DNA of 64,000 nt from Watersipora subatra (Eukaryota; Bryozoa; Gymnolaemata; Cheilostomatida; Watersiporidae): assembly GCF_963576615.1 (NCBI RefSeq), contig NC_088711.1:63769248-63833247 (forward strand). The letters run 5' to 3'. A model generated the notes under the pieces. That model was not told where the DNA came from, made no database searches, and was given only the letters and a program-made list of their open reading frames with translations. Made by a program: the position numbers and the translations under genes. Below are positions 1 to 64,000 of the stretch, piece after piece. Every line of letters begins with the position of its first letter. Within the stretch, counting starts at the first letter, position 1.

Positions 1-2106
<2,106 letters not shown>

Positions 2107-2399
2107 TTGCATTTCTCTAAAACATGCTCAGTTATTAGGCGTATGACCATCCTTATCAGCTGTTATATTGTTCATATAGCTGCTACACAAAGACTATCGC
2201 AAATGAATCTTATGAAAACAACGTAACCAACTTCCTGTTGGTAATTTCAAGAACGCAAAGTAAGAATTGTGAATGCTTGGTTCAAGACAACCATCAGTTT
2301 TTCTGATACCAATATTTGTATTTGTGTCAGCGATCTCACGCTCTGTCCTTAAATGCAATGACTGTTATCAAAAGATATTGTTAATTTGTAGCACGTATA

Positions 2400-2405
2400 A
2401 ATAAA
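2400..2405 (+). terminator. Candidate SEPSECS polyadenylation signal
   Basis: AATAAA lies 294 bp after the SEPSECS stop codon, on the correct strand and in otherwise featureless AT-rich sequence. The assignment rests on position only. Confidence 0.45.
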
Positions 2406-2653
2406 CAAGTTGATGCTCAATTTAAACACTTTAGTTCATCCCTTTATGTCTGTTTAATAGGGTATTTTATTAAACAGCTGTTCAAGAAATTTGCTCTTCT
2501 AAAATGGTTTGCTAGTATCAAGGTATACTTCAACAACAAATCAGTGCAATAGATTTATTGTGCTGTCAGCAATACAAGATTTGACATCATTTGAAAATGT
2601 GAAGTGGAAGGGCTGTTATTTAAGACTAGCTGAATGCCCTGTGTTGCACCGAT

Positions 2654-2739
2654 AATAAAAACAGCTTATAAACATTACATTATCTACTACATTATCTTTA
2701 CACTAGACTACCTGCAACTGTTTATAAGCTGTTTTTATT
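2654..2739. repeat. Perfect 21-bp inverted repeat with 44-nt loop
   Basis: The 21 bases at 2654-2674 are the exact reverse complement of 2719-2739. The hairpin sits beside a copy of the dispersed element that starts with GAATGCCC and the word GTTGCAC, so it is probably part of that mobile element rather than a transcription terminator. Confidence 0.85.
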
Positions 2740-2835
2740 CATCTCGTGAGGCCATGAGGCCAGATGGTAATCGATAGTGCGACACAACATCATGTAATGA
2801 ATATCTTCACCATTATTGTTCGCCATTCTCAGTTG

Positions 2836-2905
2836 AAGGCGTAGTCTAATGGGTAAACTCCATGTCTACAGAACTGGAGGTTTGAGATTGAATTGGTAGT
2901 AAAAC
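2836..2905 (+). mobile_element. tRNA-derived SINE head (degenerate)
   Basis: An A-box-like stretch (GGCGTAGTCTAATGGGTAA) is followed about 30 nt later by a B-box-like GGAGGTTTGAGATTGAAT. The order and spacing fit an RNA polymerase III internal promoter, but no intact cloverleaf forms, so this is a SINE relic and not a tRNA gene. Related heads occur near 8340 (reverse strand) and 45835. Confidence 0.45.
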
Positions 2906-2949
2906 TTGATTGTATAACTGAACAGATACTCACATTTATATATATATAG

Positions 2950-3160
2950 ATAACTAGCAGAATTCCCGGCGTTGCACGGGTTTTAAAAAACAGCTTATTA
3001 ACAGTGGCAGGTAATGTAGTGGCCTGCCATTAGCTAATTTGAGCAAGCTAGTATCGTATTGTTGAACTTACTAATAAGAGCCGCGAAAGCAAGCTTTGAT
3101 GTTAGACGACACATGTTAGAGGACAGACGACACAGACACTCACATTTATATATATGGACC
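2950..3160 (+). repeat. Dispersed repeat, copy A
   Basis: The segment starts with GAATTCCCGGCGTTGCACGG, continues with a CAGGTAATGTAGTGGCCTGCC block, and ends with TTACTAATAAGAGCC. The same ordered blocks recur in direct orientation at about 45640-45770, in reverse orientation at about 8520-8670, and as a tail fragment at about 60880-60910. A truncated relative lies at about 2630-2745. It is an unclassified mobile-element family. Confidence 0.6.
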
Positions 3161-4084
3161 GAAAACAAATGTTAAGAAATCGGCCAAACAAAGAATTATC
3201 TCTTGGATTTGAGAAACATGTTTCGAAAATAGTGTACTACACCGGTTGTAAAACTTGGGTGTGTTTAGGTTTAATTCATTCTTCATAGAAACACACAAAA
3301 GCAGAATACCAGAACTTTCTGTTATAAGCTATAATTCTGCTTTCCAATGTCACTCACAGACTAATAACCTTTATCTGCAGTTGATTTGACCACTAAGGAA
3401 TAGTTAGCATTTCACCATTAGTTTTCAAGTCTTTGCCTTATGTATATAACAGGTTAACCATCTTGTATGTTACTAATGTTATAGTTGTAGGTTGACAGTA
3501 TTTTACAGCTATATTTCCATAAAGTTTATAGTTGTCTCATAGTTTGTCTGGAGGTTATGTTTAGCATACACATATGTTATGTTTTGCATACATATATAAT
3601 ATACATGAATTAAATGAGTGAGGAACGTTGATTGCAAAGAGGAATTAAATAATCTACTAGCCCAAAAAGTGACTGTGTGAAGAAAGCATGAGTTAACAAT
3701 TGATTGACACAAAAAGTGATTGCTTGCCTTATAACTAATCACGCATGACTTGTCCTCTAAGAACGAGTCAAAAATGAAAACTCTTAAAAAGTCATGAAAA
3801 AAATGATAAGACTCCAAAATTTGACTTAATATAATATGAGTTGATTTGTCTAACATTATCCTATCGCGTTAATGCCGGGTAAGCTATAGGAGGTTTGCTG
3901 TGATTTGTCTCTTGTTGCGCTATCACAGGCGATCATACATTGACATTGTCTCAGAAATGTATAAAAAAACGATAACAAGAAATAGAAGGCAGCATTCTAA
4001 CTGCGCAATATTTTAGTTCATAATTCAGCATATAATTCATACTAGCGTGGAAAGTTATTTTGCACAAGGATGGAGGGGTAGTGT

Positions 4085-5549
4085 TCACCGATGGTGCTGT
4101 TCATGAGAGAGAAGTTCAGGCTCACTGTCGAATGCCCTGTCACAAAACTGACATATCCACACCTCTTCATCGTCTTCCATATCATAATCTTCGTTACCGC
4201 CGTTCACCACCGGTTGTTCTGTACCGTCACTAGAGTCCTCGGAGGCTGTGTCATCAGGCGAGGGATTCTGTGGTACCTTTGATCTCAACTCTGCCAGATC
4301 AATAAACTCGGGCTCACCTTCATCATCCATAGACGTGCTCCGTCTAAAACCAATTCATACCAAATTACTTAACATTAAGAATTTCTGCTCTGTGAAGTCA
4401 CCATGCACATCTATTATGCTTTATGTGACTTTGTATTTGTATTTTGTTTGTATTTTAAGAACTTCTCACTCGTATATTTTCGCTAAATGCTTCTTCAGAC
4501 ACTAATTCTACACGTAACACTCAAGCTAGAAGAATGAGCCCATCAGAGTGAACTGCACACCAGAGATAGACAAACCCATGAAAGCTGGAATGAGCGCACC
4601 AGAATGCAAATGTATACCAGAGATACACTATGTTCAACAGCTATAACCATATCAGTGCACACTGTACACCAAACAAAGGATAGTATGAACATATATGGAT
4701 AGTAATGGAAAGTATATGAACATATTGCTTACCAGATATACGTTGACCATCCTACCTAGCCTGACACCATATAATAACTAAGATAAACACTGAAATGGTA
4801 AGGCTTACCCGCTGAAGCCTTCAGCCGAGTTCAGGTGCTCATGAAGCACCATGTGATCATGAACAGTAGTAATGGAGCCATCAGGCAGCTCTGTAGCCTG
4901 AGCCAACTGAACATCTGCAGGAACTGGTTTTAGCTTTGTTAGATTCATGATAGATTGTGTTGCTAAGAGATTGCGATTAGGTTGCTGATGCAGAGTTTCG
5001 TGGCTGACTAAGGCCTTCTCGGAAGGAACGCTGTAGTCACAATAGGCGCATGTGAACCTAAAAGCATAATCATAAAAACTCATCGCATTTTGAAGATAAC
5101 CTCACTAGAGGATGAGTTGGGTTTTTTACAAAACTAGTAACCATACAGAGGCGATGCAACCAGTCACAAGCTTCCACCTTACTCGCGCATTCAGTCTACA
5201 CATGAGTAGTTCAAAAGTATATCTACTAAGCAATCAACTAGATGACAATTTGTCATCGCTTGTGTAAACGTAAGCTGCTCACCCCTGCTTGCTGCCGTGC
5301 AAACCAATGTGCCTCCTAAAGTTGTCTCTTAGTGCAGAGGCATATGGGCACTTCTCACAACAGTACCTCCTGCTAGGCAGGCCTTTCTTCTCCTTCTCCA
5401 GTACCATCTCCTTATTATTGTATCGCAGACTGAATCCTCCTTCTGACTCTACTGTCTCTCCTTTTATCTCTTCACCGCCCTCATCATGATTGGATAAAGG
5501 CAAGCTTTCTGTCTCCGTCATGTCTCCCTGGCAAGAGGAGCGGCTATAA
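4085..5549 (-). CDS. Zinc-finger gene exons 31-33: fingers 29-31 and C-terminus
   Basis: Exon 31 (5549-5283): acidic linker and finger 29 (YCCEKCPYASALRDN). Exon 32 (5057-4809): finger 30 (FTCAYCDYSVPSEKA) and a neutral linker. Exon 33 (4343-4085): a strongly acidic stretch (DYDMEDDEEV) followed directly by the isolated last finger WICQFCDRAFDSEPELLSH and stop TGA at 4087-4085. An acidic patch just before one terminal finger is also seen in REST. I treat this as resemblance only. Confidence 0.88.
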
Positions 5550-8500
5550 CTATGCAGGACTATTAATAAAATCAAATATTCTTATCTAGCTCTATTTCTA
5601 TATTTTAAAGCATTGAAATAAATCATTTGCATAATAAAATAAAAAAAACATAAAAGATAAAACAAAAAACATAAAAGTAGAAGGAACAGAAAAAATGGAG
5701 TTTAAGGCTTTGATGATATTCATTATTATTATTGCTGACATTCCTTCTGACACTGATAAGGGAGAGCAGAGAGTGAGTGGATATGAAGAGGCGCAACTAC
5801 CTGGTACTGGAGGCTATGCACCTTGATGTGCTGCGCCATGAGCTCCCTGCTCTCACAGTAAAAGTCACAGAACTTGCACTTCAGAGAATTCTCTGTATAC
5901 GCTCCATGGCTAGCGGTATGCTCTTCAAGCACAGACAGTTGACCACATGCGAATGGACACTACAAGTGGTGAAGTTTCTCCTATCATCATCATAGAAAAT
6001 GACCTCGACAAACTAATACCACATAATTCAACGATAACGACACATGTAAGGTCTGTCAAGTATTAGAAAGAATAGACACCTGCAAGGCCTGTCAAGTATA
6101 AGAAAGAATAGACACCTGTAAGGCCTGTCAAGTATAAGAAAGAATAGACACCTTTAAGCATTTGTGCATCATCCGTTTTAATCTGTCTGCACCATCACCA
6201 GGCTCAAGCTTCACCGGAGCAACCTGACTGTTGATTAGGTGCTGCTTGAAGGCAGCCACATCATCCAATGACGTTTCCCCTAAGTTGAGCGAGCCGGTAA
6301 AAACCTTTTGTCGGTAGCGTGGCGAGTGAACCTGCAAAAGTTACCAACCGATGGTCATCTCACTACTTAAGCTTGCAGCTCATAATTAACAAAGATGACA
6401 TTCTGTACATACATACATCTATATTCTAGAGGAGTCAGAGAATGCAGGAAGGAATTACCTTAACGTGCTGCTGCAGTAAACGGTTGTGGTTGACCCAGTA
6501 GGCGCACTCGGGGCACTTATAGATAGCCCCTGGTCTCTGTTTGTGCAATTTCCTATGGGCATTCAGGTCCTTCGCTTTGCCTCTGTATGGACACTCTGTA
6601 CATTGCACAAGACTCGAAGCCTGCAGATACTTTTCTGTCTTCTCACGTTTCTTTTCTTCCCTAAAACACACACAGAAGAAGTAAGTTTCCGGAACCTGCT
6701 TTCACTCTTTCCTAGCAAATGTCTGACCGCACTACACCAAATAAGTTGAAGTGCTGTGTCATGTTTGAAACATGTCAGTAGCGACAACTTCATGTATGTC
6801 ACATAAAATGAGCTCAACCGTTTGCAATCAGAAATGCACTTGTTGTGTCATGTCAGATTGAGAGATGTCAGTAGCAGTAGCGACACTTAACATACATATG
6901 CGAAATAGATAATGAGCTCACCCACTGCCATCAGGTTGGTGTAACTTCATGTGCTGGTGAAGGAGTCTATTTGCTGAGACCCAGTAGTCGCAGAAGGAAC
7001 ACTTGAGATCGGCTTCTGATCGGGGAGATATGTGTCTCTCTACATGCTCATTATACATAGAGACCTACAAACCACGATTCTATCTTAGAGTATCGCTACA
7101 AGTTCCTCATCACCTGCAGCAGCACCTCATCGTATAAACTAACTTTTAGCCATCTGCTAGAGCAATTGCTCTACTCACCTTATCTGTTTTGTACGGGCAG
7201 TGTGTGCAGTTATATCTTCTGTTATGGTCGTTCTGAGCATTATCTGGTTTGTTAGAGCCATGTTTTGTGAACATACTATGGATATCTCCTTCCTGAAAAA
7301 AAAGATCTCGTGTAATATGAACAACATATTGTCTACATCACAAAACATTTCGTCGGTGTAAATCAAAAAACACTCACAATGATATGCTTTTCTTTGATGT
7401 GACGGACTATAGCACTCCGCCATGCAGTTTTCATTTCACATTGGTTGCATGTGTATATAACTCCCGTGGTGCTTGCGGAGCTTGTCGTGGTTGGAGCTGG
7501 CTCAGGCTCTACCGGGCATGGTGCATATTCTATGTTTTGCAACAGCACATCTTCCACGCTGAGGAAAACAACATTCAGTCAAGTAAAAATGATGGTGCAG
7601 CTGCAGCAACTTACTGTTGGGTATCTTACAACTAGCAAACTTTGTTGGAAGTTAAGACTTGGCTAACCCAAGCTAACCCTTAGCTTAACACTCACCGGTC
7701 GATGTCGTGTTTAGCTTTGATGTGCTTGTGTAACGTGTACTCCATGTCATCAGCAAAGTCGCAGATTGCGCACTGGTACGCATTGTAAAGGTCATGCTGA
7801 ACTATGTGCATGAGAGCCTCCTCTTTCTTCGCATGTTTGAATGAACATCTTCGACATTTCCACATCGAGAATGGCCGTTCCATGCTCGATGTCTTGTGCG
7901 CTGCCTTGTACGTTGTCTGCTCGTCTCGGCTTGTCTTGCTTAATGTCTAAGTGCATGACACAAACAAATATTATTTTCTTTAAAATGAGGCCAAAGTTTA
8001 TTTATAACGCAATTAAAGATCAATTATACAGTGTACAAGAAATACATAAAGCGATTATAAATTAGCGTAAAAACTATCTTCATGTTTGAAAACTAGCGCA
8101 GAATGTACACAGTACTTATATAAAGTGAGTAGCTCAATGGAATGCACACAGTACTTATATAAGGTGAGTAGCTCAATGGAATGCATGATAGCATATACTG
8201 TAGTTCAGTAGCAAATGGGATGGTTTTATGATAATATATAATATACATCTCAGTGTTTGTCTGCCTGTCTGTCATTCCTGTGTCCAGTTATAGCCATAAG
8301 GTTTTAGGAACAAAAATCCGCTTTGCCCTGGATTTAAACTCGGAACTTCCAGGTCTGCAGACAGGCGTACAAAACCCCTAGACTATGCATTCAACTGGCC
8401 GTAGTGAAGAATAATTGGGCACTTGTTCATTACATCAGTTAAAATACTCGCGCTGAGAGAGAATTCTATCGGTTATTACTAGCACGCTTGATCGCTTGAT

Positions 8501-11500
8501 CATTTAGCGTAATGTAACGATTATTAAGCTGGCTTCACACGGCTCTTATTATAGTAAATATTTAGACTAGCTTATGTTACTAGCTTACCAGGTGAGTTAC
8601 TCAAATTCATTGGGTAATTATTCTATTACCCAAGCATCGCTCGGCATTCACCTAGTACAGCATTCAACTAATAATAAAATATATTTTTAGAAAACAATTG
8701 TACAGAGAAGAGTGTAGATTAACTTGTAGACCATAGGATGCGCTCACCTGTATACGCAGTATCTTTCCGTCATGCTCGGCTCTAACGTGTCTCACTGTCT
8801 CATTTCTGCTTGTCGATGTAAAGAAACAGTATCCACACTTGAACTTAACGCTGCCGTTGTCCTGCTTGCTCATTCCTCTTCCTTCACCCCTCCTCTGACC
8901 CTAATAATTGCAAAAGCGATGAGTTGAGTACTCTACACAAGCCTTTCAAGACCGCACAACATGTATGCGTTGCAAGACTCTGGCAGACCTGACCGGCACA
9001 TACTTGGTTAGAAGTCTCTGCTGGTGCGACTGCACTCTGCAAACCGACCATCGTAGGGAGAGAACTGTAGCAGGTGTTGTTGGTGTTCGAGATGGTCGGT
9101 GAAGGGGAGGGACTAACGGATCGAGGTATTGAGCCCTCCTCCTTTATATGAGATTGGATATCGGCTATCTTTTGCTTTGTCTGTCCATCATCCACCTCCA
9201 TTGTTTTACCGTCCGAGTAGATGACTGTTTCCTGCAAAAAAGGAATTTAGTGTACATCATAGATTGTTCACATCAACTAACACTCCCAGGGTTTCACATT
9301 TTCTGCCTTGTAAAAACGAATATTTACAGAATATGCTGTATGATAGTTTTAAATAACTCACTCTGTTGAGAAGGTCATCAAGAATGGAACCGATGCCGCC
9401 TCTATGCACAGACAAGATATGCTTTTTCACATCCCATTTCCAGTTAGACCTCTTTCCGCAGAGTGAGCAAATATAAGGTCGCGAGTCGCTGTGTCCCGAC
9501 TCTTCTACAGAACAGCAATGTAGACAGCTGATGTGACAATCTAGATGTAGAGTACAGGACTGTTCAGTCTTATGCAGAGGTTGCCCACAATGCACAAAAA
9601 ACATGCATAATGCAAAGGAAGCTGAGCTCACCAAATAAAAGGTAGGGAAAGCACTAGCAACCTACAAGGCTAATACAGAGCGACATACACGAGCAGTTGG
9701 ACAGGGGCAGTTGAACAAAGTTAACCATGCCAGATGATAGAAATCAACAATTGTCGGCTTGGATGAGTCTCACATCTAACGGGATCACCCTAGAGACGAA
9801 TTCGTACCTCCTTTTGATGAGAGATCGACAATTTTAGCATCAGGATTGTCAGGATGGAGGGCGCGGATGTGCCTCCGGATGACCCACATGAACTCTGAGA
9901 ACTGGCTGCATATTGAGCATTGGAAGCTGCCTATAAGACACACAGACAGCAGACTAGTGGCCAGCGACTAGGGCAGGCAAGGGCGGGAAAGGGCTCACCT
10001 CCTCATAGTACAGTGAAACATGCGAGGATCCAGGGATAGGGAGACATGCGGATTGTTGGTTTATTCACAAGGTGTGAGGTGCATTACTTATTAGAATACT
10101 ATCAATATGAAAGAGCCCATTCCCATGCATTATTGGTAGACACTAAACATGCCTAGACAGCGGGACAAAGCGGAGGACAAGCCATCAACTGCACATGCAA
10201 TTGGCAGCACATGCACTAACAGTACCGGGGATAGTTAATCCCACCCTTTTCCCATAACAGTTCAGCAGTTAGTAAAACAGATAACGTCGTGTCCTCACAG
10301 CACTTATTGCACGAATATTTTTTATAATAGAAATATAATAAGTTTTTTGGTTTTTTATTAGAGTCCAACTTTGATTTTTACATTCCTTTGATTTCGGACA
10401 AATCCAAGTTCAAACGGAATATTTACCACTTTTGCTCGTTACCTTTAGTATTCAACTGTCTAATCAAATGGTTCATTGCGGTTTACCAAATACTCAATGT
10501 ATTAAAATTTACTGTTTTAATGCAGTATTTTAGTTTTATATTCTATTAAAATAAAACAGATAAGCAATTTCTATGTTTTATTTTATACAAGAATCTGGGG
10601 AACAAGGCTGGGGTACAAGCACCTACATATGAGGCAATACATTCCCCCAGCCTAGCTTTAATATATTTCTTGTTTTCTTAATATACTGAATAGGTTGTAA
10701 AATAATACTAGAGTTTTAAAAAGTTATTTTTAGCCTTGAAATGATTAAAATAATTTGCATTATTTGTAAGGGTAAAAAATCATTTCGATTCACCTGCTGA
10801 GCAACTCCCCGGAACAGATTATAATTGAACACCAAGGTCAGATGATAGATTTAAAAGTTTTGGTTGAAAAACAAGTGAATATTTACACATTGTTCTAATG
10901 CTACATAATTGATTCTTGTCTAGTTTTTGCGCATCACAAGCAGTCATGGTGCATATTCTATAAGCTCCTTTTCAAATGCTTGGAAGCAACAATCGCATGC
11001 TGACAATCAAAGTACCGGAGTAAACAGGCACAATCGTTTACCTATTTTTGGACCATTCTTGCCTACTGGTCTAGGATTCGGGTCAGGAGAGGAGCGCTCT
11101 CTGATTTTAGAGCTCACACTGCTAGGAGAACTTTCTCCTTCTCCATCTGTAGGAGGAGTGTCTGGGGTGCCTGGGTCCGAGTCAAGAGCATCCAATGCAT
11201 CTTCATCCTCTATGATGTGAGCCCCCGTCACACCTGGAATAACAATAAATCTTCAATACCATCCAGAAAGATACAATTGTGGATGTATTCAAACATGTAG
11301 TATAATCTTAGATGCCAGGAGTAGATAATCACTCACCCCTGTGCATCATCTTAATGTGTTTAGCGACATCCCACTTCCACTTAGAACTTTTACCGCACAA
11401 AGAACAACGATAAGGTTTTATAGATTTTCCATTTTTGCTATTTTTCACATCAGGATAATTCTGGTCCACATCTTCCTTATTCTCGCCTACATTAAAATGC

Positions 11501-14500
11501 CATAAGCCATGGTAGTATGATACAAAATATCAAGTCTATGATAAGGAAACTAAGAAAAAGAGAATATGATTGCGAGAGGAGATGCGCATGAATGGCAGTA
11601 AAGAATACCTGCTTCTAGGAGCTCCTCGCGAGTCATTACCTCCACCTTAGCATCTCGTATCCCAGGGTGTACTTGTCGGTAGTGCTTTCGAATGTCACAT
11701 TTCCAATTGCTGCGCCGGCTGCATACAGAGCAGCGGAAAGGACGGATACTGATGGCCTTGGAGCCTGATGACATATCCTGATGTAAAACCAAAAGTGGTT
11801 TGTGGAGACATTTGATTAACCTCTACAACATCTTTGATTTCATAGGAACATTGATAGTGATGCAACATGTTGGTGTCTGGCCACCAATCGGGAATTGTCG
11901 GGTTTCACAAGTACCAACTCTATTAGGGCATCTCACTGAACTTTTGCAAGTGTACTTTACAAGTAGTTAAACAACCCAGAGCATCCAGTAAAGCATGCTA
12001 AACTGATAGAATGGCATAGTTACGAAACTTTAAAAAACCACAAGCGTGTAATATAAATAATAATATAAATAATATGGTAATTAAATATAAATAATCACAT
12101 TGTTTGCAGAGCGCGCCCGGGGTTTCGGCCAAGGCTCATGCTTGAAGTCAGCAGAGATGCCTATCTTAGGTTTGCCACGCTGCTCAGGGTGCTGCTTTAG
12201 GTACTCATCGAGCGTGTCTTTCGCTTCCTGCGTGTCCAATACTATCACCTCATCTATACAGTCTAAGTGCTCCGTACGCATGTGCTTCTGTATATCCCAT
12301 TTCCAGTTAGCCCTTTTACCTGTTCAGCCACATGTTTTTAACTACATTCAGATACAGTAAGAAGTTCATTGATAACAGAATTGACAAAAGGGATCAATCA
12401 GAGACTCGCATCACTTACCACAATCATCACTTACCACAATCATCACTTACCACAATCATCACTTACCACAATCATCACTTACCACAATCATCACTTACCA
12501 CAATCATCACTTACCACAATCATCACTCACCACAATCATCACTCACCACAATCATCACTCACCACAATCATCACTCACCACAATCATCACTCACCACAAT
12601 CATCACTCACCACAATCATCACTCACCACAATCATCACTTACCACAATCATCACTTACCACAATCACATCACTTACCACAATCATCACTTACCACAATCG
12701 GGACACTTGAAGATTTTTAGATTGTAGTGAGTGGCCATGTGGGCGTTGAGGCGGGACTCACTGGTTGTATTATAAGCGCAGTGGGGGCACTGAACATGTG
12801 CAGTAACCTGCGTGTGTCCATCATCTGCAAGTAGCCATGCGCATCTTACCTCATAAGCAGTTGTGATTCATGAAACATGAATTTTCCATGGACCATTGTT
12901 ATGTGATCGCGTGTGTATGTCTCATAAGCAACCAATTTCCATGTGAGCGTATGGCAAATTCTAGGAGAACATCTGCCTATGCCCTATCTTATATTAATTA
13001 TTATCAGCCAAAAATCTTCTTCAAGAAATGCATGAGAAGCAATTGATACATGGAAATGCTAGAGCCAGAGCTGACCTCGGCTGCGCGATGTCTTGGAAGT
13101 GGATGGAGAGAGAGCAGCTGGAGGTGACGGTTGAAGGGCAGGAATCTTAGGCTGGTCCGGTTTGGCAGTAGCTCCAGTGTTTTCTGCTACTTCCTCATTG
13201 GGTGGAGTCCATATCATCCCTTTGTCTGACTTGGTGTCAGGTTTGCCAGAAACATTGTGAACTTCAGGAAGAGGACGATTCCTGTTGGGACTGCTACGCA
13301 CAGCTTCCTGTAATGACACCATTAGCCTTTGTACACCAGCAGCAGCCTAGAGATGACACACAGTAATACTAGTAGTAACAGTAACTGTAGTATGTAACTG
13401 TAACAGTAACTGTAGACACGCAGTAACAGTCTATTGACAGCATTGTCTGTTAAAACTTCAATTACTGTCAAGTGTGCTCTACAAGGCCTAATCCCTTTCC
13501 TCTATGTTATCAACTGAATTAACTCTAGAAAATTACTTGAAATCAACCCCAGATCATAGTTTCAGTACTCAGTGCAATGTCTTATTAGATTATGGTTCAT
13601 GCAGACAAGCACTATCGTAATTAGTAACTTCCAATATTTACAGCTCACCTCAAACACTTGCTCTACCAGATTATATGGGTTGATACCCTCGGGAAGTTTT
13701 TCCGGATGATTCTTTTCTATGTGCTTTTTAGTGTCACCCCTCCAATAGGAAGCATATGTGCAAAATTTGCAGTGGAATGGCTTTTCTGGGTGGAGCCTCA
13801 TATGTGCATCCAGGTGAGACTTGAAGTTGGTCTCATACCGACAGTTCACACACTTGAACTCACCTGTAGAAGACAATCAGACTCTAGCATACCAGAGCAT
13901 TAAGCCACACAAGTTAACACGAATATAGTGGTGCAATTAGTCATACTTACTTGAACTGGAGAGCAATATTAGGATATTAAAACACAGTCGAGGAAGATAT
14001 TTTAGGCAGTAACGTAATCATCATAAAAAAGAGTAAGAATTAAAAAGGTAAACAAGTACCATACATACATCATACATCGCTACAGGGCAGCGCAGATACT
14101 CCGAGTAGACTTTGGTTAAAAAAAAGAGTCACTCACCGCCGGGCACATGGACCATGGTTGAGGGGTCAAGTTCTCCCTTCTTTATAGGCTTCCCATCTTG
14201 CGTTAGTTTAGCCAACTCCTTCGCAAGAGCCATGTTCTTATCACTGCCATGAGATTTGACATTCGGCGCAGGTTTGAGCATGGGCATCTGCGGGGCGCTT
14301 GAGAGTTGGTACTGAGGTTCAGGGGAGTGGCTACTCACCTTGTACGAGGAAGGGGAAGTAGAGGAGGAGCTGAGGTTGGCTAGAGGGTTAACGATAGCCG
14401 CGTGACTCATGTTCACAATTACCTAGAGTTACAATGACACCACATTAGCTATGGACCAGAGGCTATAATAATAGATCATTATCATAGATAATACGCCAAT

Positions 14501-17500
14501 ATCTGCTCTCTACAACATGATACTCTAACATCTATGATACCAGTTATCTGAGAGTTTGATCATTTTTAACAAAGGGTTGTCTGTTCTTGCTAAAGTCCAT
14601 TCATATTGTAGGAAGATAACAATAACATAAAATGATTGAGCCACACTAAATGATGAGAAAAACACTAGTGAAAAATGAAAGTCACCATGTATTATTATGT
14701 ATGACTAACCTAAGGTTTTACTAGCTATTTGTGTGACATGTCTAGCATGACTAGGAAAAACAGGGCTCGAAAAAAATCACCTTGTACATGCCATAATTTT
14801 GTGATGCTGATAATACTAGGGAGTGTCCACACAAGTAAGTAACATTTTTATCCTCATTACATTCATAACTGTGTCACCGTGACAAATTAGCATCTGCACT
14901 AGAACTGAGGAAAAGCGAAATAACGTCGCACTTTATCAGTCTTGTCTATAGAATGGTTGAAAACGCACCTCATTAGAGAGCACCTGCACGTTGGGAGGTG
15001 GTGTCTTGCGCATGGAGGAAGGCATGGACATGGGTGATGAGGTTTGTTTGGGTGAACGTATGTGACTAGCGGAATGTGACTTTCTCATGTGCACATTCAG
15101 GTCTCCCTGATACTTGTACGATTTGAAGCAGATGGAGCAGCCAAAGCGTTTCTCCTCAGAGTGTACCTGCTGACCACGCCAAGCAACAACGCTATGTAAC
15201 CCTAGCACTGCTGCCACCATAGCGTATGTGCGCAATACAGACACTAACAACCTCACTGCATCATTAAGGTCATCACAATACACAATTTAACCTAATCTTG
15301 ATTAGTATGAGGCTGAATATATTGTCTGGATTCAATCATATTGTTAGATGTTCAAACCATTGCTGCATCACTTTTAAATAGCTTTAACTAAACCTTGTGG
15401 ATATTCTACTTCTATGTATCACAGAGTTCAAATTATTTAAAACCAGAAAAATCAACTCTATCAGGTAGTGAAAGTCAGACATTGTGTAATTTAGCTGCCA
15501 CATTACATATTCATAATCTGTCCAGAAGCAAGTCGAATACACTGCATAGCAAACTTTAGCCTCCTGTCTTTTTGCCAAGTGTTTCATGAATTAGGTACCT
15601 TCGTGTGTCGCTCCAAGTCACTCCTCCACTTGGCTATATAACTGCACTTGCTGCACTGCAGATTTAACCCATCTTCATCGATACAAAGTCTCTTCGGCTC
15701 GTCATCTCCGTCGCTATCAGCCATCGACGAGTCATTACCTTGACAGGCTCTCTTCAGCGCCGCTGTCACGTTGCTCTCAGTGCCAGCAGCCGAATCATCA
15801 AGACCTGAAAGGGTGATATTTCTAGCTTACCTAAAAGCTCATAAAAGTAAATATTTAACGTAACTATCAAGAGCTACGCATGGTAAAACAAGGTCAAGGC
15901 TACAACAGAATCGAATGACTGCATATTCTCAAGAAGCTAGTTTTTTCAACTGCAGTAAGTTGGTAGTAAATTATTAACAAGTGAGAAACCATTGCTAATG
16001 TAATTATAAGTACTAAGTGTAGCCAATGGAAAAAAGGAGACTAGTTTATAAGGTAAAATAGAAATGAGATTTAAGATGGTTAGCACTCAAGAGATGCAAA
16101 GGGAAAGAGAAAACAACTCCAGCAAATGTTAGCAAGCTAAAAACCATGCAGTACGGTTAACAAAAAGAGAGGGAGGAAGTGATTGCAGCCCAACTGAGCA
16201 TAGCCTGTTTACCTGAACCGGCAAAGGAGGGACCCATGACCCCCTTCAGTGTAGGACCGTCTAGACCGATGTCAGCCAAGCACGTGTTGTGCTTGATTTT
16301 AAGATGGCGGTTGAGGTCGGCTGGCCGCTTGTACTTGGAGTCGCAGTATGAACAGGCAAAGGGTGTGCCTTCCGAGTGTCGGATCATATGCTCCTTCATC
16401 TTGCTCCAGTTACGAGCGGTGTAACCACACAACTCACAGTTAAATTCCCCATCACCGTTGAGTGCTCCTAAGAATAGCAGGGTCCATGCATGCGTTACTC
16501 AGTTCACATCAGTCCTGCTTACTAACCTAACCTCCCGCCCTCTCAGTTGACATGGAAACACTGTGGGATTGTGGGAGAGCGGATAGACAGACAGAGACAG
16601 AAAGGATTTTGGGAATGGCTCTGCGTACAAATGAGAACACAGCGTGACAGCCTACTGGCACTAGAGAGCCGCGCAGTGGATGGAGCACATGCCACATCAT
16701 GCCATTTATTCTCACATTCTCTGACATACAGCCAGTCGGTCTACAATCACCGCAGCGAGGGGAGTCATAAGGCGCCCAACAAACAAGCGCATCAATTACT
16801 CAGCAAAGCAGCCTTAACCCTACCTTCATCCTGACTGTCTTCCATGTCAGAGTGGGTTTGATGCCGCCTCATCGTAATGGGTAATTCTGATTGGTCATGG
16901 TGCTCGGCCATGTGACGTTGAATCGCGGCTTCACCGGTAGAAGAGAAGCTGCAGTAGAGACATTTGATTGGGTTGCTTTGCCGATGGTTGACCATATGCC
17001 GATCAAGGTTGGTCTTGCTTGACGCTATGTAGGCGCATTCCTCACACTTGTGTACCCCCTGAATATAAAGAAAAAGGAAATAAAGAATAAAATTACATTG
17101 ACTTGAATCAGTCTCTTCTAAGTTATACAAATAAAGAAGGAAAAAAATAGACAGCTGAACGCCTAAATATGACACCCAAACTCCCTGTAGGCATTTCAGA
17201 AATCGTTTATTTTTAAATCATGCCTGGCTTATGCGGTAAAAGTCCAATAATTAATAGATTTTTAGGGTTGAAGGTAAGAAATATAGAAGATCCGAGACAA
17301 TAAAATACCAAAGGCGGGTTGAATGGCTACAAAAAGCAAATTCATTCATTAGAAACTCTAGCGGGTTGCGTGCAGGGTGCACAATAACTGCAATTAAAAT
17401 TTTACCTGCCCAGACACAAACTCTGGTGGTTTAGCAAGCTTAAAAGATATTCAGCAAACTACATGGGAGAAAATAGACGCAATTGATCATGCGTACCTGA

Positions 17501-20500
17501 AAGAGCCGTGTCGATGCAGCGAACCGGTCAGGTTGAAGCTAAACATAATACCAAAAACACAACTGCAACTCAAGCGACTTCAGGAGAATGTGAAACGCAC
17601 ACCTGGGATGACAGCCTACCAACCCTTATATCCAGTCTGATATCAAGAGATATTTAACGTGTGGGATTGTTAGCGACAGAAAACCATTACCATGTGCACA
17701 ATTTTTTCCTTACATTTGAGTTACATTGTAATTCTAATATTTGTCAGGTCGTCTCTTTTATTAGGACAACTAACATACACCTGCGTTTTCAAAAATTTAA
17801 TGTTGAATGAAAAGGTATAAACAAGCTAACTTTGTGATTCTATAATAAAAGGCCGTGATGTAGCAGGAAGTCTGGTGATGGTGGCTAGTGTTGCCATTGG
17901 ATAAAAAAAAATAACTCCTACTTAATTTATTATCAAGAGAAACAGGATGGACATTGCACTGGTGGATACATCTATTCACAGCGATAATGTGAAGTGTCGC
18001 TAGATGCCTATGTTAATTAAGCAATAGAAAATATGAAACTATGACGTGGTATTATCGCAGCTAGAAGTGATAGAGTAATAATCACGGCAACGTTTTGTTA
18101 GTGCTCAGCGATTGGGACATGGAAGTTTAAAATATGATATTCAATTTTTTATCACATCGCTCGGTAATGAAAAACTAAAAAATTCTCATTTTAAATATGG
18201 CACATTCACTTCCTTTTTGCTACATTTTTATGCAATCAAATGCAAAAATTATCTAATCTTATATTTATTCTATTTATATTCCAAAGCGAAAGAGCCTGAA
18301 AAATAACATACCCGCGTGCTGTGTGTGGCTTTGTGGCCAAAGTATTCTATCCTATTGGTTGTTGAGTAGCTGCAGGAGGAGCAACTGAACAGTCTGCTTG
18401 TGCCATGGTTGGCTTTATGGTGCTTGCTCGTCTTCCATTTGTACTTGCTTATGAAATTGCACTCTGCACACCGATAGTGCGGCTCATCGTCAATGATTAT
18501 CTCCTCCATACACCTCTCCTGTTATGACCATACCAAGACAATTGGTACAAAGGCTACACTAATTATAGCGTAACACTACCACAGCGATAAGACAATGGAG
18601 AAAGACAAACGTTTATGGATCAGAGGTGAGCTTTATGTACTGAGGCTATGAACAGGCGTGTCAAGTCAATACACTTTTGCTAGTTGTCTACTCATAGATG
18701 CTTTCATGAGTCAGCACTCTTATAAATGCATACATTAATCTGGTCTTCCATGGAGTTGTCAGCGAGCTGTCCGAGCTGTCCGGCGTCTGCACTGCTTTGA
18801 TTGCTATGGCTGCTGATCATAGACATCTCGGAGAAGCTAGGCTTCAAGCTACCCACTCCTGTTAAAGACATCAATGTTAAGCATAAACATCCTAATGTTC
18901 AGTTTAGATTGCATACTATTTGTGTACATTTCTAACTCTCTAAATGACAGCCATCAAAAGGGTTAAAACCCGCCTCAAAAATTTTCCTAGGATAAGTTAC
19001 AGTGTAGTTCCTCTTCGGGCAAGCTTCCACTCACCAATAGTGTTGTTGTTTTGTGCTAACTTGCTGGAAACTCCATCATCTGAAGTTGGACTGCTGCCCC
19101 TTTTAGATTCAGCTAATGAGCCTGTTGTCACAGTGACTGCTGTAGGCCTTAGCTTTCTCCGCCAACTCGCTCCATGAAAAATGCCTTCTGAGCCGCTATC
19201 ATTCCGCCCCAACAGTTCTGAGAATAACAACAGAAAGAGTTCACGTCGTCGTAATATCCAGTCGCAAGGAAACTAACTGCAAGATTGATGGGTAAAGAAC
19301 TAGTGATACAAAGCTGTGGCATTGACTGGACAGTCGTTCCCAAATGCTGTCTTTTAATAAAAACACAGAAAAGCCATCAACATGGCCAAGTTTTTATCTT
19401 CAGCACATCTGCAGCAACGGTGAACACGGAGAAAATGATCCATTTTAGTTAAAGTATAGAGTGGCATTAGAGGTTGAGCCCTTTGACAGTATTACAATAC
19501 AAATACAAAAATCACTAAAAACTGCCTGAGATATGGCTGCAGAAGAGGGTTGATGGCATGGCCAGACAGACTAGGTACTCCTAGAAACAGCAGCCATCCA
19601 TCCGCACTAACAATCCTGCCAGCATTGAGATGAGGGCACCGAGACAGACTTGCAAAAGAGAGAGAGACGGCTCTGTTGCAAACCACATTGAGATAATGAC
19701 TTGGCAACCTCACATCAATCTGGCACTGGCTGGGGAATGAAAAGCACTGGTATAGAGCTGAGGAAGCGTGAAGTCACAGCCAGCTGTCTGCTCTCAGCTC
19801 ATGTTGCTCACCAGAGAGCCATGGGAACCATCATTTACATATATCATAAGTGGCACTCTGAGACAGGTATTTCAACGAGCTTTTATAACAAACTTACCTA
19901 CCATTAAAAGTCTTCCTATGCACACACCGCCATACACGACAGACCCTACCATTGCTGCTATAGAGAAGCATAAAGTTTACCTAGCAGAGGGTCAGGTTCA
20001 TCAGCTGTAATAGGTTTCTCTATCTCTGTTTTCATAGGTTCTGATCTTTCTTCATACACTTCATCAGCGCCATCCTTGACAACCTTGCGCACGTTTAACG
20101 GCTTACGTTGTTTGCGCCTGTAATGCATACTCTGCGTGTACAATTGGGATAGTGGAAGGGAGAGATAGGGTGAGAGGGAGAGCTTGTCTGATAAGAAACT
20201 GCTGGCTATGTCAGAGTGTTCAGCCGATCTAGCACGGCTTCTCAAATGTGCCGGGGAGAATTCAGCCAGCCCCACTCTAAATACTGACATTCTTATTGCA
20301 CTGGATTAAGAGTTTGTTCGCTACACGCTAGAGGTCCCTCTTTAGGCACTACTAGCTTCTTTCTCCTTTCATATTGACGGCTACTCTGGTGGACAGAGGC
20401 GCTTTGTGAAAACAGCATTCGATGCCATGTGTAAAATGAAAGTTTACGAGATGAAACTTGAACATGATACGGAGAACCTGCCGCAGAGCTGCTAAGCAAA

Positions 20501-23500
20501 GTATCGCATGTATTTCATGCTGGTACAGAGCATATGTGAAAGCTTAATTAATGATATTGCGAGGTACATGAAGATCGTGGTAAAATGGATTGCAGAAAAA
20601 TTTTCCAAAAATGAAAAACCGAGATGAAGAGCCTCTTGCAATGCGGTATACGTTTAGCTCACTGCATATCCTGCCACCATTGGGCATCTGATTACTGGGT
20701 TAATGAACCGTGGGCAACTTAACATTCAACAGTAATGTCTTGCCGAGAGACTCAGGGAACAAAGAGCAGAATTGGACAGACTGGCAACACCTGCTGTTAC
20801 CGTCTAGTTTCAAGCTGCCTCCATACAGGACTCTTAACAGGCTGTGCGCTAGCTACATGTTTAAAACAGTTTTGAAGGACTCAAGTATCAAGGAAGCATT
20901 GACGTCTAAGCTTAAACTGGGCAGTTCACTTGCCCGTGGCAATTAGGTGAACATTCTGACAGCTATGTTGGAATGTTGGAGATAGCATGAATAGTTACCT
21001 AAGTCCTTCAATAAAATGTCACCAGAATATAATGATCAGAAAACAGCTAGCTATACCATTCAAGGTTCTAATGGAGGAAATATCTAATTAGGGAATTGAA
21101 GAGGTTTGTTATTACTTATCATTGGTAAGTAGCATTATGACAACAGTAAAATCAGAATTTACCTTGAAGAAGCAGGATTTGGCGCAGGGAGACGGCTAGA
21201 AGCCATTTGGCTAGATGTTCCCTCCCTCATCATGATGGCAGAATTTTTGGTGTCTGTTCGCTGACTCTTCTCACTGAAAGGATTCACTGGTTGCACAGCC
21301 AACTGCTGCCCATACGGTTGCACAAAAGATGGCAGTGGTCTGATGTTGGCGAGAGGTTGCGAGTGGCGTGATGGGTTCTCAATCGGCGATTTTGGTTTTG
21401 TGTGAAGAACTAGAGGCGGACGTTTTCCTGTCTGACTTCGACTATCGTGCATCTCAGGTTCAAACTTTGGTTCATTGATTTTGTGTATCATCTTCCGATG
21501 ACGGATAACCTAGGAAAGACAAAAGTTTTCTTTGCTCTCGTTGACCTAGTGTTGTGCATTACGTAATAACAAGAAGTCAAAGAGGCACAATCGAATGCTT
21601 CTGGCAGGATGAGGGAAGGATCAAGCCTAAAGCTTTACGTAGCAAACAGAAAGATAAGATACTCTTGCGCACACTGCTGATTGCTGTGACAAGCAAGCGA
21701 GGAGGAGTGAAGTCAAACAGTGACCCACTTGTGGTTAGGCCTGCCTGCATACCCGAGGCTCCCCTCTCACACATCAGTAACCAGAACGACTCTTCTCTTA
21801 AGATAATAGACAAGAGTTTATAAGCACCTGGTCCCCTTTGTTCCTCAGCAAAGCAGAGCATTGAGCAATTTGCGTCCAGTCAATGGTTCAACAGACTACG
21901 CCTCGCGATAAACGATAAACAGCCGAGCTGAAGAAAATATTGATTTTGATGAGATACGCACCTTGCATTTCCAGCGGCTGGCATAATCGCATCTGTCACA
22001 AGAGAATATTTTGTAGTCAACCCCGTGGACATCGACTAGATGGTAGAGATGAACCTTTGACTTGGTAGTGTTAAAAGAACAGAACCGACAGTAGTAGTTT
22101 CGGCTAAACGCATGGCTTGGTAGACCTGTAAATAGAATTAAAACGGTTTAAAATGTATAATTAACAATTCCAAAAAGTACAAAGACAGTGTTGCTATAGA
22201 GTAACAGTAAAAGTTCCTTCATTTAAACAGTATGTCTAATAGCCTCCCAGACCTCTGATTATTTTATATCACAAGATATTGTATACATGTGCTTTTCTCT
22301 ACTCTGGACAAGAGCATCTGCATGCAAAACTTGCAAAGTCTTAAACTTTTATGTACCAACAAAATCAATAGCTCTAAAAAGCGTAAAATAGCTTTCAATA
22401 TTTGCCGCAGAGTGTCAAACTCGCCGAAAGCACCTAAAAGCATGAACAAAGTGTTTGGCAGAGGTCAACATCTTAGGGTTGACCCGCGCGGATATGATGC
22501 TACGATAGATATCTTCCTCCGTCCGACTTACCTGATCTGTGGTCAAACGCGGAGTAGCGTGCAGAGTGGTTATCAGCCTCAGAGAGCAAAGCCTAGCAGG
22601 CCTTGTTGTCAAACAATGATACGCAGGCTGTACCAGCGCAAAGCAGAGGGAAAGAGAGAGATAAGGAGTTGACAGTGAGGGAGAGAGACTGAATGGACCT
22701 GTGAGCAAACAGACCGACTCTATTGGTCACGTTCAATGGAGCATAACATCTGAACCGCTCTTGTTTGCTCTGGCTAATCATATAAATCAATAGCAGCTGT
22801 GCTGGAAACACTGACAAGGAGCGTTCAATACTCCTGCCCGAGTCTTTTATTTAAAGTCACTCTGTGGAAACCTCTGACCTACATGTATTATCATGAAACT
22901 GAAGTTGGGGGCCAGTGAATGTTGTAGGAGCTGCCCTCTACATACGATGGAGTCAGAACCTGCCCGGTGAAGCAGCCATAGTACATCGCTTCGCTGAACA
23001 GATCATATAAATTTCTAACCAGACATGATCAGAAACTCCCTGTTCCTAGTAATCGAAGTGTCAAGTTCATATGAGATTTTACAAAATTCTGAAAAAATTG
23101 ATAGAAGGGCACAGGAAACACAACCAATGAACATACTGATCCACATTCCAAGACTAATTGGTCTTGCAAACGAAATTTCATTATATGCAGAACAAGCAGA
23201 GATGCTTAGGGCACATTGTGCTTGATGAAGGCTTCTTCCCGGTCTAATCTCGACTTGAACGAACACCGCTTACTTTATCAGAGCCAGTGCCAGACAAGAT
23301 AGTCACACACCCGCAACTAGCTGGCTTACTATCAAGAGCTTGTATGGAGTTTGACCTGCCTTTCTCTATATAAACTACCCAGTCCAGCGCGAAACCAGCC
23401 TTTTCATAAACCATGAGAGATAATGAGCGGCTTAGTGAGAAGAACTATGCTGAAGGAGGGTGATAATCGATAGCCTACTGGCACCAGGGATAGGAAGACT

Positions 23501-26500
23501 GAATGATGAGACACTAACAGGGTGAAACATTTGCGAGGCATTGACATCAGTGAGAAGAGAATCACATGCTAGGTCTTGAGAGCGAAAGAAATATGTGCAA
23601 GCTGCACCCTCTGTCAAAAACAAACACTGTTTATTGGAAAGTCATCGAATGACTTCTTTGCAAGAAAACTTTGAAGTTGATGTTTATAAGAAAAGATATT
23701 TCAAGCTCTACAGTGCGCAATTACAGCGTGCCGGTTATAGATCAGAAAATTGTGATGATCAAAATCAGTAAAGTAGAATCATATACATCCGCTGCATGCT
23801 ACACAATACCGTATCAGCAGAATAGCAAAAGAAACTTCTAAGAGACTTTGACAGCAAGCTTGAGACAAAATTTTTAAATGGTATTTGACTATCATAAAAG
23901 TCAAGAAAAATGGGTGAAATAGGTGAAGGGATGATAGTGCCTACCAAACAAATAAGAGCTTGTCATTATTACTTGTTATACCAGATTTTCTTAACAGTAA
24001 CTAGAAAAAATTATATAACAGAGTCTGAAAAAAAGAATACTAGCATTGTTAAGAGAAGATAACTTCAAGTTTAAAATTATTAGTGCCCGAGACAATCATC
24101 ACGGTTAATTTCAAGTAAACATACCAGCTGAGTATAATGGATACAGATTATGTATGCAATAGAACAACTGTTTCACAAATATTTTTAAAGCAGCTCTGAG
24201 CTTCTAACATACAATTTTTATACTACTTAAAACTATTACACGAAGGAAATCATATAACAATCATGTTGTAATCTATCTATTCTATCACAAGATTGCTTTT
24301 TCCAAAATTGCAAGATGTCTCCAGAAGCTAGTAGCGCTGCCAGGTAATGAGTGAGGTCAGTTATGTATGCGCTTAGCCGTGGCAGCATTGCCAAATAGAC
24401 AAGGAAGCAAAAGAGGCAGTCACTATCACGCGGATATGTCGATTGCAAGAAGTGAAACTGATTTCTCCCACAATGAATCAGTGTAATCACATATGGTATG
24501 TCAAGCTACATAACCAACAGGTGCCTATCAAGCTAAATCCAATCCTCCAGGCAATGTCACAGTATGGAGCGATGAAGACCATAACCAGTAGCCTGGAGTG
24601 TAAGCTGAGCGGATTCTATGTTTGTTTGTTACACAAACTAGAAATAAATTTGCAAATCTTAAGCAAAGATCACCTATTTCGAGGAGAATAGGCATGACAG
24701 CTATCATTGGCTATCAGCATGCTTATCTGCTGATAGCTAAAAGCCACATAATGTGATGTTTTACTTGCAATTTCATGTTGTACAACTCGTTCATGGCAAA
24801 AATTAGACATTGGTAGAGCTAACCAGCAGATGTTAATCAAAAGAATAGAACTATTCGATTTTAAAATAAAATGGGTGTGCTTTAATATCAAATTTCTATA
24901 TTCAGCGACTCCCATAAATGAGCAGAGTGGTAATAGAACTAAACAAATAATACAGAAATGTGTTAAGGCATTGGCACCAAGGCTAGATAAGGAACCTGAA
25001 TAGGGATTTAAGAACAGCACTTTTTGTAGGGTTGTCTTCCTTTATTTCAATCTTAATAGTTTATTGAGTTCTAAGTCTTTTTATAGCTTATTGAGCCCGC
25101 AAACCAAATATAGGCAACACAGAGGCCTTCATGCTCGGTGCTCACTCTGTTGCTCCAAGTGGTATCTTTCATAGACATAGTGGCATTGTTTATGAGCCAA
25201 TACCAGATGAAAAGTTTATATTCTTTATATATTATCCATTCTTTTTCTGATTCAATTAATCCCTTCAGAGAACTATAACACGGTGATAGTGCTTTGATCT
25301 GGCAGAAACAAGCGCTGTGAAGTTAACATTTGGTACACTTTTGATGGAGTTATTCCCTCATGACAAGCTTAGGTGCCTATTAGTATTTGTACCGTTTCCA
25401 TGTTTTAAATGCATAACTTTGATATATATTGCAGAACTTTACACTCTGCAAGAATGCCTTTCTGCGTAAAAACATATTTACTAAAGTCTCAAAGTGATCT
25501 AAGGCTAGCATTTCGGAAGAAAACCCAACCAAAGATTGATACTCCAGACTTTACTAACCGGCACTACAGCATTTCACTTTAACAGGTATATGGGAAAGAT
25601 CTAAGGCAAATGATTAAGTGTTCTGTTTTTGCTCAAACAAAACATGATATCCGAGTTTGATTTCAACAGAGCATCTTACATGTTGATAAAACTTTAGCAT
25701 GTGACATACAAAATATGTAGAGGCGATTAAGGAACAATGTATATGCAGTCTCACATCAACTTCTGATCTCCTCTCAACATATAAGATTTGTGACGTACGT
25801 CAGCAAATATCTGCTTCCACAAACAAAGAAACTTTCAACATACTAGAAACTATTGAAAAAAGAAAAACTATTTTCAATATTTTCAATAGCCAAAAGAAAC
25901 TATTGCGGTTCTTTAGGTAAATGTGAATAACTTGATAAATATTTTTCATATTTATAAACCATGAAAATTAGGTATAAATGAGTTAATTTATGTAAGTTAA
26001 TCTAGTGTAAGTCATCATAAGCTATATCTAGTGTAAGTCATCATAAGCTATATCTAGTGTAAGTCATCATAAGCTATATCTAGTGTAAGTCATCATAAGC
26101 TATATCTAGTGTAAGTCATCATAAGCTATATCTAGTGTAAGTCATCATAAGCTATATCTAGTGTAAGTCATCATAAGCTATATCTAGTGTAAGTCATCAT
26201 ATATCTAGTGTAAGTCATCATATATCTAGTGTAAGTCATCATAAGTTTTACTTATTTTACTACCAAACCTACGCATTACCTTCACCTTCACCTAGCCTAC
26301 ATTCTTATTCTCCAAGTTAAAACAACAATAGAAACTTCTTTTTACAATTTATTACTTCATTAACTTACTTGTTACATGTTATGTAGAGTTCTCTATTCAA
26401 TTCTTATATAGTTTTATGTAATGTACTTATTTTTAAAACTATATGTAATTATTTGAAGAATTCAATGTGTGTGTTTTTGGGATGTAAAATGAGTTCAATG

Positions 26501-29361
26501 AAATACAATGTATTCTTATAAAAATCTCTGCTCCAACAAGCTACAGTTTCGACATCCAAGCAAGTATCGGAATGGATTACCTTTGTTGGTATGATATTGA
26601 CTATAAATAGAAATAGGGGAAGATACAATCATGTCTTATATTGACAAGAGCTGGTCAAAGGTTAAGCACTACTTTTTTCCTGTAGCCTAATGGCTTATCC
26701 CATGAGTTGAGCACATTATTTACTATCATCAACAAATTTTTGCAAGCAGTGTTTTGTAATATATAAAAAATAAATATTTACACGAAAAATACTGGATTGT
26801 GATTAAATGCGATAATAAATGTGATTTTCTAATTTATCAAAGCGTTTAAAGCCATCCAACATGGCTGAACATTTCAAATATCTACGACGCAATAACACAG
26901 GAGATGAATCATTTTAAATCAGCAACAAAAATGTCATTTTCGAACAAAATTAAACATTTTTATAAAAATGTTTTAATACATAGCTTTCTTTGATAAAAAG
27001 CTATATAAGGTTACATGATGTTAACACTCTGCTCACAAAGACTAACATCACAACTAGCTGTTACACCGTTACAAATGAACTATTAAAAATACTCCAAGCT
27101 ATTTGCATCTTTTGAAACTGCACTGTTAGACAATAATCGCTCCACACACATTCCGCTAGTTTGAAATATCTGTAAAGTAATTTGCTCGAAATAAGCGATT
27201 GCATTGTCAGGCAACCGTATCAAACATAACTTTGTCCAATTTTGTACGAAGTGCATAATCTTTCAAACCAGAGCACACGAGAACCATCACCTCAGCTAAC
27301 CAATTATGGCATTACCAGAGCCATTTAAGCATCTTGTATGGTTTTGCCTGAGTGAAAGAGTATGACCACGAGCTGCTCGAGATGAAAGGAATGTTTCGTC
27401 ATTATTTCGCCCCTATAGAAAGTCAGAGCAAGGTTGTGACTGGATAGTGGCTGAGCGTCTGAAAGCAAATAGATTGTTTGGGATGTACTAGGCATGTTCA
27501 TTGCCAGATTCCTCCACTCCTTCAACTGTTGACGTTAATGAGTTCTCTAGGAGGCAGATGCTGAGCCCTAGTCTAACCGCTAGCAGCCTGAAGCTAGTAT
27601 AACCTCATATCAACCAAACCTCCTAAACAAACCAGATGTCTTCATAACACATTATAGTCAAACCCTTCCACAAAACTACACACTCAACCAAAACTATCTA
27701 CAAATGCAGTAGATATAGCCATTCATATAGCTTAAATAGCCATGTCTCCATAAAATTATTAGCCAGATAATGGCGAAGTACCAACCCTAGTCAGACCTAC
27801 CAGCGATCAACCAAATTGACTATGGATGGCCTGCGACTAACTATCCAAATAACAGTCAATGCCAACTGAACAATCTAAATGGATGACAGTGCTATGTAGT
27901 CAGATAATCTTACGCATTCAAGGAGGTAGCAGCCTGTTAATGTAAGCAGATATCCTCCATACAGTTTCAACAACCAATTGGCCGAATCCAAAGATGTAAA
28001 CATTAACCTGCGTAAACCTAATCATTGTTTAAAATGGATAAAATAATGTCATAATATTAAAGTAATCATAATGACATCAGAAAGGAGCCAATTGTGTTAT
28101 AAGTGTTATATTTGCTAGGAACTGAGTAGCATTCAACCAAACTATTGCAGGTTATCAATAAGACAAATGGCCTCCATAAAAAGGAAAGACAACACTGACA
28201 GTGTGATCTCTGTAGATGCTATCTTCTTAATGCTGCTGCAGTATTGAATTTGTAAGAACCCAACTGTCTCGAGCGGAGGCACTAATTTGGCAGCCCTAAT
28301 TGCATCCCCATCACCATCCATCTCTCAGCTCAGCCACACCAAGAGCTCAGCAAAAGTATGGATTATCAATAGGTTATCAAAGGGCAAAGCAAGTCTTTGC
28401 CAAACTATGAAGAATAGCAATGGTGCCAAGACAAGGCAGGTCCTTGATGGCGCTCTACCCTTCTTCTACCTCTTTCTCATGCCAGTCAACAAACACTCTC
28501 TCATGGTATGCTATGGCTGCCCTCTCCAGACCTATTTGAACAAGGCTTAATTAACAATGCCATAAAACAAACACACTGGTGCGTTTGAATGGCTAAGCCA
28601 AAGCAAGCCAGCTCAATTGCCTGCAGCCACGGCTGAGCCACGACTCCTTACAGTCCAACACTGAGCCTCTTCAACACTTTTGGCTCGTCTACGCAGTCAG
28701 CTAACCTAATGCAAACCAACAGTTAGATTAGGAGAGGTGGATGAGGCACAAAAAGAAGCGAGAGCTTCCAGGTTCTCTGATACCAAATGTCTATGTTCCC
28801 AGATGCAAAGAAAGCTATACATGTCTAAAAGAACCGAAGAGAAGATGATAGTCAGGGGCCGTTGAAACTGAGTGAAACATGTTAAGCTTGTCCAACCCAT
28901 TCTCCAATGATGCTCTAGTTATTTATCGCCATCTATGGAGGTCTGAGCAGGATTGAATGAACACACTTGGATAAAAAAATTATAATCTTGCAAAAACACA
29001 CAGAAAGGTAAGTTTCTCGCTGCCACCTCTCGGTTGTCCCTAAATCTGCACTTGAAATAAAAATTGTGCCCAAGTATAGAAAAGTAAAATGTTTTACACA
29101 GCTGTTACAATAAAACTACAAAAATCAACTTTTCATTAGCAACTTACCATCTTTGCGCCTGCCTCCCTCCTTTGGCGTTCTTGGTCCATTCCGCTCTGTC
29201 TGAATAGGCTTGCTCCTACTCTGATTGGCTTTTGGGCTATAGCTAACGGGTGAAGGCCGTGGTTTATTTAGAAGTCCTGGAGAGAGAGTAAAGTCTGCAG
29301 ACGAGTCAAAAACATCCTCTGGTGCAGTTGGGATGACAGTGTAGACATCCTCACCTTCCAT
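4085..29361 (-). CDS. Uncharacterised giant C2H2 zinc-finger protein, 31 fingers
   Basis: Thirty-three coding exons, 5' to 3' on the minus strand: 29361-29148, 22125-21962, 21509-21163, 20117-19981, 19217-19035, 18858-18734, 18518-18312, 17058-16824, 16467-16213, 15804-15599, 15166-14969, 14422-14137, 13863-13649, 13346-13076, 12824-12693, 12319-12099, 11777-11609, 11486-11337, 11233-11042, 9930-9808, 9504-9362, 9231-9004, 8900-8748, 7946-7696, 7558-7378, 7292-7179, 7064-6922, 6660-6459, 6331-6152, 5959-5754, 5549-5283, 5057-4809, 4343-4085. They total 6606 nt (2201 residues plus stop), and every junction keeps frame. The 31 fingers fit C-x2-C-x12-H-x3-5-H, mostly with non-Krueppel linkers, and suggest a nuclear DNA- or RNA-binding regulator. 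The ATG at 29361 is chosen because exon 1 follows a good acceptor and encodes MEGEDVYTVIP. The lone final finger recalls REST, and the size recalls ZNF462, ZNF407 and ZNF142, but orthology is not shown. The weakest junction is the donor after 5754. Confidence 0.88.
5754..6660 (-). CDS. Zinc-finger gene exons 28-30: fingers 25-28
   Basis: Exon 28 (6660-6459): basic lead-in (EEKKREKTEK), finger 25 (VQCTECPYRGKAKD) and finger 26 up to LLQQHVK. Exon 29 (6331-6152): the VH that ends finger 26, a linker with VKLEPG (sumoylation consensus), and HKCLK, the start of finger 27. Exon 30 (5959-5754): the rest of finger 27 (CPFACGQLSVLEEHTASH) and finger 28 (LKCKFCDFYCESRE). Fingers 24 and 26 share YWVxxNRLLxQHxKxH, an evident duplication. 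The exon-30 donor (CA|GTGTCA) is weak and was chosen because it keeps frame. Confidence 0.82.
6045..6152 (-). repeat. 36-bp x 3 tandem repeat starting at an exon donor
   Basis: There are three 36-bp copies (6045-6080, 6081-6116, 6117-6152). On the minus strand each contains G|GTGTCTATTC, a pyrimidine-rich tract with TTGACAG and a terminal TTACAG or TTGCAG. The first copy coincides with the 5' end of the 192-bp intron after exon 29, so both donor-like and acceptor-like signals are repeated. Confidence 0.92.
6922..8900 (-). CDS. Zinc-finger gene exons 23-27: fingers 19-24
   Basis: Exon 23 (8900-8748): finger 19 (FKCGYCFFTSTSRNE). Exon 24 (7946-7696): fingers 20 (WKCRRCSFKHAKKEE) and 21 (YQCAICDFADDMEYT). 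Exon 25 (7558-7378): Thr/Ser/Pro linker and finger 22 (YTCNQCEMKTAWRSA). Exon 26 (7292-7179): first half of finger 23 (YNCTHCPYKTDK). Exon 27 (7064-6922): second half (VSMYNEHVERH) and finger 24 (LKCSFCDYWVSANRLL). Intron 7947-8747 contains a 39-bp x2 repeat, a SINE-like head and a dispersed-repeat copy. Confidence 0.9.
8101..8178. repeat. 39-bp tandem duplication
   Basis: There are two near-identical 39-bp units beginning GAATG(T/C)ACACAGTACTTA, differing at two positions, inside a zinc-finger-gene intron. Confidence 0.9.
8320..8405 (-). mobile_element. tRNA-derived SINE head, reverse orientation
   Basis: On the minus strand an A-box-like GCATAGTCTAGGGG is followed, about 35 nt later, by GTTCCGAGTTTAAATCC, a good B-box match. 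It resembles the head at 2836-2905, including the CTGGAGGTT-like junction before the B box. No intact tRNA fold is apparent. Confidence 0.45.
8520..8670 (-). repeat. Dispersed repeat, reverse-strand copy
   Basis: Reverse-complemented, it shows the same ordered words as the copy at 2950-3160: CTAGGTGAATGCC near one end, GCAAGCTAGTA-like in the middle, and (T)TA..AATAAGAGCC at the other. The window's last 20 bases (TTTCACCTAGTACAGTTGC) resemble its edge too. Confidence 0.5.
9004..9930 (-). CDS. Zinc-finger gene exons 20-22: fingers 17-18 and linker
   Basis: Exon 20 (9930-9808) carries finger 17 (FQCSICSQFSEFMWVIRRH). Exon 21 (9504-9362) carries finger 18 (YICSLCGKRSNWKWDVKKH). Exon 22 (9231-9004) is a finger-free linker with HIKEEGS, which fits the hydrophobic-Lys-x-Glu sumoylation consensus, and a Ser/Pro tract. 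The 1.1-kb intron 9931-11041 shows nothing recognisable. Confidence 0.88.
11042..11777 (-). CDS. Zinc-finger gene exons 17-19: fingers 15-16 and acidic linker
   Basis: Exon 17 (11777-11609) carries finger 15 (FRCSVCSRRSNWKCDIRKH). Exon 18 (11486-11337) carries finger 16 (YRCSLCGKSSKWKWDVAKH). Exon 19 (11233-11042) is an acidic Ser/Pro linker (IEDEDALDALDSDPGTPD). Fingers 14, 15, 16 and 18 are close relatives, suggesting local duplication. Confidence 0.9.
12099..12824 (-). CDS. Zinc-finger gene exons 15-16: fingers 13-14
   Basis: Exon 15 (12824-12693) carries finger 13 (VQCPHCAYNTTSESR) and the cysteine half of finger 14, ending FKCPDC plus one base of Gly. Exon 16 (12319-12099) completes finger 14 with GKRANWKWDIQKHMRTEH and adds an acidic, helical-looking linker (DTQEAKDTLDEYLKQHPEQR). 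The intron between them is 373 bp, most of it made of tandem copies of its own 5' splice site (see 12409-12699). Confidence 0.92.
12409..12699 (-). repeat. Tandem array of a 5' splice site, 16 bp x about 18
   Basis: Read on the minus strand, the unit is GTAAGTGATGATTGTG. The copy nearest exon 15 is the real exon/intron junction (GATTGTG|GTAAGTG); the other 17 lie downstream in the intron. Each unit holds 7 nt copied from the exon end and 9 nt of intron. Roughly seven central copies read GTGAGTG instead of GTAAGTG, still a consensus donor. One copy has a 2-nt insertion. The 16-residue-period open frames on the plus strand are by-products. Confidence 0.95.
13076..13863 (-). CDS. Zinc-finger gene exons 13-14: fingers 11-12 and linker
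   Basis: Exon 13 (13863-13649) carries fingers 11 (FKCVNCRYETNFKSH) and 12 (FHCKFCTYASYWRGD) joined by HPEKP, the closest match in the protein to a Krueppel linker. Exon 14 (13346-13076) is a finger-free linker with Pro/Ala/Ser runs (QPSPPAALSPSTSK) and a basic end (TSRSR). Confidence 0.9.
14137..14422 (-). CDS. Zinc-finger gene exon 12: Ser/Pro linker
   Basis: This linker exon (95 full codons) has no finger. It reads VIVNMSHAAIVNPLANLSSS, then a Ser/Pro/Gln tract (QMPMLKPAPN) and a Lys-rich end (LTQDGKPIKKGELD). The acceptor CTCTAG and donor G|GTGAGTG are clear, and its phase-1 end supplies the first base of the Gly before finger 11. Confidence 0.85.
14969..15804 (-). CDS. Zinc-finger gene exons 10-11: fingers 9-10
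   Basis: Exon 10 (15804-15599) starts with an acidic/Ser segment (MADSDGDDEPKR) and carries finger 9 up to WRSDLERHTK. The phase-0 intron falls between that Lys and the VH that completes the finger in exon 11 (15166-14969). Exon 11 then carries finger 10 (FGCSICFKSYKYQGD) and a Ser/Pro/Met tail. Finger 26 is split at the same point and phase. Confidence 0.9.
16213..18518 (-). CDS. Zinc-finger gene exons 7-9: fingers 3-8
   Basis: Exons are 18518-18312, 17058-16824 and 16467-16213, each carrying a finger pair. Finger starts are YRCAECNF and FSCSSCSY (exon 7), HKCEECAY and IKCLYCSF (exon 8), FNCELCGY and FACSYCDS (exon 9). Exon 8 ends in the acidic HSDMEDSQDE, and exon 9 has a Gly/Pro tail (DGPTLKGVMGPS). 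The 1.25-kb intron 17059-18311 shows nothing I recognise. Confidence 0.9.
18734..20128 (-). CDS. Zinc-finger gene exons 4-6: RRKQRKP motif and finger-free linker
   Basis: Exon 4 (20117-19981) begins inside an Arg codon and reads (R)RKQRKPLNVRK, about residues 242-248. It then continues into an acidic segment with MKTEIE, a possible sumoylation site. Exons 5 (19217-19035) and 6 (18858-18734) are Ser/Thr/Gly/Asn-rich and lack fingers. The 11 bases before exon 4 are ATGCATTACAG, which is both an acceptor and, if transcribed from an internal promoter, an in-frame start giving MHYRRKQRKP. RRKQxxPxx(I/L/V) at the extreme N-terminus is the RBBP4/NuRD-binding signature of FOG, SALL and BCL11 proteins. 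Whether the short form exists is inference. Confidence 0.8.
21163..22125 (-). CDS. Zinc-finger gene exons 2-3: fingers 1-2 and Pro/Ser linker
   Basis: Exon 2 (22125-21962) encodes finger 1 (YYCRFCSFN..YHLVDVH) and the cysteine half of finger 2 (FSCDRCDYASRWKCK). The intron splits finger 2, and its histidines (VIRHRKMIH) open exon 3 (21509-21163). After the finger, exon 3 encodes about 100 residues rich in Pro, Ser and Gln without structure I recognise. It ends in phase 2 (..CA AG), which joins exon 4 as the first Arg of RRKQRKP. Confidence 0.85.
22126..29147 (-). other. First coding intron of the zinc-finger gene (7 kb)
   Basis: No coding exon is recognisable. It contains the 26-bp tandem array at 26001-26245. 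Around 27.6-28.2 kb the plus strand is rich in CCAA/ACCAA words, which looks like a decayed repeat. The remainder shows nothing I can name. Confidence 0.6.
26001..26245. repeat. 26-bp minisatellite, about 10 copies
   Basis: The unit begins CTAGTGTAAGTCATCATAAG and ends CTATAT. Spacing is 26 bp for most copies and 21 bp for the last ones, which lack AAGCT. It lies in the first coding intron of the zinc-finger gene. Near identity between copies implies recent expansion. Plus-strand copies contain GTAAGT, but the host gene runs on the minus strand. Confidence 0.95.
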
Positions 29362-29387
29362 GATTGCCACATACGCTTCAATCAGAC
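29148..29387 (-). CDS. Zinc-finger gene exon 1: N-terminus
   Basis: An acceptor (TCCTTAG) precedes 29387, so at least one non-coding 5' exon must lie further upstream. The first ATG (29361-29359) opens MEGEDVYTVIPTAPEDVF, an acidic start followed by a Ser/Pro/Lys-rich stretch ending in GGRRKD. The donor G|GTAAGTT leaves phase 1, which matches exon 2 seven kilobases away. There are no fingers here. Confidence 0.75.
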
Positions 29388-32300
29388 CTAAGGAGAAAAC
29401 ACAGACATAAAGTTTACAATAAGCATTTTTACCGACTAGGAGCTGGCTAGTCGAGTTCCTTTTCCAGAGGGTATAAGCCAATCAAGCCTGAAGAATTTTG
29501 TAAAGTGAGCTCAAATAACAAGTATCCTACGTGTTAGACTTGTGGCCTCAATACATGGGAGAGGAAGGTCGGCTGAGGAAGGAGCTGACTATCACTATGG
29601 CTAGATATATACAAAGAAGTTTTTTACGCACTAACAATGGACTAGTGAACCAAAGTGAAAAGCATTGAGTGTAGCACAAAGGCCAGAAAACACTGACCAT
29701 CAAACAAACACCATTCATGCTAACGAGTGGTGAGAGAGAAAACACCAGTCGACAGATCTATTAATATAATGTCAGAGAATCAATCAACCACCAACAATAG
29801 CTGCGAGTCTGATTGGAAAGGTTGGAGATGGTTGAAGAAGTTGGTGCGTGAACCAGCCCCTTCAGAGTGCCAAACAATGATCAATACTAGTCAATGGCAG
29901 CAAATGGGTGCAAGCGCAGCCAGCAAATTACAGTCCATTACCTAGTCTATCCTACTTCACTCAACTCACTGTTGCTAATCCATCACGACCAAACTGTTCA
30001 TTGACATTTGAGAGCCGCTGTGGCCGTGGGTACGGCACTGCTGCCACTAGCTTCGTTGCTGCCTGATTTCAATAGACCTGGCTAAGAACCTTGTTCAAAA
30101 CCAAAGCTAGTATAATTATTCCCAGATCTACCGGGATAGGAAAATCAAATTAATCACATGACATTTTACCTAATATTTAATACTAGAGAAATATATTTTA
30201 TTCTCCATGCCTCTACAACATATTCACAGTGGTTTTTAGTGGTTCTCATATTAGCCTATCCTACAATATCTAAACGCCATAATTACTGATAAGGGTTAAC
30301 AACCAGAGTAACAAGCAAATGATTCTTAACATTAATGTTTCCAGAATGATTCTACAGAACGACGGTTCGCTACCACATGATCTCTTTCAGCAATGTAGTA
30401 AATTTTTCGTTAAAAATTATTGTAACTATTGTGTTAAAAGTGACTATGTTTATCAACCTTTCTATGAAGAGGTGTTCGTGAAAAGCTTTCTATAGATTGA
30501 ACATCTTAGAAGTTTCGAAACAGGTTTTGATTTTTGCCCCATTCTACATAAGCATATATTAAAACAGTGGTGAATAGAGAGCAAAAAAAAGCACAACAGG
30601 ATAACTTCTGGTGAGTAAGTAAACACCTTGAAAGAAACGTAAGACATTGATTTTTTACTTGATTTTAGCTTGTTGCAAAACTTGCTGAATTAGTTTTTAC
30701 CTAAACTGTCTTGAAAACTTGAAACAGTTGATATATTTAAGAAATAACACAAAGCGAGTTTTACAATAACTCACTGTTTTGCTATTTACCAGCAGTTTGG
30801 TATCATAGAGACACAAACAGTTCAACAAATACCTCAAGAGTCAGTTTAGAGTACTTGGAAGCAAAATATTAGCTAAAACAGGTTCTAGATGTAAGTCTGG
30901 CAGTTGAATAGAGGCATTAGTGACATTTTTTACTGTGGTATCACCAATGTAGCGAGTGAGTAAAGCTAGCTGGTGAAAGCCAGACTCTAGTAAGAGACTG
31001 TATGTGCTTTAAGTGAGCAGCTGATGAAATGCTAGTGATTCATTCACAGCTAAATCTAATTCAGCGGCCCTCTTTATTAGGGTGTCAAACGTTGACAGCA
31101 TCTCTTTTCCTTTTTATCTACAGGACAAAACAGCAGGCTAGCCCCTTGCCAAGTGGTCTGGATCCACTCCATCTTGGCTCTAGCATAAACTTTTGCAGTT
31201 GTTATAGCCAGATGTCAACCGATAGCAGACACAATGTAACCTGAGCCTCTTCAAATCAATTCAAAGAAACAGGTTTAGATCTCGCTTAGGTTTATAGACG
31301 GCAAAGTGCAATGGTGCGTTTGAGGACCAGCTGCGTTTGATACAATAATGCTAACGCTAGCCAGTTGTTCTCTTCTTGGTAACGATTACAAAGCGAAATT
31401 GTATGCAGATGTATACACGTAGGGGTCGCAGGGTCAATATGGTCTCCACTGGTCCAGATGCCAACGAGAATTTGCTGTAGATTTATGATAACCTCTTCAC
31501 AAGCATTGAGCTTGGACAAGTTGTGATGGAATAGCCAGTGAGCTGAGTTCCAGAAAAAGTTAGCACATATCCAGCCTCTATTTCATCAATGACAGCTTTC
31601 ACCAACTAACAACAGCAGCTTTTTATGATGCCGAGTAATAAGATGTTGTGAGGAGCTCACCAAAGTAGCTGTCTATCAGCAGTTGCATATAAGCACAAAA
31701 TCAGTAAAAGGTTTCTTCTGTCAAATAGATGGGACAGGCTTGGATGTATACAAAAAAGTTTGGTAGCACAGCCACATATTCTATTGCCCAGGTATGGTAT
31801 ATAAAACAAGCACAGTAAGCGAATAGACAGAGTGCCAGCGGAATTCTTCTCGAAGTGATGGCATACAAAAACCAGTGTAATGAGAGTGGAGCAATGAAAG
31901 CATGGTTATTATTAATTATGGAATACCATCCAGACATATGCTGTCCATTGCATAAGCCTTTCGTATATGGTGGGTAGCAGTTATGCCTGTAAAAAAATAT
32001 GGAAACCGTGTAAAATATCAATAAGGGCTCAAAGGCTTGAGAGTTCCAAAGAATTAGCTATTGGAATCACCAAAATCGTATTGTGCAATAACGGTACTTA
32101 TCAAGTGTATTTGATTTGTAACATGTTTGGATAACTTTCAGCAAAAGACATCTTTATCAAATTAATGTTTGGAAAGAACCACAATATATTATAAATCATG
32201 AGCAGTCTTGCCTGAACATGGGAGTTTGGTATATTTTTTGCAAGTGTTGATAAAAAATGCATCTAGCTTTTCCTTGCAAGATCCATAGCTTTTCCTTAGA

Positions 32301-32800
32301 TTATACAGCAATATAAAAATTCAAGCATTTTATGCCGGTGTACTTACTTAGAGTTACGTTCCAAGATATCCAAAATTACTAAAATGTTTTTAACAGTTTT
32401 CGAACATCTAGTAAATGATGGTAAGGATGTGCTGGAATACACCAGACTCTAGCAGCAGCGCAAAGCAACGCTAATACTAAACAGTTCCCACACTAAGCAC
32501 CAGGCAACACAATGCAGACATTGTCGAGCTTATAGTCAATCTGATCCGGTGGTATTGAATGTAGGCGAGCAGCCGCCATCTGCTTTCAACAGTGTACTTA
32601 ATTGAATGAGCTCACCAGGCCCAGCCACTGTCCAAAGAGAAATGAGGCTCTTAAAAATAACTGCCATTCACATTGGCTTGGCGTACAATAAGAAAGTGAT
32701 TAGACACAATAAAACGAATACACCAAGCTCGCAGGACAAAAAGAGCTTTTGTTCAGAGCTTGTCAGTCTGTTGACCACGGATAGTGTACCTGACAGAATT

Positions 32801-32839
32801 TTCAAATAAGTAGATCAACTTTCAAATAAGTAGATCAAC
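32801..32839. repeat. 20-bp tandem duplication
   Basis: Two adjacent copies of TTCAAATAAGTAGATCAAC(T/G) are present. Confidence 0.9.
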
Positions 32840-35800
32840 GCTGTCGAACTGATGGCACACATCACCAATTTATTACCAATTACCATGCCATCTTGGGTGA
32901 GCACAATCAATAGCATAACTCAATCCATAGATACCAAAGAGTGCAGGAACGTCCGATGCTTGTGCTCCTATCAACACTATGCCAACCTCTCCATATGCTC
33001 CAGCATACCACTCGCTCTATCTCACATTCTCCATCCTGTCATCTTCCCTTGCAGAGGTTGCAATGTCACTGCCTTGCCAATCAATACATCTGCTGTCATA
33101 ACACCATTGGGCACCATAGTACTGCATTTCCATTCCACCAACATCTACTTGTTATTCGCTCCTTTGGTTAATCAACAGAAGCTTTGCCAAACTCCACTTG
33201 ACAGAAACACCAGCAGCCTCACAGCATGGGACATGCCAGCAATCAAGTAAACCAAGCAAGATGGCCAATGATTCCAATTAATTCTTGAGATCTCCAGTTT
33301 CTCAGGCGTTGAAGAACATGACAGCATCCTTACAATAGATGATTGAAAATTGTCTCTTGCTGTTTTTGTGCAAACCGACTTAGCTAAATGAACAGCAGGA
33401 TGTAATCAAAGCCAGTAAATTGACAACTAGGACATTCATTTGGTTTACAATTGAAAGAGAACTCAGCGAATACCAACTCTTTTCACAATCGTAATATCAT
33501 ATGTTCTATCTCGTAGTCAACACAGCGATGCATAAGTATTCAGATCTCCTGCAATGCTATCCTAGGTAAATACTAGCAGGATGTAAATAGAGAGCATATG
33601 GAGAAGGCTCGCAAAGAAGATACTTACAAAGTCTGTAGAAAAGGTGTGTATAGTTCTGATGCTTTACAAAGGATGAAAAGTTCACAGTCCAAACTAGCCT
33701 GTCAAACAAGCCAGCTCCAAACTGACCTATGATAAAGGCTATACTGATCTGGAATTAGGCACTGGTTCATCACCATCCTGTTGAGTGGGTCATAAAGCAC
33801 TAGATACAGCGCTATTGCATACACAATGTAATCCTTATCACAAAGTATCTGTAGAATGGTGTGGTAGAGTAGGGGTGGAACTTTGGTACGTGACAACCAC
33901 AAACAGAAAAGCTAACAAACCCGGGCTACAATGAAATGGTAAACCAATATGTTTTATAGCCCTACCAGCAGGCTATATCAATCAGTAATGTTGGCAATGC
34001 AAGCCACCTTCCTATATCAACACCCACACATCAAATAAAATGGCAATGCTTCAATGGTGACAACCATGGCTCTGTGTATGAAACTAGTGTCTAATGAGAA
34101 CAGCAGGAGCCAACATTCGCTCACACAGACAGAACCAAATTCCAAAAAACCAACTAAGCCATGTGAATGGCATTACAGGCAATAGGATTGGTCTTAGATG
34201 AAGTACGGTGGTAGCAGCAAACAAAGAAACAAATTGTTATCAAGGATATACATTAAAGGTCTTTAGGTCACATAATTTAGTTCAAATGGCAAAACGGCAT
34301 GTTCCATTTTTTACAGCAAATGCATTTCAACTAGTAAATAGACTCTGCTTACCTCAAGGAAGCCACTGTACAAAACGTAGAACCAACCGGTCTGGAGCTG
34401 TCAGAATAGAAATCGTGGAGGAATATAGACAGCCAGAAATAAAAACCCAACAATGATTGTCATTAGCCAGTCTAATTGACCTCTAGCACCAGTATGACAC
34501 CGCAGATATGGTAGACTGGAATGGCAGAGACGTTGCACACGCCTCCTTCCACCGATCAATAACAGCCCAGTATTAAGACTGGTTGAGAGCAGAACATACG
34601 CTAGCTTTCACTTAGCCCTCTGCCTCTATAGAGGATACGCACAACTGTGTGATTGTTGTCCAATAACGAACTCATGACCAATCGCAGATCAGTTGTTAGG
34701 TTAACAAGCACCCTATGGTTGCAGAAGGCCTTTTCTCATAAACAATTGGCGTTTGTTCAGCAAAACTAATAGGCGACTGCAAACAGGATTCCAGATGTTT
34801 GATGGTACTGCTTCCTGGCTTGAGATTCTTTTAGCCTACTACAGCCAAACCAAAACCGATGGTCTTTTTTATGCCAAATCAACCAACCAACTTAGCAAAC
34901 TATAGCTATCACTAGCGCATCATTATAGTTTGAATAAACCACTTGATGGATCCTAAGACATGCCTTTTGCAAGCAAAAATACATAGAAATAATGGATATT
35001 TCTGTATGAGACAAGAGTTCATTATATGAAAATGGGGCTACCTTTTGCCGATGCAATACATATGTAAAAAGCTGAATGAGCTGTTTTCCACAAAATCAAA
35101 TTAGAAAATAAAAACAAAACTCATAAAAACAGGTAACCTAAAAGTCATCAAGTTACTCAAATATACCGTAAGAGAGGTAACTGATCACTTTCTGCTACTT
35201 GCTTATACTTATTAAAGAGCCATACATGTTGGTACTATAACATGACTGTAAAAATAAGAACTGAATTAGTCTTAAAAGGTCTTTGGTTGTGGCATTTCAA
35301 AACTGGGATACTAGCCCAGTAGAGCTTAGGTCAAAAGATTGGCAGCTGGGTGGGCTGAGAATGGTTTGGCATCACATGTCATTAGTACACTTAAAAAAAG
35401 ACAGTCACGAAGGGCACTGCTGATGAGAGCCTTCAGGAAGTAATTTGAGACGACAGTTGTACACCAAAAGTGATTGAATGCTAGCGAGCTAAGCAGCCTC
35501 GCGAGCGACATATTGGGTAGGCTCTAACTGACAGCGAAGTTTTTTAGCAGCGACAGTGTGTGCTCAGATCGTTCACGATGAAATCTTGTCTTGAGCACTC
35601 AAAACAGCAGCAAAATACCATCGGGTACTATAATATGACTTATACAAAAAGATAGACAAAACTAACCTAAAACTGCCAAAATATATTTGCTAAAATATCC
35701 TAAGTTTGCGGCGCTGCTTTAAAATTTCATGAATCATAGATCTTTTTCCATGAGTAAACTCACAGCTGACACATGACATCCAGTAGGGTAGTCCTGTGGG

Positions 35801-38060
35801 TTTAGATGGCAGTGGCAGCCCGCTACAGCCTGTAGATATCCTCAATAACTGAATGCACCGCTCTAATTAGATTACTCCACCTCAGCATCTTTCGTTTGCC
35901 ATAGCTTCCCTCCACTCGCCTTTGCTAACCTGACAAGGCTTGCCACTAAATGAAGCTACCCGAGTATTAATTACCATCAACAGTTCGCAGGAATGAAGGC
36001 ATCGTATCACTTCCTCACCTCAAACAATGCTCAACAGGCAGACATTTTATTATCAACATCTGCAGTTTAACACCAATCACCTTATACCAAGTTCTACTAT
36101 TCTTCAGTTAACACCAAGTCTTTTCCTTCACAATCTCAAACCAACGTGCGATAATATAGACACATTCTGATAGTTGTCATCAGCCTATTTCTAAATATTC
36201 AATTTTTAAATATTTTTCAATGGGCAATAATTACCACAATAATAACACTGACAACAATGGCTTAATTGACAGTACAGAAGTTGAGATCAGAACACTCATT
36301 TGTTAAGGAGTATCAGCTTTACAAATGAAAACACTTGGACATGACAACTTTGTCTTTCTACAGCATTTGTCCGCTTCTACAAACGCTTGTTTTTGGAAAG
36401 TTTAAGTTCTTAAGTCTTTTTGATAAATGTTTAGGGGCCAGAAGTGCAATAACCTCATTTCCAACACTTCATCAGCTGATTATCAATTAAACCAACCCTC
36501 CAAGTATCAGCCAAATTAGGCAAAGCACATGTTACGATGTTTAGACATGAAAATGATGTCAATTGTATTGGAATGGTGAGTGGTTGCGATGCTGAACCTA
36601 TGAGAGTTATGAGAACCTGGATTCTTTTATACTTCCAACTAATGGCTTTACACAGCTAATACGGCATGATGATCAGGGTTGATGGTCAAATGTATAAACA
36701 CCGAGAAAAAGAGCTAAAAAAAGGAGATATTAACAGCAGACCATTTAGTTTTAACTCTACAGATATAATTCAAGAAAAAGACCACTGCAGAACCTTTCAA
36801 AGCTTTAGAAACCTCATCATCCTGCGTGTATCTAAAATATATATCTTGACAAACAATTGCATAAGATGGCGTTTGAAGTCTCTGGGTGAGGCAGTAGAGG
36901 TCATGCCGAGGCTGCTCACCAGACCGAAGCAGCGCTGAAGAGGGCATAGGCTAGTAACACGATTCGTGATGTCACACGGCCTACAGCTATCCTACATCAG
37001 CTGCTGTCTACCATTCACCACTTCGCTTCGGCTTGAATGTAATTAGCCAAGGCCAAGCTTGTAAGGAAAACAGCTTCTCTAGTAGATGAAACCACGTGCC
37101 TCTGGCCACTAACCATGGCAGAGAATAAATCAATAATTGCAAAGAGAGGATGCCGACTAGCGTATTATCTATCTCAAGCGCAAACCATCTCCAGCCGAGC
37201 ACCATGGGAATGGTGATAAGAAGGAAGCAGCTGCAGATTAGGTTGCATGAGGAGAGCGAGGAAGCCGGAGAGGGATGGAACAGGTTTAATTAATAATAAA
37301 AACTCCAACCTCGTGAGCTTAACCACCATGACAGCCAGATTTTTCCAGGCTAGAACCACTGGCTATCACCGTTGTAGGCCGTAGTCTACATTTTGTAAAC
37401 ACAATGCTAAGCGAGTTAATTGAAGTCAGGCGCATTATTCATTCCTATTCAGCTAGTTCAAAAATGCAAGACTATAGAAAACAAAAAAGAGATAAGCATC
37501 CTGGGTGTTGAAGGAAGCATCGTTCTCACCCAGCGCGACAAGCATACAGTTCAAAGAAGTCCTGGCCTTTCTTAGAGTGACCATGAAGAATTTATCTCTA
37601 AATATCAACTGTCAGGTAAATCATACCCGACCAAGTTTTTTGGACATCTAATCTTTTTACATAAAGCGATTAGCCATGCTGCTAACACGATGTACATGAG
37701 CTTGGGATTCGTTTAGTAAACGCAATCGTAAAAATACATTTTAGAACCAGAAGTCAACTAACTGGGTTCCAATGAATGATGGATAAAGCAAGACAACATT
37801 TCGCACTATTTGACCAATGATTAACTTGAGGGTCTTTAATGAATTCGACAAAACAAGTAATTGCTATCTACAATATTTTATATACTGGTATATTTGTATC
37901 TGACTACTATAATGAAGTATGTTGCTGGATGCCAATATATTGAGCTGATTCTATCAGCCTGCTTGTGCGATCCTTTTACATTCACAATAAGTGTTATTAC
38001 ATGCCTACATACAAAATATCAATAGTTGTCAATGATGGTCATACAAACAGTCATAACAGC

Positions 38061-38278
38061 AAACTCAATTTAGGACAATCGCAGTAAAATGATGCAGGTG
38101 AGCAAGGAAGCACAACTTCCACTAGAAAATGGTTGAGTCTAAAATTAGCCAAGAAAATGAAAATATACTTTTGAAACCGTAGAATGAAACTATCTCCAAT
38201 TAAAGAGACATTGTTAGATCATGTACCATTTGAAATATATTTCACAGTATTTTACTGCATTTGTCCTAAATTGAGTTT
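38061..38278. repeat. Inverted repeat, 30-bp arms (MITE-like)
   Basis: The 30 bases at 38061-38090 pair with 38249-38278 at 28 of 30 positions, leaving a loop of about 158 bp. The arms are AT-rich with the word CTCAATTTAGGACAA. Size and form fit a small non-autonomous foldback element. Confidence 0.7.
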
Positions 38279-38759
38279 AGGACAAACACAGTTATAGAAG
38301 ATTTTATATGCAAATCTTACAAGTTTAGAAAAAACTTGTAAAATATGCATATAAAATTATACGCTGGTCTGAAAAAGAAAATAATTTTCTGTAAGTTTTG
38401 TTGGCACTGGTGGAGCAACAGAGAACCAAGTAACTAGATTGTTGCATTTAAAAAAAACCAAGTACAGTATCTTAAAAGTCTAGAGAACGCAACTCCAAAA
38501 ACGTTTTTCATGTTTGGTAAACTTTTCTGATTAAATGAATGTTGAGTGAACTAAAATAAGCCATTTAATTCGCTGTCAGATATTGATAACACGGCACACA
38601 TCCACCAGTTTATTCTGTTATAGATTTGATAAAGTAGGACCAATGTTACATATTTATTGGTATAACGTGTAACTTCCTGCTATTGACAGATGTTGTTTGC
38701 TCTCCGTATTATGCTGTGAATGTTTGTTAGTTTTTACACATCGAAAGTAGAATGATCAG

Positions 38760-39290
38760 AATCAGTTACCAATATGCCTGCCACACGATTACCTTAACCC
38801 TTGGCCTTTTATAAGACAATTATTAGCTATCAATGTAACTTTTTATGTGACCACCACAAACTGCGAATACAGCTCTCCAAGCAACCATGACAACATACTA
38901 ATTGGATTTATTTGATAACAACTTGCTACCAATGGGTACATCACTAGCTACTAATATTGTCCTCCATATGACAACTCTTATCTACCAATGGTGCCAATTC
39001 ATGTAACTAATATCCCCCTTGTTGTGAGCACTTCTAGTTACCGATGTCACTTCCTCCCCAGTTTTTACCCCCTTCCCCACACCCACACGTGACCTGTGCA
39101 ATTCACATGGCCCTTATTATCTACCAATGTCACCCTCCGTGTACGTGACTGCTACTAATTATCAATGTTGCCTTTTGTTTTAACATTTTGGCTACAAATA
39201 TGGCCTGTGTCCCCTAGTAGCTACCAACATGACCTGATAAACAAGTTTACCGTCCAATGAATAAGAACTCATAAAGGTTCTTCAATGAAT
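38760..39290. repeat. Strongly diverged tandem repeat around CTACCAATG
   Basis: About eleven irregularly spaced variants of CTACCAATGTCACC occur (for example TTACCAATATGCC, CTATCAATGTAAC, CTACCAATGGGTA, TTACCGATGTCAC, CTACCAATGTCACC, TATCAATGTTGCC), spaced about 30-60 bp. This looks like an old decayed satellite. Confidence 0.45.
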
Positions 39291-40360
39291 TAGTAGCCCT
39301 TTGACTAACAACACCAGATTTAGTAATGAGCTTTAGGCCACATTGTATTACATATAAACCACGGTCCATCATGGAAAGCACATGATCTCATTAAAGAATT
39401 GTGATTTCTCACAAAAGCTTTGGCTTTTGAATTGGTGCTTTGCAGTTTTAAACTAATTTCTAATTTTCTAGGTAAGGCACAGCATGGATGACACAAATAA
39501 AAACTACTTTCTACCATAAGCCAAAGACTATCCTTCTTCCTCATTATTTGAATCAGTGAATATGTATAGGAGAAAGGATCCAAAACTAACAATATAAATG
39601 GTTAAACCATAAGATCTGGCAGTTTTAATTTCTTAGAAAATCATTTAAACCATAAAAATGACCATACCTACATATTTGTAACCGTTTTTTAGTTACAGCT
39701 GATATCAATATATCAATATATCAATACAGATAAAGAAGAACTTGAAAGCCATATTTTAAAATGTTAAAAAAATTCTATCTTGTCAGAATAGTACTTAAAT
39801 TGAGCTATAAACACGACAAGAGAAATAATGGGTCATCGGAAAAAAGCACTTGGAAAACTTACTACAATAGTAACAATTCGAAGTTATGCATATAATGTGG
39901 TAGAATTGCATCAGGTTTCTACAACAATCTCTAAGTTGTTTCAATATGGTACAGCTTTACATGATGTTAGTCGCAAGAAAATGCAAGCTTTATACTGCTT
40001 AGAAACGTAAGTAATGTCCGTATCACGCCTTAACCTTAATAAGTAGGATATGCCTACAGGCGGAGCATGATTTTTTTATTTCAAAGCAACCAATTTTTTA
40101 TTTTGCTTTCCATTTCTATAAACATTTTCTGAAGCCTAGTTGTGTCTGTTCTATTCCTAACCTGAAAATAATTCAAAGCCTCAAAATACATTTTGAGAGG
40201 TCTATTTTGACAGCAAAAACCCGGATTAATGTACAAAAGGCAATCTTGATGTTTAATTTGCAAAAGTATTTTCTTAACGGTTGCAGATGCTCAGCTGGGG
40301 CACCAAGGCAACGCTCAAAAAGTAAGTGCTGCAACGTTGAGTTAGCATGCAAATGCGAAT

Positions 40361-41254
40361 ACAGTAGGCACTCCTACAACATTTTTAATCCGTTCCAAGA
40401 ATGTTAACGTTATAGGAAATTTACGTTATAAGAACAGTAAAATACGTGTAAATTGCCTAATCCGTTCCAATATCTTTCCAAACTCACCCCTTGGCCACGC
40501 AAAAAGAAAAAACCTGACTTAACTCTTTTAATTTGTGGGCTCTACCATAACGGCAGTATTATTGGTTTGCATCGACAACTTTTCTCCTTTTTATGATCAA
40601 TCTCACTGGTTTTAAAGACCATGATTGCGGTAAATTTACAATACGTTGATGGGGACTGCACATTTTCAACGTTCCTTTACAACTGTTTGCTTATTTTTTC
40701 TAAACAGCAAAGTCTATTCTGCAAAGTAAACTGATAACAAATATTTAATACGTGCACAATAAGGCAAAACAACAAAATCTTTTCTACCATAAAAAGCAGT
40801 TCTACTCATTCATCGTTTATCTGTATCCAGGGATCAAGGTTAGGATAAAAGATTTCGGCAATCCTTTCGGAAAAAACTTCCGGCAATGCTCCCAACTCGT
40901 CACATTCAGATTGGTATATCGGCGCTGTAAGAACTGCATCAATCGATCCCCTTTGGATTTATGAACAATTGCGACAATTGTCGACACATCTGACGATCTA
41001 TTAAGAATAACTAGAATACTGCGAAAATTGTATATATAATAGAAATAACGCTATATGCATGTCGTTTTTTTCTGTAAGTACTGTGAGATAGACTAGTATT
41101 CAAATTGAATTTGAAAACTCACCCGACTTGACACTTTACTCTATATGGAAATTTTTATGTAGTACGAAGCAAAAGCTTCACATAAATTTTTTACACTATC
41201 TAGAATTTACGTTATGGGAGGCTCCTATAACATTCCGATTTTAGCATACTGTAC
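40361..41254. mobile_element. Possible non-autonomous DNA element with TACAGTA ends
   Basis: TACAGTAGGCACTCCTACAA at the left and, in reverse complement, TACAGTATGC at the right bracket about 0.9 kb. Subterminal ACGTTATAGG-type words occur in opposite orientation near each end. The terminal match is short and imperfect and no transposase is visible, so confidence is low. Confidence 0.35.
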
Positions 41255-41262
41255 ACATGCTG

Positions 41263-41412
41263 GAATCGAAACTGAATAACCAATTTGCAAATATATCTAC
41301 ATCGAGAACCAACAAGGTACAGTAGATGCTCCTATAACGTATACGTCTACTATCATACTGTGTTGGTTCTTGATGTATATATATTTGCAAGTTGATTATT
41401 CAGTTTCGATAC
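41263..41412. repeat. 51-bp inverted repeat hairpin
   Basis: 41263-41313 (starts GAATCGAAACTGAATAACC) is nearly the reverse complement of 41362-41412. The 48-bp loop starts and ends with words like ACAGTAG. It abuts the TACAGTA-ended element, so it is probably a nested or related foldback element. Confidence 0.8.
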
Positions 41413-44400
41413 CAACACATGTATGCAAGCACATCAATAAACTCTGACAAAGCTAACAGTAGTCTACGAAAGATTACATGGAACTCACAAAAATTTTTTT
41501 TCAATTATATTAAATTCTTTGCTAAAAAGTTAACCTACATAAATTAAATGATTGGCTAATGACAGAAAGCCAGTTACAAAGGTGGATAAGTCTCACACAC
41601 CTCTCGACAGTAATGACATACTCCTTGGGCCGCTGACATGTCCCGGCAAGATTAGTTATTTCTGGTTAGTGATACTCCGAGTAAGGTTTTGCGCCTATTC
41701 CAAAGCAAATGTGGCAAACTTGGCTTCTCCGTAACTATGGGTTTCACTGCTGATCTTGCTGGTTTATACGTTGAAATGTTTTTGAATTGTGTTGGACTTG
41801 GTGAGATCGTCTGCTGTTAAAATATGGTCAAAGCGCAGCAGGTTGCAGAAGTTATTTATAGCAACAATCTCATGCCTCTTATTTCGATGATTGCACTGAT
41901 TAGTCAGAATCTACCAGGACACTAACAAAAACTGACCTACATGATTTCAATAAAACTTTTTCCAACACAGCATGATGTTTACTGTAACATTTCAAGTGTT
42001 TGTTTCGTTATGCAGATTCAGACATCTGTAGTAGGTTGATATCTGTGGCAAGATAAAACACATTTACCATTAAATTCATTTTACGGTTAAACAAAGACAG
42101 TGCCGAAGATCCCCATCGGTGTGTTTTTGTTCATACACAAAACCACTAGAAAAATAATACTTTTTCATATTAGGCTTTTTTCTGTGGAAATTGCCTATTC
42201 AATTTTTTATTTGGCTACATATATCTGTGATAATAAAAATGTTTTAAGCATACAATTTTTAAAAGCCCTTGAACATAGCAGACAAAAATTGTTGCTCAGA
42301 CCCACTTACAATGGTTTTGGAACTTTCAACTTACAAAGCCACTTTTGGAGGTTACAAACTATTGTCATAATGCTATTGTTGTCTACCAATCCTTTAATTG
42401 TTTTACATCTGATGAAGCAGGAAACTCTGATAAGTAAATTAGTTTGATTTTTAACAGATTGCCAGAGCTGCTCAAAAAGGAAAGACTGATGGCTTACAGT
42501 GCTTGTCTCAAGCTGCTTAAATTTGTCACACTCTATCCCGTGGCTAAAGTATTTGACATTAAGCCTGGCTATTGTATTTTCGCTATTTTTTTAATTTTTG
42601 GCATCACTTGTCTAAACCATCAAGAATTAGATCTCCATGAAGGAAAATGGCACACTTCATATTTTTCTGTGCAAACTTTGAATGATGAGCTGATGAAGAG
42701 TTCCCTAGTTTCATCCTCCAATAACATGAGTACATGTTGTAAAGATATGAGTGTGTGAACTTTTATTACAAGCTTTGCTTGCTCTCTGGTGTTTAGAAAA
42801 AAACTGTCAACAAACACCGACCTCCGCAAAAATTATGATTAGCTCCAGGTAGAAGATTGCATGCTTGATCAACAGCGGTATGACCAAGTTGATTTTAATC
42901 TGGTTGGCTTCTTTAATAACTGGGCTCAATTGAACACATTGCTGCTACTTGCACTGCCACATATCATTCATTTTTCTTCAGAATTTATTTCAATGTTGGG
43001 CGATGGTTTGTATGCATTTGATAATGTTAAAGAAAACTTCGTAGACTACAGCCTCAGAGTCAAACTTAAATTCTTTAAATTTAAGATTGAGCGTTAAATC
43101 TTGAAAGCCAATTTTAGGTCTTGAAGGTCTTAATGGCCAACCGTTGATCTTTAACTTTTTTCAAGTTTAGTATAGGCCACGCCCACAGGCCTGCCAACTC
43201 TCACGCATTGGGCGTGAGACTCACACAATCCCACAAAAGAAAAAATAAAAATGAGTGAGAAATGAGTGAGATTTTTGCCCCAATTTCTACAATTTTATAT
43301 ATACTATCGTTGATACATCAATTGTCCCAAAACCAAATCTTAAGCATTGCCCCATTCTTGGGTTGGCAGGCCTGCACGCCCACTACTTGTCCGCCTGATA
43401 AGAATAGCAAGCTTATCGCTACCCAACACGAAGTAAAGACAATTCAATGACCCTTCACACACTTCTGTCATGTAACAAAGTAATTAGCTTGATTGGAGCA
43501 CCCTTGTTTGTCTGAATTGTCCATAAAATATTTTCAAAAGGAAGTGCACTTTTATCTATTATGCATAAGTTTAGAAATTGGTAATTTTGCTTAGTGATTA
43601 AATTCAAAAATGTTTTTAAGCATTTCTATTTAACGTAGTTTGTACGCTAGTAGCGGCATTCTTTGCAGAATTCAAATAAACGTTGAAAGCTGATTTTGTT
43701 AATATCATATTCGAATATTTACCAAACTGTCTGCTATGCATCAGTGTCAAGGCAACCTTTTATACAGTCTAATAAAAGTCGAATAGCTCAAGTTTACAAA
43801 TAATATCTGCGCATGTACAGTATATCTAAGGATTGTCATTGACGTCCAAGATTGCAGAAGAAGCTCAAATCAGACCAATGAACTGGTACCATAGAACTCT
43901 AATACGGATTTATGAAAAATTCAATGTCTATGTCACGTAATGAGCGTGAAGAGCGACATTACCCTGTTGCGACAGTTTCCTTTTAGAATACTCATTGTGT
44001 TACTCCTGCTCTCATAGCGTCGCTAACATTCATTGAGTCATCATTTTAATTTCTCCTGTTTACGAACATATCTGAGGTATAGATTTGGTTTCTACGTCGT
44101 TGCTGCTAATTTTAAAGACAAACATGGTAGAACCCTTTTATGCAGCAGTTTGTTTTAGTCACATCATAGCTCATAAAGTAAATGCTGAACCAAATGCGCC
44201 ATATATTCAACTCAAACAGCGGCCGAGGGCAATATTTAAATTTTTCTATCTATGTCGATTGTTTTATTCAACAAGGAGAATTATTTTGTTACTCTTTTGT
44301 TTGAATGTTACATCTCTAGTAACATTTTCAAAACTATGCGGTTCCTTTCTTGGTCATTGAATCACTTCGCATTCTTACCTCATTATAGCCATGACAAACT

Positions 44401-44807
44401 AATATCATTGCATAGTTTATATTCTGATGTACTCGTAGCTTTAATCACCTTTAGTTGTTGATGAAAATACAACTTATCTGTTTATCTGCTTGAACTACAA
44501 TATTTAAACACATTTTTACAAGTATTTATTCAGTTTTGTTATTTGCAAAGTTGTAAAAAGAATAGCAATTGATGAAGGTATGGAACCAATCGCTTCGTCT
44601 CTTTGTTGTTATTCTTAGTAAAAATAAATGTCCAGTCTTTTTATAAGTCACTATATAACGAAATTTTTCTGAATCAATATATTTTCTGCTTCCTAAAATC
44701 TGGTATGTGTAAGATCACCTGCTAATCTTGGAACAGTATAACTGTGCTTATAGATAATTTAACTATTGAGCTTTTTATTTTACAGATTTGCGACTTTTTA
44801 CAAAGTG

Positions 44808-47800
44808 ATGGGTGACACACAGCTTTATGATATTTTAGGAGTCGATAAAACAGTCACATCTGAACAGTTAAAATCTGTGAGTATGCTTGTGTATTAGAAA
44901 GTCCAGCATATATCCTATGCATGTTTTATAGTTGCATGCACAACTGAATTGTTTGCACAGGTTTATAGGAAACTTGCAAAAAAGTATCACCCTGACAAGA
45001 ATCCAGAACATGGTGAAAAGTTTAAGGAGATGACTTTTGCATACGAGATACTGTCAGATCCTGACAAGAGGGAAGATTATGACAGATATGGGCTAGAAGG
45101 CATACAGGAGGGTAGAGGGGGAGGAGCAGGTATTGATAATTCATTTGTAAAACATTGTGAACTTAGTAATGCTTTTTTATCACTATTTTCTGTCCACTTT
45201 TCAATGGGTGTGCCAAATTTGTCAATTTTAAAATCAATCTGGTAAGGTTTAAAGTTGCCTTCATAAATTTAATGAATGAGTAATTTTTATTTTTCTTTAG
45301 CCAGCCATTAATGATGTGCTGATCAGTTGTGCGTGTATTATAGGCATGGATCCATTTGGTGATATGTTTGGTGGCATGTTTGGGAGCATATTTGGTGGAA
45401 GGAGAAGAGGCCCTCGCAAGAGTCCTGACATTTCATATCCTCTAAAGTGAGTCAGAATTTACTTGCCATTTTTATGTTAAAAGTCTTCCTTTTGTATAGC
45501 AATGAAACCATTTATACTGTATCTGCTGCAGGGTAACCCTCGAAGACTTATATAATGGAAAAACGGCAAAATTGAAGTTGACGAAAGACGTAATATGTAG
45601 TCCTTGCGGAGCGTAAGTATTTTAAACAGATTTATACAGCAATATTCAGTTTATAAATAGTGACAGGTAGTGTAGTCACTTGCCATTAGCCTGACACATT
45701 GCCAATGGCTAATCTGAATAAGCTGGTACTTTGAGTAATTACTAATAAGAGCTGTGAAAGCAAACATAAAATAACGTTGCGGTATGCGTATTTTCACCAA
45801 CATGGTGAATTATATCATCTCAGAATTCAATTCATCTCGCGTAGCTTAGTTGGTAAGATATTTGACTGGTGAATGGGAGGTTTCGAGATCAAACCCAGCA
45901 TAAAAAGGATACTTCATACCTAAATTTTAAAGATGTGGTTGCGTCAAAAAAGTCGATTTAATGAAATTAAGACCAATAAAAGGCTAAAACATCAGCTACA
46001 ATTTGATGTCATTTGTGTCTTTGTAGACTAACCCTGTCCAGAGATATATGCGTTTGAATGAGGCCATCTTTTAAAAAGCTCAGATTCCAGCGGGTGCTTC
46101 ATTCGTGACGTAACGAGTGATACATCTGAAAAGAGTCCACAAGCGATAAATATAAGCCTTTATATTTATTGGCTTTATTAGCCAATCATTAGCACAAAGT
46201 TTTCATATACCGTACTTTTCGGACTATTAGCCGCTACTTTTTTCTGATAATTTGAGTCATGCGGTTTATATAAGGGTGCGGCTATTCTATGGCTTTTTCT
46301 TTCATCGCTAGGTGCATTAACCATAATCTTCGGTTAGTACGCCTTTAGCGGTGAAAGATAATATGAAACAATGCCAAATGGTACTGTTCCGTTAGGCACT
46401 AGGTTAAAAAGCGTCGATTAATACAAAACAGTGCCGTTAGGCACTGTTCCGTTTTAAACAGGAAAGTTGCTGCCGTGTTAAAAAGCACCGTTCTGAGTTC
46501 TGCGGCCTATACAAAGGTGCGGCCAATGTATTGTTTTATTATCATTTTTTGGAAAATAAAGCAGATGCGGGTTATATAGGAGTGCGGTTTATAGTCAGAA
46601 AAGTACGGTAGGTCATAATAAATGATATCACTCATAAAACTCGTTGTCTGTGATCTCAAATTCAGGGATTTTACTCTATTATTAGAACACATCGATATTT
46701 ACCAAATTAATTGACATCGTTACTTTAATGAATTACTCGATCGACACATTTTATTGACGAACAACAGAATTGTATAAATGCTTCCAGTTCCTGCGAAGGG
46801 GACTCTGTGAAAGGAGTTTTCTGAGTATCAAGTGGTCAACATTTGTGGCAGACAGCTTATAGTTAGAGCTGACAGGCGTCAGCAGCGTTATGCTACAGAG
46901 GAAGATAGGAGAATGGAGGTAAATATATCTTTTACTTTGAGTCTCCTATAGATATAATGTTGGACTGTTGTGTTTACATTCAGATTATATTTCCCCGTTT
47001 GAGGCTATAATGTAATTTCTTGTGTGCACATGTGAGATACGGATGCACAGTGAGTTCTTGACGGCTTCTTTTTAATCCATAGCATCTAGCAATACAATGG
47101 CTTAGATTGATGAATATACTAAAGGTAATAAATTTAGTACTCATGAATACATTTACTAATTAATAGAATTATAACTTGTTGCTATCACCAATCATCGTTT
47201 TATAATTTTTTGTCGTTTCACCTAGCTATATTTGCTTCAACATTTATTTGGTAGTTTTAGCTAGAAATCAGATTTATGATTAGACTTTAGATGTTCACTT
47301 CTCACTTGCAGAAAGTGAGGAAAATCGATTGAACAATGCCCATCTTTAATTTCCAGAATCAAGCTTCGAATCGTTGGCTTGGTGTACTTATGCTTTTGTT
47401 AAATATTTATTCATTTTTAAAATTACACTTGCAATTTATCTAACTCCCAATATAAAAGCTTTCAGTAGATACGCGTTAGAATGACATATATTTATTGCAT
47501 TTGTTTTATTGATTACAGGATGTTTATGTGATCCTACCACCCGAAGCAGCTTTGTCAGTGTGGAAACTGCCATAAATGGGAAAAAGAGACTTGAATGTGT
47601 GCTGCATAAACCATGATGTTTTGTTTGAGTTTGCTGCAGTAGACGAATTTTTCCTATTGTATGAGCTGAAACTATGTGAGTGGCCACGACTCAGGTGGAT
47701 ATTTTTAATAAAAGCTTTTTGCCGAGATAAAAAATTTTTTGCTTGTAAAAATTATATAATAAAATAATATTGTGGAAGATAATGCAAAACATGATTTGCA

Positions 47801-50800
47801 GAACATATTGAATACATTATAGCCCTGATTATGAAGTGTAATCAGAGCTGTATTGACAGGTACTTTTGAATAGCTCGACTCAATTCCAATGAACCAAATA
47901 TTGGGTTCAAAAAGTTTTATGCTCCACCCTACGAAGTGAAAACAGCTGATTTCACAAATCGCAAAACCAGGTGCAAAAATGGCCTTAGTAATCCTATGGC
48001 AGACTCGGTGGGTTAATTGACTTCAATGAACTTGACGTTGTTTTGTGTTCACTATTTCGGTCAACTCATAAAACCATTCGTTTTGTACTTGAATTAACTA
48101 ATTGAATGGACCAGTAAAATTTTCTACAAATTGATACTAATAATGACTAAATAATGTAGAGTATACATGACTTTTTGTGATGCAGTTGATTTCGCCATAT
48201 ACTCAAACATATTATTTCCAAAGATGGCGGCGTGCATATTTTATTTAGTAGCTAGTTTCCGGTGTGTGTTTAGCAACAGAACTTAGCTGATACGAAGGCC
48301 GTGATGAAATAAGCTAATTCAACGACCTAATTACCGTAGACTGGTAGAATTGGTTATCCGTACTTAAATGTTTACACAGCATTAAGAGGAAGTTAAGATG
48401 ACAAGTTTATAATTTCCTTTATTTGAGGCGTTTGAAACATTCATAATAATGTATTTGTAGCTGTATTTAAAATTTGATTCTAGCCTACGTGAGCAAATAC
48501 AAAATAAAATATATGCCGATAGAGCCGCGTCGGACTGGACTTTTATCGCATTAGCCGATGTGAATACGAGAGATAGTGACAGGTTGTATCACCGTTACTT
48601 CATTTTGGGCAAGTCTGGGCATGTTTTTGGCTTGAGCGTTTTTACCGCGATCAATTTTTTTCGATTTTAATTGTAACATATCTTGACAATGAGATCACCT
48701 AACACAACAAACAACATATCAACTGGTAGACAAAAAATTACTTTCATTTAAAATTAACTCAAATTTTACGCAACCACATCTTTAATAGCTATAGCTAGAC
48801 AAACCGGAACACATCCACACACAAACTTTGAGATTTATGTATATAGAGATGCACACATAGTTGATTCATTCGGAGATCTACTGCACATGATGACACTGTC
48901 ATGTGAGCAGATGTTCTTATAAGCATATTTATGATGGCCCTTAAATAAATGTTGAATGTAGTTATTCACAGCATTGAAGAAAATACATTAGATAAAACTG
49001 AAAATTAAATCGAAATTTTAGCCAATGAAAAGAGTCTTTCTATTGTTACTTTAGGGACTCGTAAACTGAAATGTTGGCATGGTGATTCGTTGAACCTTCT
49101 GCTTAAATGACTGATTGTCACTCTTTTCTACTTATTAAACTAAAATAATGTTTTAAGAGACTTAGAATGTTGCATGTACAGTCAAATATTTGCTAAAATG
49201 TTATAGGTTAGAAAATTCTTACGTCAAGGTGATCACAAGGGGAAGTAGTGTACTTGAAATATGCAAAACAGCACTTCTAAGTTACCTGTTGTATAGAAAG
49301 TAGTGGACAGCAGCGCACAAGCTTTCAGCAAATTTTCAATGTTTTTGTTCAGATGTTGGATTTGTGTTGATTCACTTCTCAAAGGAGTCTGTCTGTGTAT
49401 TGTACTGTACATTGTCTGTAATGTCCATACAACTTTCTGAATCTCTATAAAGTATAAACAACATCACGCTTCATCAAATGTAGATTGTTAAGGGAGTTAT
49501 GAGCTTCTTTTCCATTTGTTATTCCTACTCTTGATGGTTGCAGAACTGGCAGCAAATCGCGCAAATCAGGAATTTGTCAATCATGTCAAGGTCGTGGTGT
49601 GAAAGTCACTTTGAGACAGCTCGGGCCTGGGATGGTTCAGCAGATGCAGAGCGCTTGCCCGGCTTGTCAGGGACAAGGTAATCTCATACATGGTTTTATC
49701 TATTGTTTATCTATGTAGAAATTCATATAAAATTCATCATTCATAATGTCAAATTGCTTTGCTCATTGTATTATACAGTTCATCATCAGTTTTTGATTCT
49801 CTCAAATCTCAGACAAGTTTGAACAAAAAATTTAGTTTGGTGTTTAACAAAAATTGGAAACTAGAACAAATCTATCGCTAAACAGGCGTGACAGAACAAC
49901 CTTTGCTCGTGAGGGCGCCCAATCACAACTCTCTTACTTTCTTGAAGGTGCTTAGGTTGTCTAGCCATCTTAACAGTGAAAGTTTATCGTGAAAACACCT
50001 CACATGCGCACTGAATTCATATTAAAATATTTCTAATTATGAAATAATTCTCATAGTTAGCTGCATTATGTCTTCTATGTTAAACAAAATGTATTTGCGT
50101 AACTGGATTATTTGATTATTTCATTTTGCATGAGTATAAATAACTACATGTATTAATTTTCAATAACCAGACATAGAAAGTTTTACATGCCCCAGATACT
50201 GCTGTGATGTTTTACATGCCCCAGATACTGCTGTGATGTTTTACATGCCCCAGATACTGCTGTGATGTTCTACATGCCCCAGATACTGCTGTGATGTTCT
50301 ACATGCCCCAAATACTGCTGTGATGTTTTACATGCCCCAGATACTGCTGTGATGTTTTACATGCCCCAGATACTGCTGTGATGTTTTACATGCCCCAGAT
50401 ACTGCTGTGATGTTTTTTCATTTAAAAAATGTTTTTAAAAGATAACAATTTTTTTAGGAATCATTTGGTGTGTATGTTTTGGGTGGCACGGAGTAAAATA
50501 GCAAAAACCCCGTTGGTGTTGCAAAATGATGAGGATGTTAATACTGTTAATCGTGACTGTATTTCACACTGGAAATCTGGAGGAAATAAGGCTATGTACA
50601 ATATTATATTACAGATATGGTAATAGATGCCCCAGCCTCTCTATTGATTAGTATTTATCTATTGATAAAGTAGTTATAAGGAATTCAGAGTACTTTGTGT
50701 AATACCCGCTTCCTGGTCTTTTTATGGTATTAAAGAATATCCTATTTTGGTTTTTGAATGCATTGAAGTTGTTTACATCATTTGTAATGAAAAAACTGGT

Positions 50801-53368
50801 TTTATATTTTAAACAATTCACCATTTGAATAGCCTTCTGTAGTTGATTGTAGTCGAAAACGCCTGTTGGTCTGTATTTCATGTTAGCTGATGTCCATTCC
50901 AACTGTGTGATGTACAATATCTTAACAGGAGAAGTGATTCCTGAAGGAGACAAATGTCCATCATGTAAAGGTGCTAAGACTACGAAGCAAGCAAAGGTCA
51001 TGGAGGTCCACATAAACAAAGGTATGGTGGATGGACAGAAGATTCCTCTTCATGGTGAAGCAGATCAACAGGTGAACCGAAATGTCGTAGAATGTGTTTC
51101 CTGCTAAACCTCGTTTCTTTGCACATAAAATGCCTTTTGGATAGGCTGTACAATATCCAAAGTTTGACATTGCAGCCCGGCTTGGAACCAGGAGATTTAA
51201 TAGTCATCCTTAGACTGGTTGAGCACAGTGTCTTCACACGAAAGCAATCCGACTTGTACTGTACTCAAAACATCGGTCTTACCGAGGCTCTCTGCGGTTT
51301 TGAATTTGTAGTCAACCATTTAGATGATAGATCTCTACTACTCAGTGTCCCACCAGGAAAGGTTATTCAGCCAGGTAACGTCTTTGTGTAAAATTAGTCT
51401 ATGGGACTCAAATAGCTATCCTCTTAAGCAACTACAGTCGCACCTTCCTTACATATGAGCTTAATGTATTCTGGGACTGAGCTCATCTCTCAATTTTCTC
51501 ATATCTTAAAGCCATATTTCCTAAATAAAATAACTAATGAAAATTAATCCATTCCTATCTTCTGAAAAAAACCTAAAAATAAAAGATGTTGCGATGGAAA
51601 ACGTGTTTTAATTGTTTTCACTACTTATGCTCATAAAGTAACAAATATCTATCTAGTGGTTATGATCTGCAATAAAATGTGATATTGTGATGTACAGTAC
51701 TGCATAGAGTTCCTACCTTTGAGACAGACGATAGCGGCTAACGGTGGTGTGAGAGAGAGTTGATGGCAACACGTTCGGTACACTACACCTTTGTGGCGCT
51801 ACATAACATCACCAACTTTTAAATGAATTTAGCTTATTAGACACACACTTAAAATTAAGTTTTAATTTTATGTGAATCTTAATTCTAATTTTGTCTTTGC
51901 TCTCATTTTCTATTATTTATTTACTTCTTATTTGGCACTGTTTGCCTTGCTTTCACTACCACTTTTAACCAGCCCTTTTAAAACTGATCTGACGAGAAAG
52001 AGCAAGCGATGCGTTTGTCCAAATCGGCCTCTCGCATACTTGGCCACTTTACGGCTGCATCGAGAACCGACTGCTATGCTCGTATCTCAAGGCATATTAT
52101 TGACCGAAATTCTGCTTTTATCTCAAATCTGTCATGTTAGGGCACTCGTATGTCGAGGTATGACTGCACATTGCAATATCTTTTGGCTAGGTAAAATCGT
52201 AATATTTTAATGAGTGCTTGTTTCTAGCTTTTTGATTAGTTTTAGAATACACTCATCGCTTTGTCTTCGTGAACAGATCTCTACTTTGTACACTTGTCTT
52301 CGTGAACAAATCTCTACTTTGTACACTTGTCTTCGTAGACAGATTTCAACTTTGTACACTTGTCTTCGTAGACAGATTTCAACTTTGTACACTTGTCTTT
52401 GTAGACAGATCTCAACTTTGTACACCTGTCTTCGTAGTCAGATCACAACTTTGTACACTTGTCTTCGTAGTCAGATCTCAACTTCGTACACTTGTCTTCG
52501 TAGACAGATCTCAACTTTGTACACTTGTCTTCGTAGTCAGATCACAACTTTGTACACTTGTCTTCGTAGACAGATTTCAACTTTATACACTTGTCTTCGT
52601 AGACAGATCTCAACTTTGTACACCTGTCTTTGTAGTCAGATCACAACTTTGTACACTTGTCTTCGTAGTCAGATCTCAACTTCGTACACTTGTCTTCGTA
52701 GTCAGATCACAACTTTGTACACTTGTCTTCGTAGTCAGATCTCAACTTCGTACACTTGTCTTCGTAGACAGATCTCAACTTTGTACACTTGTCTTCGTAG
52801 TCAGATCACAACTTTGTACACTTGTCTTCGTAGACAGATCTCAACTTTGTACACTTGTCTTCGTAGACAGATCACAACTTTGTACACTTGTCTTTGTAGA
52901 CATATCTTAACAGCTTTTAAATTGCTGTGAGTCAATCAGACAGTGTCCTTTTTATAGATATGCAGAAAACAGTGGAAGGAGAAGGTATGCCTCTGCAAAG
53001 AAATCCATTTGCTAAAGGCGATCTCATTATTAGGTTTAATGTGACTTTTCCAAGCGATGGCTTTGCTGGCGAGGACCAATTGAAGGTGAGTCATGCTGGG
53101 ATTGTTCGATTCGTACAACCGAGTGCTGTATTGTTTGCTTTGAGATGCATGCCACCTTTGGTGTCTACAAGTTGTCATGGTTTCACAGATGCTAGAGCTG
53201 TTACTGCCTAAACGCCCACCACGGACAGCCATTACGGATGATCACGAAGAGGTGGAAATGCATTGTTACAGCGCCTCGGCTCAAGCAGGACACCATGGAG
53301 AAATGGATGAAGATGATGAGATGAGAGGCCATGGACACGGTACCAACATGCAGTGTGCTCATCAATAG
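44808..53368 (+). CDS. DNAJA2: DnaJ homolog subfamily A member 2 (type I Hsp40)
   Basis: This is a complete Hsp70 co-chaperone, which stimulates Hsp70 ATPase and hands over unfolded clients in the cytosol. Nine coding exons: 44808-44876, 44961-45129, 45344-45446, 45532-45612, 49544-49677, 50929-51071, 51176-51374, 52958-53085, 53189-53368. They total 1206 nt, 401 residues, in phase throughout. The J domain has [11 protein letters not shown] and YHPDKNP (the HPD motif), followed by a short Gly/Phe region ([14 protein letters not shown]). The zinc-binding domain has four CxxC pairs ([32 protein letters not shown]); the first has Ala where CxxCxGxG has Gly. The client-binding domains follow ([39 protein letters not shown]). 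It ends MQCAHQ, a CaaX-type box as in vertebrate DNAJA2, implying farnesylation. A likely acceptor at 44786 suggests an upstream 5' UTR exon. Confidence 0.96.
45640..45930 (+). mobile_element. Dispersed repeat copy B plus tRNA-like SINE head
   Basis: 45640-45770 repeats the order of blocks in the copy at 2950-3160 (GACAGGTAGTGTAGT..TTGCCATTAG..ATTACTAATAAGAGC). Then at about 45838-45905 comes a tRNA-like head: GCGTAGCTTAGTTGGTAAGA as A box and GGTTTCGAGATCAAACCC as B box, the best pol III promoter match in the window. It lies in DNAJA2 intron 4 (45613-49543). Confidence 0.55.
46210..46608. mobile_element. 399-bp MITE with TA target duplication
   Basis: The left end CCGTACTTTTCGGACTAT and the right end (reverse complement) CCGTACTTTTCTGACTAT form terminal inverted repeats that stay similar for about 30 bp. 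TA flanks both ends (46208-46209, 46609-46610), fitting the TA target preference of Tc1/mariner-type elements. It has no coding capacity. Internally it has GTTCCGTTAGGCACT-type repeats and alternate GCGG words. It sits in DNAJA2 intron 4. Confidence 0.85.
50181..50416. repeat. 29-bp minisatellite, 8 copies
   Basis: The unit is ACATGCCCCAGATACTGCTG plus TGATGTTTT, with only a few substitutions among eight head-to-tail copies. It is in DNAJA2 intron 5 (49678-50928), with no spacers, so it is a minisatellite and not a CRISPR-like array. Confidence 0.96.
52261..52913. repeat. 33-bp minisatellite, about 20 copies
   Basis: The unit begins CTTCGTAGACAGATCTCAAC and ends with TTTGTACACTTGT. The period of 33 bp is a multiple of three, so two plus-strand frames stay open across the whole array (a 238-codon frame repeating [11 protein letters not shown] and a 213-codon frame), with a shorter minus-strand one. 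Variant units (GTAGTC versus GTAGAC; TCACAAC versus CTCAAC; CTTCGT versus TTTGT) alternate in blocks, hinting at higher-order duplication. It lies wholly in DNAJA2 intron 7 (51375-52957), 44 bp before exon 8. Confidence 0.96.
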
Positions 53369-54263
53369 TATTTTAAGTGTTCCATTCTAGCTTATATGCT
53401 AACATTAGCTAACAAAATTGAGGTTATACTTCCAACAACCTCCATTCTTAAAATTTTAACAATGCTCTGTGAACCATCAAGCTATACAATGTATTGATAA
53501 ATGTTTACATCGCTATAAAACACACGTGTATATGACCAGTTCTGGTTGTTTACTGGGACATTGTTACTCGCTTTAGGAAATGTGATAAATTGCGTATCTA
53601 TCTTTCATCTATTATTGACAATTTTGTGCGCTACAGATAGTAATATATCGTTTTGTGTTCATACTGTTTATAAAAAAGCATAAGATCAACTGTCTTGTTT
53701 TAATCGAAGACCTTGAAGAAGTTTCACTGTTCCAATGTATTTCATTTGGATATTTTAAAATACTATCGCATAACTTTCTGCAGAATAAACCAAATACGAT
53801 GAACAAACACGCTTGTATATCTTTGTTCTTTTTTAATTTGTGCATTCACATTGCAATCTTAACACAAACGCATTGTAATTCTAGTCCAGCTTGCCAAGTT
53901 ACAGCTGCTCATTAGCAATTCGGTGAATTGATGTGTGCTAGTGTAGCTATGAAATCAGTGTATTATACATAACCGGCATAGCTGGCTGAAAGCACTGACA
54001 CTGCATTAGGAATCAGCTTAGCAGAAGGTTCTTGTTATGATTGAAAACAGTCAGAAATAGTGAAAAGCTGGAATGCCAATTGGAGAGGATGAAACGGTGC
54101 GCTATTCGCGCAACACAAAGGGAAGACACGTTGCAACAACCCGCAAATTGCTAAAAGGTTAAGGAAGTGTGCTACTGGAGCAACCAGTTTTGATACCAGA
54201 AAAGTGTCATCTGAAAAAACTCTGAGCAAGTTTACATGAATTAGATAGGCAGCTATTTATAGT
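53369..54263. other. Convergent spacer DNAJA2 / lectin gene
   Basis: This spacer is 895 bp between the two stop codons. It contains AATAAA on the plus strand at 53784-53789, the best candidate for the DNAJA2 poly(A) signal. No gene is seen; the opposing 70-90-codon frames around 53.6-53.9 kb are shadows in AT-rich sequence. Confidence 0.6.
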
Positions 54264-57200
54264 TCAATAAAAACGTTTCCTGGCATTGTCCTGTTGCCTT
54301 TGAAATACGAGGAAGCCGACGCCTGCAATGACCCCAAGTGCGACACAAACCAGGACAATTATGAGCAAAAGCTTGAGGCCTGACCAAGCTCCGCCAAAGA
54401 ATCCAGGTTTTGGGTCAGGCACGTGATCTGAAACAAAAAGGGAATTTATGATCAGCAGAGCCAAATAGCTAACAACAGCAAGATAAGTCTTTGGCATATA
54501 GGATTAATAATGCGTATGCGATACAAAAGATACAAGTGATGTATAAAAACCCACCATTAATGTGTGCATGATATCGACAGACAAAGAGTAGTCTCCAAAA
54601 TCAAAGATTGAATGTTTGCTCTAAGTAACAAAATAAAAAATGTGGCAGACTGCAATCACTAACCGCGTGGTGGAGAGAAAATGGAGGCACGAGGCTCAAC
54701 TTGGCTATAATCATCTTCTTGCGCTTTTGAGGATTCCAGTTCATAGAACTTAACAGATATTACATCATGATTATCTGTAACCATACAAGGGCACATAAAG
54801 GTGACCTTATTGTATTGCTTTAATAATTAGTTAATAAAGTTTTAGTATTATATCTAGCTAAAGTTTTATAGGTCGTCAATCGGTCTTGGACCGAATAATG
54901 GTAAGATATTACCTGCCAAGTCTCCAGTGGCTGCTGATAGCCCAAAATAATACCCTGTAGGTAGAAATACTTGATCAACGGTAAAACACTCTTTCCAAGA
55001 CTTGTCATTATCAACGTCCATAGAAACCTGTGCAAAAAAACAAGGCTATGCGAAACCTTCTGTAGACTAAAAGGATTTTGTGACATGCCAGGAAAAAGCT
55101 TTCACTTCATGACAGCAAGAAGTTTCAGCTTTATTGCCTTGCTTATTTATGCGTATGAAGTTATTTCAACTGATGAGAAATCCAACTGCTGTAGTTAATG
55201 CCTGCAGCAAGTATTCTTAGATAAAATAGACTAGGTTTCCAAATCAAGTTCATACACTGATCTTGTTGTCCAGGTAGCGCACAGCCATGAATGTGTCATA
55301 GTCTTTATTTCGACCACCAGTTTCACAGCCAGCCAGCTCGGTGATAGTCCCATCTCGATCATGATCATAAGATAATGTTCCATTGTTGACCATAGCTGAC
55401 ACATAAGGATGCCTATGCTGAAACAGGTACAAGCATATACAAATATGTGATTGGTTATAATGATAGTAGGAAGGTTTTAAGAATTCACAGTGAAATTAAT
55501 GTGCATAATATGGCTAGAAGAGGTGTACTTACATTATGCGGACCGTTATGGTTACTATAAGTGTCGATAATGACAGCTAATCCAGTGAAAAGATCCTTGT
55601 ATCCAAAGACAGGTCCTACAGATACAAGATGTACAGCATGTATGTACATTGCATGATGCACAGAATGCATGACAGCAAAAGATGCCAGTTATTTGACGGT
55701 ACCGATGTTTGTTGTCCATAAATAAACTGCATAAAATGTCAGTGACTAGCATGAACAACAATCTTATGAGAATTTTTCTGATCAATCTTTCACTTGAATC
55801 ATCACTTGAATTTGTATGAACTTTCTATTCGCTATATAAGAATTCTGCATTACAGAAAGTAGATAGGATGCCTTCAACATTGATTTGGTTTGTACAATTA
55901 GTCTCAGTCTGACACACACTCCATAAATCATGACTAACAAAATAAATAAGGCGGTGGTATTGGCACAATCAAGGAAGGAATATCTGTCAGTCACTACTAC
56001 TTGTGCTAATGAGTCTACTAAAGCAGATGCCTACGGTAGCATCCTGAGATAAGTGGAAAAAAATGGTAGATAGTCGCATTAGTCCTCGAGTCATGGTGAT
56101 TATGAAGAGAGTCAGCTTCGGTTAATGGCAGTTCATAACTATTTACTAGTTAGTTACTAAATACTAGTTAATCATCACTCCGACCACCTGAGGAAACCAT
56201 GTTTAAAGCTTGTAAGATCACAATATCATAACAGGCAAAGAATCAGTAACATATTTGAGAACATCTCTAAATTTACTGCACAATAAAAAATACTAGCATA
56301 TTCAAAGCTTACAGACCCAAGGGTGACAGGACAAGTGAAATGTCAGGAATAAATATATATAAATAATACAAGCAATAATAAGATTTAAGTTTGCACATGT
56401 CCAACTAAATTATACGATATAAATGGTGACAGTTTGATGGAAATCAGACGAAACAAATTCCAATAAATAATTTGTTGTTCCTGTTAATAAACAGGCCAAA
56501 TATATAATAAACTTCAGTGCTTTCAATTAGTGCTAAGTCCCTAACTAAATAAGTAAAGCCTGAAATTGTCTTAATTTCAAGAATTTGCAAACGTTTTTTT
56601 AGATCGTCTTGTAATTGATATGAATTCTAACAATAGGGTTTTTAAAAAACTTCAGACTCTAGTGTCAAATGTTAAATGAGTGACCAAATATTGCCAGATA
56701 ATCACTACCCAATCTCATATGTATAGTAGCAGGTAAATCATCATATACGGTAACATATATGATGGTTTCCCATAATTATACTCAATAACCATAATCATAT
56801 CATCATAGCAGGTATCATCATATAAATAATATTATATCACTTACCAACTGACCCAGGCTCTTTGACATACCAGAATGCTAACCCATCACCATGCAACCCA
56901 TCAGCACCTTTCCCGTGAATATGAAACTGTATGTGTACTTCCCAGTTGTGGTAAAGAACCGGCTAAAGCAACATACTTTATTATTTCAACATTATTTGCT
57001 TTACTCGGATGAGCAACTCCACCCACAATTTTATAATAAAATGAGAGTGAATCCCTCCTAAATATAACATACTAATATACATGTAATATGTTACTTACAA
57101 TACATGCAAAGGAATCACTATGGTTGCAACTTTAAATAAGGAACTGTATTAATGCTAGACTGTATGAATGTACACAATGAAACATTTGTGATAGTTAAAA

Positions 57201-57914
57201 AAAGAAATGACTGAATTTTCTTACAAGCAGTTTTACTTCTTATTGTTGGAGCTTATTGTTCATGCTTCCTAAACTATACTGCTAAGAAAAATGTCTTCAA
57301 TCTCAGTTTAGTTAGATGACATCGTACCTTAACATTCCATACGGCACCTCTCTGACTCTGACTATCTGCAGTGAGTCGAACAAATTGATTGGTTACAATT
57401 GCTTGTCCGACAATGTCCCAAAAAGGAGCTAAAATTCAGAGGTAACGCAAAATAATATTTAATATTATCTGGTATTTAGTATTAGTGGGCAGAACTATGC
57501 AGCTTTACACAGACTTACATTTTATTTGGGTTCTTACATAGCACTTCAATATGTTGCGTAAAACTACAAGTGACAACTAATAGCACCAATCCATGTGCCT
57601 CACCTTAGTAAATTGAAGGAAAGTATAATATTCAGTATGTGGTGATGAGACTTCTTCGCGTAAGAACGCAAGTAATAAGAACGCAATACTATAGGGCTAC
57701 TGGGTTAGTAGTAATTCAAACAAACAGATCTTAATTTTACTTTTTTAACCGAAAAAGGTTCGCAACAATATTGCGAGTAAATCAGTAATACAGTAAATCA
57801 CAGCACACTTCTGCTACCTTGATACGGTCTTGTGAGGGTGTGCTCTTTTCTTAGATATTCAGCCGATATTATTGATAGTAGACAAAACCATTGTAAGAGA
57901 TGATGAAACACCAT
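54264..57914 (-). CDS. LMAN2: L-type cargo lectin, VIP36/VIPL family
   Basis: This is a type I membrane lectin of the early secretory pathway that binds high-mannose N-glycans on cargo. Eight coding exons (minus): 57914-57818, 57428-57328, 56962-56845, 55615-55533, 55417-55256, 55027-54913, 54774-54664, 54427-54264. They total 951 nt, 316 residues, all phases matching. Features in order: signal peptide (MVFHHLLQWFCLLSIISA), EYLRKEHTLTRPYQ at the mature start, then the lectin fold with PFWDIVGQAIV, GDGLAFWYVK, DTYSNHNG, SYDHDRDG and GYYFGLSAATGDLADNHD. These hold the Asp, Asn and His expected for Ca2+ and mannose binding. A hydrophobic segment (LKLLLIIVLVCVALGVIAG) and the tail QRQQDNARKRFY follow. 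The RKR in the tail is like the arginine-type ER retention signal described for VIPL, so LMAN2L is an equally good name. It is slightly shorter than the vertebrate proteins (about 350), mainly in the linker before the membrane. Confidence 0.95.
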
Positions 57915-58299
57915 ATTTGACTATGATAAGTTAATAAGACCGAGAGTTCAGCCTGCTGATTAACTCTTCGAAACGAAATTAAAGATACTTTTGTAAAAGA
58001 AAAATTAGGGCTCTTTATGTGAAAGAGGACGTAAAATTAACATTCACTTGTCGTGTGGATCGAGGTCTATTATCTTCGTCGAGTACGATTTGCTCAAAAG
58101 TATGTGGTGGTACGAAAGTAAAACGGTTAACATTTGGACTACATAGTTGAAGTCTGAATTAAAACAATAGAAGTAATCCAATCATAAAATAAACAATTAT
58201 CCTAATAATGTTTGGAACAGTTTAGTTTGATGGATTACTTTATGCAAAAATAATTTTGACTTGAAAACAAGGTTTAGCATAACAAGAGACGGTTCGACC
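57915..58299. promoter_or_regulatory. Shared promoter interval, lectin gene and NDUFS3
   Basis: Only 385 bp separate the two start codons of divergent genes, so both promoters and 5' UTRs must fit here unless non-coding first exons lie elsewhere. I see no TATA box at a convincing position and name no factor sites. Confidence 0.6.
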
Positions 58300-60399
58300 A
58301 TGGCGGCAGCAGCGAGGGTTTTTGCAAAACTGCCTTTGAAGAATTCGTCTAAAAGTTGTGGTGGGTAAAGTACTCGTTGTTTATTATTTTTGTTTCTAAG
58401 AGATTTTGTAGTTATTTAATTACTTATTGTTTTGCTATTCAGCAGTTTATACCACTCGGTATTAGTGCTATTGGATCAGATGTGCAGAGTAGTAGCATCG
58501 CTTGAAAACAGACCGGTGTCGATGGATTGGGGCGTGTTAGTTTGGTCACTTTATAGGAAATCCCATTTTATTTATTCACTTTATTTTATTGTGTTTTTTT
58601 ATCACACTAGAACCCTAACATGGCAAACTGATATCGTGTTATTTTATGTATGGGTTGGTCCTTCACTTCAGGTTGCGACATCGGTTTTATTACCAAAAGC
58701 CAGGGTGGAATGCTTGTCTTGATATTGTCAACTGGTTCACATTGAGCAAAGCAAGTTCAATATAAACTTCCCATATAACATAGCCTGTTGTACTGCAATT
58801 AGTAGGTTTATTGGTGTACGACGACATCCGTCTGAGGCGGTGCTCTCTGTTCCCTTGTTCAATCTCATGTGGTTACTGCAACAAATGTCGAAACCAGGAT
58901 CGTAGATATTGTATTTGAGCAGTAAAATATGCAAATCAAGCACAAACATGAATCAGGAGTCATTTGCAATCTTTTAACTGGCACTTTCGCTTCTTATTGC
59001 TTTTTTAGTTTTCCATTCCTTCGCTAGTTTTGCCAGGATGCAGGACAAGTTAACTGATAATTAGTATTATTGCTAAATTTTGCACAATGGCATCGATATT
59101 ACTTATATTTTTAAATTAGATCATTTTTATGATCAAAAAGACAATTTAACTACTAAAGGAAGTGTAAATATAGGATTATAAATAATTGAATTTTTTTGCA
59201 GCGAGTTTCACAAAGAACTTGCATGTAGCTCCTCAACAAGTTTCATAAATTATAGTTGTGAAAAGAATAGAATATTTTAATGTTTATGTCAATGTTTATT
59301 TTGGTTTATCCCAAAATGAACATTGTGTCAATCTATAATTGTTTGTCCAGTAGAAGATATCAACATTCAATTTCAATTCAAGAGTGGGGAGATGAGCTAT
59401 TTTCACTGGAAAATCGTTGACTATTGCTTTGCTGCCATAGATCAATGCTGTCAATGATATAGAGTTCAAGATACCATCTATAGCTGTATCAGTTTCTATT
59501 GCAGACCCTATAACTTCACTTATTTTGAGATCTTAGAATTCCTCAAATCGCAACTATCTATTGGTTACTTTTAGCTAACTTTTAGGTCATTGCATGTTGT
59601 TAGGAAAGTAAAGCATGGCCACATGGTAGAAGTATGACCCATAGTATAAGGACGGGTATGCTTTGGAGAAATAAAAATGACATGAAAATTAAATTCACAT
59701 CTCAAAGAAAAATCATTTTGGTCCTCAGCGGTGGAATCATCAAAACCCAACAAGAAATCCATATCTCTTAAAACAAAGCAACCATTAAGTAGTTGATAGT
59801 ATTCACACTTTTGATTCCTATTAATTTAAAATTGTATCAAAAGCAACTCTTGAAGAGTTACAATGATTTACTCAAGTTTTAACATCACATACAGTATGTG
59901 TGTCACTACTAAGGTCAAGGTTAGTAACCTCAATTCTGACTAAACGATAACAAACAGACCGGATTTAGGATCTAGTTTGCTACTCACCAAGCTTGCTCTG
60001 AGTGTGAGAAGACAACTACTCAGAGATTTACCAATGTAGTAACTGTTGCAGGAGCTTTAGCAAGTGTCTTGCGAGGGAAAGGTTATGGAAGAGAAATAGG
60101 CAGACCTTCTTTACAGTTGAGACACGAGTCCAGTAAGTGTACAAATCAAATTGTCATATCAAACTGGACATCTATCATTTTAATTTTTTGGGCAAGAATT
60201 CGTTACATTACAAACCATTTACATGCAAAAATTTTAGTTTCGGATAACATCACCTATTTTTCGCCGCGATCAGGTAAAGCAATTTTTTGATGTTTTTATC
60301 ATTGTTTTAGCTGTGAGACCAGTGGTCCCTGATGTAGCCAACAGCCAGCTAGAGTCCTTTGGTAGAATGTGCGCTGAAGTCTTACCCAAATATGTACAG
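58300..60399 (+). CDS. NDUFS3: NADH dehydrogenase iron-sulfur protein 3, N-terminal part
   Basis: This is the 5' part of the 30-kDa core subunit of mitochondrial complex I. Exons are 58300-58360, 60052-60132 and 60311-60399 (231 nt, 77 residues, phase-consistent). Exon 1 gives MAAAARVFAKLPLKNSSKSC, a basic, acid-free mitochondrial presequence. Exon 2 gives GRPSLQLRHES, and exon 3 gives TVRPVVPDVANSQLESFG then MCAEVLPKYVQ, matching the VRP..DVA..QL..FG...AE.LPKYVQ stretch of the family. The exon-1 donor is TGTG|GTGGGT, chosen because only it keeps frame with exon 2. The rest of the gene lies beyond the right edge: no later exon is recognisable up to 64000. Confidence 0.9.
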
Positions 60400-63300
60400 G
60401 TATTTCATCCATTCTTTTTGTGCTTGTATTTCCAAAGATAATTGATAGCTTCTTATGTTTTGACTATTTTTATTTATTAAATGATGCTGAAACCAAATAT
60501 ATGAGTCAAAATCGCATTCTAGATCCTCAAAATCTGCAAATCAATAATGTATAGTAGCGCTGATGCGCATGATCGCCAATCATGTACTAGTGCTTCAAAA
60601 GTGGCTTGCCATCAAATGTGTTCGAATTTTTGAGTTGACATGTCCAGGCAATGAACCTTTTTATTTACTAATTCATGCCATAGCAGTTTAGCGCTAGATC
60701 ATCGTGTGTCCCGGATGAAGTGCAGAGATAACTATCTTTGCAATTATTCTTACAAACTGCACAACAGTCGATTGGTGCAGGTGTCGGTGTGTCCGTCTAC
60801 TAAGCTGAATGTCATGAGTTTGCATTCTATATGAAGCAATCTCTTCTCCAACCTCTAACCATCGCTTCGCACGAACATGGCTCTTATTATAGCAAATATT
60901 ACAGTATAAGTGTCTACTTGATTACAAGTTTGTGACCATTGTGTGTCGATATAAAGTTGGTTGTTTATATCCTGACGTGTAGAACTGTTTGAGCAACTTT
61001 CATATAGTCCTACGGATGTTACCGTAAAACCTCTAATTGAACGCCATCTCTATTTGACCGCCATCTCTATTTGACCGCCATTACAAGAGAACGATTGATA
61101 AAAATAAAGCACTACCCTCTATTTGAACGCCACCTCCATTTGACCGCCGCTCTGATTATCTCTGATCTTTATGAACCCATAATATTAAGTGATCAGTAGA
61201 AGTGTCCACAAACTCATAATAATAATTCGTTTACATTAATAACAATCAATTCTGTCATTGTCCAACTCCAAAGCTTTTCCCTTTTTTTGTTAAAACTTTG
61301 AAAGCAACACTATAAAAAGGATCAATAATTGTCTCAGGCTTATAGTAGTTCCTTGTTTAAAGGTTGACTTGCAACAAAATTCACATTACAGTTATTTGGT
61401 ATCAAAAGATTCACCATGTCTTACTCTGTTGTGTTGTAAGTGCAAAATATGTGGAAAGGTGATTACAAGCTCTTAAAAACTCAAAAACGAACAGAAAATC
61501 GCAGCCACACGAGACCGCCGTAGTTTGGATTCTCTTTCCAAAACGGCTCAAATGTGATGTAGTTGTGAGAGATGGTTTCTGTTTACACTTTCATGCAACC
61601 TTATTTGTCGAAATATTTTCACAAATATACTTCACGCATTCAATAAAACTATGTCTATTGTTCTTACGCGTCTATTTTATCGGCATCGTAATGCTGTCAC
61701 TTTTAGCAGTGATATCTTATAACTTACCGTAAGAATTTGTTTAATTTTTTAGCCTTAGCTTGAAAGAGTACATATCATTGTCTGATAATCATGATGAGCC
61801 TGTTGGTCACTTGTGATAATCGAAAAGTGCTGCAGAAATTATTTGCGAAGTATTGGGTCACATGATTAGATTACGACTTGCCGATTAGACCAAACCGAAA
61901 CAAAACGGTTAAGTAGCGAGCATCTATATTTGATACGGGGTCTTCGGTAAAACCCGAAGTGTTTGTCATAAACTAGAGCTACGATAAGTTTTATATTGAG
62001 CTTTTTATTGGCCTTTCAATTCACGTGAGAACATCACGGGACAAGACAATAACCAAATTTCATGGCTACGTCATCGAAATAAAGAGATTCCAATCTACCG
62101 CGGCTTTTCGTTTTTGAGCTTTTAAAAGCTTGTAATCACATTTCTACATATTTGGCACCTACAACACAACAGAGTAAGACATGGTGAATCTTTTGATACC
62201 AAATAACTGTAATGTGAATTTTATCGCAAGTCAACCTTTAACGCGGTCTTTCTACTTCGAAGTACATGTACCTATATAAAAAACTGTTTAACTTTACTAT
62301 GGTAGATGAACTTTCAAAGCAACGCCATAGAAATAATTACCGTCTCAGGCTAATAGTAGTTTCTTGTTTAACGCGGTCTTAAAGAACAGTTTTCGAAGAA
62401 AATGCGTATAAAAAATGGTTTGCAAGCTTGGGCCAAAGGTTATGTTTAATGAGCAAACCTTTACGCATTGCAATTGTGCTAAATGCAGCGCGTAAAAGTT
62501 TTGCTCTGCCAAAAATTGTTTTGAGGCCAATATTGACTAGTTCAGTGCTCAGTAGTTCAGAAGAAAAGTAGAGGCTAGAAAATATTTTGGAAGGTATCGG
62601 ACAACGAGCAGATATTTGTTCCATGGAAAGCATCAATCAGAACGCAGCTATCTGACCAAACGATGGAAATATTTTTGTTTTAAAAACGTTAAGTTTTTTT
62701 TCTGCATGTAATATAAGTATGGTTCGTTTATGTCACTAGTTCATAAATATATGTTTGTATCATTTGATAGATTATCATTATATAACTTATAAATATGCAG
62801 ATTTATAGCATGGTATTTAATAGCATCCTTGCGGCTATCTTAACACAGCTTACAATGGATCGATGCTCATAACTCCACTTCTATTGCATGTAAGCGGTTA
62901 GTTCTGACTGCAAACTGTAGCAAACATATCAATGAGTGCAATGAGCCTTTATGCAACATTGTTGATATAGGTATAAAATAAAAATACCTTTAAATTTAGA
63001 ATGACACAAAAATTGAACATGTCAACAAATTGCAAAGAAGGACACAGGTTATAATATCATCGCAGATCAATTACAAGCAATATATATCAACTGATAGAAA
63101 TATTTCTTTGTTTCTCAATGCATATTTATTAAGAGATCTTCAACAAGTTGGTGGTAAGTTAGTTGATTTATTGCATTCAAAAGGTTTAATATCGCTCCAC
63201 CTGAAAAAGAGAGCAAAATATAGGTGACTTTCGCTGTGCTTGTAATAGGGCTAAATTTATCTTCCGAAAATTTGGACGATCCATTGAAAAAATAGGCCGC

Positions 63301-64000
63301 CAGCCTCTATTTAAACGCCGGCTCCAATTGATCGGCTATGTAGGAAGGGTTGAAAATCGAGCTCTATGGTGTTCAATTAGAGGTTTTACAGTAATTAGAT
63401 CCATATGTGAATTTATGTACATAAAGTGACCATAGACATTGATAGACTGCTGGTGATAAAATATAAAGACTTGCTTCCAAAGCTTCGGCTCTCTAGACTG
63501 ACCATAAACAGACATGGAGTGGTGGGAGCCAGCCGGCCTTGTGCCTTGGCAAGCTCTCGGTTTAGCTCAGCTCTACTCCATCTGAATGGCAAGATAATAA
63601 AAATATGTAATATATGTAGTAATTGGACATCGAATAAATTCAGTTGGTTGTATGGAAGCCTCATAACTTTTGTCAATTCACTGTCATTGCGAGTGCACCA
63701 CTGTTAGTTCCAATAGCTAAGCTGGTGTGTAAGGAATATTTTACTAGTAATATACGTTGCTTTTTGTCATCAGTAGACCTGTATGATATTGTCAAACTGG
63801 CTGATCGAATTCATGCAGATCCTAGTGTGTTTTCAGTTTTTAGTTTATTAAGAGAGAGGTCTACTCACTGTAGATTAATTGCAGTGTTATTTGAACCTCA
63901 GATGCAGCCATGTTTACACTTCAAATTAGTTCACATACTCTGTTACTACCTCTGATACATTTCCAACCCACATGGCAGCAGTTTCACCTAGTACAGTTGC
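60400..64000 (+). other. NDUFS3 third intron (open at right edge)
   Basis: At least 3.6 kb follows the donor at 60400. It contains a tail fragment of the dispersed repeat (about 60880-60910, reverse), the 2.37-kb foldback element 61022-63391, and a GC-richer piece at 63470-63600 whose minus strand reads SRAELNRELAKAQGRLAPTT and continues, probably a decayed transposon coding fragment. I see no NDUFS3 exon in it. Confidence 0.55.
61022..63391. mobile_element. 2.37-kb TIR/foldback element
   Basis: The terminal inverted repeats are CCGTAAAACCTCTAATTGAA at the left and, reverse-complemented, CTGTAAAACCTCTAATTGAA at the right, continuing to about 26 bp. TA flanks both ends (61020-61021 and 63392-63393). 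Inside, about 145 bp at 61358-61502 reappear inverted at 62100-62240, which could fold into a long hairpin. About 100 bp upstream of each arm (around 61260-61360 and 62280-62370) are direct repeats containing GTCTCAGGCT. CTCTATTTGA(A/C)CGCC words recur near both ends. No transposase is evident, so it is non-autonomous and probably composite. Confidence 0.78.

Follow-up and report, generated by a model that had tools for sequence, protein, structure and literature searches.

The tandem array and its host exon

The window analysed here is a stretch of 64,000 nucleotides within a 67-Mb contig (C4, positions 63769248-63833247) of a genome that its intron-split genes mark as eukaryotic, and it contains a long multi-zinc-finger gene on the minus strand, at roughly 22-4 kb of the window. 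A tandem array crosses the end of one of its exons and continues into the following intron. The features of this junction, together with a second array in the same gene, are as follows, in window coordinates.

12693..12824, minus strand: zinc-finger exon (open frame, splice signals, Pfam C2H2), whose last 7 nt, GATTGTG, are the exon-derived part of the repeat unit
12409..12699, minus strand: array of 18 units GATTGTG/GTRAGTGAT, with a consensus 5' splice site in each (TRF and sequence)
12691..12692, minus strand: first GT, the sole frame-keeping donor among the 18; copies 2-18 give a stop after CGK
12320..12692, minus strand: intron of 373 bp, or 99 bp once the 274 extra bases are removed (exon joining)
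12099..12319, minus strand: next exon, completing a split C2H2 finger (GKRANWKWDIQKHMRTEH) by Pfam and joining; its start is assigned from the finger, and for its end only the gene-finder model gives 12099
6039..6158, minus strand: second junction array, 3.3 copies of a 36-bp unit, of which the first begins 7 nt before the exon ends at CTTAAAG/GTGTCT (TRF and sequence)

Within the window, TRF reports a 16-bp period with 18.1 copies and 97% matches (score 515) spanning 12409-12699. Read on the minus strand, from 12699 to 12409, these are 18 head-to-tail copies of GATTGTGGTRAGTGAT, and each unit, GATTGTG|GTRAGTGAT, combines the last 7 nt of the exon with the 9 nt that open the intron. GTRAGT is present in every copy (18/18), as GTAAGT in 11 (copies 1-4 and 12-18) and as GTGAGT in seven adjoining ones (5-11); copy 2 has 2 additional bases. 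These counts bear out a preliminary description of this DNA, which had proposed about 18 tandem consensus donors reading GTAAGTG or GTGAGTG with the consensus kept. A search of the whole 784-Mb assembly (239 contigs), in which the best candidates alone were scored, finds the full array once, within this one gene, and the nine other matches listed are 70-77% identical. Folding of the exon, array and intron RNA is no more stable than that of shuffled sequences (z +1.66).

The exon at 12824-12693 is a single open frame to CPDC and ends TGT CCC GAT TGT G/GTAAGT, and the sequence around the start of the next exon at 12319 reads GCTGAACAG/GTAAAAGG (acceptor side/exon). Joining copy 1 to 12319 gives FKCPDCGKRANWKWDIQKHMRTEH, a complete C2H2 finger that resembles fellow fingers in the same gene such as YICSLCGKRSNWKWDVKKHILSVH, and the 373-bp intron interrupts this finger. 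Pfam PF00096 has one match in the upstream exon alone and two in the joined exons, the best of which lies across the junction (residues 39-62). By contrast, joining from any of copies 2-18 yields CGK and a stop (17/17). A gene finder chose the same copy-1 donor but placed the acceptor at 12253; we prefer 12319 because the finger is completed there. The gene finder is a simple model, run without transcripts, and overcalls exons upstream, so that the number 15 given earlier to the exon is provisional.

Copy 1 thus appears to be the productive donor, a use inferred from the protein. On this protein-based argument, the earlier proposals that the unit is the real donor of the zinc-finger exon (7 + 9 nt) and that the intron must be spliced at the first copy both agree with the frame and with completion of the finger at copy 1 alone, and the predicted early stop from later copies does follow, soon after the cysteine. 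The intron had also been expected to measure about 100 bp without the copies, which matches the 99 bp obtained; the added comparison with neighbouring introns is reasonable, if imprecise, as those after nearby modelled exons are 302, 251, 321, 122 and 103 bp.

In the second array of this gene, the later copies of the 36-bp unit read CTTACAG/GTGTCT, CTTGCAG/GTGTCT and CTTACAT/GTGTC. We placed the start of the next exon manually at 5959, guided by the C-x2-C-x12-H-x3-H spacing (C-LK-C-x12-H-x3-H), and use of the second copy, also worked out by hand, leads to a stop. This case is weaker than that of the 16-bp array, because the finger joined at 5959 scores below the Pfam cut-off and the gene finder put the exon end elsewhere.

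Repeats at other exon-intron junctions

We surveyed other junctions in this genome using 75 myosin head and 94 dynein N2 domain exon matches with their flanks. Splice sites were called with a simple script favouring GTs near the end of the profile match, not from cDNA, giving 164 donors and as many acceptors (no donor could be called for 5 exons, and no acceptor for 5). Five of the 164 donors in this sample are part of repeats beginning within exon sequence, and two of the 164 acceptors (L049 and L123) are repeated.

L058, donor: 43 bp, 2 copies; second-copy use shifts the frame
L100, donor: 31 bp, 2.3 copies, GTATGA and then GTATGC; second-copy use shifts the frame
L118, donor: 57 bp, 2 copies; second-copy use keeps the frame
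L132, donor: 29 bp, 9.9 copies, AAG/GTGAGTC; second-copy use shifts the frame
L133, donor: 32 bp, 7.1 copies; second-copy use leads to a stop
L049, acceptor: one additional copy 129 bp upstream
L123, acceptor, minus strand, dynein exon: 33-bp unit, 13.8 copies, with GTGCAG in the copies

Three of the five donor repeats have two copies or slightly more. In all five the myosin or dynein open frame reaches the first copy, which lies within 15 nt of the end of the profile match. L132 is a clear example within a known protein domain; here (C2:76790464-76791136, minus strand) about 10 copies of CTGCCAGTCTAAG/GTGAGTCATGTCAGAC stand in tandem after the dynein exon end NCQSK/GTGAGTC. The script gave a sixth hit, L096, which we excluded from the donor count because the donor judged by eye is upstream and the array begins at intron base 2, and L084, whose array begins at intron base 1, was left out of the crossing count. 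On the acceptor side, arrays at two dynein exons on the minus strand (L135 and L139) end exactly at the called acceptor. As the arrays at L123, L135 and L139 include the acceptor or end at it, the functional acceptor would be the one in the last copy.

We then compared junctions with nearby positions, scoring a 20-mer as repeated if it was matched at 17/20 or more within 200 nt (n=164 per position). Repeated 20-mers occur at 6/164 donor junctions (5 without L096), at 6/164 intron positions at +15 and 8/164 at +30, and at 0/164 positions 25-45 nt inside the exon. On the acceptor side the corresponding counts are 2/164 at the junction, 6/164 at intron -35, 8/164 at intron -50, and 0/164 at 25-45 nt inside the exon. 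The frequency of repeats at donor junctions is close to that of the intron around them and drops off within exons, a pattern expected of minisatellite turnover if disruption of exons is selected against. It is better explained by minisatellites that spread in introns and lose the copies entering exons than by a device for amplifying donors or for regulation. Amplification specific to donors is unsupported in that junction 20-mers show no higher rate of repetition than those of the nearby intron, in a comparison of small numbers where counts of 5, 6 and 8 of 164 are too low to exclude a modest junction effect.

Genome-wide counts of short patterns were also obtained, all of them hits and not arrays. 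Three successive GGTAAGT motifs give 10,826 hits (3,446+7,380) against 1,694 (811+883) for the reversed pattern, an excess that could mean a surplus of donor-bearing arrays, with the first matches, which alone are listed and all lie on contig C1, coming mostly from one array. The triple GGTGAGT pattern is barely in excess, at 4,114 (1,980+2,134) against 3,059 (1,604+1,455) reversed. The TTGCAG pattern gives 4,203+3,749 hits against 427+568, although its reversed form is an unfair control because the reversed word contains CpG. Thirteen donor-bearing C1 arrays from the matches listed were inspected and lie mostly away from visible coding junctions: in 10 of the 13 we saw by eye no convincing frame entering the array, although two of these (L045 and L047) have sequence that looks coding at a greater distance upstream. 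A 47-codon open frame precedes L016, whose coding junction is unproven because this frame has no Pfam match; the upstream edge of L039 was outside view, and for L019 the first script hit lies elsewhere. A large 28-bp array at C1:3480598-3482788 and beyond (L020-L039) has the unit GTAAGTCGATTAGTTACACCGTGTACAG, with GT...AG ends within the unit.

Comparison with known junction-spanning repeats

The report on lancelet Adh3 and globin genes describes mirages, length-variable tandem repeats across 5' or 3' exon-intron boundaries, with units of 10-72 bp in Adh3 and about 150-160 bp in the globins; the Adh3 data and globin RT-PCR suggest that they leave splicing undisturbed (PMC3087553). A further report places lancelet mirages in the troponin C and PGBD5 genes also (PMC3902484). 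The lancelet repeats and the array described here share short tandem units lying across a boundary, splice signals, and exon and intron parts within a single unit; the present array differs in its host, which is probably not a lancelet, its short 16-bp unit, its high copy number (18) and the consensus donor in every copy. As to this host, a 229-residue segment of muscle myosin from the genome has its best matches among scallop and squid chains, suggesting a lophotrochozoan and not a chordate; no COX1 was found. Among titles and the opening lines of abstracts, in the part of the literature covered, we found no report of mirages in an animal other than a lancelet.

Turri is said to have found in 1995 that the minisatellite of human IFI6 (also 6-16, G1P3) provides multiple splice donors. 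According to a further source, two downstream IFI6 repeat units are used as donors, giving isoforms (PMC4526556). Both IFI6 and the zinc-finger gene carry a minisatellite where an exon ends, with repeats that serve or could serve as donors. However, the later IFI6 repeats give isoforms whereas the later copies here all lead to a stop, so that no in-frame variant is possible and the array would not supply donors for protein isoforms.

Two other systems are related. Variable internal tandem repeats in human segmental-duplication genes likewise lie at exon-intron boundaries, but they differ from one paralogue to another and have been linked to alternative splicing or to new introns, whereas here an existing intron merely lengthens (PMC2812944). 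Intron gain by tandem duplication also copies splice signals, but makes an intron from exon sequence, whereas the present array consists of copies of a pre-existing donor laid down in the intron that follows it (PMC4974935).

Interpretation of the array

We consider it highly probable that the array is a mirage-type minisatellite in which the first donor is in use and the remaining copies are intronic passengers. It has a unit spanning the exon-intron boundary (7 nt of exon and 9 nt of intron), tandem repetition at minisatellite length (16 bp x 18), and splice signals in the copies (18/18 GTRAGT). Such an array would arise as a short tandem duplication across the junction and would expand into the intron by slippage or unequal exchange, with the exon-proximal copy alone acting as the 5' splice site. 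The spliceosome would define the exon from the upstream 3' splice site and pair the first donor with the downstream acceptor, and stray use of a later copy would give an early stop and probably message decay. The other 17 copies could be tolerated as passengers because of this pairing and the probable decay of messages from stray use. Mirages are a kind of repeat already known, and there are several junction-spanning cases in this genome. We regard the array as probably harmless and, as to a function of its own, probably ordinary. The retention of GTRAGT in all 18 copies is readable as maintenance, but recent expansion or homogenisation accounts for it. The earlier expectation that copy number is polymorphic is plausible, judging by analogy with the length-variable lancelet repeats.

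The preliminary description had also offered two functions, a lowering of output and a decoy cluster for U1, and neither is favoured. Under the former, some transcripts would use copies 2-18, meet the stop and decay, so that copy number would set zinc-finger output. The fact that all 17 later copies are consensus donors leading to CGK and a stop is what this arrangement would need, and two downstream units of the human IFI6 minisatellite do serve as donors (PMC4526556); yet comparable repeats are found at 5/164 sampled donors of unrelated genes, a frequency close to that in nearby intron, and lancelet mirages are reported as spliced normally (PMC3087553, PMC3902484), and we think such control of output improbable. 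Alternatively, the donors might recruit U1 snRNP without splicing, and so shield the transcript from early polyadenylation or strengthen recognition of the first donor. In this genome the U1 genes, to judge from 5 copies in L154 and L155, start with the canonical ATACTTACCTG, and each unit of the array could therefore pair over G/GTRAGT, but some of the other junction repeats lack a strong donor (GTGTCT in the 36-bp array; GTATGA and then GTATGC in L100), and a role in U1 binding seems highly unlikely. A broader version, in which junction-spanning repeats are standing donor clusters of variable copy number that tune host-gene output through rare stop-bearing copies or U1 loading, with heritable or perhaps somatic length as the dial, is in our view very doubtful.

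Tandem arrays are prone to misassembly, and only one assembly was used, so that the array could conceivably be expanded, collapsed or a mixture of haplotypes. Against this, it sits cleanly in one gene on a 67-Mb contig with no second full copy found among 239 contigs, similar repeats are present at other exons, and an error of this kind could alter copy number but would not easily create a unit that spans the junction. We judge an artefact to have very little probability, and return to a mirage-type minisatellite with a single working donor as the preferred reading.

Read in this way, the array is a clean experiment of nature on the choice that the spliceosome makes between nearly identical donors, with 18 in a row and the first alone productive. 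If the rate of 5/164 holds genome-wide, there would be many natural minigenes in which to test exon-proximal preference, and annotation pipelines that choose any consensus donor will err at such sites.

Other tandem repeats were seen in passing. The U1 snRNA genes at C5:45786606-45984104 (L154 and L155) form a tandem cluster with 42 scored matches, many of them about 1.37 kb apart. Within the window, a 26-bp array of about 10 copies at 25993-26245 has TGTAAGTC in every unit on the plus strand, with no adjoining exon recognised. A 33-bp array of about 20 copies at 52261-52911 is open in several frames (including plus-strand frames of 224 and 238 codons) and lies downstream of exons that are DnaJ-like by eye.
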